61,186 bases of DNA from Planctomycetota bacterium (GTDB taxonomy: Bacteria > Planctomycetota > Planctomycetia > Gemmatales > Gemmataceae). Numbering within the stretch: the stretch's first letter is position 1; each line of letters opens with the position of its first letter. Made by a program: the position numbers and the translations under genes. Shown in pieces: positions 1 to 61,186 of the stretch. The notes under the pieces were generated by a model. The model was not told the DNA's origin and searched no databases. It was given only the letters and a program-made list of their open reading frames with translations. The stretch lies in the NCBI GenBank assembly GCA_021413735.1, contig JAIOPV010000047.1, positions 1-61,186 on the forward strand, read 5' to 3'.

Positions 1-184
1 CCCTCACCCGCGACTCGAAGACTCGTCGCGACCTCTCCCCCAAAAATCTGGGGGCGAGGGGGGGCTGATAGCGTTTCTCGTTTGCTCAACACACCCAACA
101 GCCTCGAAGAGAAGCCGCTGCGCCTCACCTCGCCCCCAGATTTTTGGGGGAGAGGTCGGCGAGGCATTGCGAGACGGGTGAGGG
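1..184. repeat. Long palindromic intergenic element (family F)
   Basis: Two arms of about 58 bp (1-59 and 128-184) are inverted copies of each other and enclose a loop of about 68 bp. The outer ends (CCCTCACCC / GGGTGAGGG) and the inner 28 bp (CTCTCCCCC, AAAAAT and GGGGGCGAGG blocks) pair almost perfectly; the stretch around 10-30 is imperfect and partly self-complementary. It carries no ORF. It lies directly upstream of the first RND gene and looks like a non-autonomous, MITE-like dispersed repeat. The assignment to a family is inference from the arm structure. Confidence 0.75.
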
Positions 185-254
185 GGTCTTCGTTTCAGCC
201 ATCCCAGAACACAGAACTGCTTTTCGACTGTGTCAGTAAAGGGAGGTTCGAACC

Positions 255-3200
255 GTGATCTCCCGCTTCTTCATTGATCGACCGATCTTCGCCACGGTGC
301 TGTCACTGCTCATCACGCTGGTTGGCTGCATCTCGTTGCTCGCCTTACCAGTAGCGCAGTATCCGCGCATCACGCCGCCGGGCGTGTCCATCTCGATCAG
401 CTATCCAGGCGCGAACGCTCAAGAAGTCGCGGATACTGTTGGAGCCCCGATCGAACAGCAAGTCAACGGCGTCGAGGGCATGCTGTACATGTCCTCCAAT
501 TCCGGCAACGACGGCTCTTACCAACTGACAGTCACCTTCGACATCGGCACCGACATCAACGCCGCTCTCGTGATGGTGCAGAACCGTGTCGCGCTGGCGA
601 TGCCGCAACTTCCGACAGCAGTGCGAAACCAGGGCATCACGATCCGAAAGCGGACGCCGGATATGTTGATGATCGTTAGCTTCATCTCGCCAGATGGACG
701 CTACGACGACAAGTTCCTCAGCAACTGGGCCACGATCTATGTGAAGGATGAACTCCTCCGCGTCGATGGCATCTCGGATATTAACATCCAGGGGCAGCGC
801 GATTACAGCATGCGGGTCTGGCTCGATCCGCAACGGCTCGCTTCGCGGAACATCACGACGCTCGATATCGCGAACGCAATTCGTTCCCAGAACGTGGACG
901 CACCAGCCGGGCGAATTGGTCAACCGCCAGGGGCTGGAGGGCAGGCGTTTCAATATCCGCTCGACACACTCGGCAGGCTCTCCGATCCCGAGCAGTTCGC
1001 GAACATCACGGTGAAGGTCGGCGGAACGCCCCCGGTTATGACCCCCAGCGGCCGGATGACGGAACCCACTGTTGCTTCGGGGGGCGCGGGCAAATCTTCC
1101 GGAACCATCCCCTCAATGATGAAAGCGGTGAGCAGAAACACACCGACGAGTACCGTCAGGCCGGGAAGCGTTTCCGGTTCATCCGGCAATGCGTCGGGGA
1201 GTACATACACATCCCCGAACAGTGCGGGGTCGGGCTCCTCCGGGACGACGGCGACCGCGACCGGCACGGCAGGTAATCTTCCGACGGCAGTGTCTACAGG
1301 CTCGCTCACGGCGAACTCCTCGGTGAGCGCGACCCAGACAATGACAGACAGCAGCGGTACGACCGGCACGGAACTTGTCAGCGGCGGAATCAGTGAGACG
1401 GCTGGCGGCACGGTCGGCGGAAGTGGGTTGGGGGGCGGAGCGATTGGAGGCACACCGCAATCGCCAGCTTCCGCACTTGTTCGACTGAAGGATGTGGCTC
1501 GCCTCGAACTCGGGGCACAGAACTACAACACGATCTGCTCCTTCGACGGCCAGCCTTCGGTCGGCCTCGGCCTGTATCAGCTCCCGGGCACCAACGCGCT
1601 GGAGGTGGCCGACCGAGTGCGGGCGAAGATGGAAGAGATCAAGAAGACGTTCCCCGACGGCGTCGACTACAAGATCGCCTACGACACCACGACTTTCATT
1701 CGCGATTCGGTGAACGACGTCATCATGACGCTCATTGAAGCCGTCGGCTTGGTGACGCTCGTGGTGATCGTGTTCCTCCAAAGCTGGCGAGCCGCCCTCA
1801 TACCCCTGCTCGCGGTGCCCGTGTCGGTGCTGGGCACGTTCGCAGTCATGGCAGCGATCGGGTTCAGCCTCAACAACATCTCGCTGTTCGGACTCGTGCT
1901 CGCGATCGGCATCGTGGTGGACGACGCCATTGTTGTTGTCGAGAATGTCGAGAGGTGGATTGAACGTGGGTTGTCGCCGCGTGAAGCGACGTACAAGGCG
2001 ATGACCGAAGTAACTGGGCCCATCGTCGCAGTCGCGTTAGTGCTCTGTGCTGTGTTCGTGCCCTGCGCGTTCATCAGCGGATTAACGGGCCAGTTCTTCC
2101 GGCAGTTCGCGGTCACGATTGCGGTCTCGACCGTCATCTCGACGATCAACTCGCTGACCTTCAGCCCTGCAATCGCGGCACTGCTGCTGAAGGGCCATCA
2201 CGGCGAACCTCGCAAGAGCTTCCGGGCGCAGATCGTCTACCGGGCTGTGCAGTTGGTAATGTCGCCGTTCACGTTCGGCGGCTGGTTGTTCAACAAGGTC
2301 TTCGGGGCTGGCACCTCGGTCTACGCCTGGACCGTCGGCATTTTCTTGCGGCTATCGCTGTTCGTGCTCATCGGCTACGTCGCATTGCTGGTCCTGACGG
2401 TGTGGATGTTCAGGGAAGCACCGAAGGGTTTCATTCCGCAGCAGGATCAAGGCCGGCTCATCGTGAATGTGCAACTGCCGGACGCAGCATCGTTGGAACG
2501 CACTTCGACTGCCGTGATGGCTGTTGAGAAGATCGCACGCGAAACGCCGGGGGTCAATCACACCATCACGAACGCGGGCATGTCGTTCTTGCTCCAAGCG
2601 AACAGCCCGAACTACGCCTCCATGTTTATCGTGCTGAAGCCATTCGAGGAACGGCAGAAGCCCGAGTTGCGGGACACCGCGATCATGGCCAAGCTGCGGA
2701 AGCGATGGGCCGAGGAAGTCGACGCACAGGTGACAGTGTTCGGAGCCGCACCGATTCCAGGGCTCGGTTCCGCTGGTGGTTTCAAGTTCATAGTTGAGGA
2801 TCGTGGCGGGCTTGGCGTGCGAGCCATCGAACAGCGAATGGAAGACCTCGTCGAGAAGTTCAAGGGCTTGCCGTATCTCGCGGACGCCAAGACGCAGTTC
2901 CGCTCGCGGATTCCACAGCTTCACGTCGAGATCGACCGCACGAAAGCGATCTCGCTCGGGGTGGCGATTGAGGACGTGAACCAGACGCTCAGCATGTATC
3001 TCGGGTCGCTGTACGTGAACAGTTACAACGACTTCGGCCGGCACTGGCAGGTGACGATTCAAGCCGATGGAGCATTCCGCAATCGAGCCGAGCAACTGAA
3101 TCTGTATCAGGTGCGGAACAAGGAAGGGCAGATGATTCCGCTCGGCACGCTCATCAAGATTCGCGAGATCGGCGGGCCAATTTCGATCCAACGATACAAC

Positions 3201-4073
3201 CTGTACACGGCCGCACCGATCAATGGGAACGTGCTGCCGGGCGTCAGCGACGGCGAGGCGATCAAAGCGATTGACAAGGTCGCCGATGAAACGTTGCCGT
3301 TGTCGATGCGGGTCGAATGGACCGATCTGATGTTCATGCAACTCCGTGCGGGCGACACGGCGATCTACGTTTTCCTCCTGTCGGTCATCAGCGTTTTCCT
3401 GGCGCTCGCGGCGTTGTACGAAAGCTGGTCGTTACCGTTGGCGGTGATCCTTGTTGTGCCGTTGTGTCTGCTGTGCTCGGTCGTCGGTGTCTGGCAAGTG
3501 ACCGGCCGCGACGTGAATATCTTCGTGCAAATCGGGCTCGTGGTGCTGGTTGGTCTGGCGTGCAAGAACGCCATCTTGATTGTCGAGTTCGCGAAACAAC
3601 TTCAGACGGAAGGACGTTCGACTTACGATGCGACGAAGGAAGCGAGCCGAATGCGGCTGCGGCCGATCCTGATGACGTCGTTCGCGTTCATCTTCGGCGT
3701 CACGCCGCTGATGGTGGCGTCGGGTGCCGGTGCCGAGATGCGGCGAAGCCTGGGCATTGCAGTCTTCAGTGGAATGCTCGGCGTTACGGTGTTCGGCATC
3801 TTCCTGACGCCGGTCTTCTTCTATGTGATCCAAGGAATGGGTGAGTTCCGATTGTTCCAGTCGATGCGAGTGCGGGCGTTGATCTCGTATGCGGTCGGCG
3901 GATCGCTTGGCGGCGTGATCGGCTACCTGATGGCACAGATGGGCGTCGTGCTGATGCCGTGGGGTCCAGTCGTTGGTGTGTGTGCGGGTTTGCTTGTGAT
4001 CCGCGGCATTCGTGGAGTACCGATTCGGTGGTGGGCGAGACCGGATCGTCCTGAGGGAGAACCGAAAACGTGA
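255..4073 (+). CDS. RND multidrug efflux permease, HAE-1 (AcrB/MexB-like)
   Basis: Inner-membrane proton/drug antiporter, the pump of a tripartite efflux system. It has 1272 residues against about 1050 for the family. The GTG start is chosen because GGGAGG lies 8 nt upstream and the protein opens with the family start MISRFFIDRPIFATV. Proton-relay residues are present: D556 and D557 in TM4 and K1104 in the CKNAIL motif of TM10. Residues about 256-407 are a Ser/Thr/Gly-rich low-complexity insertion in the first periplasmic porter domain, just before VRLKDVARLELG, where relatives have only a short loop. A tail of about 60 residues with extra hydrophobic segments follows TM12. The stop overlaps the start of the next pump gene by 4 bp. 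No adaptor or TolC gene is seen nearby; they may lie before the window. Confidence 0.95.
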   Translation: MISRFFIDRPIFATVLSLLITLVGCISLLALPVAQYPRITPPGVSISISYPGANAQEVADTVGAPIEQQVNGVEGMLYMSSNSGNDGSYQLTVTFDIGTDINAALVMVQNRVALAMPQLPTAVRNQGITIRKRTPDMLMIVSFISPDGRYDDKFLSNWATIYVKDELLRVDGISDINIQGQRDYSMRVWLDPQRLASRNITTLDIANAIRSQNVDAPAGRIGQPPGAGGQAFQYPLDTLGRLSDPEQFANITVKVGGTPPVMTPSGRMTEPTVASGGAGKSSGTIPSMMKAVSRNTPTSTVRPGSVSGSSGNASGSTYTSPNSAGSGSSGTTATATGTAGNLPTAVSTGSLTANSSVSATQTMTDSSGTTGTELVSGGISETAGGTVGGSGLGGGAIGGTPQSPASALVRLKDVARLELGAQNYNTICSFDGQPSVGLGLYQLPGTNALEVADRVRAKMEEIKKTFPDGVDYKIAYDTTTFIRDSVNDVIMTLIEAVGLVTLVVIVFLQSWRAALIPLLAVPVSVLGTFAVMAAIGFSLNNISLFGLVLAIGIVVDDAIVVVENVERWIERGLSPREATYKAMTEVTGPIVAVALVLCAVFVPCAFISGLTGQFFRQFAVTIAVSTVISTINSLTFSPAIAALLLKGHHGEPRKSFRAQIVYRAVQLVMSPFTFGGWLFNKVFGAGTSVYAWTVGIFLRLSLFVLIGYVALLVLTVWMFREAPKGFIPQQDQGRLIVNVQLPDAASLERTSTAVMAVEKIARETPGVNHTITNAGMSFLLQANSPNYASMFIVLKPFEERQKPELRDTAIMAKLRKRWAEEVDAQVTVFGAAPIPGLGSAGGFKFIVEDRGGLGVRAIEQRMEDLVEKFKGLPYLADAKTQFRSRIPQLHVEIDRTKAISLGVAIEDVNQTLSMYLGSLYVNSYNDFGRHWQVTIQADGAFRNRAEQLNLYQVRNKEGQMIPLGTLIKIREIGGPISIQRYNLYTAAPINGNVLPGVSDGEAIKAIDKVADETLPLSMRVEWTDLMFMQLRAGDTAIYVFLLSVISVFLALAALYESWSLPLAVILVVPLCLLCSVVGVWQVTGRDVNIFVQIGLVVLVGLACKNAILIVEFAKQLQTEGRSTYDATKEASRMRLRPILMTSFAFIFGVTPLMVASGAGAEMRRSLGIAVFSGMLGVTVFGIFLTPVFFYVIQGMGEFRLFQSMRVRALISYAVGGSLGGVIGYLMAQMGVVLMPWGPVVGVCAGLLVIRGIRGVPIRWWARPDRPEGEPKT

Positions 4074-7000
4074 TTGCACGATTCTTCGTTGACCGCCCGA
4101 TTTTCGCGACCGTGATCTCGCTTGTCATCATGTTGGCGGGCGGTGTCGCCGTGTTCACGCTGCCGGTTGCTCTCTACCCAGATGTGACCCCTGCCACAGT
4201 GCAAGTGACCGCGTTCTATCCTGGCGCGAACTCCACAACTGTGCGCGACACCGTTGCCGCTCCCATTGAGGAGCAGGTGAGCGGCGTCGAAGGCATGATG
4301 TATATGTCCTCACGCTGCACCAACGACGGCACTTACACGCTGAACGTCACCTTCAAACTCGGCACCGATTCCGACATGGCTCAGGTTCTCGTGCAGAATC
4401 GCGTATCGCTGGCGTTGCCGGTAATTCCACAGTTGGTGCAGAACGAAGGGATCACCGTCAAGAAGCAGTCGCCGAACACGCTGATGATCGTGAACCTCGT
4501 CTCGGACGGCCGCCAAGACGATCTCTACCTCAGCAACTACGCCACCATCGACGTTCGCGACGAACTTGGGCGGCTGCCTGGTGTCGCTGGCGTCACGTAT
4601 CTCGGGCAGCGCGACTACAGCATGCGAGCGTGGCTTGATCCCGAGAAGCTCGCTGCGTTGAACCTCAGCGCGATGGATGTGGTCACCGCCATTTCGGCTC
4701 AGAACATACAGGTTGCAGCGGGGCAAATCGGTCAACGGCCCGTGCCGAAAGGTCAGCAGTTCCAACTCACGGTTACGACCGTTGGCCGTTTGACGGACCC
4801 CGATCAGTTCGCGGACATCATCCTGAAAGGCGTGCAGGACAGCACGCAATCCACGACCGGCGGCAACGCGACCTCGGGTAATCCCACGACTGGCTCCAGC
4901 CCGACGAGTACCACGACCAACCAGAGCGGAACATCGCCGAATAACTCTTCCACGGGCATCGTGCGGCTGCGAGACGTGGTGGCCCGCTATCCGGACGGCG
5001 AGAAAAAGGGTCAGCCAAAAGTCGAGCGAGGCGCCCAGCAATACGACCAGAGTTGCACCCTCAACGGCAAGCCTTCCGTGGCGCTGTGCGTCTATCAGTT
5101 GCCCGGCTCCAACGCCCTCGAAACGGCCGATGGCGTGTACGCGAAGATGAAGGATCTGAAGACGCGCTTCCCCGACGGCCTCGATTACAAGATCGTTTAC
5201 GACACCACGCCGTTCGTCCGCGAATCGGTGAACGAAGTCTTCATCACGCTTCGCGACGCGGTCATCCTTGTCGCCATCGTCGTGCTGCTGTTCCTGCAAG
5301 ACTGGCGGGCGATGATTCTGCCCATGATCGACGTGCCGGTGTCGCTGATCGGCACCTTTGCGGTCATGTCGCTAATGGGGTTCACGCTGAACAGCCTGAC
5401 GCTGTTCGGGCTGGTGCTGGCGATTGGAATTGTCGTCGATGACGCGATTGTCGTGCTGGAGAACATCGAGCGCCAGATGGCCATGGGGTTGGATGCTCGC
5501 ACCGCGACGATCAAGGCTATGGAAGAAATCACAGGCCCAGTGCTGGCGATTACGCTCGTGCTGTGTGCGGTGTTCATCCCGTGCTGCTTCCTCGGCGGCA
5601 TCACTGGCCAGTTCTTCAGGCAGTTCGCGGTAACCATCGCGGTGTCTACGCTGATCTCGGCCATCAACGCGTTGACGATGACGCCCTCGCGAGCCGTGCT
5701 GATCTTCAAGGACGACGGCGAACACAAGCCCGGGCAGGTGCATCAGCACAAGCGAGAAGCGTTGCCGTGGTGGATCTTCGCAGTGGTCGGTGGATACCTC
5801 ACCGCGGAACACGGTCCCGAATGGGCGGCCCAACTCGGCTTACGTGGCTTGCCCATGCCCGACGCGGATGGGAAGTACGGCGACTGGATGCCGTGGGGCG
5901 TGGCGATGGCGTGGTATCTGTCACCCGGCGTGCTGATCGGTGGGTTGCTCGGCTGGTTCCTCATTCGACCGATCAACAGCGTGCTCGCGTGGTGCTTCGG
6001 CCGGTTCAACAAGGGCTTCGATTGGGTCACGGACCAGTACGGCAAGGTCGTTTCGCGGGTGTTGCGCCTCAGCGTGATCGTGTTGATTGGCTATGCGGGT
6101 CTGTTGGTGCTGACGTACACCGAGTTCATTCGCACGCCGACCGGCTTCATTCCGCAGCAGGACAAGGGCTATCTGATTCTGAACGTGCAACTGCCCGACT
6201 CGGCGAGTGTCACGGCTGCCGCGATCTCCGCCAAGATTCAGGAGCGTTGCCGAACCGATGTCCGCGAAGCACGGGTGACGTCGTTCGGTGCGCCGCCTGT
6301 CGATGGACTCGGCACCACCGGCGGCTTCAATCTGATCGTGCAGACACGCGGTAGCACGAACCTGGATCAACTCGAACGAGTGGCCGATCAGATCGTGGTG
6401 CAGGGCAACACGACACCGGGCCTCGAAGGATTGTTCACCAGTGCCGGGGCGAATACGCCGTGGCTTTATCTGGAGATCGACCGCGATAAGTGCCGCATCC
6501 TCGGCGTGCAGATCAGCGAAATCTTCAACACGTTGCAGGTGTATCTCGGGTCGTTCTATGTGAACAACTTCAACGAGTTTGGCCGCACCTGGCAAGTGAA
6601 CGTGCAGGCCGATCCGAGGTTCCGCAGCCAGACGTCGGACATCATGCAACTTCAGGTGCGAAACGGTCAGGGGCAGATGGTTCGCATGGGAACCGTGATG
6701 ACGGTGCGTGACACGAGCGGGCCGGTCGTCGTGATGCGGTACAACATGTACTCGGCGGCAGCGATTACGGGCAATCCGGCACCGGGCACCGGCTCGGGCG
6801 AAGCGATGAAAGTAATGGAAGCGCTTGCTCAGCAAGAACTCGCCCGCGGGATGAAGTACGAGTGGACCGAACTGGCGTACTTGCAGAATCAAGCCGGAAA
6901 CTCGGCGATGTGGTTCTTCCTGCTGGCGGTGGTATTCGTGTTCCTCGTTCTCGCGGCTCAGTATGAGAGCTGGAAACTGCCACTCGCGGTGATTCTCGTG

Positions 7001-7489
7001 GTGCCGATGTGCTTGCTGTGTTCGATTGTCGGGGTGCAGTGGGCGGGCATTGAAGTGACAGTGTTCACGCAGATCGGCTTTGTCGTACTGGTTGGGTTGG
7101 CGTGCAAGAACGCAATCTTGATCGTGGAGTTCGCGAAGCAAAAGCAGGAGGAAGGGAAGCCGCGTGCCGAGGCGACGGTTGAAGCTGCGAGCTTGCGGTT
7201 GCGGCCGATCGTGATGACGTCATTCGCGTTCATCTTCGGCGTGGTGCCGTTGGTGTACGCAGAGGGGGCCGGCTTCGAGATGCGGCGATCGCTGGGGCAG
7301 GCCGTGTTCAGCGGTATGCTCGGTGTGACGATGTTCGGCATCTTCCTGACGCCGGTCTTCTACTACGTTCTCCAGTCGTTCGGAAAGGTGCCGTCGCCAC
7401 CTGGGGTAGCACACAGCGAAGCCGCCAAGGGGCACGAACCTGTTAGTGTAAATGGGAAGCCCCACGATGCGCCGACACCCGTGAAATGA
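4070..7489 (+). CDS. RND multidrug efflux permease, HAE-1, with altered periplasmic domain
   Basis: Second AcrB-like pump, 1139 residues, starting with GTG inside the stop of the upstream pump (4-bp overlap), so the two are translationally coupled and may form a mixed pump, as MdtB/MdtC do (inference). Relay residues D457, D458 and K1013 are kept. There are three departures from the family. A Ser/Thr/Asn-rich insert precedes VRLRDVVARY (about residues 262-300). A linker of about 120 residues between TM6 and TM7 (about 550-660) contains additional hydrophobic helices. After LPDSAS, about 55-60 residues of the PC1 porter subdomain that are present in the upstream paralogue are missing, the alignment resuming at the helix before VTSFGAPPVDGLG. 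The C-terminus is soluble and unremarkable. Confidence 0.93.
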   Translation: MIARFFVDRPIFATVISLVIMLAGGVAVFTLPVALYPDVTPATVQVTAFYPGANSTTVRDTVAAPIEEQVSGVEGMMYMSSRCTNDGTYTLNVTFKLGTDSDMAQVLVQNRVSLALPVIPQLVQNEGITVKKQSPNTLMIVNLVSDGRQDDLYLSNYATIDVRDELGRLPGVAGVTYLGQRDYSMRAWLDPEKLAALNLSAMDVVTAISAQNIQVAAGQIGQRPVPKGQQFQLTVTTVGRLTDPDQFADIILKGVQDSTQSTTGGNATSGNPTTGSSPTSTTTNQSGTSPNNSSTGIVRLRDVVARYPDGEKKGQPKVERGAQQYDQSCTLNGKPSVALCVYQLPGSNALETADGVYAKMKDLKTRFPDGLDYKIVYDTTPFVRESVNEVFITLRDAVILVAIVVLLFLQDWRAMILPMIDVPVSLIGTFAVMSLMGFTLNSLTLFGLVLAIGIVVDDAIVVLENIERQMAMGLDARTATIKAMEEITGPVLAITLVLCAVFIPCCFLGGITGQFFRQFAVTIAVSTLISAINALTMTPSRAVLIFKDDGEHKPGQVHQHKREALPWWIFAVVGGYLTAEHGPEWAAQLGLRGLPMPDADGKYGDWMPWGVAMAWYLSPGVLIGGLLGWFLIRPINSVLAWCFGRFNKGFDWVTDQYGKVVSRVLRLSVIVLIGYAGLLVLTYTEFIRTPTGFIPQQDKGYLILNVQLPDSASVTAAAISAKIQERCRTDVREARVTSFGAPPVDGLGTTGGFNLIVQTRGSTNLDQLERVADQIVVQGNTTPGLEGLFTSAGANTPWLYLEIDRDKCRILGVQISEIFNTLQVYLGSFYVNNFNEFGRTWQVNVQADPRFRSQTSDIMQLQVRNGQGQMVRMGTVMTVRDTSGPVVVMRYNMYSAAAITGNPAPGTGSGEAMKVMEALAQQELARGMKYEWTELAYLQNQAGNSAMWFFLLAVVFVFLVLAAQYESWKLPLAVILVVPMCLLCSIVGVQWAGIEVTVFTQIGFVVLVGLACKNAILIVEFAKQKQEEGKPRAEATVEAASLRLRPIVMTSFAFIFGVVPLVYAEGAGFEMRRSLGQAVFSGMLGVTMFGIFLTPVFYYVLQSFGKVPSPPGVAHSEAAKGHEPVSVNGKPHDAPTPVK

Positions 7490-7522
7490 TTCGTTTGCAA
7501 CCTCAGCAGAGGAACCCTCTCC

Positions 7523-9010
7523 GTGGCATTGAATCGTCAGGTCGTCTTCCAGGTCACGATGCCGGCGCTGCTCGTCGCTCTCGCGATGCTCGGCACCAGT
7601 CTGCTTGGCATTCGCTCCATCAACCACCTTCAAGCCGACCGCGACAAAATCGTTTCCGAACACGTCCGCAGTTTGGAAGCCGCCCAGGATCTCGAAACTG
7701 AACTGCGCCACCTCCGCTTCCACAGCTTCGTGTACGTCATGGACAAGACCCCCGGGCGCTGGGCCAAGGTCGAACGCGATCAGATTGCGTTCGAGCGAAT
7801 CCTCGGCGAGATTCGCACGCGAGCTGTGCCGGAAGAAAAACGAGTCATCGAAGCAATCGAATCCGGTTACCACCAGTACCGAACGGAACTGCAAACTTCG
7901 ATGCAATCTACCGGTCGCCAAACGACGGCCGATCATCTCAAATGGGCGGATAGCCACCCGATCCGCTCACTGGTGATTCCCTGCGAAGAGTTGCTGACGT
8001 TGAACCGAAAGGCCATGAACGACACCGCCGAAGAGAGCGCTCGCCAGAGTGACCGTGCGCGTTCGCGAATGATTTTGCTCGGCATCATCGGCGTCGCCGG
8101 CGGACTGATCGGCGGGTCCGGCGTGGCGTGGGGCTTGAGCCGATCCATTACGCGGCTCAGCGTTCGCCTTCATGACGTCCACGCTCATCTCGATCAGGAA
8201 GTTGGCTCACTGCGGCTCACCGCAGTTGGTGGAAACTTGCAGCGAATGGAACAACAAGTCGGCACGATACTGACGCGAGTTCGCGAGGTGGTCGATCAGT
8301 TGCAACGACAGGAATGCGAATCGCTTCGCGCTGAGCAACTCGCGGCCGTTGGCCAACTCGCGGCGAGCATGGCACACGAGGTTCGCAATCCGCTCACGAG
8401 CATCAAGTTACTCGTCGGGGCCGCGCTACACGGCCGCTGTCCGGAGGGATTGTCCACTGCTGATCTCCAGGTGATCCACGATGAAGTCGGGCGGCTCGAA
8501 CGAAAGGTGCAGGCACTTCTCGATTTTGCTCGACCGCGTGAAGGCGAGCACCAACCCGAGGATGTCGGCGGAATCATTCAGCAGGTCGTCGATCTGGTTC
8601 AGCAGCGATTGCGGCAGCAGGCGGTTTCGTTGCTGCTCGAACTGCCCCCCGAGCCCCTCACGGCGGATCTCGATCGCGACCAGTTCAAGGGCGTGCTGAT
8701 TAACCTGATCTTCAATGCGCTCGATGCGATGCCGAGCGGGGGACGACTCAACATCCATCTCCAACGAGAACAACCAGATCGGCTGCGGCTTGCGGTTGCG
8801 GACACCGGTCCGGGAATCGACGCGGCCGTTGTTGATCGTTTGTTTACCCCGTTTTTCAGTACCAAACTCACAGGCACCGGGCTTGGGTTGAGCGTATCTC
8901 GACGAATCGTGCAGGCCCATGGTGGAAGTCTGACCGTGTCGAATCAGACCGGTGGCGGTGCGTGCTTCGCGATCATCCTCCCAGAAGGAAGGATGAAGGA
9001 TGAAAGATGA
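7523..9010 (+). CDS. Membrane sensor histidine kinase (NtrB-type partner)
   Basis: 495 residues. TM1 at about 10-30, a periplasmic sensor helix region of about 150 residues, TM2 at about 183-204, a HAMP-like linker, then HisKA with the phosphoacceptor H285 in MAHEVRNPLTS. The HATPase domain has N (NLIFNAL), G1 (DTGPGID), F (FTPFFSTK) and G2 (GTGLGLS) boxes. The GTG start follows an AGAGGA-like site. It is the likely kinase for the sigma-54 regulator downstream. The last six residues (RMKDER) and the stop codon are encoded by the palindromic element at 8989-9076, so the original C-terminus was cut or replaced right after the conserved IILPEG end. The stimulus is unknown. Confidence 0.93.
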   Translation: MALNRQVVFQVTMPALLVALAMLGTSLLGIRSINHLQADRDKIVSEHVRSLEAAQDLETELRHLRFHSFVYVMDKTPGRWAKVERDQIAFERILGEIRTRAVPEEKRVIEAIESGYHQYRTELQTSMQSTGRQTTADHLKWADSHPIRSLVIPCEELLTLNRKAMNDTAEESARQSDRARSRMILLGIIGVAGGLIGGSGVAWGLSRSITRLSVRLHDVHAHLDQEVGSLRLTAVGGNLQRMEQQVGTILTRVREVVDQLQRQECESLRAEQLAAVGQLAASMAHEVRNPLTSIKLLVGAALHGRCPEGLSTADLQVIHDEVGRLERKVQALLDFARPREGEHQPEDVGGIIQQVVDLVQQRLRQQAVSLLLELPPEPLTADLDRDQFKGVLINLIFNALDAMPSGGRLNIHLQREQPDRLRLAVADTGPGIDAAVVDRLFTPFFSTKLTGTGLGLSVSRRIVQAHGGSLTVSNQTGGGACFAIILPEGRMKDER

Positions 9011-9076
9011 AAGATGAATCAAGAACGACCAGACTTCGGCTCTTGTTTCATCCTTCATCCTTCATCCTTCATCCTT
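8989..9076. repeat. Palindromic GGATGAA element, copy A1 (between kinase and regulator)
   Basis: An 88-bp inverted repeat built of GGATGAA/AGATGAA units on the left arm and their complement on the right, around a central loop (GAACGACCAGACTTCGGCTC). It begins inside the kinase gene, whose stop TGA (9008-9010) it provides, and ends at the TTG (9075-9077) just before the regulator. Copies A2 (35594-35670) and A3 (45702-45788) share the same arm units and size. Confidence 0.85.
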
Positions 9077-9083
9077 GATTCCG

Positions 9084-10502
9084 ATGCCGATGCTCCTCGT
9101 CGTGGATGACGAACCCAGCGTGTGTTACTCCTTCACCCGGCTGTTCAGCGACGAGACAACGCGAGTTGTTTCCGCGGGCACGATGGCCGAAGGTCTGCGC
9201 CTCTTCCAGGCTGAAAAGCCCGACGTCGTTGTGTTGGATTTGCAGTTGCCCGACGGCACGGGTCTTCAGGCGTTCGAGACGATCCGCTCGATCTCGCCGA
9301 AACGCCCCGTCATTTTCATCACGGCTCACGGCACGACGACAACGGCAATCGAAGCAATGAAGCAAGGCGCGTTCGATTACCTCATCAAACCGCTGGAATT
9401 CGGACGAGTTGCCGACATCTTGCGACGGGCGTTTGAAGCCGCGTTCATGATGCAGGTGCCGGCCGTACTCCCCGGACTCGAACCGCGAGAGCAGTTCGTT
9501 GGCCGCACGCCGGCGATTCAGGAGATGTGCAAGGTCATCGGTCGAATCGCACCGCAAGACGTGAACGTGCTGATCCTCGGTGAGAGCGGCGTTGGCAAGG
9601 AACTTGTCGCGCGTGCGATTTACCACCACAGCCGACGGGCGAGCCGCCCATTCCTGGCGATCAACTGTGCTGCACTTCCCGAGGGGCTCATCGAGAGCGA
9701 ACTGTTCGGGCACGAACGTGGAGCGTTCACAGGAGCCGACCGCCAACGGATCGGGAAGTTCGAGCAGTGCCACGATGGCACCGTCTTCCTCGATGAAATC
9801 GGCGACATGCCGCTGACAGCTCAAGCGAAGATTCTGCGACTTCTTCAGGAACAGCAGTTCGAGCGGGTCGGTGGTCGCGAGACGATCCAAACTCGCGTGC
9901 GCATCCTTGCAGCCACGAATCAGGATCTCGAAAAGCGAATCGCGGATGGGCTGTTTCGCGCCGACCTGTTCTATCGCTTGTGCGGAGTCACGATCTCGGT
10001 GCCGGCACTGCGCGAACGTGCCGATGACATTGCCGAACTCGCGCATCATTTCATGTTCGTGTTCAACCAGGAACTCGGCATGAACATCCAGGGCTTCGAT
10101 CCGGAAACTCTGAGCTGTTTGCGCGAGCACCGCTGGCCGGGGAACGTCCGCGAGTTGCAGGGTGTTCTCAAGGAAGCGATGCTCCGCACCACCGGTGCAA
10201 TTGTGTTGCCTGAGTTCCTGCCCCCGGCTTTTCGTGAGCGTCCGCAATCTGAAGTGCCGCCACCTCCGCACTCGGAGAGAACGGACGTGGTTGCTCTGAT
10301 CGACGATCTTCTCAGTCGTGGCGAGAACGATCTTCACTCGCAGGTGGTGGCGGTCGTGGAACGGATTCTGCTGAAACGAGTTCTGCGCGAAACCGACTGG
10401 CACCTTGGGCATGCGTGTGAGCGACTCGGATTAAACCGCTCCACATTACGCTACAAACTGCGAGATCTTGGGCTGAACGCCGACCGACCCGGAAATGAGT
10501 GA
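9084..10502 (+). CDS. NtrC-family sigma-54-dependent response regulator
   Basis: 472 residues from the ATG at 9084; an in-frame TTG at 9075 and an ATG at 9090 are alternatives. The receiver has LLVVDDEP and phosphoacceptor D52 in LDLQLPDG. The AAA+ domain has Walker A GESGVGKE, the sigma-54-contacting GAFTGA loop and the Walker B region VFLDEIGDM. A C-terminal Fis-type helix-turn-helix (GLNRSTLRYKLRDLG) follows. It is phosphorylated presumably by the kinase upstream and activates -24/-12 promoters, several of which are predicted nearby. No Shine-Dalgarno sequence precedes the start because the right arm of element A1 occupies that place; initiation may be leaderless-like or coupled. Confidence 0.94.
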   Translation: MPMLLVVDDEPSVCYSFTRLFSDETTRVVSAGTMAEGLRLFQAEKPDVVVLDLQLPDGTGLQAFETIRSISPKRPVIFITAHGTTTTAIEAMKQGAFDYLIKPLEFGRVADILRRAFEAAFMMQVPAVLPGLEPREQFVGRTPAIQEMCKVIGRIAPQDVNVLILGESGVGKELVARAIYHHSRRASRPFLAINCAALPEGLIESELFGHERGAFTGADRQRIGKFEQCHDGTVFLDEIGDMPLTAQAKILRLLQEQQFERVGGRETIQTRVRILAATNQDLEKRIADGLFRADLFYRLCGVTISVPALRERADDIAELAHHFMFVFNQELGMNIQGFDPETLSCLREHRWPGNVRELQGVLKEAMLRTTGAIVLPEFLPPAFRERPQSEVPPPPHSERTDVVALIDDLLSRGENDLHSQVVAVVERILLKRVLRETDWHLGHACERLGLNRSTLRYKLRDLGLNADRPGNE

Positions 10503-10512
10503 CACTGTTGGG

Positions 10513-13503
10513 TCACGCTGCGCTGGTGGGTTCCGTCGGCTTTCGCAATCGTCGAACGCTCTGAACGAACGCCAAGGCCATCACCGCAATTCCGAGAATC
10601 GTCGTCGGTTCTGGTACCGGGGCCGCCGTGAAGTTCACGAACACATCTCCACCAGCATCCCCTGTCAGTGAAAAGCTGTTCGCGTTGAAGCCGATGGTTG
10701 AGAGCCGCGTTTGGTCGATGATGTTGAGGCCGCTTGTATCCCCCGCTCCAGTCGCGATCTTGTAACTGTACGCCTGGCCAATTGTAAATGTGCTTCCCGT
10801 TCCGTCGAGTGTGATCTTCGCTGCAGGGTCGAACGAGAACGCCCCCACGGATGCGAGGAGGTTGTTGTTCGAGCCGTTGCTGCTCAGGCCCATCTTCGTT
10901 GCATCCGTTGTGCCCGCGGCAGTGATTCGCACGGCAAGTGTTCCGCCGCTGTTGATCGTCAAACCTCGTCCGCTCATGGTGAGAGTTCCCACTCCCGCCA
11001 GGGTGCCAGCGCGAATCGTCCCACCATTCTGAACGATGATTTCGCTCAACGTGGTCCCATCACCGCCGAAAGTGCCCGTGTTGTTCACGAACACACGCCC
11101 CGTGCCGTCGCCAGTGGAGAAGAATGAGTTGGTGGCCAGGAGCGTGCCGCCGTTGACGAGCGTGTTGCCCTTGTAGGAGTTGTTTCCAGCAAGCTCCAGA
11201 ACGCCTGGACCCGTCTTGAGCAGATCAGCGTTCACGGAACCAATGATGACACCCGAGAGCACAGCCCGATCAGTGGTGACGAGTGGATTTGTGTTGTCGA
11301 AGACCCGTACCTCTCGCGCGAAGTAGGGGTTGTTGGTTGCTGGGTTGTCGAGGGCGATGTTGTTCGTCAGGTTCAGTATGCTGTCGGCCTTGGACGAACC
11401 TAATAGCAAAGCATATCCGTCGGCGACGAAGTTGCCGCCGCCCCAAATCGTGGTTTTGCCGGCCGATGTCGGAGTGGCGACCGTCGAACCACCGATTGTC
11501 GTCACAAGTGTGATCGTGGCGTTCCCATTGATTGCCGAGAACCCGCCGTTGCCTCTTTCGGTTCCACCTTCGTCCCAAGTGATCCCACCTCCTGCGCTGG
11601 TGCCTGCGAGATCGAGCGCCCGACTGAAGGTGCCACCACCGCTGATCTCAAGCACTCCGCCGCGAAGTTGGATGGTTGTGAACGCGCCGCCGTTGGAGCC
11701 TCCGCCTCCCAGATTCGTTGCCGTGCCCCGAAGAACCCCGTTCGCGATGACAACGTTCTTGTTACTCGCAAATCCCAGTTGATTGGTCCCCTTCGTTAAA
11801 GCGAGGAACCCATCTCCCGACTTGATGACGTTGTTCGCGGAACCCGCCAGCGAGACTGCGACATTCAATGTCGTGTTGGCATTGGAAACGTAGAAGTAGC
11901 GATCGTCACCGCCACCAATTCCTCCCGTGACCACACCCGTATTTTGAATCGTGAAATCGTTCGATCCCGTGAGCAAGATGCCGGTCGTTGAGAGACTCCC
12001 TGTGCCTGTCAAATTCAACGTCGCGGATGCCCCCGCGTTGATTTTCAAGGTGTTATAACTGACAGCCGAGGCAGCAATGGTTCCAGAACCGGACAGCAAA
12101 CTGTTCTGAGTTGATGCGCTCGTGAGAGCACCGCTCACTGATGTTGTTGAAACAGCGACAACACCGAAGGTTGCATCGTAACCCGCGAAGTCTGTACCGT
12201 TGACCGTTGCGAACCCGACCTTCGGTGCGGTGCTGGTGACAAGGGTCGAGTTCGTGATGCTGGGCGCTGTTGTGAAGATGATTCGCGGGTTGGCATTCGC
12301 GGTCCCGAGCGTTCCGCCGAGGCCGACGAAGTTGATCGTTGCCCCGACACCATTTGATCGAGCAAGCGACGCCAACGTGAGGACTGTTCCACCAGACCCG
12401 CCGTTGTGAGTCACGCTGATATTTGCCGAGCCTGCATTGAGAGTCAGCGCTCCAAGAGTTTCCGAACTCCCATTCGCGGCATTCCCGAGCAAGGCCAATG
12501 TCCCGCCTTTCATCGTAATCGTGGCCGTGTCGAGAACTCGATCTGTCGTGGAACCCGTGCCAGTATTTCCGCCGGTGTTGTCGAGTGTCAGTCCACCGCC
12601 TTGCAATGCCAACGAGACAGATGCATTCGTCAACCCCGCATTTCCGCTGATCGTCAAGCCCGTGCTGGCGTTCCCAGACCCCACCGAGATGCCACTGATC
12701 GCGACCGCACCGCTGAGGCCAGACAGGCTGCCTGTGAATGTCTGCACGCCTGCCCCGCGAAGGTTCAGCCCACCTGTCGTTGTGACTGCCCCTGAGAAGG
12801 TCGAATCGCCCAGAGCGTGGATGTTGATCGCTCCGTTGAGACCTGGCGTAACCGACCCGCTGCCACTGAGTTGCCCGACACTCAACGCGGAGTTGGCTGC
12901 GGTTGTTCCCACTGTCGTGAGGTTCGTACTTGCCGACAAATCGACAGGATTCGACCGGAGTACCCACGCCGCCGAACTGTTCAATGCGGAACCGGCCTGG
13001 AGAGTTCCCGCACTCACAGCGATGTTGCCGACCAGCGTCGTGCTGCTGGCCGCGCTATCGAGAATCAATGTTCCGCCGTTAGTTTTGCTGAGTCCAGATG
13101 TGCCGCCCAAACTCGACGTAATCGCCAGACTGCTGCCCGCAGCCACGTCGATGACCGATTGCGTGGTGCCGCTGAGGTTGAGGATTGAGGAACCGGTAAT
13201 GGTGTAAGGGTTGCTGGGGCTTGGTGCGACCGTGATATTGTTCACGGAAATGTCCGTCATGATGGTCAGGGTGCCCATCGCTCCACCGAGGAAGGCTGTG
13301 TTGTCTCCTGTCGTGGGCCACGAACTCAAGGCTCCCGTCGGAGAACCGATCCGCCAGAGGCTGCTGCTGGTGTCCCAGTTCCCGGTCCCGCCGGTGCTCG
13401 CTGCAGCTCCGTTCGCATCCCAGTAGTAAGTCGTCTGTGCGTTCGCCGGTTCGCTCGAAGCGAGGCACACGAACGCGGTGAGTATTATCAACCGTGTCGT
13501 CAT
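10513..13503 (-). CDS. PEP-CTERM protein with autotransporter-type beta-strand repeats
   Basis: About 996 residues, starting at the ATG at 13503 where a clear signal peptide begins (MTTRLIILTAFVCL, cleavage near ANA-QTT); a longer in-frame extension to 13611 lacks this logic. The body is Gly/Ser/Thr/Asn-rich and shows the pattern of autotransporter-associated beta-strand repeats (for example GPGVLELAGNNSYKG followed by LVNGGTLLA), predicting a parallel beta-helix. The C-terminus has VPEPTT, a hydrophobic helix and RRLRKP, the PEP-CTERM sorting signal processed by an exosortase. There is no outer-membrane barrel, so it is not a true autotransporter. Probably exported and surface-attached. Convergent with the regulator gene (10-bp gap). 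Ligand or role unknown. Confidence 0.88.
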   Translation of the reverse strand: MTTRLIILTAFVCLASSEPANAQTTYYWDANGAAASTGGTGNWDTSSSLWRIGSPTGALSSWPTTGDNTAFLGGAMGTLTIMTDISVNNITVAPSPSNPYTITGSSILNLSGTTQSVIDVAAGSSLAITSSLGGTSGLSKTNGGTLILDSAASSTTLVGNIAVSAGTLQAGSALNSSAAWVLRSNPVDLSASTNLTTVGTTAANSALSVGQLSGSGSVTPGLNGAINIHALGDSTFSGAVTTTGGLNLRGAGVQTFTGSLSGLSGAVAISGISVGSGNASTGLTISGNAGLTNASVSLALQGGGLTLDNTGGNTGTGSTTDRVLDTATITMKGGTLALLGNAANGSSETLGALTLNAGSANISVTHNGGSGGTVLTLASLARSNGVGATINFVGLGGTLGTANANPRIIFTTAPSITNSTLVTSTAPKVGFATVNGTDFAGYDATFGVVAVSTTSVSGALTSASTQNSLLSGSGTIAASAVSYNTLKINAGASATLNLTGTGSLSTTGILLTGSNDFTIQNTGVVTGGIGGGDDRYFYVSNANTTLNVAVSLAGSANNVIKSGDGFLALTKGTNQLGFASNKNVVIANGVLRGTATNLGGGGSNGGAFTTIQLRGGVLEISGGGTFSRALDLAGTSAGGGITWDEGGTERGNGGFSAINGNATITLVTTIGGSTVATPTSAGKTTIWGGGNFVADGYALLLGSSKADSILNLTNNIALDNPATNNPYFAREVRVFDNTNPLVTTDRAVLSGVIIGSVNADLLKTGPGVLELAGNNSYKGNTLVNGGTLLATNSFFSTGDGTGRVFVNNTGTFGGDGTTLSEIIVQNGGTIRAGTLAGVGTLTMSGRGLTINSGGTLAVRITAAGTTDATKMGLSSNGSNNNLLASVGAFSFDPAAKITLDGTGSTFTIGQAYSYKIATGAGDTSGLNIIDQTRLSTIGFNANSFSLTGDAGGDVFVNFTAAPVPEPTTILGIAVMALAFVQSVRRLRKPTEPTSAA

Positions 13504-13657
13504 CACTCGTGACTCCGAGTGCCAATATGAAAACAGTAAGAACGAGAGTTTCTCAACAAACATTCTGACGCAAAGAAGTGAATAAATCGAGCAGATTTTT
13601 TTCCAGCTCACGTCCGTTGAAGATGGCGTTGCGCGATTGAACGTCGCGATTCAAGAC

Positions 13658-13673
13658 CGGCACGCCGATTGCA
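13658..13673 (+). promoter_or_regulatory. Candidate sigma-54 (-24/-12) promoter of the lipoprotein gene
   Basis: CGGCACG-CCGA-TTGCA keeps the invariant GG-N10-GC and matches the TGGCACG-N4-TTGCA consensus except for the first base. The predicted start lies about 50 nt before the ATG at 13735. Confidence 0.6.
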
Positions 13674-13734
13674 ACACCTCTTCTGCCCCGGCAACGACGC
13701 CGGATCTCATCTCACGCAACTAACGAGGAACGAT

Positions 13735-14139
13735 ATGCGTTACGGATTGTCACTGGCTGCACTGGTCGCCGCTCTCGTCGTCGGATGCAACAAAAGCCCC
13801 GAAGGCGGTACACCGGGCACGTCGAGCAGTTTCTCCATTTCGGCCCCAACGATGAGCACCACGATCAAGCAAGATAACTCCGAATCGGTGAAACTCACGC
13901 TGAACCGGGGCAAGGACTTCAAGCAGAACGTCAAGTTGGCTGTCGCAGGGCCAAGCGACAAGGTGAAAGCCGAACTGAACAAGACCAGCGTTACAGCGGC
14001 CGATCCGGGCGAAGTGGTTCTCAAGATCACGGTCGCGAAGGACGCCCCGCTCGGCGAACAAATCCTGAAGGTGACCGGGACTCCCGAAGGCGGGACTCCG
14101 ACGGAAGTCCCCGTGAAAGTTATTGTCGCAGCACCGTAA
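13735..14139 (+). CDS. Small secreted lipoprotein with Ig-like domain
   Basis: 134 residues. The start ATG follows GAGGA by 6 nt. The N-terminal signal ends in a lipobox (LVVGC, Cys about 20), so the mature protein is lipid-anchored. The rest resembles a single Ig-like or NPCBM-associated beta-sandwich (VKLTLNRG, VKLAVAGPSDKVKAEL, VVLKITVAKDAPLGEQ, LKVTGTPEGG), a type common in planctomycete secreted proteins. No enzyme motif. It is the first gene of the stress-type cluster and has its own sigma-54-like promoter and terminator. Specific role unknown. Confidence 0.8.
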   Translation: MRYGLSLAALVAALVVGCNKSPEGGTPGTSSSFSISAPTMSTTIKQDNSESVKLTLNRGKDFKQNVKLAVAGPSDKVKAELNKTSVTAADPGEVVLKITVAKDAPLGEQILKVTGTPEGGTPTEVPVKVIVAAP

Positions 14140-14156
14140 TCCGCGACCTGTCCGTT

Positions 14157-14190
14157 GGCCCGGCGGATCTTTCCGTCGGGCCGTATTTGT
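14157..14190 (+). terminator. Rho-independent terminator after the lipoprotein gene
   Basis: GGCCCGGCGG / CCGTCGGGCC stem with loop ATCTTT (14157-14182), followed by a T-rich tail ending TTTGTTTTC. Confidence 0.75.
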
Positions 14191-14215
14191 TTTCTTCAAT
14201 CGAACGAGGTGCATC

Positions 14216-14659
14216 ATGAATGAAGTCAAAGATCACCCGAACGCGACGTGCGATACGGACGCTCTGAATTCGCTGCTGCGTTGCGAGCTTTCGGCGGTCG
14301 AAACTTACGATCGAGCGATGACAAAATTCCAAGATCAGCACGCGCTCGCCGATCTCGAACAGATTCGCGAAGACCACGCTCACGCGGTTGTGCGCCTCCG
14401 TGAAAGGGTCTCACATTTTGGTGGCGAACAAGTCGAGTCGCCGGGACCGTGGTCCGCATTCGCAGCCTGTGAAGAAACACATGCACTGGGCTTCGCAGCG
14501 TTGCGACAGGGTGAGCAACACACGATCAACGAGTATGAAATGGCCCTCAAGAACGAGGCCGTCAACCCCGAGTGCAAGGAAATGATTCGGACGGATCTTC
14601 TGCCCCATGACAAGATTCATGTGGAGAAGTTGGACCGTCTCATGGGCGGAATGGATTAA
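14216..14659 (+). CDS. PA2169/DUF2383-family four-helix bundle protein
   Basis: 147 residues, start ATG at 14216 after GAGG. An all-helical, ferritin-like protein with acidic and His-rich helices (CELSAVETYDRAM, IREDHAHAVVRLRERV, EMIRTDLLPHDKIHVEKLDRLM), typical of the PA2169/DUF2383 family found with stress and membrane-integrity genes. Glu/His residues could bind metal, but a di-iron site is not certain. Soluble and cytoplasmic. No strong promoter is seen in the 76 bp upstream. Confidence 0.82.
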   Translation: MNEVKDHPNATCDTDALNSLLRCELSAVETYDRAMTKFQDQHALADLEQIREDHAHAVVRLRERVSHFGGEQVESPGPWSAFAACEETHALGFAALRQGEQHTINEYEMALKNEAVNPECKEMIRTDLLPHDKIHVEKLDRLMGGMD

Positions 14660-14687
14660 CTTGGCAGCTCAACTCCAGCACCAGAAA

Positions 14688-14712
14688 CCGCCGATGTTTC
14701 GGCGGCTTTTTT
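14688..14712 (+). terminator. Rho-independent terminator
   Basis: CCGCCGA / TCGGCGG stem, TGTT loop, then C and six T. Ends the DUF2383 gene. Confidence 0.85.
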
Positions 14713-14731
14713 CATTTCCTGGCGAACAAAT

Positions 14732-14747
14732 TGGCACCATTCGAGCT
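14732..14747 (+). promoter_or_regulatory. Candidate sigma-54 promoter of tspO
   Basis: TGGCACC-ATTC-GAGCT keeps GG-N10-GC and a good -24 box; the -12 box deviates (GAGC instead of TTGC). About 30 nt leader to the ATG at 14790. Confidence 0.4.
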
Positions 14748-14789
14748 TCTGTTGAGTTCGGAAACATTGCACATCAGGAGGAATCACCA

Positions 14790-15308
14790 ATGGCATCAGG
14801 AACCATACAGCATGACGTGGACATTGCTCCGCAGCCACCAACGTCGTGGGTCGGTGTCGTCGCCATCACGGTTGCGGTTGTCGGTGTTGCTTCGATCGGC
14901 GGCGCTGTCATGACGACCGCAGTGACCGCGTGGTATCACTCGATCCCGAAACCCCAATGGACGCCGCCCGACTGGGTCTTCGGACCAGTGTGGACATTGC
15001 TGTACACGATGATGGGAATCGCGGCTTCGATCGTGTGGCTCGAACGCAATAACGATGACATTTGCTGCCCAATCGGGGCGTTCTCGATTCAACTCGCTCT
15101 CAATCTCGCGTGGAGCGTTTTGTTCTTCGGATTGCGCAGTCCACTTCTCGGGTTCCTCGACATTTGCGCCTTATGGGTGGTGGTTGGTGTCACAATGACA
15201 CAGTTCTTCCTCGTTTCGCGCACAGCCGGCTGGCTAATGCTGCCATATTGGCTCTGGATCACCTTCGCGGGTGCCTTGAATGCCTCAATTGTGCTCCTCG
15301 GCGGGTGA
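14790..15308 (+). CDS. tspO: TspO/MBR family membrane protein
   Basis: 172 residues, five predicted TM helices, start fixed by AGGAGG 9 nt before the ATG. Family marks are the PxPxWxPPxWVFGPVWTLLY stretch (about residues 49-70), a helix with NLAWSVLFFGLRSP, and the C-terminal WITFAGALNASI. TspO proteins bind porphyrins and related ligands and modulate stress responses in bacteria; the ligand here is not predictable. Short, soluble N-terminal tail of about 17 residues. It sits among other small envelope-stress genes with a possible sigma-54 promoter of its own. Confidence 0.92.
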   Translation: MASGTIQHDVDIAPQPPTSWVGVVAITVAVVGVASIGGAVMTTAVTAWYHSIPKPQWTPPDWVFGPVWTLLYTMMGIAASIVWLERNNDDICCPIGAFSIQLALNLAWSVLFFGLRSPLLGFLDICALWVVVGVTMTQFFLVSRTAGWLMLPYWLWITFAGALNASIVLLGG

Positions 15309-15332
15309 CAACGCAGTGTCACTCGAAGGCTT

Positions 15333-15348
15333 TGGCACGGGGAATGCT
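15333..15348 (+). promoter_or_regulatory. Candidate sigma-54 promoter upstream of the DUF1328 gene
   Basis: TGGCACG-GGGA-ATGCT: perfect -24 box, invariant GG-N10-GC, one mismatch in the -12 box. It is about 165 bp before the ATG at 15514, implying a long leader. Confidence 0.55.
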
Positions 15349-15513
15349 TTATCTTTTCTCGTTCCCACGATGCGGGAAACACAACTTAGATAACCCGCTG
15401 GTAACCCTGGCGGAAAACATAGCCCGAGTCTGATTCAGCCTGTCGCCAGCAAATGCTCGCGGCAGTCCCGATAGATCGAATCCCGTTGGCTTCACACTTT
15501 AAGAGGATTTCAC

Positions 15514-15690
15514 ATGCTTCGCTGGGCAGTTATGTTTCTGGTAATCGCCTTGATCTCCGCACTCTTCGGGTTCACCGACGTTGCTGGAACCTCAATCGTC
15601 GCCGCCAAGATTCTGTTCTTTGTGTTCCTCGTGCTGTTCGTGGTCTCCCTTATTATGGGTGATCGTCGCGTCACGAGAGATCTCCCCTAA
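15514..15690 (+). CDS. Small DUF1328 (YtjA-like) membrane protein
   Basis: 58 residues, read directly from the sequence. ATG at 15514 is preceded by AGAGGA (15502-15507). It has two hydrophobic helices with the family pattern (MLRWAVMFLVIALISALFGF, then VAAKILFFVFLVLFVVSLI) and ends in a charged DRRVTRDLP tail. DUF1328/UPF0391 proteins are short inner-membrane proteins commonly found with stress genes; their biochemical role is unknown. Confidence 0.88.
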   Translation: MLRWAVMFLVIALISALFGFTDVAGTSIVAAKILFFVFLVLFVVSLIMGDRRVTRDLP

Positions 15691-15730
15691 ACGCAGTCAG
15701 TCCAGTTCCCAGCTTTGGCTGGGATGCTCC

Positions 15731-15759
15731 AGAAGCCCCGGATGGACTCCGGGGTTTCT
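15731..15759 (+). terminator. Terminator-like hairpin after the DUF1328 gene
   Basis: CCCCGGA / TCCGGGG core extended by AGAA / TTCT; weak T tract. A shorter hairpin (CCCAGC / GCTGGG) lies just before it. Confidence 0.45.
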
Positions 15760-15813
15760 GCTTTCACGCGGGGCGCACGTCATCCATTCACAGGGGCAAC
15801 AGAGGATCATGCG

Positions 15814-16716
15814 ATGAAGGTCCGCGATGCAGGCAAATTGATCAAAGACGCGGGAGTGAAATTCTGGGATGATAAAGGCCAACGGCTCGGAGCGGCGTTG
15901 GCCTTCTATAGTGCGCTGTCACTGTCTCCGCTGCTCTTGGTCGTGGTTGCCATCGCGGGATTGGCATTCGGTGAAGAGGCCGCACGCGGCGAACTCGTAG
16001 AACAACTCCGCGATACGATCGGACAAGAAGCCGCCGTCACTGTCGAGCAATTGGTGGCGAAAAGTGCTGACTCGTCGCAAGGAATCGCTGCCGCGGTTGT
16101 CGCATTCGCGGTGCTTCTGTTCGGTGCCTCGGGAGTCTTCTCAGAACTTCAAAGCGCGTTAAACACGATCTGGCAGGTGCCCGGCCGAAAGTCGGAAGGT
16201 GGTTTCCTGAGCATGATCCGCGAGCGGCTGCTGTCGTTCTCGCTGGTTGCCGCAACCGCATTTCTGTTGCTCGTGTCGCTGGTTATCAGCGCGATCTTGG
16301 CCGGCATCAATGGCACTGTTTCGGGCTGGTTGCCGCAATGGACGATGCTCGCGGGCGTGCTGAACTTCGTGGTCAACCTCGGCCTTCTCACCTTGCTGTT
16401 CGCGATGATCTTCAAGTGGCTCCCCGAAATTGATCTCGCGTGGTCCGACGTCTGGCTTGGGGCGTTCCTCACTGCGATTCTGTTCGGCGTCGGCCGCTAC
16501 TTGATCGGCCTGTATCTTGGTAAAGCTGCTATTGGCTCCGCGTATGGAGCAGCCGGCGCGTTTATCGTGCTTCTCGTTTGGATCTACTACTCGACGCAGA
16601 TCCTGTTGTTTGGAGCTGAGCTGACATTCGTATATGCAGAACGATATGGTCATGGAATTCCGCGGTTCGACGCAACGGGACAACCGCGCAACGAGACCCA
16701 ACTTGCTTCTACCTAA
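15814..16716 (+). CDS. YihY/BrkB family membrane protein
   Basis: 300 residues with about six TM helices. The start ATG at 15814 follows AGAGGA; an in-frame upstream extension from 15715 runs through a hairpin and is rejected. Family features are the N-terminal DDKGQRLGAALAFYSALSLSPLLLV segment, the GASGVFSELQSALNTIW motif and the C-terminal AAGAFIVLLVWIYYSTQILLFGAELTF. YihY/BrkB proteins are inner-membrane proteins of uncertain role, once misassigned as RNase BN. Possibly co-transcribed with the GH13 gene 30 bp downstream. Confidence 0.92.
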   Translation: MKVRDAGKLIKDAGVKFWDDKGQRLGAALAFYSALSLSPLLLVVVAIAGLAFGEEAARGELVEQLRDTIGQEAAVTVEQLVAKSADSSQGIAAAVVAFAVLLFGASGVFSELQSALNTIWQVPGRKSEGGFLSMIRERLLSFSLVAATAFLLLVSLVISAILAGINGTVSGWLPQWTMLAGVLNFVVNLGLLTLLFAMIFKWLPEIDLAWSDVWLGAFLTAILFGVGRYLIGLYLGKAAIGSAYGAAGAFIVLLVWIYYSTQILLFGAELTFVYAERYGHGIPRFDATGQPRNETQLAST

Positions 16717-16746
16717 CCTTCCTAATCACAGCTGGAGTATCTGCAA

Positions 16747-18615
16747 ATGACCGCGAAGCCGCCTTCTCGTTCGATCCCCTACCCGCCAGGCACAATCACA
16801 CACGGTCGCCAATCTGCGGCCCCCGAAGCCCGCGCCGGAATGGGGGCTATCCCACACGAGAAAGGCGTCGCGTTCCGCGTCTGGGCACCCCACGCCGAAG
16901 CCGTTGCTGTCTCGGGAACATTCAACAACTGGGACAAAGCCAAACACCCGATGACCCGCGAGAACGAGGATGGGTACTGGTACGCCGATGTGGCCGAAGC
17001 GAAGATCGGGGATGAATACCGCTACGTTCTGAAGACACCGACCGGGGAACTGTCGCGCATCGACCCATATGCCCGCGAGGTCACGAATTCCGTGGGCAAC
17101 GGGGTCGTCCACGATCCGGTGTTTGACTGGGGCGAGGAGTTCCACAAGACTCCCGCTTGGAACGAATGGGTCATCTACGAACTGCACGTGGGCACGTTCA
17201 ACGACGAGAACCCCGACAACCCGGAACCCGCGAAGTTCGACAGCATTGTCCGCCGTTTCGGTCATCTCAAACGTCTCGGCATCAACTGCATTCAAGTGAT
17301 GCCCGTGGCTGAGTTCGCGGGCGACCGTTCCTGGGGCTACAACCCCGCCGACATCTTCGCCGTGGAGAGTGCATACGGTGGCCCGAAGGCGTTCAAAGAG
17401 TTCATTCACGCTGCCCACCAGAACGGCTTCGCGGTCATCCTCGATGTCGTTTACAACCACTTTGGCCCAAGCGATCTCGACCTGTGGCGGTTCGACGGTT
17501 GGAGCGAGAACGATGGCGGCGGCATCTACTTCTATCAGGACTGGCGGAAGGAAACTCCGTGGGGCGCGACACGACCAGATTATGGTCGTCCGGAAGTTCG
17601 GCAGTTCATCCGCGACAACGCCATGATGTGGATCGAGGATTACCACGTTGATGGATTGCGAATGGACATGACGTTGTACATTCGCAGCGTGCGCGCCGAC
17701 GGCGAACCGAACCTGCCCGACGGTTGGACTCTGCTTCAGTGGATCAACGGCGAGATTCGCGAGAAGCACCCGAACACGCTGACCATTGCCGAGGATCTGC
17801 AACACAGCGATTGGATCACGAAGGGCGTGGATGAAGGTGGTGCGGGCTACGGCAGTCAGTGGGACGATCAGTTCGTGCATCCCGTTCGCGAAGCTGTGGT
17901 CGTGCCGATGGACGAGCAGCGTTCGATGGAGGCCGTGGCGCACGCGATCACGCACCGCTACAACAACGACGCATTCCAGCGAGTCATCTACTCCGAGAGC
18001 CACGATGAAGTGGCGAACGGCAAAGCGCGTGTTACCCACGAGATCGCACCAGGCGATCCGAAGAACTGGTTCGCACAGAAACGCTCGACGCTCGCGGCTG
18101 CATTGGTGTTCACGTCGCCGGGCATTCCGATGCTGTTTCAGGGACAGGAGTTTCTTGAAGGCGAATGGTTCCGCGATACCGTTCCGGTGGATTGGGACAA
18201 ACGAGATGAGTTCCGCGGCATCGTGCGGCTGTATCGCGATCTCATCAAGCTGCGTCTGAACCGCGACGGACAGACGAAGGGACTGACTGGGCAACACGTA
18301 CAACTCATCCGCGTGGACGATGCAAACAACATGATTGCGTTTCGTCGGTGGATGGACGGTGGACCGGGCGATGATGTTGTGGTAGTCGCGAACTTCCACA
18401 GCAACGTGCGGGAAAACTTCACGATCGGATTTCCGGCGGTTGGGGCATGGAAGTTGCATTTCAATAGTGACTGGACGGGTTACAGCTCCGAATTCAAAGG
18501 CTACCCATCCGGAGATGTGACCGCGGAGGCCGGGGACTACGACAGTCTCCCCGCGCATGCTGCCGTGAACATCGGTCCGTACAGCGTGCTGGTGTTCTCT
18601 CAGCTCAAGGGGTAA
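16747..18615 (+). CDS. GH13 alpha-glucan branching enzyme-like protein with CBM48
   Basis: 622 residues. An N-terminal CBM48/isoamylase N domain (about 37-125: GVAFRVWAPHAEAVAVSGTF) is followed by a GH13 barrel. Catalytic residues are nucleophile D307 (GLRMDMT), acid/base E349 (IAEDLQ) and D420 (SHDEV); the first conserved region is DVVYNHFGP. A C-terminal all-beta domain follows. It acts on alpha-1,4-glucans, most likely as a glycogen branching enzyme, though shorter than classical GlgB (about 730); a trehalohydrolase-like activity cannot be excluded. No signal peptide, so cytoplasmic. It lies between yihY and a membrane-protein gene with short gaps, suggesting an operon and a link between glycogen or compatible solutes and stress. 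Confidence 0.85.
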   Translation: MTAKPPSRSIPYPPGTITHGRQSAAPEARAGMGAIPHEKGVAFRVWAPHAEAVAVSGTFNNWDKAKHPMTRENEDGYWYADVAEAKIGDEYRYVLKTPTGELSRIDPYAREVTNSVGNGVVHDPVFDWGEEFHKTPAWNEWVIYELHVGTFNDENPDNPEPAKFDSIVRRFGHLKRLGINCIQVMPVAEFAGDRSWGYNPADIFAVESAYGGPKAFKEFIHAAHQNGFAVILDVVYNHFGPSDLDLWRFDGWSENDGGGIYFYQDWRKETPWGATRPDYGRPEVRQFIRDNAMMWIEDYHVDGLRMDMTLYIRSVRADGEPNLPDGWTLLQWINGEIREKHPNTLTIAEDLQHSDWITKGVDEGGAGYGSQWDDQFVHPVREAVVVPMDEQRSMEAVAHAITHRYNNDAFQRVIYSESHDEVANGKARVTHEIAPGDPKNWFAQKRSTLAAALVFTSPGIPMLFQGQEFLEGEWFRDTVPVDWDKRDEFRGIVRLYRDLIKLRLNRDGQTKGLTGQHVQLIRVDDANNMIAFRRWMDGGPGDDVVVVANFHSNVRENFTIGFPAVGAWKLHFNSDWTGYSSEFKGYPSGDVTAEAGDYDSLPAHAAVNIGPYSVLVFSQLKG

Positions 18616-18648
18616 TTCACCCCATCCCGCAAACGAGGAAGCGACACC

Positions 18649-19170
18649 ATGAAGATTTTCAAGAATGCCCAGGTGGGCAGTAAGTCATGTTTGAAGATTG
18701 ACAACCTTCAACAGCGAGTCGCATGTCTTGCTGATGCTGGCGCGGAAGCAATCGATCACCGCCTGCATGAACTCGATTCGGAATGGACGGCGGGCCGCGC
18801 CACCAAGGCGGTCATTGGCGTGCTGATCGTGATCGGCTTTGCGCTGACAGCGCTCATGAACCCGTGGTGGCTGATTCTCCCGGCGGCCGGTGGCATATTC
18901 CTGCTGCAATACTTGTTCACACGCAGCTCGTGGCTTGGGAAGATGTTCCACGAAATGGGCTTCCGAACCGGGTTCGAGGTCGATCAGGAGATCATGGCAT
19001 TGAAAGTGATCCGTGGCGACTTCCGCAATCTGCCGACGTTCCTCGACATCGAGAATCAGGAAGATATCAGTCGGCTGGAAGGGGAGGGCGGCATCGTGGT
19101 GGAACCTGATACGTCGAAGGTTGCACCGATGGAGGCAGCAAAGGTTGCTCTGGAAGCGACTCGCCACTGA
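18649..19170 (+). CDS. Hypothetical membrane protein (DUF2892-like core)
   Basis: 173 residues, start after GAGGAAG. A soluble N-terminal segment of about 45 residues precedes two adjacent TM helices (about 56-74 and 77-92: AVIGVLIVIGFALTAL, WWLILPAAGGIFLLQYLF), then a soluble tail ending in acidic stretches. The two-helix unit resembles the DUF2892/YgaP-type membrane anchor. It is 33 bp after the GH13 gene and closed by a strong terminator. Function unknown. Confidence 0.7.
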   Translation: MKIFKNAQVGSKSCLKIDNLQQRVACLADAGAEAIDHRLHELDSEWTAGRATKAVIGVLIVIGFALTALMNPWWLILPAAGGIFLLQYLFTRSSWLGKMFHEMGFRTGFEVDQEIMALKVIRGDFRNLPTFLDIENQEDISRLEGEGGIVVEPDTSKVAPMEAAKVALEATRH

Positions 19171-19195
19171 TCGAGTTGAAGTGCGGTGCTGGAAT

Positions 19196-19237
19196 GGGCC
19201 GGTCGGGGCAAGCAAGCTCCGACCGGCCCGCTTCTTT
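19196..19237 (+). terminator. Rho-independent terminator
   Basis: An 11-bp perfect stem (GGGCCGGTCGG / CCGACCGGCCC) around a 12-nt loop, followed by GCTTCTTTT. Confidence 0.85.
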
Positions 19238-19417
19238 TGTGTTTCGGTATCAGCGTGACCCTGGGAATGTTCTGATATTGATTCTTCCGGACAGGTGACA
19301 TGGTTCCGGGGATGGGTGTGCATGTCGTCCGGAATCAAGATTTGCTTCTGAAAGTAACCGGTTTCCTTGACACGCCGAGATCGACATTTCTCCTCCGATT
19401 CCGCGTTCCGGAGAGCT

Positions 19418-19433
19418 TGGCACGACTCGTGCA
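19418..19433 (+). promoter_or_regulatory. Candidate sigma-54 promoter of the holin-like/DUF3618 operon
   Basis: TGGCACG-ACTC-GTGCA: perfect -24 box, GG-N10-GC kept, one mismatch in the -12 box. The predicted start is about 32 nt before the ATG at 19476, a normal leader. Confidence 0.65.
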
Positions 19434-19475
19434 TTCCTTGCTTCCGTGTCCGTGAACTCCGCAAGGAACTCGACA

Positions 19476-19922
19476 ATGACAGATACCGAACCCCGTGCGA
19501 CGACGCTGCTATCGTCGCCGATACCGACGCCCCCACCCGCCAACGGAACAGTCACCGGGCTTGTTTCCGGCATCCTCGACGATGCACAGACTCTTGTGCG
19601 ACAGCAGATCGAGATGCTGAAGGCTGAGGTGCGTGAAGACTTCAAGCGTTCCAAACAGGCAGCCGAATTCGGTGGTCTGGGCATCGTGATGCTGACGGTT
19701 GGGATGCTCGGGCTGGTGACCGCACTCGCTTACGTGCTGCACGAGGATTACCAGTTCTCGATGTGGGCCTCATGGGGCATCACCGGGATGCTCTTCACCG
19801 TGCTTGGCGGTGCGTGTGCGACCACGAGCTATCTCATGCTCGAACGTTTCAATCCGCTCCCTGACAAGACCTTCAACGCCCTTCAGGAGAATATCTCGTG
19901 GAAAACATCAACGAACAGCTAA
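19476..19922 (+). CDS. Phage holin superfamily III-like (DUF1469) membrane protein
   Basis: 148 residues, ATG after AAGGA. A soluble N-terminus with an amphipathic helix (ILDDAQTLVRQQIEMLKAEV) leads to two TM helices (about 71-91 and 100-120). This layout is the Phage_holin_3_6/DUF1469 (YqjE-like) family, which in bacteria travels with DUF883/YqjD and DUF3618 proteins as here. Overlaps the next gene by 25 bp, implying translational coupling. Probably an inner-membrane stress protein, not a phage gene. Confidence 0.85.
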   Translation: MTDTEPRATTLLSSPIPTPPPANGTVTGLVSGILDDAQTLVRQQIEMLKAEVREDFKRSKQAAEFGGLGIVMLTVGMLGLVTALAYVLHEDYQFSMWASWGITGMLFTVLGGACATTSYLMLERFNPLPDKTFNALQENISWKTSTNS

Positions 19923-20527
19923 ACCCGATTAGCCCGGCCCTTCCAAAGACGCCGGAGCAGATCGAACAAGAAATGCAGCAAACTCGTGAGTCAATGACCG
20001 CGAAGGTAAGCGTGCTTGAAAATCAAGTTGTCGGTAGCGTGCAAACAGCCGCCGACACGCTGACAGGCACCGTGGACGCCGTGCAGTCGTTGATGAACGC
20101 AGCTCCTGCTGCTGTCAGCGATACGATGCAACACGCAGCGGCGGCCGTGAGCGACAAGATGAAGGAGATGTTCGACGTGAGCGGTCACGTCCAGAAGAAT
20201 CCTTGGACAGCGGTAAGCGTTTCCGCTGGCGTCGGATTCATCGTCGGACTGCTGCTGTTCCGCGACAAAGCGACGGCATTACCTCCGGCACCGGCTGCAG
20301 CACCAGCTCCGTCCGCAGCGCCCGCAGCGGCTTCAACCGCACCGGGACTCTTCAATGATCTTCTCGGGATGCTCGGGCAGAAGGTGAAGCGGCTTGCGGA
20401 AACGGCTCTCGACTCGGCAGCGGCAGCAGCCAATCAGAAGGTTGAAGAGACCATCCCGAAGTTGATGGACACCGCGACGGAAGCGACCCACTCGCTTCGG
20501 TTCAACGGTGTTGCGAATCGTGCCTGA
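19898..20527 (+). CDS. DUF3618-containing membrane protein
   Basis: 209 residues from a GTG preceded by CAGGAG. The N-terminal DUF3618 signature (TPEQIEQEMQQTRESM, about 17-32) is followed by an amphipathic helical stretch, a TM helix (about 103-121: WTAVSVSAGVGFIVGLLLF), an Ala/Pro-rich linker (about 126-150) and a C-terminal amphipathic helix. Such proteins bind the inner-membrane surface and occur with YqjE/YqjD-like partners, as in this operon. Specific function unknown. Confidence 0.82.
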   Translation: MENINEQLNPISPALPKTPEQIEQEMQQTRESMTAKVSVLENQVVGSVQTAADTLTGTVDAVQSLMNAAPAAVSDTMQHAAAAVSDKMKEMFDVSGHVQKNPWTAVSVSAGVGFIVGLLLFRDKATALPPAPAAAPAPSAAPAAASTAPGLFNDLLGMLGQKVKRLAETALDSAAAAANQKVEETIPKLMDTATEATHSLRFNGVANRA

Positions 20528-20586
20528 CTCTTTTCCTCGCAGGTTCCAAGTTGGAGCCTGCGTTTACCCTTCCCGGAGATACGACA

Positions 20587-20799
20587 ATGCGAATGGTAGG
20601 ACTTGTTCTTGTGGTCCTCGGAGCGCTGGCCCTGGGATATCAGGGATTCACATACGTAACTCGCGAACGGGTCGTAGACGCGGGACCGATTCAGGTTTCC
20701 GCCGATCGCGAACGAACTGTTTGGATTCCGCCGGTCATTGGTGGGATTGCCGTCGTGAGCGGACTGGTTCTACTCGCCACGGGCAGTCGAAAAGATTAA
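20587..20799 (+). CDS. Small two-helix membrane protein (DUF3185-like)
   Basis: 70 residues from the ATG after GGAGA. Two TM helices (about 3-22 and 47-65) with a short polar segment between them (VTRERVVDAGPIQVSADRE) in the style of DUF3185 proteins. Last gene of the stress cluster; downstream lies palindromic element C1 and then a convergent gene. Confidence 0.7.
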   Translation: MRMVGLVLVVLGALALGYQGFTYVTRERVVDAGPIQVSADRERTVWIPPVIGGIAVVSGLVLLATGSRKD

Positions 20800-20818
20800 G
20801 CGAATCGCGGAATTGCTA

Positions 20819-20868
20819 TGAGCCGCTTGCGGCTTCGCAGGTGAGCCTGCGAAGCCGCAAGCGGCTCA
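20819..20868. repeat. Palindromic element, copy C1
   Basis: A 23-bp perfect inverted repeat (20819-20841 and 20846-20868) with a TGAG loop, core GCCGCTTGCGGC. It fills the gap between two convergent genes and may act as a bidirectional terminator, but it lacks T tracts. Related by its core to C2 at 58275. Confidence 0.85.
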
Positions 20869-20875
20869 CGCATTT

Positions 20876-22318
20876 TCACTCTTTCTTGAAGTCGTCTTTC
20901 TTGATGTCGTACTGCGAGATTTTGTCGGTGATACTCCGCCGTGACAGCCCGGAGATTTCGGCGCATTTCCCAACGTGCCCGCGGGTCCGCTTCAGTGCCT
21001 TTCGCAAGTAACGCTTCTCGAACTCCGCAATCATCTCAGCAAGTTGATCCGGCAAGTGTCGCGTCAAATCCACCTGGAATGGGTGAACTTTGCCATCTGA
21101 CTTGGGAGCCACGTCGATGGGAAGTTTCTCAGGCCCGATTATCCCATCGCGGGCAGTGACAGACGCGCGCTCGATCGCGTTTTCGAGTTGCCGCACGTTC
21201 CCAGGCCAGGGGCACTTCAACAACAACTCCATCGCTTCGGGTGAGACGACCGGCGGCTTATGTCCAGGTCGAGCGAACTTCTGGCAGAAGTGCGAGACCA
21301 GCAGTGGGATGTCTTCAAGCCGTTCTCGCAGCGGCGGGATGTCGATTCGCACAACGTTCAGCCGGTAGTAAAGGTCTTCGCGGAACTTCCCATCCTTGAC
21401 GAGTTTCTCCATATCCTGGTGCGTCGCCGCGATCACTCGAACATCAATCTCGATGGGGTCGCCACCACCGACCCGCTCGAACCGCCGTTCCTGGAGAACC
21501 CGCAGCAGTTTGATCTGCATCGACATGGGCACGTCGCCGATTTCGTCGAGGAATAGCGTGCCGCCGTGCGCCAACTCGAAGCGTCCCACTCGCTTTCGAT
21601 CGGCCCCGGTGTACGATCCCTTCTCGTGACCAAACAGTTCCGATTCAAGCAGGTTTTCGTTGAGCGCACCGCAATTCACGGCGATGAACGAACCTGTTCG
21701 GTGTGCCGACGATGCCTGATGAATCGCACGCGCGATTTGCTCTTTTCCGGTGCCCGTCTCACCGCGGATAAGCACGGTCGAGACGGTGTCGGAGATCTGT
21801 CCGACGAGCTCGAACACGTCGTGCATTCGCGGGCTTTTGCTAAGCACATTCTGGAAAGCGTGCCGACCCTGGAGTTGATTGCGAAGGGCGGTTACTTCGT
21901 CCTGAAGGCTGCGTTCTCGCAGCGCCCGCTTCACGAGGAGAATCATGTGCTGCGGGTCGGCGGGTTTCGTCAGGAAGTCGTGTGCTCCCTGGCGCATTGC
22001 CTCAACCGCGTCCTTGATGCTCCCGTGCCCGGTGGTAACAATGACCGTGACCGGAATCTTCTCGGCTTGCACCGTTTCGATCAGCTTCATGCCCGACACT
22101 TTGGGCATCCGCAGATCCGTGATGACGATGCTGTACGGACGTGCGCGGAGCATCTCAAGCCCCTTCGCTCCGTCCTCGGCGGTATCGACTTCGAGACCGA
22201 GGCTGAGTTGGAGCAGTTCCTGGAGCGAGGTACGCTGATCTTCGAGATCCTCGACTACCAGAATTCGCTGTGACAAATCGGTCGGCACAGGAAGTGCAAC
22301 TGGAGCAGAATTAGCCAT
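20876..22318 (-). CDS. NtrC-family sigma-54-dependent response regulator
   Basis: 480 residues from the ATG at 22318, chosen because MANSAPV leads directly into the receiver; an ATG at 22351 adds 11 residues and longer in-frame extensions are unsupported. Receiver phosphoacceptor D68 (ITDLRMPKVSG). AAA+ domain with Walker A GETGTGKE, Walker B region FLDEIGDVP and the sigma-54-contacting loop as GSYTGA instead of GAFTGA. The C-terminal Fis-type helix-turn-helix has SGLSRRSITDKISQY. Divergent from the large ethylene-receptor-like kinase gene, its probable partner. It may act on the -24/-12 promoters in the neighbouring stress cluster (inference). Confidence 0.93.
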   Translation of the reverse strand: MANSAPVALPVPTDLSQRILVVEDLEDQRTSLQELLQLSLGLEVDTAEDGAKGLEMLRARPYSIVITDLRMPKVSGMKLIETVQAEKIPVTVIVTTGHGSIKDAVEAMRQGAHDFLTKPADPQHMILLVKRALRERSLQDEVTALRNQLQGRHAFQNVLSKSPRMHDVFELVGQISDTVSTVLIRGETGTGKEQIARAIHQASSAHRTGSFIAVNCGALNENLLESELFGHEKGSYTGADRKRVGRFELAHGGTLFLDEIGDVPMSMQIKLLRVLQERRFERVGGGDPIEIDVRVIAATHQDMEKLVKDGKFREDLYYRLNVVRIDIPPLRERLEDIPLLVSHFCQKFARPGHKPPVVSPEAMELLLKCPWPGNVRQLENAIERASVTARDGIIGPEKLPIDVAPKSDGKVHPFQVDLTRHLPDQLAEMIAEFEKRYLRKALKRTRGHVGKCAEISGLSRRSITDKISQYDIKKDDFKKE

Positions 22319-22459
22319 GCGCGGTTCCGAGTGCGGTTGACGATCTCTCATATTGTACGGCTGGGGACTCTCATTGCGCAGTGAAGTTCCCATCCACTTG
22401 CCGGTTCCGTTTGCCGACAAGCCCGGATTATCGGTTCTGCGGATCGCCTGGAAACCATC

Positions 22460-25400
22460 ATGTTCGAGTTTGTGGCCGGGCTCTTCGACACCTCCGGGTT
22501 CGTCCCGCGGGCGCAGTGTGGCAATTGGACCCCCCGGCTGATCTGGCTGCACATCATCAGCGATCTGCTCATCTGGATTGCTTACGTCTCGATCCCCATA
22601 ATCCTCCTTGCATTTGCCAGACGCAAGGAACTTCCGTTCCCGCGCGTCTTCGTGTTGTTTGCGCTGTTCATCCTCGCGTGTGGGTCTGTGCATTTCGTTG
22701 AGGCAGTCATTTTTTTCGAGCCGATCTATCGGTTCTCGGGGGTGTTGAAAGCACTCACGGCAGCGGTCTCGCTGATGACGGTTGTGGCGCTCGTGCCGCT
22801 CGTGCGCAGACTGTTCACCATGGAACCTGGGAAACTGCTCGCGGTTCTCGAACCAGGTCGTGCGGGAGGCTTCGGAGTTCGTGGCGTGTCGGTCTGGGTA
22901 ACCGCTGTCTGGATTGCGGCCGTGATAGTCTTGGTGGCGAACACTGCTGTGTCGAGCATCAATATCAACGCGCTCATCTATAACGAAGAACTCATCACTC
23001 ATACCCGGTTGGTGAAGCAAGAACTGAGTTTGCTTCTCTCAGACATGAAGGATGCGGAAACCGGGCATCGCGGATTCCAGATCACCAGCAAAGGTTCCTA
23101 CTTGGTTCCATTCTTCGACGGCACGAGAGCCGCTCGCCAGAGGGTGATCCGTTTAGAGGCGATGACTGCCGACAACTCCGACCAGATTCAGGATGCCGCA
23201 GTATTGAAGGAACTGATCTCAACCAAAATCGACGAGATGGGTCGAACCTTTCTGATGCATGTATTCCAGGGACGCGAGGCCGCGCAGTTGGAGATCGGAA
23301 AAGACGAGGGAAGACAGTTGATGGACGACATCCGAGCGACGGTTGCGCGGATGGACGCGCGGGAAGACCATCTCCTCGCTGAACGTGCGACCGTGTCGAA
23401 GAACAAGTACCGAACGACCACCGTAACGAGTCTGCTTGGCGGGGGCATGGCTCTGGGCATGGTGATGTTGGGGTACGGCCTCATCCGTTGGGAACTCGGT
23501 CGGCGGTTGCTGGCTGAAAACATCATTCAGCAGCGCGAGACACAACTCGCCCGCAGTGAGGATCAGTTCCGCACTCTCGCAACGGCCGTTCCACAGATCG
23601 TCTGGGTTGCCCGGCCTGACGGCTCACGTGAGTATTACAACGCGAAGTGGTACGAATACACGGGGATGACTGAAGAAGAGACACTTGGTTGGGGCTGGAG
23701 CAAGGCACTTCATCCCGACGACAAAGCACGCGGCGAGGCCCGGTGGAAACAGTCATACGAGACGGGTTGCGAGTACGAGATCGAATACCGCATGCGTGGC
23801 GCCGATGGCAACTATCGGTGGTACCTTGGCCGAGCATTGCCGCAGCGAGACGACTCCGGAGCGATCGTGCGGTGGTTCGGTTCCTCTACCGATATCACTG
23901 ATCGGCGGAAGGCCGAGGACGAACTCGCCGACCGTGCCCGTGTCGCGGCGCTGCGAGCTGGTGTGGCGACCGCCCTTGCGGCTGGCAGTGAGACTCTGGT
24001 CGCTTTGCAAGGCTGTGCCGAGACCCTTGTTCACAACCTCGGAGCCGCGCTCGCTCGAATCTGGACGCTCGATCCGACCGGGGTGTGGCTCGAACTGCAA
24101 GCAAGCGCCGGGATGTACACACACACGAACGGCGCTCATAGCCGCGTTCGTGTGGGGGACTACAAGATCGGCGCAATTGCTGCGACCCGTACTCCCCATC
24201 TGACGAATGATGTGCCGAACGACCCGAAGGTGAGCGACCCAGCCTGGGCTAAACGCGAGGGTTTGGTATCGTTCGCGGGCTATCCGCTGATCGTGGACGA
24301 TCGAGTTCTCGGCGTCGTGGCGTTGTTCTCGCGACAGAAACTTACCGATGGAGTGGTCACCGACCTCAACCCCATTGCCGCCAGTATCGCTCAATATGTA
24401 CAGCGTCGGCGGGTTGAGGCGGCGATTCGCACGAGCGAGGAACGCTACCGAACGCTCACCGAGGCAATCCCGCAGATCGTCTGGAACGCAACACCAGATG
24501 GCGAAGTGTCGTACTTCAATCATCGCTGGCTGGAATACACGCAACTCCCGCTCGAAGGTATCCGCGGGAAGGGTTGGCTGGCCGCAGCGCATCCGGGCGA
24601 TCAGGAACGGGTACTGACTTCTTGGCGGAACACGGTTGCGAACGCGGTTGCGGGCACAGTCGATCGGTTCCGCGAGGAGGTTCGCTTGCGTCGAGGCGAC
24701 ACAGGCGAGTTCCGGTGGTTCTTGACAGTTGCCGTTCCGCTGCGTCGTGTGGATGGTGGAGGAGTCGATCAGTGGATCGGCTCGATGGCCGATATTCACG
24801 ACCAGAAGACGGCTGCTGAGGTGATCCGCGAGAGCGAGGAGAAGTTCCGACAACTCGCAGAGTCGATTCCTCAACTCGCCTGGATGACCGACGCGGACGG
24901 TTACATCTTCTGGTACAACCAGAGGTGGTACGACTACACCGGAACGACATTCCAGGAAATGAAGGGTTGGGGCTGGCAAGCCGTTCAAGACCCCGCCGAG
25001 GCGCCCAGGGTTATTGCCAAGTTCAAGGCACACATCATCAGCGGCGAACCCTGGGAAGACACCTTCCCGCTGCGTCGTGCTGACGGCGTGATGCGTTGGC
25101 ATCTGAGCCGTGCCCGACCGATTCGCGATGAGGCGGGCCGCGTTGTTCGCTGGTTCGGCACCAACACCGACATCACCGAACAGCGCGAACTGGAACAGAA
25201 ACTCCGGGCGGGCGAGGAACGCTTCCGCACTCTCACCGAAGCGGTGCCGCAGATGGTTTGGACGGCCAATCCCACGGGTGAAGTCACCTTCTTCAATCGT
25301 CGCTGGGACGAGTACACCGGCATGAGACTCGGTCAGAATCCCGACGACCGAAAACCGGGCGAGTGGAGCAACGTCGTTCACCCAGACGACGCGGAACAAC

Positions 25401-26449
25401 TCCGGGCCGATTGGCAACTCGCGGTTGCGCACCAACCAGAGAGATTCAGCGATGAATTCCGATTGAAGCGTGCGTCTGACGGTGAATATCGCTGGATGCT
25501 CTCGACAGCGGTTCCACTGCGTGGCGCGGAAGGAGTCGTGACCGAGTGGGTCGGAAGCATCACAGATATTGACGACCAGAAACGCCAGTCCGAGAACCTG
25601 GAATGGATGGTGCGTGAGCGGACGGCTGCCCTCGTCGATGAGGTCGAAGAGCGGCGACTCGTGGAACAGCGCGTTCGTGCGGTCGCTGCGGAGTTGGCTC
25701 GGAGCAATGCGGAACTGGAGCAATTCGCGTATGTCGCCAGCCACGATTTGCAGGAGCCGCTGCGCAAGATTCAAGCGTTTGGTGATCGCCTCCGCAACAA
25801 GTTCCGCGACCAACTCCCCGATGGCGGAAAAGATTACGTCGATCGGATGCTGAACTCTGCCGGCCGTATGCGTCAGCTCATCGACGATCTCCTCAGCTTT
25901 TCGCGAGTGACATCGCAGTCGCGGCCGTTTGTGCGCGTCGAACTGGGGAAAATCGTTCGTGAAGTCGTGTCCGATCTGAGTGTGCGGATTGAGCAAACCG
26001 GCGGTGAAGTTCGCATCAGTGAATTGCCTGAAATCGACGCCGACGCGATGCAGATGCGGCAGTTGTTCCAGAATCTCATCGCCAATGCTCTCAAATTTCA
26101 GCGGCCCGATGTCCCGCCGATCGTGGAGGTTCAAGGCGAATTGGTAACTGCGCCGCCTCTCGAAGCCGGTGAGCCTTCCATCCCGTCCTGTCGGCTGACA
26201 GTCAAAGACAACGGAATCGGATTCGACACAAAATATCTGGACCGTATTTTCCAGGTGTTTCAGCGATTGCATGGTCGGGAAGAGTACGAAGGCACTGGTG
26301 TCGGGCTCGCTATTTGCCGTAAGATCGCTGAACGACACGCCGGCACGATCACGGCCGCGAGTCAACTTGGGGAAGGGGCCACGTTTACAGTTATCCTTCC
26401 GGTTCGCCAACCGCGCTTGGTTGCTCCACTGATCGAGGGCGGGACGTGA
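22460..26449 (+). CDS. Multi-PAS sensor histidine kinase with ethylene-receptor-like N-terminus
   Basis: 1329 residues. Three N-terminal TM helices match the ethylene-binding domain: D35, Y42, I45 and P46 have the same spacing as Asp25, Tyr32, Ile35 and Pro36 of plant ETR1, and C74/H78 in LACGSVHFVE match its Cu(I) ligands Cys65/His69. Then come a further TM, a CHASE3-like periplasmic segment (about 170-310, DAETGHRGFQITSKGSYL), a TM helix, PAS (about 370-480), GAF (about 490-640), three more PAS/PAC units (about 650-1035), HisKA with H1095 (ASHDLQEPLRK) and a HATPase domain with GTGVGLAICRKI. No receiver is fused. The response regulator and kinase genes downstream are probable partners. Confidence 0.93.
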   Translation: MFEFVAGLFDTSGFVPRAQCGNWTPRLIWLHIISDLLIWIAYVSIPIILLAFARRKELPFPRVFVLFALFILACGSVHFVEAVIFFEPIYRFSGVLKALTAAVSLMTVVALVPLVRRLFTMEPGKLLAVLEPGRAGGFGVRGVSVWVTAVWIAAVIVLVANTAVSSININALIYNEELITHTRLVKQELSLLLSDMKDAETGHRGFQITSKGSYLVPFFDGTRAARQRVIRLEAMTADNSDQIQDAAVLKELISTKIDEMGRTFLMHVFQGREAAQLEIGKDEGRQLMDDIRATVARMDAREDHLLAERATVSKNKYRTTTVTSLLGGGMALGMVMLGYGLIRWELGRRLLAENIIQQRETQLARSEDQFRTLATAVPQIVWVARPDGSREYYNAKWYEYTGMTEEETLGWGWSKALHPDDKARGEARWKQSYETGCEYEIEYRMRGADGNYRWYLGRALPQRDDSGAIVRWFGSSTDITDRRKAEDELADRARVAALRAGVATALAAGSETLVALQGCAETLVHNLGAALARIWTLDPTGVWLELQASAGMYTHTNGAHSRVRVGDYKIGAIAATRTPHLTNDVPNDPKVSDPAWAKREGLVSFAGYPLIVDDRVLGVVALFSRQKLTDGVVTDLNPIAASIAQYVQRRRVEAAIRTSEERYRTLTEAIPQIVWNATPDGEVSYFNHRWLEYTQLPLEGIRGKGWLAAAHPGDQERVLTSWRNTVANAVAGTVDRFREEVRLRRGDTGEFRWFLTVAVPLRRVDGGGVDQWIGSMADIHDQKTAAEVIRESEEKFRQLAESIPQLAWMTDADGYIFWYNQRWYDYTGTTFQEMKGWGWQAVQDPAEAPRVIAKFKAHIISGEPWEDTFPLRRADGVMRWHLSRARPIRDEAGRVVRWFGTNTDITEQRELEQKLRAGEERFRTLTEAVPQMVWTANPTGEVTFFNRRWDEYTGMRLGQNPDDRKPGEWSNVVHPDDAEQLRADWQLAVAHQPERFSDEFRLKRASDGEYRWMLSTAVPLRGAEGVVTEWVGSITDIDDQKRQSENLEWMVRERTAALVDEVEERRLVEQRVRAVAAELARSNAELEQFAYVASHDLQEPLRKIQAFGDRLRNKFRDQLPDGGKDYVDRMLNSAGRMRQLIDDLLSFSRVTSQSRPFVRVELGKIVREVVSDLSVRIEQTGGEVRISELPEIDADAMQMRQLFQNLIANALKFQRPDVPPIVEVQGELVTAPPLEAGEPSIPSCRLTVKDNGIGFDTKYLDRIFQVFQRLHGREEYEGTGVGLAICRKIAERHAGTITAASQLGEGATFTVILPVRQPRLVAPLIEGGT

Positions 26450-26476
26450 CAAACACCAGTGAGGACACATTCGCAT

Positions 26477-26950
26477 ATGTCGGAATTGGTCAAGAAACCG
26501 GTGACCATCCTGATGGCCGACGACGATCCGGATGATCGTCAGTTGACACGGGAGGCATTTGAGGAGAACCACCTCGCGAATGATTTGCGATTCGTCGAGG
26601 ACGGTGAGGAACTGCTCGACTACCTGAACCATCGCGGGAAGTACGCCGATCCGGCGAATGCCCCATGGCCGAGTATCCTGCTGCTCGATCTCAACATGCC
26701 CCGCAAAGATGGGCGTGAGGCGCTCCAAGAACTCAAGAAAAACTCGAAGTTCCGCGGTATTCGCGTAGTCATCATGACCACCTCCAAAGCCGAGGAAGAT
26801 GTCGTCCGCAGTTACGACCTGTCGGCTGCATCGTACATCACCAAACCGGTCACGTTCGAGCGGTTGGTGGAAGTGGTGCGAGCTATTGGTAAGTATTGGC
26901 TGGAGATCGTGGAGTTGCCTCCTGATGGGAACGGATCAACCAAAGCCTGA
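26477..26950 (+). CDS. Single-domain response regulator (Rcp1/CheY-like)
   Basis: 157 residues, one receiver domain: acidic pocket ADDDPDD, phosphoacceptor D71 in LLLDLNMPRKDG, Thr in MTTSK and Lys in YITKPV. No output domain. This is the Rcp1-like class that pairs with phytochrome-like, multi-PAS kinases, fitting the kinase that ends 27 bp upstream. ATG at 26477 after GAGGA; a GTG at 26459 is less likely. Confidence 0.92.
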   Translation: MSELVKKPVTILMADDDPDDRQLTREAFEENHLANDLRFVEDGEELLDYLNHRGKYADPANAPWPSILLLDLNMPRKDGREALQELKKNSKFRGIRVVIMTTSKAEEDVVRSYDLSAASYITKPVTFERLVEVVRAIGKYWLEIVELPPDGNGSTKA

Positions 26951-28172
26951 TTGTGAATGCGCTACCCCGCACGTTCAGCTCGCCACAGCTGAGAACGGGA
27001 ACGGACACCCCAAGGTGTCGGTCTTACTCATCGACGACGATAAGGACGACTACCTCCTCACGAAAGAACTCGTTTCGGACATCCCAGGCGGGCGGTTTAC
27101 ACTCGACTGGGCCTCCACCTACGATGCGGGCGTAAACGCGATCTGCGGCGGAACTCACGACATCTATCTGCTGGACTATCGCCTTGGAGCCAAAACCGGA
27201 ATTGAACTGCTCAACGAGATCCATGCCCACGGCTGTTCTGGCCCGGTAATTCTCCTCACGGGTCAGGGGCAGAGTCAGACCGATCTCGAAGCTCTCGACG
27301 CTGGTGCCGACGACTACCTCGAAAAGACCGGGCTTACCTCTGCTGTGCTCGAACGAGCAATGCGCTACGCTCTGGTTCAGCATCGAGCCGCAGCCGAACT
27401 GGAGCGGAAAGTACACGAGCGAACGGAGGAGTTAGCGAAAGTCAACGATGCGCTCCGTGAGGCCAACCGGCGGAAGGATGAGTTCCTCTCGACACTCGGG
27501 CACGAACTGCGCAATCCGCTCGCCCCGATTCTCAACGGCCTCGAGATCATGCGGATCGCCGCTGACAACCCGGAGACGATTACCCGGCAACGCGAACGCC
27601 TCGAACGGCAAGTTAGCCAAATGACGAGGCTCGTCGAGGATCTTCTCGACGTGTCTCGCATCACCACCGGGAAACTCCGGTTGAACCCTGAGCCGGTCAC
27701 GCTGCAGGAAGTCATCGAGTCCGCAATCGAGATCAGTCGCCCGCAGATAGATAAGGCGAGACTGCTGTTGAGTGTGAACCTGCCACCAGAACCAGTCTCG
27801 CTACTGGCTGATCGCGTGCGTCTTGCACAGGTGTTCTCAAACCTTCTGAACAACGCAGCCAAGTACACCGAATCGGGCGGTCGCGTGTCCTTGAGTGTGG
27901 AGTGCGAAGCACGGAACGGGTCTGCTTCACCTGCCGCATTCGTTCGGGTTCGAGTCCGCGATAGCGGTGTTGGAATCCCCGCCGCGTTGCTGCCGAAAAT
28001 CTTCGAACTGTTCACGCAGGTGAACCACACGCTGAACCGTTCCCAGGGTGGTCTCGGGGTCGGGTTGGCGTTGGTTCGGCGGCTCGTTGAGTTGCACGGC
28101 GGCACGGTTTCCGCACACAGTGACGGACCAGGCACCGGTGCGGAGTTCACCGTCAGCTTGCCGATGGCATAA
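26925..28172 (+). CDS. Hybrid response regulator/histidine kinase
   Basis: 415 residues from the ATG at 26925 (GGAG 10 nt upstream), overlapping the preceding gene by 26 bp. An N-terminal receiver (about 30-150) has LLIDDDKDD and D84 in LLDYRLGAKTG; a short coiled linker follows, then HisKA with H193 (LGHELRNPLAP) and a HATPase domain (NLLNNAAKYT, DSGVGIP, GGLGVGLALVRRL). No TM segments, so cytoplasmic. With the two upstream genes it makes a three-gene phosphorelay, the receiver input probably coming from the large kinase. Confidence 0.92.
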   Translation: MGTDQPKPDCECATPHVQLATAENGNGHPKVSVLLIDDDKDDYLLTKELVSDIPGGRFTLDWASTYDAGVNAICGGTHDIYLLDYRLGAKTGIELLNEIHAHGCSGPVILLTGQGQSQTDLEALDAGADDYLEKTGLTSAVLERAMRYALVQHRAAAELERKVHERTEELAKVNDALREANRRKDEFLSTLGHELRNPLAPILNGLEIMRIAADNPETITRQRERLERQVSQMTRLVEDLLDVSRITTGKLRLNPEPVTLQEVIESAIEISRPQIDKARLLLSVNLPPEPVSLLADRVRLAQVFSNLLNNAAKYTESGGRVSLSVECEARNGSASPAAFVRVRVRDSGVGIPAALLPKIFELFTQVNHTLNRSQGGLGVGLALVRRLVELHGGTVSAHSDGPGTGAEFTVSLPMA

Positions 28173-28244
28173 ATCACGTCTTTTACCACCAGATGAGCCG
28201 GGCGCTTCAATTCCCATTTCGCGGCAACGGTTTGCTCGCGATCA

Positions 28245-28260
28245 TGGCACTTTCCTTGCG
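28245..28260 (+). promoter_or_regulatory. Candidate sigma-54 promoter of the AI-2E permease gene
   Basis: TGGCACT-TTCC-TTGCG: intact -12 TTGC, -24 TGGCAC, exact GG-N10-GC spacing. The predicted start is about 32 nt before the ATG at 28303. Confidence 0.7.
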
Positions 28261-28302
28261 TTCTCAGAAGGCGGTTTCTCACGCCTTCAGGAGGATGCTT
28301 CG

Positions 28303-30126
28303 ATGTCAACCGACTGGCAACGCTCAGTCGTTACCCTCGCCGCTACGGTTGTGACCGTGGTGGTGATTCTCGCGCTGTACTTCGCGCGGTCGGTGTTCAT
28401 CCCGATCGCGCTGTCGATCTTTCTTGCCTTTGTCTTGGTCCCCGTGGTCGGTCGCCTTCAGCGGCATGGCTTCGGCCGAAGTTTCGCGGTGCTTCTGACG
28501 GTCGGGATGGTTCTTGTTCTGACCATCGGAGTCGGAACTCTCATCATCCAGCAGGTTGCTCGACTCCCTGGCACGCTGGCGGACCGCGGTGATGTCATCA
28601 AGGCGAAAGTGGCAAAGGCCAAGTCATGGGTTGCCGCCGAGGGTGATGGCCGCTTCTCGCAACTTGTCGATGATGTCATGAAAGTCCTCGTTCCGAAATC
28701 CGAAGCACAACAGACCATTGCAGTCCAGCCCGAGCCTCAGTCGTTCGGTGCCTGGGTTAGCGTCTACGTGAGTCCTGCTGCCGAGATAATTGGACAGGCC
28801 GCGTTCGCGTTCGTTCTCACGGTCTACATGCTGATCCGCCGCGAAGACCTTCGCAATCGGATGATAAAGCTCCTCGGCGATGGCAAAGTCACAACCACGA
28901 CCAAAGCGGTTGATGAAGCATCGAGGCGAATCAGCCGCTATCTGCTCATGCAGTTCCTGGTGAACACGAGTTTCGGCACGATTATTAGCGTGTCGTTGTT
29001 CCTGCTCGGTCTCGATTACGCTCTGCTGTGGGGCTTCATCGGCGCGGTGATGCGGTACATCCCGTATGTCGGCACCTGGCTCGGGCTGATCCCGCCGGTG
29101 CTGTTCTCGTTCGCCACGGCTCCAGATTGGGGCGGGGGTTGGGGTCAACCCATCGCTGTTTTCGCTCTGTTTGCTGTCCTCGAAGCCGTCTGCAACAACG
29201 TCTTCGAGCCGTGGCTGTATGGCCAAAGCATGGGTCTGTCCGAGGTGGCGCAACTCGTCGCGGCAGCGTTCTGGGCGTTCCTCTGGGGACCAATCGGGTT
29301 GATCCTCTCTGGCCCTTTGACGACGTGCTTGCTTGTGCTTGGAAAGTACGTGCGGCGGTTCGAGTTCCTCGATGTCATGCTCGGAGACGAACCACCGCTC
29401 GCTGCGCACGTCGCGTTCTACCAGCGTCTCACTGCACGCGATCAGGACGAGGCAGCAGAGATCGCGCTCAAAGTGGCGAACGAATCCGGCCCAGATGAAG
29501 CGTTCGAGAAGGTCGTGATTCCGGCTCTGTGCATGGCTCGACGAGACGCCGACGAGGGCGATCTTGATGCGAACGCCCTGCGATTCGTGATCCGTGGTGC
29601 GCGAGAAGTCGCTGGGGAAGTGGCCGACATTCGGCCGGTACAATCCCATCCGCACATGGGAACGAGGGTTCGCGTGCTGATTGTCCCCGCCCGTGACGAA
29701 GCCGAACATGTTGCCGCCGACATCCTTGGTGGAACTCTCGAAGCCACTCAGTGGGAAGTGCGGGTTCCGGGCGATGAGATGCTCGCTTCCGAACTCATCG
29801 CCGCAGTCGAGGATTTCAAGCCGGCCGTTGTCGTGCTGGTCACGCTCCCACCGGGCGGCCTGTCGCATTGCCGATACCTCGTGAGCCGCCTCAAGTCAAA
29901 GTGCCCCAACGTGAAGGTCATCGTCGGTCGCTGGGGTCACCACCAGGACGAAGATAATCCGGTTCGTGATAAGTCGCATGACATCAAGGGGGTCGATGGT
30001 ATTGGGCGCGACCTCGCGGAAACGCAGAAGCGACTGACAGAAATGGGTCCGATCCTTTCGGCCGAGGCCGAGAAGAGCGAGAAGCCAATCGCGAAACGGC
30101 CGCCGGTTGGCACGCTGAGTGCATAA
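28303..30126 (+). CDS. AI-2E family (PerM/TqsA-like) transporter with long C-terminal domain
   Basis: 607 residues; start fixed by AGGAGG 8 nt upstream of the ATG at 28303 (a longer in-frame ORF from 28048 overlaps the previous gene and is rejected). Residues about 1-365 are the multi-TM AI-2E/PerM domain, including the conserved GFIGAVMRYIPYVGTWLG and a terminal GPIGLILSGPLTTCLLVLGKY. A soluble tail of about 240 residues follows, the last part Rossmann-like (VRVLIVPARDEAEHVAADIL, AVVVLVTLPPGG), which is not part of most family members. Substrate unknown; the family name reflects TqsA. Sigma-54 promoter candidate and gene neighbours suggest a stress or osmotic role. Confidence 0.9.
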   Translation: MSTDWQRSVVTLAATVVTVVVILALYFARSVFIPIALSIFLAFVLVPVVGRLQRHGFGRSFAVLLTVGMVLVLTIGVGTLIIQQVARLPGTLADRGDVIKAKVAKAKSWVAAEGDGRFSQLVDDVMKVLVPKSEAQQTIAVQPEPQSFGAWVSVYVSPAAEIIGQAAFAFVLTVYMLIRREDLRNRMIKLLGDGKVTTTTKAVDEASRRISRYLLMQFLVNTSFGTIISVSLFLLGLDYALLWGFIGAVMRYIPYVGTWLGLIPPVLFSFATAPDWGGGWGQPIAVFALFAVLEAVCNNVFEPWLYGQSMGLSEVAQLVAAAFWAFLWGPIGLILSGPLTTCLLVLGKYVRRFEFLDVMLGDEPPLAAHVAFYQRLTARDQDEAAEIALKVANESGPDEAFEKVVIPALCMARRDADEGDLDANALRFVIRGAREVAGEVADIRPVQSHPHMGTRVRVLIVPARDEAEHVAADILGGTLEATQWEVRVPGDEMLASELIAAVEDFKPAVVVLVTLPPGGLSHCRYLVSRLKSKCPNVKVIVGRWGHHQDEDNPVRDKSHDIKGVDGIGRDLAETQKRLTEMGPILSAEAEKSEKPIAKRPPVGTLSA

Positions 30127-30179
30127 CACTCTCTCGTGTTGGGAACGAACTGAACTACTCTTCAACGGAGGATTTCGTG

Positions 30180-30587
30180 ATGGCCGATATGAAAAACCAG
30201 ATCAAAAGTGGCATCGATGCGAGTGCTGATCGTGCCAAGAACTTCACCGACAAGGCCGCCGATACCGCCAATGCTGGGAAGCAAGAAGCGCACGGTTTGG
30301 TGGATCGCGTGAAGGAAGGGGCCAACCAACTGTTGGACAACGCCGGAAACGTTGCCGGTCAGGCCCGCGAGAAGGTTTCCGAGTGGGCCGGCGAAGCTGG
30401 CGACGCCGCCAAGCAAGCTGGTAACAAGGTGCAGGCATGGGCTGGTGATGCCTACGATGCCACGGCCGACAAGGTCGGCGACTTCGGCAAAGAAGTCACG
30501 AGCTTGATTCGCAAGCATCCGCTGCCGTCGCTGTTGATCGGCTTTGCAGTCGGAATGCTCGTCGGCCGCACGGCCCGCATGATCTGA
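30180..30587 (+). CDS. YqjD/DUF883-like stress protein
   Basis: 135 residues. ATG at 30180 is preferred over the GTG 3 nt before it because GGAGG then lies at the usual distance. A long amphipathic helical stretch rich in Ala, Lys and Asp with LEA-like repeats (GQAREKVSEWAGEAGDAAKQ) is followed by one C-terminal TM helix (SLLIGFAVGMLVGRTARMI), the tail-anchored layout of YqjD/ElaB/DUF883 proteins, which in E. coli bind ribosomes at the membrane in stationary phase. It follows the AI-2E gene by 53 bp and ends in a strong terminator. Confidence 0.85.
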   Translation: MADMKNQIKSGIDASADRAKNFTDKAADTANAGKQEAHGLVDRVKEGANQLLDNAGNVAGQAREKVSEWAGEAGDAAKQAGNKVQAWAGDAYDATADKVGDFGKEVTSLIRKHPLPSLLIGFAVGMLVGRTARMI

Positions 30588-30882
30588 CCGCAATCAAGTT
30601 GTTCATCAACCGACGCGACCCCGAGAACGATTCTCGGGGTCGCGTTGTTTACTTCCCTGGATCATTGCGATGGTTCTCATTGATTCCGGGCGATATGCAC
30701 ACCCCCTTTCCGGAACCATGTCACCCGTCCGTAAGAAAGTTCATCAGAGCATCGGCTGCGGCCTGTGTCTACAACCCAACACTTTCACAGCGCACACCTT
30801 GCGACATTGCCGACGAACTCGATGAACATACGGATACATTTTATGCACCTCCGGAACCGATCCGGAACCATCCGTCGCGGGC
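30588..30882. other. Intergenic region, only a terminator recognised
   Basis: 295 bp between convergent genes. The terminator lies at 30615-30650. I see no gene or other clear signal in 30651-30882. Confidence 0.6.
30615..30650 (+). terminator. Rho-independent terminator
   Basis: A 13-bp perfect stem (GCGACCCCGAGAA / TTCTCGGGGTCGC), CGA loop, followed by GTTGTTT. Confidence 0.85.
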
Positions 30883-31788
30883 TTACTTCCCGGCGATCGT
30901 TAGCTTCACGCGATACAGCGACTTCGCGGCGGTGATGTAGAGAGTCTTGCGATCCGCGCCGCCGAAACAACAGTTGTTCGGGTCTTCTGGGGTCGGCAGG
31001 AACGCGAGTTTCTTCCCTTCGGGGCTGAAGAAGTAAATCCCGGCGACTTCCTTCCTGCCAGCCGTGCCGACGATGGTGCCATCTGCCGCGACCGTCATGC
31101 CGTCGATGCCGCGTTGGGCTCCGAAGTCGTGCAACTCCTTGCGAGCCCCGACGCTGCCATCAGCATTCAGCGGATACGCCAGCAACTTCCGACTCAGCTT
31201 CGGATCGCTGTTGCTCTCTGCGAGATAGAGCGTCTTACCGTCTGGCGAAATCACGATGCCGTTTGGCTTCGTGACGTCCGTGATGATTCGCGTTACCTTG
31301 CCGTCGGTGTCGATGCGGTAAACCGACTCGTGATCGAGTTCGCGTTTCTCGTCGCCCTGATATCGCGGATCGGTGAAGTACACGCGGCCTTTGCTGTCGA
31401 GTGTCAGATCGTTCGGCGAATTGAACCGCTTGCCGTCGAACGCATCGGCGAGCGACTTCACGGTACCGTCTTTCTCGGTGATGCTGATGCGCCGACCGCC
31501 GCCGGTGTTCGCGCCTTCGCACGCAATGAGCCTGCCCATCGCGTCGAACTTCAGGCCGTTCGATCGACCGCTCGGCTTGCGAAATTCGTCGGTCTTGCTG
31601 GTCTTCGGGTCGAACTTCATGATGCGGTCGCCGATGTCGGAGAAGTAGATGCAGCCGTCCGGCCCCTCGACGGGACCTTCGGTGAACGCTCCTTCAGACC
31701 AGAGCTTTTCGAGCTTGGCTTCCGGTGCGACAAACGACTTTTCCTCGGCCGCGACCGGCACAATGAGCACAAACATCAGCGTGAACAT
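30883..31788 (-). CDS. SMP-30/gluconolactonase family secreted protein
   Basis: 301 residues from the ATG at 31788, where a signal peptide starts (MFTLMFVLIVPVAAEEKS). An in-frame extension to 31869 is encoded by palindrome B1 and is not protein-like. It is a six-bladed beta-propeller of the SMP-30/lactonase type: FTEGPVEGPDGCIYFSDI (metal-binding Glu), FNSPNDLTLDSKGRVYFTDP (Asn/Asp ligands) and GIDGMTVAADGTI (Asp). Likely a periplasmic, divalent-metal sugar-lactone hydrolase; substrate unknown. Follows a secreted esterase gene on the same strand, separated by palindrome B1. No clear Shine-Dalgarno. Confidence 0.88.
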   Translation of the reverse strand: MFTLMFVLIVPVAAEEKSFVAPEAKLEKLWSEGAFTEGPVEGPDGCIYFSDIGDRIMKFDPKTSKTDEFRKPSGRSNGLKFDAMGRLIACEGANTGGGRRISITEKDGTVKSLADAFDGKRFNSPNDLTLDSKGRVYFTDPRYQGDEKRELDHESVYRIDTDGKVTRIITDVTKPNGIVISPDGKTLYLAESNSDPKLSRKLLAYPLNADGSVGARKELHDFGAQRGIDGMTVAADGTIVGTAGRKEVAGIYFFSPEGKKLAFLPTPEDPNNCCFGGADRKTLYITAAKSLYRVKLTIAGK

Positions 31789-31799
31789 GGGGGACTCGC

Positions 31800-31860
31800 G
31801 AGCGTCGGGGCGTAAGCCCGACGGTTTGGGCGGCACCGTCGGGCTTACGCCCCGACGCTC
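31800..31860. repeat. Palindromic element, copy B1
   Basis: Perfect 25-bp inverted repeat (31800-31824 and 31836-31860) with an 11-nt loop. The arm contains GTCGGGCTTACGCCCCGACG. It lies between two minus-strand genes, 6 bp after the esterase stop and 12 bp before the SMP-30 start, so it may end the first transcript or shape the second leader. Same family as B2 at 50974. Confidence 0.88.
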
Positions 31861-31865
31861 ACAGG

Positions 31866-33887
31866 TCACTTCTTGGGGAACTGCCAGTTCTCGTCGAACA
31901 GACCGGCAGCGACGACCTCATATGCAGCGGGGTCCGTCTTTGTGGGAGTCGGCTTGAGAACGGCCCAGTCGCCGAGCCGCGGGTAGAGCAGGGCGTTGGT
32001 GCCCTTCAGGTCGGCTTCCTTGAAGGTGTGCCCGCTGTTGATGACGACGTAAGTCTTGTTCTCGTTCAGCGGGTTCGGGTAGATCAGCACCGGAACGTGC
32101 GTCTTGGGGTCATACTCGACGCCGTTGACAACCAGCTTCTCCTTCGTCCAGGTGATCGGCAACTTCGGCAGCACCTTCGCGATGAGCGGATTGTTCTGCG
32201 GATCGCCGAACAGTACGAGGCTATCGGCCTTCTTGGGGTCGTATTCGTCCGGCTTGATCGTGGGCAACGTGCCCCGAAAATACTTATCCCAGACGTGTGC
32301 GAACTGTTTGTGTGACGCAGCAGCCCAACCACCGTCGCTGGCACCGCACACCACGAACGACCACATGAACGCGTCGTCAATGGGACCGGATAGCTCACGC
32401 CTCTTGATGGGGTTACCCGTTGGAGGTTCAAACCCGCCCCGGTCCGCGACACTCCAGCGGCCATCTCGCTTTTCAAATGCGATGGCCGGTAGGTCTCCCT
32501 TCCCCTGAACGGGTGGGAAGGTTTGGCCGTCGAGCGTCACTGTGTACTTCGGTTTTTCAGTGGGCTTGGGTGGCTTTCCAACCGCCAAAATCGCGAGGCT
32601 TCGGACGTTGGTGGTCGCGATCTTGAACGTGTCCCCCTCACGTGTCCAGTCAGCGACTGCTTTTTCGTACTGCTTCTCCAGAGCATCAATCATGACCCCG
32701 TCGCAGTAACCGTATCGCGGTGTGTAGGTCACGTACCGACCTCGCTTCGGGTTCGGGTCGCGACCCGGGTCGGCGTACTTGCGATACTCCGCCTCGGCCT
32801 TCTCTTGCCACTCCTTCGGCATCTGGTGTTCAAGCCCAGGCGCCACGAGGTGAGTGAAGTGGTGCGGTTCCTTGAAGCCCTTCAGAATCTTTTCGATGTT
32901 GTCAGCCGCCGCTTTCTGAGCGTCCTTCTCGCCGCTGTACGCAACGATCGGAATGTTGAACGCATTCTCCGCGTAATCCACCGCATCGTAGATTCGGAGG
33001 CATTTCTCCTGGTAATCAGGTAATTCTTTCGGCAAGTTCCCGATGTAGCCGTGGGTTGTGCTGAAGCCGGCTCCCGGCCCCATCACGCAGTAGTTCGAGG
33101 GGTAGTGCAAGCCGAGGTGCCAGGTGCCGGCCCCACCCATTGAGAAGCCCCGCAACACCTGACGCTCAGGGTCCAACCGCTCCCGGGATCGGTAATCTGT
33201 GAAGTCGGCCCATGCCTCGGAGACATCCCGTTCGCCCGCCCAGCGGTATGCGTTGTTCCCGCGACCGTAGACTTCGAGTTGCACATAGCCCAAATCTTTC
33301 GGTGCGTTCCCATTGTGCGTGGCGAGAAACTTGGCCTCGGTGAGCGACCCGTCGCGGCCATGCAGCACAATGTCGAGTCGCCATTTCTTTTTTGGGTCTT
33401 TGCCGTACTCCGCTGGCAACAGCACGGCATACGGCTGGATTGAACCATCGACCTTGGAGCGATACGCACGATTCACCCACTTGCCGGGCGAATCACGCCA
33501 CACAGCTTTGCCGCCGTCCGCAAGCTTTGCCCTCTCAAGCCCCTGGTCGAGCGTCGTGAGTGCCCACTTGCCGCTGGCAGCGGCATACCATTCCTCGAAC
33601 CGCACGATGTTCTCGGCGGCCTTCAGGTAGATCTCGACCTCGATCAGCACATCGTCAGGAATCTTCTTCGTCTTCAACGCCTCGATCGCCTTGCGAAGCA
33701 GCTCCGTCTTTTCGAGGATCTGCTTCATGGTGGCTTCGTCGGGCTTCACAGCCTTCGGTGGGTCAAACTTGCCCTTCGGTTCCGTCTTCTTCGGATCGGG
33801 CTGTTTGGAGTCCTGACCCGCAGGCGCGGCTGTCACAGCGACAGCACACGCAACGGCGAACAACAGTGAAGCAACGAGGCAGCGCAT
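31866..33887 (-). CDS. Secreted alpha/beta-hydrolase (PHB depolymerase/prolyl-peptidase-like esterase)
   Basis: 673 residues from the ATG at 33887, with GGAG 8 nt upstream and a signal peptide (MRCLVASLLFAVACAVAVTA). A Pro/Lys-rich spacer leads to a helical region (about 50-130), then an alpha/beta-hydrolase domain: nucleophile elbow GFSMGGAGTW, acid region YSGEKDAQ, and His in APGLEHQMPKEW. Insert and C-terminal domains include a second alpha/beta segment (VVCGASDGGWAAASHKQF, VLFGDPQNNPLIAKVLPKL). This layout matches large secreted peptidases/esterases frequent in planctomycetes. Substrate unknown. Confidence 0.82.
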   Translation of the reverse strand: MRCLVASLLFAVACAVAVTAAPAGQDSKQPDPKKTEPKGKFDPPKAVKPDEATMKQILEKTELLRKAIEALKTKKIPDDVLIEVEIYLKAAENIVRFEEWYAAASGKWALTTLDQGLERAKLADGGKAVWRDSPGKWVNRAYRSKVDGSIQPYAVLLPAEYGKDPKKKWRLDIVLHGRDGSLTEAKFLATHNGNAPKDLGYVQLEVYGRGNNAYRWAGERDVSEAWADFTDYRSRERLDPERQVLRGFSMGGAGTWHLGLHYPSNYCVMGPGAGFSTTHGYIGNLPKELPDYQEKCLRIYDAVDYAENAFNIPIVAYSGEKDAQKAAADNIEKILKGFKEPHHFTHLVAPGLEHQMPKEWQEKAEAEYRKYADPGRDPNPKRGRYVTYTPRYGYCDGVMIDALEKQYEKAVADWTREGDTFKIATTNVRSLAILAVGKPPKPTEKPKYTVTLDGQTFPPVQGKGDLPAIAFEKRDGRWSVADRGGFEPPTGNPIKRRELSGPIDDAFMWSFVVCGASDGGWAAASHKQFAHVWDKYFRGTLPTIKPDEYDPKKADSLVLFGDPQNNPLIAKVLPKLPITWTKEKLVVNGVEYDPKTHVPVLIYPNPLNENKTYVVINSGHTFKEADLKGTNALLYPRLGDWAVLKPTPTKTDPAAYEVVAAGLFDENWQFPKK

Positions 33888-34006
33888 AGGAAAGGCTCCG
33901 GCAAGGTGGGTGTCGCTGACGTTATCCACTCGCGATCGCTGCGGCAAGAAGCTGTTTTGCTACAACAGTTATTCACTCGCATCCGCTGCTTTGTTGAGGG
34001 TTCGAC

Positions 34007-35946
34007 ATGCCCGCTCTCCATCCGTTGCCACATACACGCACACCAGCCGTCCTGTTTCCGACAGCAAGCGCTGCCGCGAAGTACGTCGCGAAGGAAATCG
34101 ACAAACTCATTCGCGCCCGCAACGCTGCTGGCAAGGCTACCGTTCTCGGGCTCGCCACCGGCAGCACGCCCGTCGGGCTGTATCGCGAACTCATCCGAAT
34201 GCACAAGGACGAAGGCCTCGACTTCTCCCGCGTCGTCACGTTCAACCTCGACGAATACCTGCCGATGCCGAAGGAGTCGCCGCACTCGTACTTCCGATGG
34301 ATGCACGAGACGCTGTTCAACCACGTCAACATTCCGTGGGGCAACATCCACATCCCCGACGGCACGCTCGCGCCAGATGAGGTCGATGCGTTCTGTGTCG
34401 AGTACGAGAAGAAGATCAAGGCCGCTGGCGGCATCGACGTGCAGGTTCTCGGCATCGGTCGCACGGGGCACATCGGCTTCAACGAGCCCGGCAGTCCGCA
34501 CAACGCCCGCACCCGCATGGTGACGCTCGACAGCATCACACGCCGCGACGCGGCCAGTGGTTTCTTCGGCGAAGAGAACGTGCCTCACCAGGCGATCACG
34601 ATGGGCGTCGCGAGCATTCTCGACGCTCGCCGCGTGTTCATGATGGCGTTCGGCGAACACAAGGCCGGCGTCGTTTACAAGGCGCTCGAACAACCGCCAA
34701 CGGAAGCGATCTCCGCGAGCTTCCTGCAGGAGCATCCAGACGCGACCGTCGTTCTCGATGAAGCCGCCGCAGCGGAACTGACCGCGATCAAGCGACCCTG
34801 GCAAGTCGGCACCTGCGACTGGACGCCAGAACTGGTTCGCAAGGCGGTCGTGCATTTGTCGCTGACCGTAAGGAAGGGACTTCAGAAACTCAACGACGAT
34901 GATTTCCGCGATCACCAGATGTACGAGTTGCTACGTGAGAAGGGACCGGCCGAGAAGATCGGCGAAGTGGTGTTTCACGACCGCATGGCGACGATTCAAC
35001 CGTACCCTGCTGGTCGTGGCACGGAAACACCCAAAAACATCCTGGTGTTCTCGCCCCACCCGGACGATGACGTCATCTCGATGGGCGGGACGATCATCAG
35101 GCTCGTCGAGCAGGGGCACAAGGTTCACGTCGCGTACATGACGAGCGGCAACATCGCGGTGTTCGACCACGATGCCCGACGATTCGTGGATTTCGTCGAC
35201 GAGTTCCTGACAGCGTTCGGCACCTCCACGGAGCGAACGAGCGAGAGCAGCGTGAAGGAGCGGGTGTACAAGTTCCTTGACGAGAAGAAGGCGGGGCAAT
35301 CGGACTCGGAAGAAGTGTTGAAGGTGAAGGGGTTGATTCGCGCGACGGAGGCTCGTGCCGCGGCGCTGGCGTGTGGCATTCCGCCCGAGCAGTTGGAGTT
35401 CATGAACCTTCGCTTCTACCGCACGGGCACCAAGACGAAAGACCCGATTCACGCGAAGGACATCGAAGACATCGTGGCGTTGTTGCGTCGCTTGCATCCG
35501 GCGCAGATTTACATTGCGGGGGAGTTGAGCGATCCGCACGGCACGCACCGCACCTGCGCCGAAGCGGTATTCGCGGCTGTGCGACAACTTCGTAAGGATG
35601 AAGGCGGAAGGATGAAGGATGAAAAGAAACCCGACATTGGTTCTGATTCATCCTTCATCCTTCATCCTTCGAGGTGTGGCTCTACAAGGGCGCCTGGGAG
35701 GAGTGGGAGCCGCACGAGATCGAGATGGCTGTGCCGATCAGTCCGGACGTGCTGGAACGAAAGAAGCAAGCGATCTTCCGGCACCAGTCGCAGAAGGACA
35801 AGGCGATGTTCCCCGGCGGCACGGATCGTCGTGAGTTCTGGCAGCGTGCGGAAGATCGGAACATCGCCACAGCGAAGACCTACGACGCGCTCGGGCTGCC
35901 CGAGTATTTCGCGCTGGAAGCCTTCGTGAAGTGGAAGGATGTGTGA
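34007..35946 (+). pseudogene. NagB-like/LmbE fusion interrupted by palindromic element A2
   Basis: The fusion family (about 650 residues) joins a glucosamine-6-phosphate isomerase-like domain (about 15-270; TGSTPVGLYREL, FNLDEYL, GRTGHIGFNEPG) to a LmbE/PIG-L metal-dependent deacetylase-like domain (about 345-620; HPDDD at 351-355, and the metal His in DPHGTHRTCAE). In NagB the base lies at GNDGH; here Thr replaces that Asp, as in the fusion family. The reading frame is intact to R529 (35593). Element A2 follows and shifts the frame, so the ORF ends in unrelated residues at 35929. The true C-terminus (EVWLYKGAWEEWEPHEI to FVKWKDV, stop 35946) is in another frame. Removing 35594-35670 rejoins R529 to E in frame. 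Confidence 0.85.
35594..35670. repeat. Palindromic GGATGAA element, copy A2 (inside nagB-lmbE fusion)
   Basis: 76-77 bp. Left arm AAGGATGAAGGCGGAAGGAT continues with GAAGGATGAA; the right arm is made of ATCCTTC units. It sits exactly on a codon boundary of the fusion gene. Because its length is not a multiple of three it breaks the frame. Confidence 0.9.
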
Positions 35947-35953
35947 ACCTGAA

Positions 35954-35981
35954 ATTAGCCCCAAGCCTGCCTGGGGCTAAT
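35954..35981. terminator. Bidirectional hairpin between convergent genes
   Basis: ATTAGCCCCA / TGGGGCTAAT, 10-bp stem with 8-nt loop, located 7 bp after each of the converging stop codons. Confidence 0.75.
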
Positions 35982-35987
35982 TGAAGC

Positions 35988-37178
35988 TCACTTCACGATC
36001 TTGCACTTCGGCACTGCCGCCGCGAAGTCCTTCAGGCCCGCGGCGGTGACTTTCGTGCCGGTCAGTGTCAGCGTTGTGAGTCCCTTCAGTGCGGCAAGCT
36101 CCTTCAAGCCCGCGTCGGTGACGCCGCAATACGACAAGTCCAGCGACGTCAGTTTCGACAGCTCCGTCAACTCCTTCAAGCCGGTTGGTGTTACCCCCGC
36201 GCCATTGTAAAGCTGGAGCAGCGTCAAGCCTTTGAACGACGCCGCGGCTTTCAATCCTGCGTCGCTGCACTTCGGAAGGTTCAGGTAAAGTTTCGTCAAC
36301 TTCAGGTCGGCGAGATCCTTCAGACCTGCCCCCGTCATGCGTTTGCTGGCAATTGCGAGCGAAGTCAGGTTTGTGAGATCCGCCAGCGGCTTCAGACCCG
36401 CATCCGAAACGCCCGTGTCAGCCTCGATACTCAACGTCGTCAGCTTCTTCAATGCCGCAATTTCCTTCAGCCCTGCATCCGTCACTTTGGTCGCACGATA
36501 GATCGTCAGCGATGTGAGCTTCTGCAATCCGGCCAGATCCTTCATGCCCGCGTCGGTGACTCCAGGACCGGCGAGGAAGCTCAGACTCGTCAAGTCACTC
36601 AGTTCGGCGACAGCCTTCACGCCCACGTCCGTGACTTCTGACTTTGTACCGCCAACCGTGAGATTCGTGAGCTTCTTGCAACCTGCCACCGCTTGCAATT
36701 CCGCATCAGTGATCTTCCCACCCGTGAATGCGAATTCGCTCAGATTCGGCAACGTTGTGAGGACTTTCATTCCCTTTGCGGTCACGCTGGTAGCATCTGC
36801 GAACGCAAGTTGCTTCAGGTTTTTCAGACCCCCCATCTCCGCGACGCCAGCATCGGTTAAGCCTTTCGCGTCGGTGAAAATGATTTGAATCAGCGTCGTA
36901 CGGGCACCGATTTCCTTGGCTGCCGCGTCCGTGACCGCTGCTCCCGAAATCGAAACGCCGAGCAGATTCTTCAAGCCCGCGAGCGCCTTCAGTTCGTTCT
37001 CGCCAGACTTCGGGCTGATGGTGACTGCGATCACCTTGCCCGGCTTTCCGTTGTCACGCTGAATCTTGCCGCCAGCAGCTTCGATCACCTTTGCGGCTTT
37101 GTCTTCAACCTCGTCGGCGCGAGCGGATGCGATCCCGACCAACAGCATCAACGCGAACCCAATCCACTGGCGTGCCAT
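35988..37178 (-). CDS. Secreted leucine-rich-repeat protein
   Basis: 396 residues from the ATG at 37178, where a signal peptide begins (MARQWIGFALMLLVGIASARA). Residues about 80-390 are tandem LRR units of about 24 residues with the pattern VTDAGLKELAALKKLTTLSI, giving a curved solenoid. No catalytic domain. Such short secreted LRR proteins are abundant in planctomycetes and are presumed protein-binding; the partner is unknown. It converges on the interrupted NagB-LmbE gene. Confidence 0.88.
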   Translation of the reverse strand: MARQWIGFALMLLVGIASARADEVEDKAAKVIEAAGGKIQRDNGKPGKVIAVTISPKSGENELKALAGLKNLLGVSISGAAVTDAAAKEIGARTTLIQIIFTDAKGLTDAGVAEMGGLKNLKQLAFADATSVTAKGMKVLTTLPNLSEFAFTGGKITDAELQAVAGCKKLTNLTVGGTKSEVTDVGVKAVAELSDLTSLSFLAGPGVTDAGMKDLAGLQKLTSLTIYRATKVTDAGLKEIAALKKLTTLSIEADTGVSDAGLKPLADLTNLTSLAIASKRMTGAGLKDLADLKLTKLYLNLPKCSDAGLKAAASFKGLTLLQLYNGAGVTPTGLKELTELSKLTSLDLSYCGVTDAGLKELAALKGLTTLTLTGTKVTAAGLKDFAAAVPKCKIVK

Positions 37179-37243
37179 ATGTACCCCCGAACGAGAAGCG
37201 AGAACCATCGTGAGTATACGGCACCGCCTCGCTCAACGAAACA

Positions 37244-37275
37244 AGCCGATTGCGCGGCGATCCGCGCAATCGGCT
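37244..37275. terminator. Strong hairpin between two minus-strand genes
   Basis: A 14-bp perfect stem AGCCGATTGCGCGG / CCGCGCAATCGGCT with CGAT loop. It separates the PRC-barrel gene from the LRR gene; no T tract, so factor-dependent or a repeat remnant. Confidence 0.55.
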
Positions 37276-37297
37276 GTTCGCTTCTCAGTTGGGTGAA

Positions 37298-37323
37298 TGA
37301 GAACTCGGCAGGCCGCGTTCTCA
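37298..37323 (-). terminator. Hairpin after the PRC-barrel gene
   Basis: TGAGAAC / GTTCTCA stem with a 12-nt loop, 12 bp beyond the stop codon; weak, no T tract on the minus strand. Confidence 0.4.
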
Positions 37324-37335
37324 TTGGTTGCATCA

Positions 37336-37818
37336 TCAAGGATTCCGTCGTTCGATACGTCGGAGTTCACGCGGCGTCAGGCCGTAATACTTGTAAACGC
37401 CGGTTCGATACGTTGGTGCCCAATAGTCGGGGTAGGTGGTCGCGGTGTACGTCGGAATCGTCTTGTACACCTCTGGAGTAACGTTCAGAACCGCTGACTG
37501 ACTCTTGAGGTCGAATTTCGTTGCGTCCCACGGAACGGTAACGAGCTTCCCATCGTTCGCGACGATGAGATATTCCAGGTTGCCCGCACTGTCGAAAACA
37601 ATGTCGTCGACTGTGCCGATCGCTGTGTTCCCCTGAATCATCATCTTGGTGCCAAGGATTTGCTTGGCCCGATATGTGGCGACCGCACCGACACCCGGTT
37701 GAGCCTCGACACGGACTGGTTGGGCGGGTTGGACAGGAACCGGTTGCTGAGCGATTAAAACGCCAGCCGTGAGAAGGAAAGCGGCTGCCGAGCCACTACG
37801 AAGAACATTGCTCAACAT
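37336..37818 (-). CDS. Exported PRC-barrel domain protein
   Basis: 160 residues from the ATG at 37818 after AGGAG. A signal peptide (MLSNVLRSGSAAAFLLTAGVLIAQ) and a Pro/Val/Gln spacer are followed by a PRC-barrel (about 50-110: RAKQILGTKMMIQGNTAIGTVDDIVFDSAG, then LEYLIVANDGKLVTVPW) and a Tyr/Thr-rich tail. PRC-barrel proteins of this exported kind accompany stress and envelope genes; no ligand can be named. Confidence 0.85.
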   Translation of the reverse strand: MLSNVLRSGSAAAFLLTAGVLIAQQPVPVQPAQPVRVEAQPGVGAVATYRAKQILGTKMMIQGNTAIGTVDDIVFDSAGNLEYLIVANDGKLVTVPWDATKFDLKSQSAVLNVTPEVYKTIPTYTATTYPDYWAPTYRTGVYKYYGLTPRELRRIERRNP

Positions 37819-37910
37819 CGTTGGAAGCTCCTTTTGTTGGAAGATGACAATACACCGAATCACCACAGACACGGGAATCCATGTCTGTGACCAGCCGGCA
37901 TTGTGAAGGT

Positions 37911-37926
37911 TGCAACTTCTGCGCCT
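37911..37926 (-). promoter_or_regulatory. Weak sigma-54-like site upstream of the PRC-barrel gene
   Basis: On the minus strand AGGCGCA-GAAG-TTGCA keeps GG-N10-GC and a perfect -12 box, but the -24 box departs from TGGCACG. About 93 bp before the ATG. Confidence 0.3.
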
Positions 37927-38002
37927 GGCTTCCGAATTCGCCGTCGCGCGTTCAGCCCGTACAACGTTTGTGGTGTCCCTTCATTCGCGGATTTGGTAGC
38001 GC

Positions 38003-38959
38003 ATGATCGATTCGTCGCGTTCACCGCAGGAACTGGCCTCGCGATTGCATGCCCTCCGCGAGAATGTGGGGCAGGTGTTCCTCGGCAAGCCCGAAGTCAT
38101 TCGGCTCGCGCTCGTCGCGCTCCTCGCCGACGGCCACCTTCTGCTTGAGGACGTGCCAGGAGTCGGCAAGACGCTCCTCGGCAAAGCGCTCGCTCGCAGC
38201 CTGTCGTGTAAGTTCACCCGAGTGCAGTTCACACCGGACTTGCTTCCGGGCGACCTGATCGGAGTCACGATTTACCGCGACAAGACCGGCGAGTTCCTGT
38301 TCCAACCCGGACCGCTGTTCACGGAAGTTCTGCTCGCTGACGAGATCAACCGCGCCACGCCACGAACGCAGTCCGCACTTCTCGAAGCGATGAGCGAACG
38401 ACAGGTGACCGTCGATGGCGAAACGCGCCGACTTGGGCCACCGTTTCTGGTGATTGCAACGCAGAACCCGCATGAGTTCGAGGGAACGTATCCGCTGCCC
38501 GAGAGCCAGCTCGACCGCTTCATGCTGCGGGTGAAGGTTGGTTACCCGGACCGCGACGCGGAGCGTGCGATTCTCACGCAACACCGCGTCGGCGAACCGG
38601 TCGAGAATCTCAAGCCCGTGGTTGGCCCCGAGGATGTGCTCGCACTCCAATCGCATACGCGAAACGTGCGGGTGGATGCGGGCATTGCCGATTACATCCT
38701 CGATGTCGTGAATGCGACCCGTTCGCACGCGGAGATCGTCCTCGGGGCCAGCACACGCGCCTCGCTCGCTCTTTATCGCGCTTCACAGGCGCTCGCCGTA
38801 ACGGCTGGAAGAGATTATGTGATTCCCGATGATGTAAAGTCGCTGACGGAATCGGTTCTCGCGCACCGCCTCGTGACTCGTGGCTGGACCCAGGGTGGAC
38901 ACGCCGACGCTTCGCCCGTCGTTCGCGAAATCCTCGCGAAAGTCAAAGTGCCCACATGA
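38003..38959 (+). CDS. MoxR-family AAA+ ATPase
   Basis: 318 residues. Walker A GVGKTLLGK, Walker B LLADEINRA, sensor 1 in ATQNPHEFEGTYPLPESQLDRF (MoxR signature), and a C-terminal lid domain. MoxR ATPases act as chaperones with vWA-domain and DUF58 proteins. The DUF58 gene overlaps by 4 bp, so the two work together. Soluble. No good Shine-Dalgarno before the ATG at 38003. Confidence 0.95.
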   Translation: MIDSSRSPQELASRLHALRENVGQVFLGKPEVIRLALVALLADGHLLLEDVPGVGKTLLGKALARSLSCKFTRVQFTPDLLPGDLIGVTIYRDKTGEFLFQPGPLFTEVLLADEINRATPRTQSALLEAMSERQVTVDGETRRLGPPFLVIATQNPHEFEGTYPLPESQLDRFMLRVKVGYPDRDAERAILTQHRVGEPVENLKPVVGPEDVLALQSHTRNVRVDAGIADYILDVVNATRSHAEIVLGASTRASLALYRASQALAVTAGRDYVIPDDVKSLTESVLAHRLVTRGWTQGGHADASPVVREILAKVKVPT

Positions 38960-40104
38960 ACATGCAGCAACCGAGCGAATCCAAGAGCCATCCACTCGTG
39001 CTGACCGCCGAGGGGAAGGCCTGGGTTTGGGTCACGGTGTTGCTCGTGGCGATGGGCTGGTACAAGAGCATCAACCTTGTGCTGCTGCTCGGGTACTTCA
39101 TGTTCGTGCTGCTGCTGGTCAACGGTGTTCTCGCTCGTCGCCAGGGTCGCCGCGTGGTGGTTCGCCGTGAACCATCGCTGCCCGTGTACGCACAAGAAGA
39201 CACGCTCGCGCAGGTGACGGTCACGAACACCAGCACACGCCCCGCGACGATGACCATTGAGGACAGAGCAGGCGACCAGACGCTGATCTGGCTCATCCAG
39301 GGCTTGCCAGGCAACGAATCGGCTCCGTGCATGGCTCATCGCGTCTTCACGCAGCGCGGTCGGTTCGCCACGCGGGTGCGGTCGTGGTCTGGGTTCCCGT
39401 TGGGGTTGCTGCATTACGGACTTCAGGGGGAAGCAGGCTCGGCTCTCGTTGTGCTTCCGGCGCCGGGAGTGGCTGATGTGGATGGAATGCGTCGCTGGTT
39501 GCATCATGCGATGGGCGACGGACGCGCCAGGAAGTTGTTGCGTCGAGTAACGTCCGATCAGGCGGAGGTGCGAGGAGTGAGGCCGTTCCGCCCAGGCGAC
39601 TCGATTCGTTCGGTTCACTGGCGATCTACAGCACGTCGGCGAGAAATGATGGTGCGTGAATACGACGTGGCCCCGGCGCTGGATCTCATCTTGGTGGTTG
39701 AGCCGTGGCTTCCCGCGAACCCAACTCCACAGCAGCAGGAACAACTCGAAGCTGCGTTGAGTCTCACGGTCACGCTGGCACGCACTTGGATCCGAGCTTA
39801 CGGAACGACGGTGATCGTTGCGGTGGCGGGCGACCCTCGCTCCGTGCGATCGGCGTCTCCAACCGAGACGGGGCTGCGAACGGCTCTCGAACCGCTCGCC
39901 AGTGTGGTTGGTGCCGCAACGCACGCGCCGCTGGGGTCGCAGGTTTTCGGTCGTGCGATCAGTCGGTCGGTTCGGGTGTTGGTGAGTAGTCGAACTGCTT
40001 CGTCGCACGCGAACGCCTTGACGAGCAGCACAGGCCGTGCGTTCACGGCTGTGTCACCTGCGGATGGTCTGTCGTGGTATCAGCCGCCGAAGCAGCTGAA
40101 ATAA
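38956..40104 (+). CDS. DUF58 domain protein (MoxR partner)
   Basis: 382 residues, ATG overlapping the MoxR stop. Two adjacent N-terminal TM helices (about 18-56), a beta-rich region, then the DUF58 motif VRPFRPGDSIRSVHWRSTARR (about 212-233) and a vWA-like fold after it (ALDLILVVEP). DUF58 proteins are membrane-bound partners of MoxR ATPases in assembly or cofactor-insertion tasks. The stop codon abuts palindrome D. Confidence 0.93.
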   Translation: MNMQQPSESKSHPLVLTAEGKAWVWVTVLLVAMGWYKSINLVLLLGYFMFVLLLVNGVLARRQGRRVVVRREPSLPVYAQEDTLAQVTVTNTSTRPATMTIEDRAGDQTLIWLIQGLPGNESAPCMAHRVFTQRGRFATRVRSWSGFPLGLLHYGLQGEAGSALVVLPAPGVADVDGMRRWLHHAMGDGRARKLLRRVTSDQAEVRGVRPFRPGDSIRSVHWRSTARRREMMVREYDVAPALDLILVVEPWLPANPTPQQQEQLEAALSLTVTLARTWIRAYGTTVIVAVAGDPRSVRSASPTETGLRTALEPLASVVGAATHAPLGSQVFGRAISRSVRVLVSSRTASSHANALTSSTGRAFTAVSPADGLSWYQPPKQLK

Positions 40105-40216
40105 AGAGAATTCACCGCAGAGGGCGCGGAGAGAAAACCCAGCCGAGGAAGTCTTGTGAACTCTCTGCTCTTGGTTTTCTCACTGCGCTCTCCGCGTCCT
40201 CTGCGGTGAATCCTCT

Positions 40217-40217
<1 letters not shown>
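40104..40217. repeat. Palindromic element D between convergent stops
   Basis: Inverted arms 40104-40139 and 40173-40217 share ATTCACCGCAGAGG, CGCGGAGAG and GAAAACC blocks, with a loop of about 33 bp. It fills the whole space between the DUF58 stop (40102-40104) and the minus-strand TROVE stop (40217-40219), overlapping each by one base. Confidence 0.85.
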
Positions 40218-41848
<1,631 letters not shown>

Positions 41849-41854
41849 TCAATG

Positions 41855-41876
41855 AAAACGGCCGCAAATGCGGCCG
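41855..41876 (-). terminator. Rho-independent terminator between RNA1 and the TROVE gene
   Basis: CGGCCGCA / TGCGGCCG stem with a two-base loop, followed on the minus strand by TTTTC. It ends transcription from the RNA genes before the ATG at 41818, so the protein would need its own promoter or read-through. Confidence 0.75.
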
Positions 41877-41885
41877 CGAAAGTCG

Positions 41886-42077
41886 AAAGAAAACCCGTAC
41901 AAGTTCCATCGGCGAGTCCCTTGCGGGACACTTGCCCCCTTACGGGGAGGTGCCTTCAACCACTCGGCCACTCCGCCGTCAGAGGCGGAGGTGGGATTCG
42001 AACCCACGAATCGGTTACCCGATCACCGGTTTTCGAGACCGGAAAGTGTGTACGTCGTTTGGTGTTGGATACGGGTT
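41886..42077 (-). ncRNA. Permuted tRNA-Ser(CGA)-like RNA, candidate YrlA-type Y RNA (RNA1)
   Basis: Minus-strand order: a leader; an anticodon arm CCGGT-CTCGAAA-ACCGG (42042-42026, anticodon CGA); a long variable arm; a T arm GTGGG-TTCGAAT-CCCAC (42007-41991); the acceptor 3' strand CTCCGCC (41990-41984); hexaloop UCUGAC; the acceptor 5' strand GGCGGAG (41977-41971); and a D arm with GG ending in A26 (41951). Joining A26 to the anticodon stem gives a canonical class II tRNA-Ser. Leader and trailer pair: AACCCGTATCCA (42077-42066) with TGGA (41908-41905) plus TACGGGTT (41899-41892), leaving bulge ACTTG, and inside this ACACTT with AAGTGT. The outer stem runs into TTTT. No CCA; the position after the acceptor is U, not the G usual for Ser. 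Confidence 0.85.
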
Positions 42078-42093
42078 GGTTCAGTGTTCGATC

Positions 42094-42248
42094 AAAACGG
42101 ACCGTACAAGTTCGGGAAGCGATAGAACTGAGACAGTTGCGTCGACCATTGCGCCATACCGCCCATTTCTGAGCGACAGCGGGATTCGAACCCGCAGACA
42201 CTTTCGTGTCACTGTTGTGTGTGTACGCTTCCGCCGTGGGGTACGGCC
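42094..42248 (-). ncRNA. Permuted tRNA-Leu(CAG)-like RNA, candidate YrlA-type Y RNA (RNA2)
   Basis: Minus-strand order: leader; anticodon stem 3' strand ACAGT (42215-42211); variable arm GACAC-GAAA-GTGTC; T arm GCGGG-TTCGAAT-CCCGC (42195-42179); acceptor 3' strand TGTCGCT (42178-42172); loop; acceptor 5' strand GGCGGTA (42163-42157); D arm GCG-CAATGGTCGA-CGC; and ACTGT followed by CUCAG, anticodon CAG at 42130-42128. The gene is opened in the anticodon loop. The acceptor pairs over 7 bp with three G-U pairs, plus one extra G-C pair closing loop AGAAAU. Leader GGCCGTAC (42248-42241) and GGAAGCG (42232-42226) pair with trailer GTACGGTC (42107-42100) and CGCTTCC (42121-42115). A T run follows. 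The base at position 73 is C, unlike A73 of tRNA-Leu. Confidence 0.82.
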
Positions 42249-42419
42249 AGTACAGATATGACCCGACGTGTTGCCACGGGGTTCGCGGCCCCGCCGATTT
42301 TCTCTTTGTGCTTTCACATCGCCGCATGAGCCAAACCGGGAATTTTGCTTCCGAGTTCAGTTCCATTGCCCGCTTTGCCGATATTGCCGATACGACTGGA
42401 AAGAGAACGCGAGGCTGGA

Positions 42420-44144
42420 ATGGCGAACACAAACCGGATGCGTCGAACAGTCCGGTGGCTCGCCGGTGTGGGCTTGTTCTCGTTGCCGGCGTGTACCACG
42501 CCTGGCACGCAAATAGCGGGCTCGACTCCACTGCCGCCTGCACTGACACAGCGAACGAAGCCGCCGAGTCACGCTACAACTGGTGTTCTTCCCGCAGGAG
42601 CCCAGGTCGCTGCAGACGATAACGGCGTGACTCCTGCGAAGGCGATGACTCTGCCGACCGTTCCCGCCGCAGAGACACAGGGAAAGCCGCTCCCGATTGA
42701 CCTGCCGACCGCCCTCTCGCTTTCCAACGCGAACCCGCTCGACATTCAGATCGCCGGGGAACGTCTCCGCACTGCCTCGGCACAGTTCGATCGGGCGAAA
42801 GTGCTCTGGTTGCCGAACCTCGGGCTTGGCGTCGATTACTTCCGCCACGATGGCCAGATTCAGGACGTGGCCGGTCGCGTCTTCAACACGAGTAAATCGT
42901 CGTTCTACGTCGGGGCTGGTCCGACCGCAGTCTTCTCCATCGGCGATGCACTTTACGCTCCACTCGCCGCAAGGCAGATCGTTCGCGCTCGTCAAGCGGA
43001 TGTCGAAACGGCCCGCAATGACATCACGCTGCAAGTGGCCGAGGCGTACTTCAACGTGCAGCAAGCCCGAGGCGAAGTGGCTGGTTCCATCGACTCACTT
43101 CGCCGTGCCGAGGAGTTGGTGAAATTGACGGAGAAGGTGGCCCCCGACATTGCCCCAGCGGTTGAAGTGAACCGTGCGAAGGCCGAAGCCTCACGTCGAC
43201 GGCAGGCGGTGGAGTTGGCTTACGAACGGTGGCAGGTCGCCAGCGCCGAGTTGACGCGAATCCTCAGGCTCGAACCCGGCACGCTGGTCGAACCCGCCGA
43301 GGAACCGTCGCTGGCTGTCGAGTTGATCGACGCAAACGCGACGCCCGATGATCTGCTTCCATTGGCACTCACGCACCGACCGGAACTGGCTTCGGATCAG
43401 GCTGTGATCCAGGCCGCACTCGCAAGAATTCGGCAGGAGAAGGTTCGGCCGTTCGTGCCGAACGTGGCCGTTCGTGGGGCGGGTCCGCAGGTTGCGGCAC
43501 TCGCTGGCGGCTACTTCGGTGGCGGGAAGAATGATGACGTCGGCAACTTTGGCGGTCGGTTCTCGTTTGATCTGCAAGCAGTCTGGGAAGTGCAGAATCT
43601 CGGGTTCGGCAACCGGGCGAGTGTCCGCGAACGCGAGGCGGAACAGCGGGTCGCGCTGCTGCAATTGCTTCGCACGCAGGATCGGATCACGGCTGAGGTC
43701 GTGCAGGCACACACACAAATTCGGCGTGCGGCGAATCGCATGAAGATCGCCGAGGAAGGGGTTGCCGACGCGGCCGAGACAGCCGAGAAGAATCTTCGGG
43801 GTCTGGTTCCCGGCAAGAAGATCGGTGACCGCCTTGCACTCGTGTTCCGTCCGCAGGAAGCGGTAGCCGCGGTCGCGGCCCTCGATCAGGCATACCGCGA
43901 TTATTACGCCGCTGTTGCCGATCACAACCGAGCACAGTTCCGACTGTATCGGGCGCTCGGTCACCCCGCACGCAGCCTGACGACTCCCGTTCACAAGCCT
44001 GCACCGTCTCCTCCACCAGCCGAGGCCAAACCGGCTCGTGCTGCCGGTCCTGCCATGATGCCAGCTTCGTTTATCACGCCAGGCTCGCTATACCCAGGAC
44101 TGCCGGCTGTCCCGACATCAGCCCCGCCCACGCAGCCGAAATAA
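42420..44144 (+). CDS. Outer-membrane efflux lipoprotein (TolC/OprM-like)
   Basis: 574 residues from the ATG at 42420, where a signal begins (MANTNRMRRTVRWLAGVGLFSLPAC) with a lipobox (SLPAC, Cys about 25). An N-terminal Thr/Pro-rich stretch is followed by two outer-membrane-efflux repeats (about 95-300 and 310-530) with long helical heptads (VAEAYFNVQQARGEVAGS; AEVVQAHTQIRRAANRM) typical of trimeric TolC channels. A Pro/Ala-rich tail ends the protein. It is the first gene of a tripartite efflux operon; the pump starts 69 bp later. Divergent from the two tRNA-like RNAs. Confidence 0.9.
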   Translation: MANTNRMRRTVRWLAGVGLFSLPACTTPGTQIAGSTPLPPALTQRTKPPSHATTGVLPAGAQVAADDNGVTPAKAMTLPTVPAAETQGKPLPIDLPTALSLSNANPLDIQIAGERLRTASAQFDRAKVLWLPNLGLGVDYFRHDGQIQDVAGRVFNTSKSSFYVGAGPTAVFSIGDALYAPLAARQIVRARQADVETARNDITLQVAEAYFNVQQARGEVAGSIDSLRRAEELVKLTEKVAPDIAPAVEVNRAKAEASRRRQAVELAYERWQVASAELTRILRLEPGTLVEPAEEPSLAVELIDANATPDDLLPLALTHRPELASDQAVIQAALARIRQEKVRPFVPNVAVRGAGPQVAALAGGYFGGGKNDDVGNFGGRFSFDLQAVWEVQNLGFGNRASVREREAEQRVALLQLLRTQDRITAEVVQAHTQIRRAANRMKIAEEGVADAAETAEKNLRGLVPGKKIGDRLALVFRPQEAVAAVAALDQAYRDYYAAVADHNRAQFRLYRALGHPARSLTTPVHKPAPSPPPAEAKPARAAGPAMMPASFITPGSLYPGLPAVPTSAPPTQPK

Positions 44145-44213
44145 CCGCAGGCCGTTGCCAGATCGGTTACCATTCGATGTGCCCGAACTTTTGACCCGTT
44201 GCGCAGCTTCCTG

Positions 44214-47200
44214 ATGAATCCGATCTCCATTGCCCTTCGCCGACCGATCACCGTCCTGGTGCTGGTCGTCGGCACTGCGTTCGCCGGCGCTCTCGCGTAT
44301 ACCCGGATGAAGGTAGACATCTTCCCGGCGTTGAATCTGCCAGTGATCTACGTCGCGCAGCCCTACGGCGGCATGGACCCCCAGCAGATGGAAGGGCTGA
44401 TCGCCAACTACTACGAGTATCACTTCCTTTACATCAACGGCATCCACCACGTCGAATCGAAAAACGTTCAGGGCGCGTCCCTGATGAAGCTGTATTTCCA
44501 CCCCGGCACCGACATGGCTCAGGCGATGGCCGAGACCGTCGGCTATGTGAATCGTTCGCGGGCGTTCATGCCGCCGGGCACCGTTCAGCCATTCATCATG
44601 CGGTTCGACACCGGCTCGGTTCCCGTCGGCTATCTCGTGCTTTCCAGCGAGACGAAGACCGTCGGCCAGATTCAGGATCAGGCGTTGTTCAAAGTGCGGC
44701 CGATGTTCGCGGCGATCGAGGGCGTGAGCGCTCCGCCGCCGTTTGGTGGAAGCCAGCGCACGGTCGTTGTGCGGGCCGATCCGCAACAGTTGTTGGCCCG
44801 TGGCATCTCGGCCGACGAGGTCGTCGAGGCACTTTCGAGCGGTAACACCATTGCTCCATCGGGCCAGCTCCGTGACCAGACGCGGATGCCGTTGGTTCCG
44901 ACGAACTCGCTCGTGGTGAAGCCCGATGAACTCGGCAAAATCCAGGTGACGCCCGGTGTGTTCCTGCGTGATGTATGTCGCCGTGATCCCGTCACCGGCC
45001 GACCGCTGATTGACGACGCGACTGACATGCCGACCGGTTACGCCCTCGTGAATGGCAAGCGAGCGGTGTACATCCTCGTGACGAAACGGGCCAGTGCCAG
45101 CACCCTCGATGTGGTCAGCAATGTCCGGGCGAACCTTCCCGCGATGCAGGCTGTGCTCCCCGACGACATCAAGGTGAGTTTCGAGTTCGATCAATCGCCG
45201 TATGTCACGAATTCGATGCAGGGGGTCGCGCTCGAAGGACTCATCGCCGCGGGTTTGGTTGGGCTGATGGTGCTGCTGTTCCTGCGAGACTGGCGTTCCG
45301 TGATCGTCGTGGTGTTGAACATTCCGCTGGCGTTGATTGCGGCGTTGGTTGCCCTGTGGCTGACTGGGCAGACAATCAACCTGATGACGCTCGGCGGATT
45401 GGCACTCGCGGTCGGCATCCTCGTGGATGAGGCGACGGTCGAGGTCGAGAACATTCACACGCAGATGGCGAAGCACGATTCGGTGGCGCTCGCCGTGAGA
45501 CTTGGGAACATGGAAACGGCGGTGCCACGACTGCTGGCGATGCTCTGCATCCTGGCCGTGTTCATCCCCTCGTTCCTGATGCAAGGCACGGCTCGTGCCC
45601 TGTTCGTACCGTTGTCGCTGGCGGTCGGTTTCTCGATGATCGCGAGCTACATCCTCTCCAGCAGCTTCCTGCCGGTCATGTGTGTCTGGCTCCTTCGCCG
45701 AAAGGATGAAGGCGCAAGGATGAAGGATGAAAAGAGCCGTGCTGGTCTTTTGTCGTTCCTCTTCCTTCAGCCTTCCGCCTTCATCCTTCGTTTGCGTTGG
45801 ATAGCAGTACCGATCTATGTGGTGGTGGCGAGCGGGGTGGCGTTCCTTGGTAGTCAGCAACTCGGAACCGAGATCTTCCCGCAGGTGGATGCCGGGCAGT
45901 TTCAATTCCGGCTGAAGGCTCCGACCGGCACACGCATCGAACAAACCGAGGCGATCACACAAGAGGCACTGCGGTTCATCGGCGACGAAGTTCGCGCCAG
46001 TGGCGGCGAGATCAACATTAGCCTCGGATACGTCGGACTGATTCCCTCGACGTACCCAATCAACGCCGTGTATCTGTGGATGGGCGGGCCTGAGGAATCG
46101 GTCGTGCGGGTGGCCCTGAAGCCGAGCAAGGTTCGGATCGAAGACCTGAAGGCTCGACTGCGCGAGAAGCTGCCGCCGCACTTGCGATCGTGGACAGCCG
46201 AGAAGTGGAAACGTGAGGGGCTTTCCGCTGATGTGGTCGATCGGCGAGTCGCGGATCTCAGGCTCTCGTTCGAACCTGCGGACATCGTGAACGAAGTGAT
46301 GAGCTTCGGGTCGCCGTCGCCGATCGAGGTTGCAGTGTCGGGGCCGAAGATGCCCGACAACCGCGCCCATGCCGAAAAGGTCTACCGCGAACTCGCGAAC
46401 CTCTCGGCCGTCGTCGATCTTCGATATGGGCAGGCTCTCGACTATCCCACGATCGAGGTTGAGGTCGATCGCGAGAAGATCGCGCCGACGGGTGCCACTC
46501 CAAACGACGCAGCGAAAGCGCTCGTTCCGTTTACGTCGTCGAGCCGTTTCACGGTGCCGAACTACTGGCGTGACCCCGCGAGCGGTATCGGCTATCAGGT
46601 TCAGGTCGAGGTGCCGTTCACGCTGGTGAAGTCGGCGAAGGATCTCGAACTCGCGCCGGTTCTCTCGAAGGGGCCGAACAAACTGCTTGTTCGCGACATC
46701 GGCCGCATCAAGGAAGGCGTGATGTCCGGCGAGATCGACCGCTACAACATGCGGCGAGTCGTGAGCATGACCGGGAATATCCAGGGCACGGACCTCGGAG
46801 ACGTGGCACGGCAAGTATCGAAGGCTGTCGAAGCCGCTGGCCCGCCACCGCAGGGTGTGAATGTGGATGTTCGCGGTCAACTCACGCCGTTGAACGAACT
46901 CTTCCGTGGCCTGGGCTTCGGGCTGATCGTGGCGGTGGTCGTCATTGCTCTGATGTTGCTGGCGTACTTCCAGTCGTTCCGACTCGCCCTGGTCGCGGTG
47001 GCTTCGGTGCCGGCTGTCCTTGCTGGGGTCGTCGTCATGCTGCTCGCCACGAGCACGACGCTGAATCTTCAGTCGTTCATGGGTGCGATCACGGCCGTCG
47101 GCGTGGCGACTGCGAATGCGATCCTGCTTGTGACGTTCGCGGAGCGGGCACGGGTTGGCGGCATGACCGCACGCGAGGCCGGGATCGAGGGAGCGAAGAC

Positions 47201-47489
47201 TCGTGTTCGACCGATCCTGATGACGAGTTGTGCGATGATCGCCGGTATGCTTCCGATGGCTCTGGGACTTGGTGAAGGTGGCGATCAGGTGGCTCCGCTG
47301 GGTCGGGCTGTGATCGGCGGGTTGGCCGCTGGCACGCTCACGACGTTGTTCATCTTGCCAGCCGTGTTCGCACTCGTGATGGGCCGCTCCGGAACGGCAT
47401 CGGCGTCGCTCGATCCGTTCGACCCGGCCAGCCCGCACTTTGTTCCGCACGCCGATCCGCACAACCGGGAGGTTTCTCATGCGTCGTGA
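44214..47489 (+). CDS. RND efflux permease with in-frame palindromic insertion and altered proton relay
   Basis: 1091 residues from the ATG at 44214 (an in-frame TTG at 44199 is the alternative). The protein has the RND duplication: TM1, porter, TM2-6, TM7, second porter, TM8-12. The TM4 relay reads D405-E406 (GILVDEATVEVEN) instead of Asp-Asp, and the TM10 Lys is replaced by A967 (GVATANAILLV), so the proton pathway differs from AcrB. Residues 497-525 (KDEGARMKDEK to SAFIL) are encoded by palindromic element A3, sitting in the cytoplasmic linker between TM6 and TM7 where extra residues are tolerated. Shares an 11-bp overlap with the adaptor gene. Substrate unknown. Confidence 0.92.
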   Translation: MNPISIALRRPITVLVLVVGTAFAGALAYTRMKVDIFPALNLPVIYVAQPYGGMDPQQMEGLIANYYEYHFLYINGIHHVESKNVQGASLMKLYFHPGTDMAQAMAETVGYVNRSRAFMPPGTVQPFIMRFDTGSVPVGYLVLSSETKTVGQIQDQALFKVRPMFAAIEGVSAPPPFGGSQRTVVVRADPQQLLARGISADEVVEALSSGNTIAPSGQLRDQTRMPLVPTNSLVVKPDELGKIQVTPGVFLRDVCRRDPVTGRPLIDDATDMPTGYALVNGKRAVYILVTKRASASTLDVVSNVRANLPAMQAVLPDDIKVSFEFDQSPYVTNSMQGVALEGLIAAGLVGLMVLLFLRDWRSVIVVVLNIPLALIAALVALWLTGQTINLMTLGGLALAVGILVDEATVEVENIHTQMAKHDSVALAVRLGNMETAVPRLLAMLCILAVFIPSFLMQGTARALFVPLSLAVGFSMIASYILSSSFLPVMCVWLLRRKDEGARMKDEKSRAGLLSFLFLQPSAFILRLRWIAVPIYVVVASGVAFLGSQQLGTEIFPQVDAGQFQFRLKAPTGTRIEQTEAITQEALRFIGDEVRASGGEINISLGYVGLIPSTYPINAVYLWMGGPEESVVRVALKPSKVRIEDLKARLREKLPPHLRSWTAEKWKREGLSADVVDRRVADLRLSFEPADIVNEVMSFGSPSPIEVAVSGPKMPDNRAHAEKVYRELANLSAVVDLRYGQALDYPTIEVEVDREKIAPTGATPNDAAKALVPFTSSSRFTVPNYWRDPASGIGYQVQVEVPFTLVKSAKDLELAPVLSKGPNKLLVRDIGRIKEGVMSGEIDRYNMRRVVSMTGNIQGTDLGDVARQVSKAVEAAGPPPQGVNVDVRGQLTPLNELFRGLGFGLIVAVVVIALMLLAYFQSFRLALVAVASVPAVLAGVVVMLLATSTTLNLQSFMGAITAVGVATANAILLVTFAERARVGGMTAREAGIEGAKTRVRPILMTSCAMIAGMLPMALGLGEGGDQVAPLGRAVIGGLAAGTLTTLFILPAVFALVMGRSGTASASLDPFDPASPHFVPHADPHNREVSHAS
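45702..45788. repeat. Palindromic GGATGAA element, copy A3 (in frame in RND gene)
   Basis: 87 bp, 29 codons. Left arm AAGGATGAAGGCGCAAGGAT followed by GAAGGATGAAAAGA; the right arm (CTTCCTTCAGCCTTCCGCCT then TCATCCTT) is its imperfect complement. The left 13 bp differ from those of A2 at one base only. It starts on a codon boundary and has no stop in the host frame. Confidence 0.9.
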
Positions 47490-48861
47490 CGTGGCTCTGT
47501 TCATGACGATTTTCGCGGGCCTCACACCGGGTGTCGGGTGCAATCGGAAGCCTCCCGCGCCGGCACACACTGCGCCTGCCGCTCCGCAGATCGTCGTGGT
47601 GAAGCCCGAAATGCGCCCGGTGAAACGCGAGGTCGAACAGCCCGGCACGGTTCAAGCATTCGAGGAAACGGCACTTCATGCGAAGCTAACTGGCTTCGTC
47701 GAATCCATTGAGGAGGACCCCGAGAAACTGGCACTGCTCGCGAAGAACACGACCGACAAGGAAGTCGCTGCGAAGCACGACCGCTTCATCGACATCGGCA
47801 GCCGCGTGAAGAAGAATCAGGTGCTGGCTCGGCTGTCGATTCCTGAACTGGACCAGGAATTCAAGCAGAAAGAAGCACTGGTTCGGCAGGCCGATGCCGA
47901 GGTGATCCAATCGCAGAAAGCGCAGGCGGCAGCGGTCGCAGGAGTGATCGCGGTGAACGCAGCAGTGGCCGAAGCCGATGCTGGTGTCGATCGCACGCAG
48001 GCGTTGGTCGAGAGCTGGCAGAAGGAGTTTGAACGTGTCGGCAAACTGGTGACGGGCGGGGTCGGCGATCGTCAGACGCGGGACGAGACGCAGAACCAAC
48101 TGAAGGCTGCCGAGGCGACGTTGAAGGGGGCAACGGCTCGTGTGCTGTCTGCGAAGGCCGCGGTGACGAAGGCCGAAGCGGACCGCGACAAAGCCGCGGC
48201 AGACATCGACGCCGCGAAGGCTCGCGTTGATGTCGCGAAGGCCGAAGCGGGTCGGTTGAAGGCGTTGCTGGCTTACACGGAGATCAAGGCACCGTTCGAT
48301 GGCATCGTGACACGTCGGGCGGTCAACACGCGTGATCTGGTGAGCGCGACGGAGAAGATCGCGCTGTTCAGCGTTGCCCGGATCGACCCGGTGCGGGTGG
48401 TGGTGCAGGTGCCGGAAGCCGATGCGGGGTTGGTCGCGGTTGGGCAGACGGTTCGGCTAACCCTTCAGACGGGTCAGAGCGAAGAAAGCGGCAAGGTGAT
48501 TCGCACGTCGTGGTCGCTAGAGCCCGGTTCGCGAACGTTGCGAACAGAGATCGACCTGCCGAACGCGAAGGAGCTGATTCGCCCTGGGATGTACGCTTAC
48601 GCGAAGTTGACAGCCGAGTTGCCTGCGGCGTGGTCGGTGCCAGTTACTGCGATTGGCAAAGTGAATGACGAACCCGTGATGTACTTGGTGGAAGGTGGTA
48701 AGGCGGTTCGCGTTCGGGTGGAGTTGTTGCGAGGCGACAGTCAGTTCACGCAGGTTCGACGCTACAAGAAACCCGGCGCGAGCGACTGGACCGATGTGAC
48801 CGGCACCGAAGCGATTGCTTCACCCGCATCGGCTTTGGCCGATGGACAACCAGTGCAGTAA
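47479..48861 (+). CDS. Periplasmic adaptor (membrane fusion) lipoprotein of RND efflux system
   Basis: 460 residues from the ATG at 47479 (GGAGG upstream), overlapping the pump stop. Signal peptide with lipobox (TPGVGC, Cys about 21). Lipoyl half-motifs flank a long alpha-helical hairpin (about 120-260, rich in Ala, Lys, Glu: KAEADRDKAAADIDAAKARV), then LKALLAYTEIKAPFDGIVTRR and a beta-barrel domain (VQVPEADAGLVAVGQTVRL). It bridges the pump and the TolC-like channel encoded just upstream. Confidence 0.93.
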   Translation: MRRDVALFMTIFAGLTPGVGCNRKPPAPAHTAPAAPQIVVVKPEMRPVKREVEQPGTVQAFEETALHAKLTGFVESIEEDPEKLALLAKNTTDKEVAAKHDRFIDIGSRVKKNQVLARLSIPELDQEFKQKEALVRQADAEVIQSQKAQAAAVAGVIAVNAAVAEADAGVDRTQALVESWQKEFERVGKLVTGGVGDRQTRDETQNQLKAAEATLKGATARVLSAKAAVTKAEADRDKAAADIDAAKARVDVAKAEAGRLKALLAYTEIKAPFDGIVTRRAVNTRDLVSATEKIALFSVARIDPVRVVVQVPEADAGLVAVGQTVRLTLQTGQSEESGKVIRTSWSLEPGSRTLRTEIDLPNAKELIRPGMYAYAKLTAELPAAWSVPVTAIGKVNDEPVMYLVEGGKAVRVRVELLRGDSQFTQVRRYKKPGASDWTDVTGTEAIASPASALADGQPVQ

Positions 48862-48890
48862 ATACGGACGCACATCGTCATAACCGCACC

Positions 48891-49367
48891 TCATTTCGCA
48901 GAGAAAGGGTCGTCGGTTTCTTCAAACCACGACGTTGGCGGGGAATGAGTACCCGCAAGCTCCCTGAGCTTCTCCGCTGGCAATGAGAACTTCTCGGTTA
49001 GGATTTGGGCGAGGTCATGTGAACTCTGCCAGCGGGGGAACAGTTCATCATAAAGCTGTTTTAGTTCCTCGACGGCCCGGCTCATTTCCGAAATCCAAAC
49101 GGGATTCGGTCCGAAAGCACGTTGGTGAATCTCGGTCAGAGAGAGGTACTCCTCAAGCAAGCGAAGATGTCCCTTCAGCAAGGCGTGGTAGTCGTCGCGG
49201 GTTGCGTGCAATTCTTCGAGCCGGCGATTCTCGGCAGCCTCTCGGCAGGTGCGTTCCCAATCTCGTCGCAGTTCCTCCGTGACTTCGCGAGCGAGACGAG
49301 CGAACGGTCCTGGGAAGTCATCCATTGCTCGTGGGTGAAATAACGAATGTAACATAGCCGCGGCCAT
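48891..49367 (-). CDS. Hypothetical helical protein
   Basis: 158 residues from the ATG at 49367, preferred because AGGAGG lies 7 nt upstream; a longer ORF reaches 49472. Mostly charged alpha-helix (FARLAREVTEELRRDWERTC, LHATRDDYHALLKGHLRLLEEYLSL), predicting coiled-coil or helical-bundle structure, and a short disordered C-terminus. No signal peptide, TM segment or known motif. Convergent with the efflux operon. I do not recognise the family. Confidence 0.65.
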   Translation of the reverse strand: MAAAMLHSLFHPRAMDDFPGPFARLAREVTEELRRDWERTCREAAENRRLEELHATRDDYHALLKGHLRLLEEYLSLTEIHQRAFGPNPVWISEMSRAVEELKQLYDELFPRWQSSHDLAQILTEKFSLPAEKLRELAGTHSPPTSWFEETDDPFSAK

Positions 49368-49509
49368 AACAACCCTCCTCTCCGACATCATCCTGCAACG
49401 AGGATGTCGAGGCAACCGCGATTGTATCCTTCGGCTGGTTCTTGCTTGGAGCGTCGCGCGTTCAGGGTACAATTAACCCATTCCCGCCACGCGATCTCGG
49501 ATTCACTCG

Positions 49510-50976
49510 ATGCCTACCCCACTGCAATTCCCGTCTGTTCCAATGTCCCGTCGTGAAGTGTTCTCCCGCTGCGGACTTGGCATTGGTGCCCTTGGGCTTG
49601 CCGACCTGTTCGCCCGCGATGGCCTGCTCGCAGCCGACACTGCCACACCCACGTCGCCGTTATCCGCGAAGAAGCCGCACTTCACCGGCAACGCGAAACG
49701 TGTGCTGCACATCTTCCCGGAAGGCGGTCCCAGTCAGGTCGATACCTTCGACCCGAAGCCGGCGCTCGACAAGTTCCACGGCAAACTCGCGCAAGAAGTC
49801 TACGCCGACTACATCAAGAACGCTCCCGCGACTGCAACCGACATGGGTCGACTCAGCGGGAAGTTGCAACGGTCAGCGTTCAAGTTCGCCAAGCATGGCA
49901 AGTCGGGCACCGAGGTCAGCGAGCTGTTCCCGATGCTCGCCAAGCAAGTCGATGAACTGTGTGTCGTGCGGTCGATGTTCACGAAGAGCAGCGTTCACGA
50001 ACCCGCTCAACTGCTGATGAGCACCGGTGAGGCAACGCTCGTGCGGCCGAGCATGGGAAGCTGGGTGACATACGGCCTCGGCACCGAGAACCAGAACTTG
50101 CCGGCGTTCGTAGGGCTGGCACCATCGGGCACCACGGCGAGCGGCGAGAAGCACTGGTCGGCGGCGTTTCTGCCGAGTTGGTCGCAGGGCACTGGCATCG
50201 CTACTCGGAATGCGACCGCCGAGAAGATGCTCGACAACATTCGCAGCGGGAACACGTCGCTGAAGGAACAACGTCGGCAACTCGAACTGATGAAGGCGAT
50301 GAACGCTGACTTCGCGGCTCGTCGTGGTCCCGGTGAAGACGCACTCGATAACCGCGTTCATGCGTTCGAGACAGCGTTCCGAATGCAGGTCGAAGCACAA
50401 GAAGCATTCGACATCACGCGGGAGCCGCAGAAGATTCGCGATATGTACGGCGACACAGAGCAGGGGAGGCAACTGCTGCTCGCACGGCGACTGCTCGAAC
50501 GCGGCGTTCGTTTCGTGCAGGCGTGGCACACCGGCTGGGACACGCACGACTTCAACGACGAGGAACACCGCAAACTGTCGAAAGCTGCGGATCAACCACT
50601 CGCGGCGCTCATCGCGGATCTGAAGCGGCTCGGCATGCTCGACGATACGCTCGTGCTGTGGGGTGGTGAGTTCGGTCGCACGCCGACGACCGACAACAAC
50701 GACGTGGCGTCGAAGAAGAGTATTGGTCGCGATCACAATGCGGGTGGCTTCACCGTCTGGATGGCGGGTGGCGGCATCAAGGGCGGGCAAGTGTATGGCA
50801 ACACCGACGAGTTCGGCGCGATCGCGTCACAGGACCGCATGGAGATTCATGACCTGCACGCGACGATCTTGCATTGCCTCGGCTTCGACCACACGAAACT
50901 GACCTTCCGCCACGCTGGCCGCGACTTCCGATTGACCGACGTTCACGGGCACGTTGTGAAGGCGCTGCTGGCGTGA
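49510..50976 (+). CDS. DUF1501 family secreted protein
   Basis: 488 residues. A twin-arginine-like signal (MSRREVFSRCGLGIGALGLADL, about 12-33) suggests Tat export. The DUF1501 body, related to the sulfatase/alkaline-phosphatase fold, shows FPEGGPSQVDTFDPKPAL near the start, WDTH (GWDTHDFN) in the middle, WGGEFGRTPT, RDHNAGGFTVWMAGGGIKGG, and HDLHATILHCLGFDH at the end. In planctomycetes it is regularly encoded beside PSCyt1/DUF1549/DUF1553 proteins, as here; biochemical role unknown. Its stop codon TGA is the outermost part of palindrome B2. Confidence 0.95.
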   Translation: MPTPLQFPSVPMSRREVFSRCGLGIGALGLADLFARDGLLAADTATPTSPLSAKKPHFTGNAKRVLHIFPEGGPSQVDTFDPKPALDKFHGKLAQEVYADYIKNAPATATDMGRLSGKLQRSAFKFAKHGKSGTEVSELFPMLAKQVDELCVVRSMFTKSSVHEPAQLLMSTGEATLVRPSMGSWVTYGLGTENQNLPAFVGLAPSGTTASGEKHWSAAFLPSWSQGTGIATRNATAEKMLDNIRSGNTSLKEQRRQLELMKAMNADFAARRGPGEDALDNRVHAFETAFRMQVEAQEAFDITREPQKIRDMYGDTEQGRQLLLARRLLERGVRFVQAWHTGWDTHDFNDEEHRKLSKAADQPLAALIADLKRLGMLDDTLVLWGGEFGRTPTTDNNDVASKKSIGRDHNAGGFTVWMAGGGIKGGQVYGNTDEFGAIASQDRMEIHDLHATILHCLGFDHTKLTFRHAGRDFRLTDVHGHVVKALLA

Positions 50977-51067
50977 GCGTCGCGGCGTCAGCCCGACGGT
51001 GCGACCAGAACAATCAAATTGCAAACCGAGCCGCCAGACAACCGTCGGGCTGACGCCGCGACGCTCA
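50974..51067. repeat. Palindromic element, copy B2
   Basis: 27-bp perfect inverted repeat (50974-51000 and 51041-51067) around a 40-nt loop, arm core CGTCAGCCCGACGG. It supplies the stop codon of the DUF1501 gene and ends 31 bp before the next start. Same family as B1. Confidence 0.88.
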
Positions 51068-51098
51068 CTAACACGAATCTACCCACCACAATCACACC

Positions 51099-54000
51099 AT
51101 GCTCCGCATATTCCTCGCTGCCTTTGCCGTGCCGCTGCTTGCATCGTCAGCGTTCGCCGTCGACCCCAAGTTGACGCCCGAGCAAACGACGTTCTTCGAG
51201 AACAAGATTCGCCCCATTCTCGTCGAGCATTGCTACTCGTGCCACGGCGAGAAGAAAGACAAAGGCGGCCTTCGCCTCGACACTCGCGCCGCTGTCCTCA
51301 AGGGCGGTGATAGTGGCCCAGCAGTTGTTCCCGGCAAGCCCGAAGCCAGTCCGCTCGTGAAGGCCGTCAAGTTCACCGATCCGCACCTTCAGATGCCGCC
51401 GAAGGGCAAGCTGACCCCTGAGCAGATCGCCGCTCTCACCGATTGGGTGAAAGACGGTGCTCCCGATCCGCGAACCACAACCCCATCGGTTGCCGCCGAT
51501 CCGTATGACTTCACGAAACTCGTAGCCGGCGTGAAAACGCACTGGTCGTTTCAGCCCGTCGTTCAGCCCAAGGTGCCACAACCTGCAAACTCCAATCCGA
51601 TCGATGGGTTCCTGCTCGCGAAACTGAGTGACAAAGGGTTGTCATTCGCGAAGCCAGCCGACAAGCGAACCCTCATCCGACGTGCGACGTTCGATCTTCA
51701 CGGTGTGCCGCCGACTGCTGAGGAAGTCGAAGCATTCGAGAAGGATACATCGCCGAACGCCTACGAATCGCTGCTGGATCGGCTGCTGAAGTCGCCGCGA
51801 TATGGAGAACGCTGGGGTCGGCACTGGCTCGACGTCGCCCGCTACGCCGACAACCAAGGGGCCATCTTCAACAACAAGAACGATTACCCGTATGCGTGGA
51901 CGTACCGCGACTATGTCATCCGGGCGTTCAACGAAGACCTGCCGTTCGATCGCTTCGTGACGGAACAACTCGCTGCGGATCTGCTACCCGCGAAGCCCGG
52001 CGACAATCGGAACCTCGCGGCGCTCGGCTTCATGACGGTCGGCCGCAAGCCCGACGGAGTCGTCAGCGATGATGTGATCGACGACCGCATCGACACTGTT
52101 TCACGTGGACTGCTCGGCCTCACCGCCGGTTGTGCTCGCTGCCACGATCACAAACTCGAACCGATTCCAACTGTCGATTACTACGGACTGTACAGCATCT
52201 TCAAAAGCACCAAAGATCCGGATGTGCTGCCGGTGTTGGAACCACAGGCGAACACGCCAGACGCCTTGAAATACAAGGCCGACAACGAGAAGGCCCGCAA
52301 CACCGCAGTCGAAACGCACGCCCGTGTCACGGCACTGACGCTCATCGAAGTGCGGTCGCGTGTCGGCGAGTATCTGCTGTCGGTTCACGAGGCCGGTGGC
52401 AAGAACACATACCAGAACCCGAAGGCCAAAGACGACGTCATCAAGAAGAAGTTGCACGAGCTCATCCACAACAGCGTTGCCGGTGCGTGGGCTGCGTGGG
52501 TGAAGGGCAACACTGCTATGTTCACGCCGTGGGAAGAGTTCGCGAAACTGCCCGCTGCCGATTTCGCTGCGAAGGCCAAGCCGCTTGCCGAGGGATTCGC
52601 CGCGAACGCTGACAAGAAGCTGAATCCGCTCGTGGCGAAGGCGTTTGCAGGGAAGCCGCCCGAATCGCTCGCGGAGGTGGCGAAGCGTTACACCGATCTG
52701 TTCGCGAGTGTCGATGCTGCATGGCACAACAAGGCTGCCGACGAGTTGGCGAAGTTGGCGAAGCCGATGGCAGAGGATGCGACCGCTGGGGCAGCACAGT
52801 TCGGGCCGAACGTCATCGCTCGCCATTACAAGTTGGAACAGGCCCTCACGCTCGGTGACGGCGACGACGAGAAGTTGCGGAAACTGATGACCGATCCGAA
52901 GTCGCCATTTGCTCCGACCGCGAATCAGTTCGGTGGCTCGCGGCTGTATTCCAAGGAATCGCAGGACGCGGTGAACAAAGTGGCGGGGGCGATTACAGCA
53001 CTCGACGCACACCCGGGCGCTCCGGCTCGTGCGATGATCGTGCAGGAAGTGCCGCCGTACAACGGCAAGGTCTTCGTGCGTGGCAATCCTCGCATTCAAG
53101 GTGCGCCGGCCCCGCGAGCGTTCTTCACCGCGCTGTCGGGTCCGGAACGCAAGCCATTTCCTGCGACGAGTAGTGGTAGGCTCGAACTCGCGAAGGCCAT
53201 CGTTGACCCCACCAACCCGCTGACTGCTCGCGTGTTCGTGAATCGCGTTTGGGGCTGGCACTTCGGCAAGGGACTCGTCGGCACCGCGAGCGACTTCGGC
53301 TTCCGTGGCGACAAGCCGACGCATCCGGAACTGCTCGATTATCTCGCGGCGAAATTCGTTGCCGAGGGGTGGTCGGTGAAGAAGCTCCACAAGCAGATCA
53401 TGCTGACGGCGGCGTATCGGCAGTCGTCGCGCTCGACTGATGCCAGTGCGAACGGCACGAAGGCCGACCCCGAGAACAAGCTGCTCTGGAAGATGCCGCT
53501 GCGAAAACTCGAATTCGAGGCGTATCGCGATTCGATGCTCGCGGTCGCCGGTCGGCTCGATCCGCTCGAAGGCGGCAAGCCTGCAAACATCGCACAACCG
53601 ACCACCCTTCGCCGCACCGTGTATGCATTCGTTGATCGCAAGACGCTGCCGAATCTGTTCCGCAGTTTCGACTTCCCCGACCCGAACTTTTCATCCGCAT
53701 CACGCACAAGCACGACACTGCCACCCCAAGCACTGTTCCTCATGAACAGCCCGTTCGTCGTCGAGAACGCGAAGGCTCTTGCGACCGCCGTGAAGCCGAT
53801 GAGTGCCACTGACAAACCTGCCGCAGTGAAGAAGCTCTACCGTGCGGTTCTGCAACGCGAGGCCACGCCCGCTGAGATCGAACGCGCTCTGAAGTTCCTC
53901 GATCTGTACCCGGCGAACGATGTGGTTGTTCCTGAAGCCACGACCTGGAGCTACGGCTTCGCCGACTACGACGACAAGACCAAGAAGGTTGCCGGATTCA

Positions 54001-54533
54001 CGCCGCTCGCGTTCGCTGGTGGAATTGTGAAAGGGACCAAGATCGGGAACGTCGATGTGACAGGTTTGGAGATTGGTCCGGACGGTGGGAAGGCCGCGAA
54101 GGTGAAAGCCGCATGTCGCCGGTGGACAGCGCCGGACGACGGTAAGATCGACGTCGTGGCGGAACTCAGTCACACGGCACCCGCAGGCGATGGCGTGTTG
54201 TGCCGCATCGTGTCGAGTCGGCTCGGGCTTCTCGGTGAGTGGACGGCCGCGAACGAGAGCGTGCCGACGAAACTGAAAGCTGTCGAAGTAAAGAAAGGCG
54301 ACACGCTCGACTTCCTGACGTTCTCGAAAAGCGACCCAACCGGCAACACGTTCCGCTGGGCACCGACGATCACGATGCCCGAACGTCAGATGTCGGCGCT
54401 GCCCGGAACGATGATGAAGTGGGACGCGAAAACGCACTTCTTCGACACGACGAAGTTGCCTGCCCCGCTGGGTCCTTGGGAAGAACTCGCACAGGTGTTG
54501 TTGTTATCGAACGAGTTCGCGGTTGCAGAGTGA
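51099..54533 (+). CDS. Secreted PSCyt1/DUF1549/DUF1553 protein
   Basis: 1144 residues. Signal peptide ([20 protein letters not shown]). A planctomycete cytochrome C domain (PSCyt1) with a CYSCH heme site (about 45-49) and distal Met in [9 protein letters not shown]. DUF1549 follows (about 165-390; [54 protein letters not shown] with a second CxxCH), then a lysine-rich middle insert, DUF1553 (about 690-960; [52 protein letters not shown]) and a beta-rich C-terminal domain. A periplasmic multiheme-type redox or hydrolytic role is presumed; unproven. Partner of the DUF1501 protein. Confidence 0.95.
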   Translation: [1144 protein letters not shown]

Positions 54534-54644
54534 TTTAGAAGCAAGAACAATACCGAAGACCCGGGAGCGAATCTCCGGGTAGTCCATCGCTTCTGGATGG
54601 GCCCCAATCACAACCACGATCCTGTCTCGCACCCCCGAGGAATC

Positions 54645-55508
54645 ATGTTCACCGCACCGGTTCTTGCTCTTCTGCTCGTCGCCCAACCGAGCGACACTCA
54701 CACGCTTCAGTGGAAGCTCAAAGAGGGGGATGTTTTCTACAACAAGTCGTCGGTCACGATGGATCAGACGATGGAGTTCATGGGGCAGAAAGTCGAGCAG
54801 ACCGTCGGCATCAAGACCATCCTGAAGTTCAAAGTGAAGTCTGCCAAGGCCGGCGAAACGGTGGTCGACATGACCTATCTGGAAATGAAAGTCGATGCGG
54901 GTAACCTCCCCGGTGGGAACGCCGCCGACAACTTGAAGAACGTCAGCTTCACGGCCACGCTGAACGACAAAATGCAGGTGACCAAACTCGAGGGCTACGA
55001 CAAGTTCCTCGATGCTCTCGCGGGCGATAACGCCGAGCAAAAGAAATTGATGAAGGCGATGATGCCACTCTCGGCGATCAAGCAGATGTTCTCGCAGACA
55101 TTCGTCGTCGGGCCGGGCAAACCCATCGCGGTCGGCGGCACCTGGGATCGTCAAATGGCAGTGGCGTTCGGGCCAATCGGAAACGTCGAAACGAAGGAAG
55201 CGTTCAAACTGGATTCGGTGAAGGGCGATCTCGCGACCATGACCACGAAGGGCGAGTTGACGTTCAAAGCCGGTGACGGCGACTCGGGTCTTCCGTTCAA
55301 GATTACCAAGTCCGACCTCAAGGCCGACAAATTCGCGGGTAGCCACACATTCGACATGAAGATCGGCCGGATCACGGGGTCAAAGGTGGACATGGATATG
55401 TCGGGGTCGATGACGATCGAAGTTGCCGGCAAGTCCATCGACGCCAACCTGACCATGAAGGTCAAGACGGTCAGCGTCATCACCGACAAGAACCCGATTG
55501 TGGACTGA
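54645..55508 (+). CDS. Secreted protein, DUF6263-like
   Basis: 287 residues from the ATG at 54645 after GAGGA; the upstream ORF start at 54597 is not protein-like. A short signal peptide (MFTAPVLALLLVAQPS) is followed by a beta-strand-rich, lipocalin-like body with alternating hydrophobics (LQWKLKEGDVFYNKSSVTMD, FVVGPGKPIAVGGTWDRQ, GSMTIEVAGKSIDANLTMKV). Matches the style of DUF6263 proteins of planctomycetes and bacteroidetes; function unknown. Confidence 0.75.
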   Translation: MFTAPVLALLLVAQPSDTHTLQWKLKEGDVFYNKSSVTMDQTMEFMGQKVEQTVGIKTILKFKVKSAKAGETVVDMTYLEMKVDAGNLPGGNAADNLKNVSFTATLNDKMQVTKLEGYDKFLDALAGDNAEQKKLMKAMMPLSAIKQMFSQTFVVGPGKPIAVGGTWDRQMAVAFGPIGNVETKEAFKLDSVKGDLATMTTKGELTFKAGDGDSGLPFKITKSDLKADKFAGSHTFDMKIGRITGSKVDMDMSGSMTIEVAGKSIDANLTMKVKTVSVITDKNPIVD

Positions 55509-55514
55509 AGACGC

Positions 55515-55958
55515 TCAATCCCGTCGCCACTGCTTTGCTTCGTTACGCTCGCGGTTGCGGCGGGTCAGACTCGGAAAGTAAGTCGAGGGATTCACCGCGG
55601 GCTTCGCCTGCGGATGCTTCTTAAAGCCCAGAATCATTTGCATTTTGTCGAACAGCGACGGATCACCGCCCGTCGTTGCGGAAATGGGGGCCTGAACCTG
55701 ATCCCGACTGAGGTTCGTACCCTTCAAAGCGTCGAATGGGCGGTTCGGATCGTATCGCCGCACCATCGCCGTATCCTTCGGCAACTGAATCGGTCGCCCG
55801 GCTTGCGGCGCGGCTTTCGGAATGGCATTGCCAACCGAGCCAAGGCCATATCCCGTCCCGACCACCTGACCCGGCATCGTGTTCACCTGAGCATCCGCGT
55901 ACCCCATCAGGGCGACGACTGCGCACACGATTCCCGTCGCCAACATCAGTCGACGCAT
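55515..55958 (-). CDS. Small secreted hypothetical protein
   Basis: 147 residues with a signal peptide (MRRLMLATGIVCAVVALMGYADA). The rest is low in structure: Pro/Gly/Gln-rich, then basic (PSLTRRNRERNEAKQWRRD) at the C-terminus. GGGGG lies 5 nt before the ATG. No known domain. Convergent with the preceding gene with only 6 bp between stops. Confidence 0.65.
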   Translation of the reverse strand: MRRLMLATGIVCAVVALMGYADAQVNTMPGQVVGTGYGLGSVGNAIPKAAPQAGRPIQLPKDTAMVRRYDPNRPFDALKGTNLSRDQVQAPISATTGGDPSLFDKMQMILGFKKHPQAKPAVNPSTYFPSLTRRNRERNEAKQWRRD

Positions 55959-56124
55959 GTCATCCCCCCATTAAAAACAGATTTCTCAGCCCAACCCTAT
56001 GCCGGGGTCGTGCGAACGCGTCAAGTGCTTTTTCGCCTTCGGATGTAACATTGAGTTTCCCGCTCGCGGTATGACCGCGTAGATTGGATGTACTTGGCTC
56101 GTTTGGACAATCCGGAGAATCCCG

Positions 56125-57881
56125 ATGCGCAGGCTTGTGCTGTCCGCGCCCGCCCTCCTGATCGGGGGCTTGGTTTTGCTTCCGGTCGTGAACGCCGATG
56201 ATGAGGTTCCGGTCCCGGTTCGGCCAGCCCTCCTCAAACGACAACCGATTCGCGCTCTGCCGAGCGGTGGCTTCGCCCAACCAGGAAATCCGTCAGAGAT
56301 TCAACTATCCGACGAGGAGGCACTCAAGCAGGCTGGTCTGAGTCCGACGGATGGGAAACAACTGCTCGAATACCTGAAGCAACGAACTCTCTCGGATGTC
56401 GATCAAAGCAAGATCGGCGAGATCATCGCGAGATTCGGGGCAGACGACTTCGACGATCGACTCAAGGCGACGGAGGAAGTCGAGCGGTTCGGTCCAGCCG
56501 CGATCGGGCCACTGAAGAAAGCAGCGGAATCCGCGGACCCAGAGATTGCGTATCGTGCCCGGCTCGCGCTGAAGAAGGTCGAGAAAGTGCCGCACTCCGC
56601 TGCGGCAGCAGCGGCTATCCGAGCAGTCGTGAAGTTGAAACCCGAGGGTGCCGTTGCCGTGCTGATCGCGTATCTGCCGCTGGCGGATTCCGACAGCGTG
56701 AGCGAGGCGATTCGCGAGGCACTGATTGCGCTGGCCGCGAAGGACGGGAAGGCCGAACCTGCTCTGGTTGCCGCACTGAGCGATGTATCACCGATCCGCC
56801 GATCTGCGGCGTACGTCGCGTTGATTGAAGGCGGCGAACAGGGCGAACGCATCCGCATCAAAGATTCGTATCCGAAGCTACGCGAAGCGATTCTGAAGGA
56901 AACGGATGCCGAGGCGAAGTTCGCTGGGCTGTGGTCGTTGGCTCTAATCACACGCGAACGGGAATATCTGCCTGCAATGATCGAGCTGATCCCGAAACTC
57001 GGTCGCGGTCGCATCTGGCAACTCGAAGAACTTCTGTTGCTGATGGCGGGGAACCACCCGAAGGACGGCCGATTCTTGAAATCACCCGAGTCACTGGCGA
57101 AGGCTCGCGACGCGTGGCTCGGCTGGTGGAAAGACAAGGGCGACAAGTTCGATTTCGTGAAGTTCGAGTACAAGCCGCGAATCGCGGGGATCACGGACAT
57201 CGTCGAGATGGATTCGCGAGGCTACGGTCAAGGGCGGGTCGTGTCGCTCGGGCCAGATCTCAAGGAGAAGTGGCGTATCCAGGGCGTGAACAACCCGACG
57301 GATGTGAAGGTGGCTCCGAATGGTCACATCTGGGTCGTGGAGTCGAACAACAGCATCATCAGCGAGTGGGACACCAACGGAAAGCGTCTCGGTCAGCGAG
57401 TGGTTCACTACCAGCCGATGAACATCGACATACTTGCGGACGGCGGCATGATCGTGACTGCCCGGAACAACGTGCTGCAATGGGATAAAGACGGCAAACA
57501 GATTTGGGCCTTCAATCGACCGAACGACATCATGGCCGGGCGTCGGCTCCCGAATGGCGAAATTCTGTTCGTGACGAGTTTGCCACAGGGGCCAAACCAA
57601 CCAGGGGGTCCGAACTGCTTCCGACTCGATGCGAAAGGTGGCGATACCAAGAAGTCCCTGACGGTCGGCCCGAGTACGATCTGAAAACCGGCAAGCAAAC
57701 CTGGAAGTACGATTGCCCGATGAACTCCGCTCCGAGTTCGTGTCAACGGCTGCCAAACGGGAACACGCTGATTTGCCTGATGAACAAGAATCAGGCGATT
57801 GAAGTGGACCCCTCTGGCGAGATCGTATGGGAATATTCGGCGAAGGACGGGTTGCGAGTGGGGCGGGTCTCTCGTCGCTGA
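56125..57881 (+). pseudogene. HEAT-repeat/beta-propeller protein with frameshift
   Basis: Signal-type N-terminus (MRRLVLSAPALLIGGLVLLP), a helical and HEAT-repeat region (about 60-320: KATEEVERFGPAAIGPLKKA, SAAYVALIEGGEQ), then PQQ/NHL-like propeller blades (GHIWVVESNNSIISEWDTNG, GGMIVTARNNVLQWDKDGKQIWAF). The first frame runs to a stop at 57684. From about 57650 the homologous continuation is in another frame (PDGRPEYDLKTGKQTWKYD to WEYSAKDGLRVGRV, stop 57879-57881). Adding one base in the AAGAAG run would restore a protein of about 585 residues. It is either a real disruption that removes the last two blades or a sequencing error. Confidence 0.8.
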
Positions 57882-57992
57882 CTCGCGGACGTGATCCGCT
57901 TGTCGCTTTGCGTTCACCCACTATACTAATTGTTCTGATTCCGTTCCGGCCGCTCCGAGTGAGTGGCCGACGTTATTCGTGAGATCACGGTC

Positions 57993-58253
57993 ATGGCCAA
58001 AACGTGTGCGTTCACCGGTCGGGCAGCAGTATTCGGTAACCAGAAGACCTACCGCGGTAAGGCGAAGTACCTCGGCGGCGTCGGCAAGAAGATCACCGGC
58101 ACAAGTCGCCGGAAGTTCAAGCCGAACCTACAGCGAGTGCTGTGCATGGTCGATGGCGTCGCGAAGCGAGTTTGGGTTTCCGCAGCCGCGATTCACGCTG
58201 GCTTGGTCGTGAAGCCCGTGAAGGTGAAGCCGTTCGCTGACGTGAAGGTGTGA
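57993..58253 (+). CDS. rpmB: 50S ribosomal protein L28
   Basis: 86 residues from the ATG at 57993; the ten-residue in-frame extension upstream is not conserved. Family marks are MAKTCAFTGR, GNQKTYRGKAKYLGGVGKK and the RRKFKPNLQ segment of bacterial L28, with a basic C-terminus ending VKVKPFADVKV. It is a component of the large ribosomal subunit near the E site and peptide exit region. Unusually it sits beside gatC/gatA; palindrome C2 separates it from gatC. Confidence 0.95.
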   Translation: MAKTCAFTGRAAVFGNQKTYRGKAKYLGGVGKKITGTSRRKFKPNLQRVLCMVDGVAKRVWVSAAAIHAGLVVKPVKVKPFADVKV

Positions 58254-58274
58254 TTTTGGGTTGAGTTCTGGTTA

Positions 58275-58330
58275 TTCGCCGCTTGCGGCGTAGCGCTCGC
58301 ACGTGTGAGCGCTACGCCGCAAGCGGCGAA
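58275..58330. repeat. Palindromic element, copy C2
   Basis: 24-bp perfect inverted repeat (58275-58298 and 58307-58330) with loop GCACGTGT; core GCCGCTTGCGGC as in C1. It lies between rpmB and gatC, 19 bp before the gatC start. Confidence 0.88.
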
Positions 58331-58348
58331 AGCATATGGTCGATCATC

Positions 58349-58663
58349 ATGTCCTTGACACTCGATCAAGTCCGCAAGGTCGCGATCCTGGCGCGTTTGG
58401 AACTGCCCGAAGCCGATCTCATTCGGATGCAAAGCCAGCTCTCGGCAATCCTCGATTACGTCGCACAGCTAGAAGAACTCGACACCGAAGGCGTCGAGCC
58501 GTTGGCACACCCATTGCCGATCCACAACGTGTTTCGCCCCGACGAACCGACCCCATCTCTCACGCCAGATGAAGCGCTGCAAAACGCTCCCAAGCGTGAG
58601 AAGGGTAAGGATTATTTCAGCGTGCCCGCAGTGTTCGACACCGACGAACCGATGAGCCACTAA
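58349..58663 (+). CDS. gatC: Asp-tRNA(Asn)/Glu-tRNA(Gln) amidotransferase subunit C
   Basis: 104 residues from the ATG at 58349; the ORF extends upstream through palindrome C2 but that part is not GatC. Typical pattern: MSLTLDQVRKVAILARLELPE, LSAILDYVAQLEELDTEGVEP, FRPDEPTPSLTPDEALQNAP, and FSVPAVFD at the end. It stabilises GatA in the GatCAB amidotransferase that makes Gln-tRNA or Asn-tRNA from mischarged tRNAs. Separated from gatA by palindrome E; gatB is not in the window. Confidence 0.97.
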   Translation: MSLTLDQVRKVAILARLELPEADLIRMQSQLSAILDYVAQLEELDTEGVEPLAHPLPIHNVFRPDEPTPSLTPDEALQNAPKREKGKDYFSVPAVFDTDEPMSH

Positions 58664-58674
58664 GACACAATTTG

Positions 58675-58774
58675 AACCACAGAGGCACCGAGACACAGAG
58701 AAAACAGGAGAAGAGTTGAGTTGATAATAACTCCTCTGTCTTCGGCTTCTCTGTGTCTCGGTGCCTCTGTGGTT
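58675..58774. repeat. Palindromic element E between gatC and gatA
   Basis: 28-bp perfect inverted repeat (58675-58702 and 58747-58774), core CACAGAGGCACCGAGACACA, loop 44 nt. It occupies nearly all the 133-bp space between gatC and gatA, and its right end is 22 bp before the gatA start. Confidence 0.9.
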
Positions 58775-58796
58775 ATTCCTCTGCTGGATTTCGTCC

Positions 58797-60251
58797 ATGA
58801 GCGAACTGACTGCCACGCAACTCTTGAGGCTTCAAGCCACGGGCAAGGCAACCGCTGCCGAGATCGCCGACGCATTCCTCGACACCTACCGAACACGTGA
58901 GCCGAAGCTGAAGGCGTTCGTTTCGCTCGATGAAGCCGCCATTCGTGAGCAGGCGGCAGCGGTCGATGCGAAGCGTGCAGCCGGGAAGCCACTCGGCAAA
59001 CTCGCGGGCGTCCCCGTCGCAGTCAAGGACGTTCTCTGCACGAAGGGCGTCACTACAACCTGCGCGTCGAAGATCCTCAAGAACTTCGTGCCGCCTTACG
59101 ATGCGCACGTCGTCGAGCGGTTGCGAGCCGAGGATGCGATCCTGTTCGGCAAGACGAACATGGACGAGTTCGCGATGGGTTCATCCACCGAGAACAGCGC
59201 CTTCCAGACGACCCGCAACCCATGGGATACCGACCGCATTCCGGGTGGTTCATCGGGAGGGTCTGCGGCGTGCGTGGCTGGCTGTCAGGCTCCGCTGTCG
59301 CTCGGCACCGACACGGGCGGCTCGATCCGCCAGCCTGCGGCGCTCTGCGGCATCGTCGGCATGAAGCCGACCTACGGCCGCGTGAGTCGCTACGGACTGA
59401 TCGCGTTCGCGAGTTCACTCGATCAGGTTGGACCATTCGCACACGATGTCACCGACGCCGCATTGATGCTCGAAGTGATTAGCGGTCATGACAAGCGCGA
59501 TAGCACCTGCGTGAACCAATCGGTGCCCGAGTATCGCAAGACGCTCAACGACCCGGTGAAGGGGCTTCGCATCGGCGTGCCGCGTGAGTTCTTCGACAAG
59601 GGACTCGATTCCGAGATCGAGTCGTCGGTACGTGCGGCGTTGAAGGAATACGAGAAGCAGGGGGCTACGCTCGTTGATGTTTCGCTGCCGCACAGCAAGT
59701 ACGCTCTCGCGGCATACTACATCGTGGCGCCGGCCGAGGCGTCGAGTAATCTCGCACGCTTCGACGGCATGCACTACGGTCACCGCACTGCTCAGAAAGC
59801 CGACCTCATTGGCACGTATGCGAAGTCACGCGGCGAAGGGTTCGGCAAGGAAGTTCAGCGTCGCATCATGATCGGCACTTACGTCCTGAGCAGCGGCTAC
59901 AAGGATGCGTATTACGTGAAGGCGTTGAAGGTTCGTCGGTTGGTGAAGAAGGATTACGACGACGCATTCGCAACGTGCGATGTGGTGATGGGGCCGACGA
60001 CACCTACGGCCGCGTTCAAGGCTGGCGAGAAGTCGGACGATCCGCTGGCGATGTACTTGTCAGACGTGTACACGGTGTCGTGCAACCTGGCTGGCATTCC
60101 GGGGCTGAGCATGCCGTGCGGGTTCACGAAGGCTGGGCTTCCGATTGGTCTGCAACTGCTCGGCAAGCCGTTCGACGAGGAGAAACTGCTTCGCATTGCG
60201 AGGATGTACGAGGCTGCTACCGACTGGCACACCCGCCGCCCGAAGGTGTAG
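58797..60251 (+). CDS. gatA: Asp-tRNA(Asn)/Glu-tRNA(Gln) amidotransferase subunit A
   Basis: 484 residues from the ATG at 58797. Amidase-signature enzyme with the Ser-cisSer-Lys triad: Lys in VAVKDVLC (about 78), cis-Ser and Ser in GGSSGGSAACVA and GTDTGGSIRQPA (about 153 and 177). Releases ammonia from glutamine for transamidation of misacylated tRNA. Full length, no defects. The start is not preceded by a strong Shine-Dalgarno, the region upstream being element E. Confidence 0.97.
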   Translation: MSELTATQLLRLQATGKATAAEIADAFLDTYRTREPKLKAFVSLDEAAIREQAAAVDAKRAAGKPLGKLAGVPVAVKDVLCTKGVTTTCASKILKNFVPPYDAHVVERLRAEDAILFGKTNMDEFAMGSSTENSAFQTTRNPWDTDRIPGGSSGGSAACVAGCQAPLSLGTDTGGSIRQPAALCGIVGMKPTYGRVSRYGLIAFASSLDQVGPFAHDVTDAALMLEVISGHDKRDSTCVNQSVPEYRKTLNDPVKGLRIGVPREFFDKGLDSEIESSVRAALKEYEKQGATLVDVSLPHSKYALAAYYIVAPAEASSNLARFDGMHYGHRTAQKADLIGTYAKSRGEGFGKEVQRRIMIGTYVLSSGYKDAYYVKALKVRRLVKKDYDDAFATCDVVMGPTTPTAAFKAGEKSDDPLAMYLSDVYTVSCNLAGIPGLSMPCGFTKAGLPIGLQLLGKPFDEEKLLRIARMYEAATDWHTRRPKV

Positions 60252-60260
60252 GATATTGGC

Positions 60261-60872
60261 ATGAGTACCGCAACGCTCACTCCACCATCTGCTGTCCCGG
60301 TTGTGCGAAGCCCGGTCGAGCTGTTGCTCACGGCTGCTGATGTGGCGATGTTGCCGCGGTCACTGGCAACCACCGACGTGAAGTACGAACTGCATGACGG
60401 GAGGTTGATCGTCATGGCTCCGCCCGGCGGGATTCATGGTCGTCGCCAAGCAAAATTCTCACGCTACCTCCTGACCGAAGGTGAAGAGAAGGGTCACGGG
60501 GAAGCGTATGCTGAAGTCGGTATTCTCCTCCGCAGAAAGCCTGACCATCTTGTTGGTTGCGACGCTGCATTCGTCACAAAAGCGCAACTTCCAACACAAT
60601 ATGCCTCGGAAGGTTATCTGCTGACCATCCCGGCGCTCGTGGTCGAAGTGCGAAGCAAGAATGACACACAGCCCGAGATCGACGCGAAAGTGCAAGAGTA
60701 TCTCACTGCGGGCGTCGTGCTCGTGTGGGTTGCCGATCCCGATTCGCGAACCGTCACCGCACACCGAACGAATCAACCCGTGAAGGTGTTCGCAGCGTCC
60801 GATACCCTCACGGCCGATGGGGTGATTCCGGCGTTCGCCGTCGCGGTGGCGGACTTGCTTCCCGCTACGTAA
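60261..60872 (+). CDS. Uma2 family endonuclease-like protein
   Basis: 203 residues, ATG 9 bp after the gatA stop. PD-(D/E)XK fold of the Uma2 (DUF820) family: VKYELHDGRLIVMAPPGGIHGRRQ at the start, D in VGCDAAFV, and the catalytic EVRSKND (LVVEVRSKNDTQPEIDAKVQEYLTAGV) followed by LVWVADPDSRTV. Present in large numbers in planctomycetes and cyanobacteria; the function is debated and many copies are thought to be mobile. Possibly read through from gatA. Confidence 0.92.
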   Translation: MSTATLTPPSAVPVVRSPVELLLTAADVAMLPRSLATTDVKYELHDGRLIVMAPPGGIHGRRQAKFSRYLLTEGEEKGHGEAYAEVGILLRRKPDHLVGCDAAFVTKAQLPTQYASEGYLLTIPALVVEVRSKNDTQPEIDAKVQEYLTAGVVLVWVADPDSRTVTAHRTNQPVKVFAASDTLTADGVIPAFAVAVADLLPAT

Positions 60873-61067
60873 CTTGCCGATGACCTGCGACACCGCTACC
60901 CAGCGTCGGTCGGTCGGGTCGGAAGAGTTTCTTGAGGAACGTTTCATCCGGCTACTCAGTCGTCGCCGGGTGTCTCATGGACAGACTCGTGCCGTGTTGA
61001 TGTCTCGCCCCCCTCCCCGATGGCGACACCCGGTTGGCACTTCTCAGAGGCTGTCCCATATGTCGGT

Positions 61068-61186
61068 TTAAGCTGCCAAATGGTAGTGGAACTCAGCGTC
61101 CATGTTTTTGGGTTCCAGCCGATTGAGCATGAGTTGGATCATGGCCAACTTGACGAATGCTTCCGATGACATCACGCTCTTCTCTC
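61068..61186 (-). mobile_element. 3' end of an IS transposase (IS5-like), truncated by window edge
   Basis: The minus strand reads in frame to a stop TAA at 61068-61070: SSEAFVKLAMIQLMLNRLEP then KNMDAEFHYHLAA. The SEAFVxLAMIxLMLxRL pattern is the usual C-terminus of IS4/IS5-group DDE transposases. The segment between 61036 and 61065 (CTCAGAGGCTGTCCCATATG) is the likely IS terminus. The rest of the element lies beyond the window. Confidence 0.75.

Follow-up and report, generated by a model that had tools for sequence, protein, structure and literature searches.

Tandem Y-RNA-like units with permuted tRNA-like modules beside a predicted Ro60-family gene in a Gemmataceae bacterium, and their possible role as decoys

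Why should a bacterium carry, side by side, two RNA units in which the 3' half of a tRNA precedes the 5' half? The question is raised by a stretch of 61,186 nt from a Planctomycetota bacterium (Gemmataceae; GCA_021413735.1, contig JAIOPV010000047.1, positions 1-61,186), which in its full length is referred to here as the window. On its minus strand, two tandem Y-RNA-like units, RNA2 followed by RNA1, lie between a divergent outer-membrane efflux gene (42345-44144, plus strand) and a 535-aa ORF, directly upstream of the latter, whose product has a predicted Ro60 fold (Table 1). The permuted order of both units, reported in a preliminary description of this DNA, has been confirmed; the Y stems, the tetraloop hairpins of RNA1 and the Ro60-like gene had been overlooked there, and the wider array system lay outside its view. 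A search of the locus has found no sigma-70-type promoter. On the far side of the Ro60-like gene, a gene pair for a MoxR-type ATPase and a DUF58 protein (38003-40104) converges on it.

Table 1. Features of the two RNA units and the adjoining gene in the window (Y-stem 5' strands are listed with the positions of their partners).
Feature	Positions	Strand	Basis
RNA2: Y-RNA-like unit, permuted class II tRNA-like module without anticodon loop	42102..42246	-	alignment, covariation
RNA2 lower Y stem, 5' strand CCGTAC, pairs with 42102-42107	42241..42246	-	100% of cells paired
RNA2 upper Y stem, 5' strand GGAAGCG, pairs with 42115-42121	42226..42232	-	93.7% of cells paired
RNA2 anticodon-stem-like helix, CAGT with ACTG at 42134-42137	42211..42214	-	4/4 pairs compensatory
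RNA2 variable arm	42197..42210	-	covariation helix
RNA2 T arm GCGGG TTCGAAT CCCGC	42179..42195	-	covariation helix
RNA2 acceptor stem, 3' strand precedes 5' strand, loop-closed	42157..42178	-	87.3% of cells paired, 4/7 compensatory
RNA2 D arm	42139..42154	-	covariation helix
RNA2 lower Y stem, 3' strand GTACGG, overlaps ACTTG element, then TCCGTTTT	42102..42107	-	sequence, covariation
RNA1: Y-RNA-like unit, complete permuted tRNA-Ser(CGA)-like module	41895..42074	-	sequence, orthologue alignment, covariation
RNA1 lower Y stem, 5' strand CCGTA, pairs with 41895-41899 (TACGG)	42070..42074	-	100% of cells paired, no variation
RNA1 upper Y stem, 5' strand, pairs with 41910-41914	42053..42057	-	one A-C mismatch in window copy
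RNA1 anticodon arm CCGGT CTCGAAA ACCGG, anticodon CGA, 17 nt	42026..42042	-	loop kept in 4/12 rows of RNA1 alignment (A3)
RNA1 variable arm	42010..42023	-	3/5 pairs with compensatory changes
RNA1 T arm GTGGG TTCGAAT CCCAC	41991..42007	-	covariation helix
RNA1 acceptor stem CTCCGCC / GGCGGAG, 6-nt loop TCTGAC	41971..41990	-	100% of cells paired, 3/7 compensatory
RNA1 D arm (GCC...GGC)	41952..41968	-	no variation
RNA1 two tetraloop hairpins CCCC GTAA GGGG; GTCCC GCAA GGGAC, 3' of D arm	41916..41947	-	covariation helices
Predicted intrinsic terminator between RNA1 and Ro60-like gene	41858..41877	-	8 pairs, loop 4, T tail
Divergent Ro60-family protein gene	40217..41824	-	535 aa from GTG; 533 aa from ATG at 41818

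The module of both units runs from the variable arm through the T arm (TTCGAAT) and the acceptor 3' strand to a loop, the acceptor 5' strand and the D arm. RNA1 places an anticodon arm before these parts and the two tetraloop hairpins after them, and in RNA2 the anticodon-stem-like helix connects the module to the Y stem. The ends of each unit pair into a stem whose 3' strand bears ACTTG and whose 5' side bears GTACACAC; as RNA, this reads ACUUG, an element of Y RNAs. Full pairing of the acceptor strands across the cap had been claimed and has been found in each window copy (7/7 pairs, three of them G-U in RNA2), as has the lack of CCA in both units. The hexaloop ascribed to both caps is present in RNA1, and in RNA2 the loop measures 8 nt, or 6 nt if an extra C-G pair is counted as closing it.

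Alignments of the window units with sequences from relatives judged to be orthologous (12 rows for RNA1, 11 of them distinct; 10 rows for RNA2, 9 distinct) have shown that 97.8% of cells are paired in RNA1 and 94.2% in RNA2, compared with just 30-47% in slid controls. Changes on both sides of a pair have been observed in 12 of the 44 pairs of RNA1 (shuffle mean 4.2) and in 13 of the 37 pairs of RNA2 (shuffle mean 5.9), values as high as these being reached in 0/500 shuffles for either; the capped acceptor helix itself contributes compensatory pairs (3/7 in RNA1, 4/7 in RNA2). Further pair types, one of five measures, are less clear, with 20/500 (RNA1) and 132/500 (RNA2) shuffles reaching the value. 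The compensatory changes in relatives support the permuted structure with its capped acceptor. Chance folding has been ruled out by this covariation, though single-sequence folding is weak: the minimum-energy fold of RNA1 (z -1.46) contains the acceptor cap and the variable arm and lacks the T arm, the anticodon arm and the outer stem, and RNA2 has reached z -2.35. Decayed tRNA genes or an assembly rearrangement, the latter envisaged in the preliminary description, could account for the odd order alone; the compensatory changes point to selection on structure, contradicting such an origin, and the identical order in separate records of relatives leaves it practically no probability. Both permuted tRNA-like units in the window are real.

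Are they then genes for working tRNAs? In the native window, neither ARAGORN nor Rfam at its gathering score has returned a match. Rejoined in silico, RNA1 is called tRNA-Ser(CGA) and RNA2 Thr(agt) by ARAGORN, so that the earlier statement that rejoining yields complete class II tRNAs stands for RNA1, and RNA2 gives no sensible anticodon. The assignment of RNA1 to Ser-CGA likewise agrees with the CGA loop in the window and with the rejoined call, but the loop is not fixed among orthologues: among the 12 rows, four have the CGA loop (two of these rows being identical), six have other loops, such as CTTTTAA (L005), CTCAAAA (L028) and CTCCAAA (L111), and in two the arm is missing. The assignment of RNA2 to Leu-CAG has had to be abandoned: RNA2 lacks an anticodon loop, the letters CTCAG belong to the Y-stem side beyond the module and are not conserved in relatives, and the best match of RNA2 among the bacterium's own tRNAs that were compared is Ser(tga), identical at 61/86 positions. 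RNA1 is identical at 67/86 positions to Ser(tga) and equally to Ser(cga). This comparison has covered 45 ARAGORN calls (at least one gene counted twice through overlapping stretches) of the 76 Rfam tRNA matches in the genome.

Circularly permuted tRNA genes whose transcripts are cut and ligated into working tRNAs were the second reading of the preliminary description, and the Ser(CGA) call of rejoined RNA1 is what speaks for them. The genome nevertheless has a normal tRNA-Ser(CGA) gene (L085) and normal tRNA-Leu(CAG) genes (L092, L094), and on these, together with the rejoining result of RNA2, the reading has been rejected. Since normal genes for these anticodons exist, the rejoined tRNAs are probably not made. 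The missing CCA, the conserved end-paired Y stem, the adjacent Ro60-like gene and the co-linear and rRNA modules found in the same stem in relatives stand against it as well, and we consider it very improbable. The varied loops of RNA1, the lack of an anticodon loop in RNA2 and the normal genes argue that both units are tRNA mimics instead; the Y-RNA-type mimicry with a closed acceptor that had been favoured from the start is backed by the end stem, ACUUG, the neighbouring gene and the covariation. As a separate observation, the genome contains two dense tRNA clusters with 21 (G000:C171 102700-105320, L094) and 10 (C36, L095) ARAGORN tRNA genes. Rfam scores many of these genes low, and the clusters resemble the tRNA arrays of phages or mobile elements.

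The protein encoded next to the units has been assigned to the Ro60 family by its predicted structure, in which a helical-repeat ring is joined to a vWA fold as in Ro60 (mean pLDDT 80.8, pTM 0.59), with 13-16% identity in the 11 best structural matches. At the sequence level, Pfam TROVE (PF05731) has given no match for the window protein, VWA_2 and LPD26 have matched weakly below their cut-offs, and a PDB search by sequence has found no Ro60. Pfam vWA_Ro60 (PF25045) has no match in the window protein either; among six homologues, P0064 passes, P0099 and P0104 lie just below the cut-off and three have no match. The Ro60-like protein is present in 25 of 95 genomes of the bacterium's family and in 11 of 19 of its genus, and in a phylum sample of 294 genomes, with at most four candidates scored per genome, 10 have matched. 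Besides the divergent protein, the genome encodes a canonical TROVE protein on C128 (L001, L002) and, on C213 (L003), a stretch with a weaker TROVE match and one in-frame TGA; Rfam has given no match beside these canonical TROVE genes.

How far the arrangement extends has been followed by a scan of one genome per species, in which 259 stretches have been confirmed and the best 80 of the 259 taken as loci. They span Planctomycetota, Cyanobacteria, Chloroflexota, Acidobacteria and others, and a viral collection adds four contigs, giving 84 loci in all. With a unit finder designed around the shared stem, 193 units have been returned on the gene strand, versus 6 on the opposite one and 4 when the sequence was reversed. 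Its tuning was done by eye on these very loci, and the cut-off of 14 was chosen after units had been seen; with a previous cut-off of 12, 23/235 units fell on the opposite strand. The gene-strand units lie upstream of the Ro60-like gene in 177 cases and downstream in 16, and at least one unit is present in 67/84 loci, at least two in 55 and at least three in 37. Among the 17 unit-less loci, six have fewer than 400 bases upstream, and in L039 and L051 the gene span has been merged with a second match, which makes the upstream figure wrong there. The finder misses some genuine units: RNA1 of the window, the sarcin-ricin unit of L070, two permuted units of L009 and 5/9 units resembling 23S helices 69-71 (H69-71).

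In the same stem and in tandem, these units present permuted tRNAs, co-linear tRNAs, bare anticodon stem-loops and pieces of 23S rRNA. The 193 units have been classed as 56 permuted tRNA, 64 co-linear tRNA, 4 H69-71, 4 sarcin-ricin, 3 uncertain and 62 other, this last class combining bare anticodon loops with hairpins of unknown kind and, probably, some spurious units. Several co-linear units exceed the Rfam tRNA cut-off, and 53 of the 64 have a 5-bp, 7-nt hairpin at the place of the anticodon arm when no loop rule is applied; of these hairpins, 49 have U33, 51 a purine at position 37 and 52 a pyrimidine at position 32. Their anticodons (n=48) vary: TAG (10), CAT (5), TAA (4), CTA (4), CAA (3) and others. 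A34 in 9/48 and CTA, which would read a stop codon, in 4/48 would be unusual or unknown in bacterial tRNAs, which argues against the co-linear units being working tRNAs. The permuted modules show an anticodon-type hairpin at the expected place in 21/56, with U33 and purine 37 in 12 of the 21, and most of them display the elbow and the acceptor side, not the anticodon. Some short units consist of an anticodon stem-loop only. In two arrays of near-identical units (L062/L065; eight units, picked for looking alike), variability peaks at the anticodon loop.

Other forms have been seen beside these classes. One unit (L012 2372) holds two anticodon-type stem-loops side by side (GTA, CGA). A three-hairpin module occurs upstream in the same Y stem at five places (L042 2242, L060 1701, L071 2342, L075 2275, L077 2208), where no Rfam match has been obtained at E <= 0.5. 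In L072, an 84-nt match to tmRNA (38-121; 46.6 bits, cut-off 47) resembles the tRNA-like domain without the mRNA part.

The 23S replicas fall into two kinds. In nine loci, short-word alignment has matched 19-33 nt at 88-96% to E. coli 23S around helices 69-71. In six loci, a sarcin-ricin loop, exact over 13 nt, is followed in one unit by the GTPase-associated domain (up to 60 nt, 76.7%, E 1.5e-9), in the reverse of the 23S order. In 26 aligned sarcin-ricin units, 25 of them distinct, the paired cells amount to 95.7%, and both-side changes occur in 14/46 pairs (shuffle mean 7.2; 0/500 as high); further pair types show no excess (302/500 shuffles reach the value), and one unit folded as a single sequence has given a weak result (z -1.27). 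In the cyanobacterial family to which the Nostoc MAG with L072 belongs, the sarcin-ricin RNA pattern has been found in 71/217 genomes, the backward control giving 0, and the Ro60-like gene in 98/217 (E <= 1e-30), in some as fragments. Counting gene fragments as present and the exact pattern as the sole sign of the RNA, the gene occurs in 70/71 genomes with the RNA versus 28/146 without it (Fisher p 1.4e-32, a value that ignores shared ancestry). In 68 of the 70 genomes the distance has been mapped: RNA and gene lie within 10 kb in 59, on different contigs in seven, and 0.65 and 1.4 Mb apart on one contig in two. Among 20 additional sarcin-ricin loci that have been fetched, the GTPase-associated domain is present in 20/20 by eye and alignment, its motif is marked in 4/20 by a strict script pattern, and the stem is recognised by the unit finder in 10/20. 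With blastn against E. coli genomes the sarcin-ricin unit has been missed and the H69-71 unit matched over 15% only, both being recovered by short-word alignment; the Rfam LSU model is unlisted for the rRNA-mimic units at E <= 0.01, and a 23S search in three host genomes has given a match in one. That the modules mimic RNAs of translation has been shown.

A family of ~280-aa proteins is encoded downstream of the Ro60-like gene within the flank in 30/84 loci, including all four viral contigs (L097-L100; further examples are L026 4561-5412 and L075 4041-4883); two members have no Pfam match, and a model shows weak structural matches, several of them to S1- and OB-fold RNA-binding proteins and none at E <= 0.001. 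Neither the window nor its genome has given a match to this family, an empty answer that proves little. A second vWA protein lies nearby in 10/84 loci and an EF-Ts homologue within the downstream flank in 6/84 (L044, L046, L048, L056, L064, L083; L056 checked with Pfam). PADLOC has returned no match among ten proteins, namely the window protein and neighbours from relatives. Two single cases may be recorded: a Schlafen AlbA_2 protein adjoins the gene in the Nostoc MAG (L072 3979-4986), and in Fischerella a CRISPR array with 16 listed repeats lies ~1.3 kb downstream (L069 5243-6385).

By their anatomy and neighbourhood, the window RNAs would work like Y RNAs, and one may postulate that they are bound by the predicted Ro60-family protein and serve as decoys for tRNA-binding or tRNA-cutting enzymes, a reading to which we give close to an even chance. 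The protein would hold the common ACUUG-bearing stem as a handle and display the module; as baits, the modules would engage nucleases and other factors that attack tRNA or rRNA, or signal their presence, and genuine tRNAs and rRNAs would thereby be spared. Expression, binding and decoy action alike are inferred. The parts of tRNA and rRNA copied by the modules are those recognised by nucleases and factors, and because of this and of the concentration of variation at the anticodon loop, decoys are favoured. Against them speak the lack of anticodon display in most permuted modules and of an anticodon loop in RNA2, the unusual anticodons of co-linear units, the blank PADLOC answer, the unmatched partner family in the window genome and the finding, in the accessible part of PMC7790460, that YrlA is not cut by the nuclease studied. 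The decoy reading can be widened, with plausibility somewhat short of an even chance, to the whole system: a Ro60-family protein with a swappable replica array (tRNAs in two topologies, bare loops, H69-71 and a miniature GTPase centre) whose baits may protect tRNA and ribosomes from toxins and phage-triggered nucleases and may diversify by duplication and anticodon-loop change.

Nearly as likely as the decoy reading, if itself doubtful, is a tether or gate, in which the module recruits an enzyme of RNA decay or processing, as in the Rsr-Y RNA-PNPase particle of D. radiodurans, with the particle sorting out damaged tRNA and rRNA. The anatomy of the modules also fits such a tether or gate, their likeness to substrates being explained by a partner enzyme that normally handles such substrates. 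Bacterial Y RNAs tether Rsr to PNPase, as the accessible text of PMC8394870 reports for D. radiodurans, and YrlA is modified by DusA and TruB according to the parts of PMC8394870 and PMC7790460 available; the conserved ~280-aa family with its weak S1/OB-fold likeness could supply the partner. Yet a single tether would not call for many anticodons, for bare anticodon loops or for an array that holds sarcin-ricin/GTPase-centre and H69-71 replicas separately, and variation concentrated in the anticodon loop suggests recognition of that loop. It is rather unlikely that the modules instead soak up or train tRNA- or rRNA-modifying enzymes or translation factors as regulators in normal growth. Such a role would be in keeping with the intact T and D loops, with H69-71 and the GTPase centre as places where factors act and modifications occur, and with the EF-Ts homologues near some of the loci, but a core regulatory function is poorly matched by the sporadic presence within genus and family.

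If the units are decoys, they would shield the cell, by means of RNA, from toxins that cleave tRNA or rRNA, and the long-open question of the purpose of bacterial Ro60 and Y RNAs could be tested directly; in the case of tethers, the modules indicate which enzymes to seek. Mimicry of tRNA is already known from YrlA-type Y RNAs. The present locus and its relatives add a Ro60 branch that lacks a Pfam TROVE match and goes with arrays in which several centres of translational function are copied, among them the sarcin-ricin loop and the GTPase-associated centre in a natural fusion. Arrays of tRNA- and rRNA-mimicking Y RNAs have not been found among the literature matches listed, the print coverage being incomplete and the main Y RNA papers lying outside it.

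Compared with known systems, the window RNAs share with YrlA (RF02553) the end-paired ACUUG stem, the adjacent Ro60 gene and, as judged against the structure line of the model, the permuted T arm, closed acceptor-like stem and D arm. RNA1 differs by its full anticodon arm and long variable arm, and the relatives differ by forming arrays with co-linear tRNA and 23S modules. The YrlA covariance model has scored native RNA1 at 20.0 bits (E 0.13), far from the gathering score of 69, and has listed no match for RNA2; the best score among the units of 16 related loci scanned is 46.1 bits (E 3.4e-7, L063). The protein resembles Ro60/Rsr (TROVE) in its predicted fold, and one homologue passes vWA_Ro60, unlike the window protein with its low identity to the best structural matches and its lack of a TROVE match. 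As the YrlA score and TROVE have both failed, the RNAs and the protein are not filed as YrlA or classical Ro60. The circularly permuted tRNA genes of algae and archaea also place the 3' half before the 5' half and become working tRNAs, whereas the window units sit inside a conserved stem and normal genes exist; papers listed on such genes are PMC3978253 and PMC3218864. The rsr-yrlBA-rtcBA locus of Salmonella differs in that RtcA, RtcB and RtcR are absent among the six window proteins scanned with Pfam, and it combines, like the locus described here, a Ro60 protein with a tRNA-mimicking Y RNA, for which Hughes et al. (PMC7790460, as far as its text is accessible) have also raised a decoy role, namely the competitive inhibition of an anticodon nuclease by YrlA.
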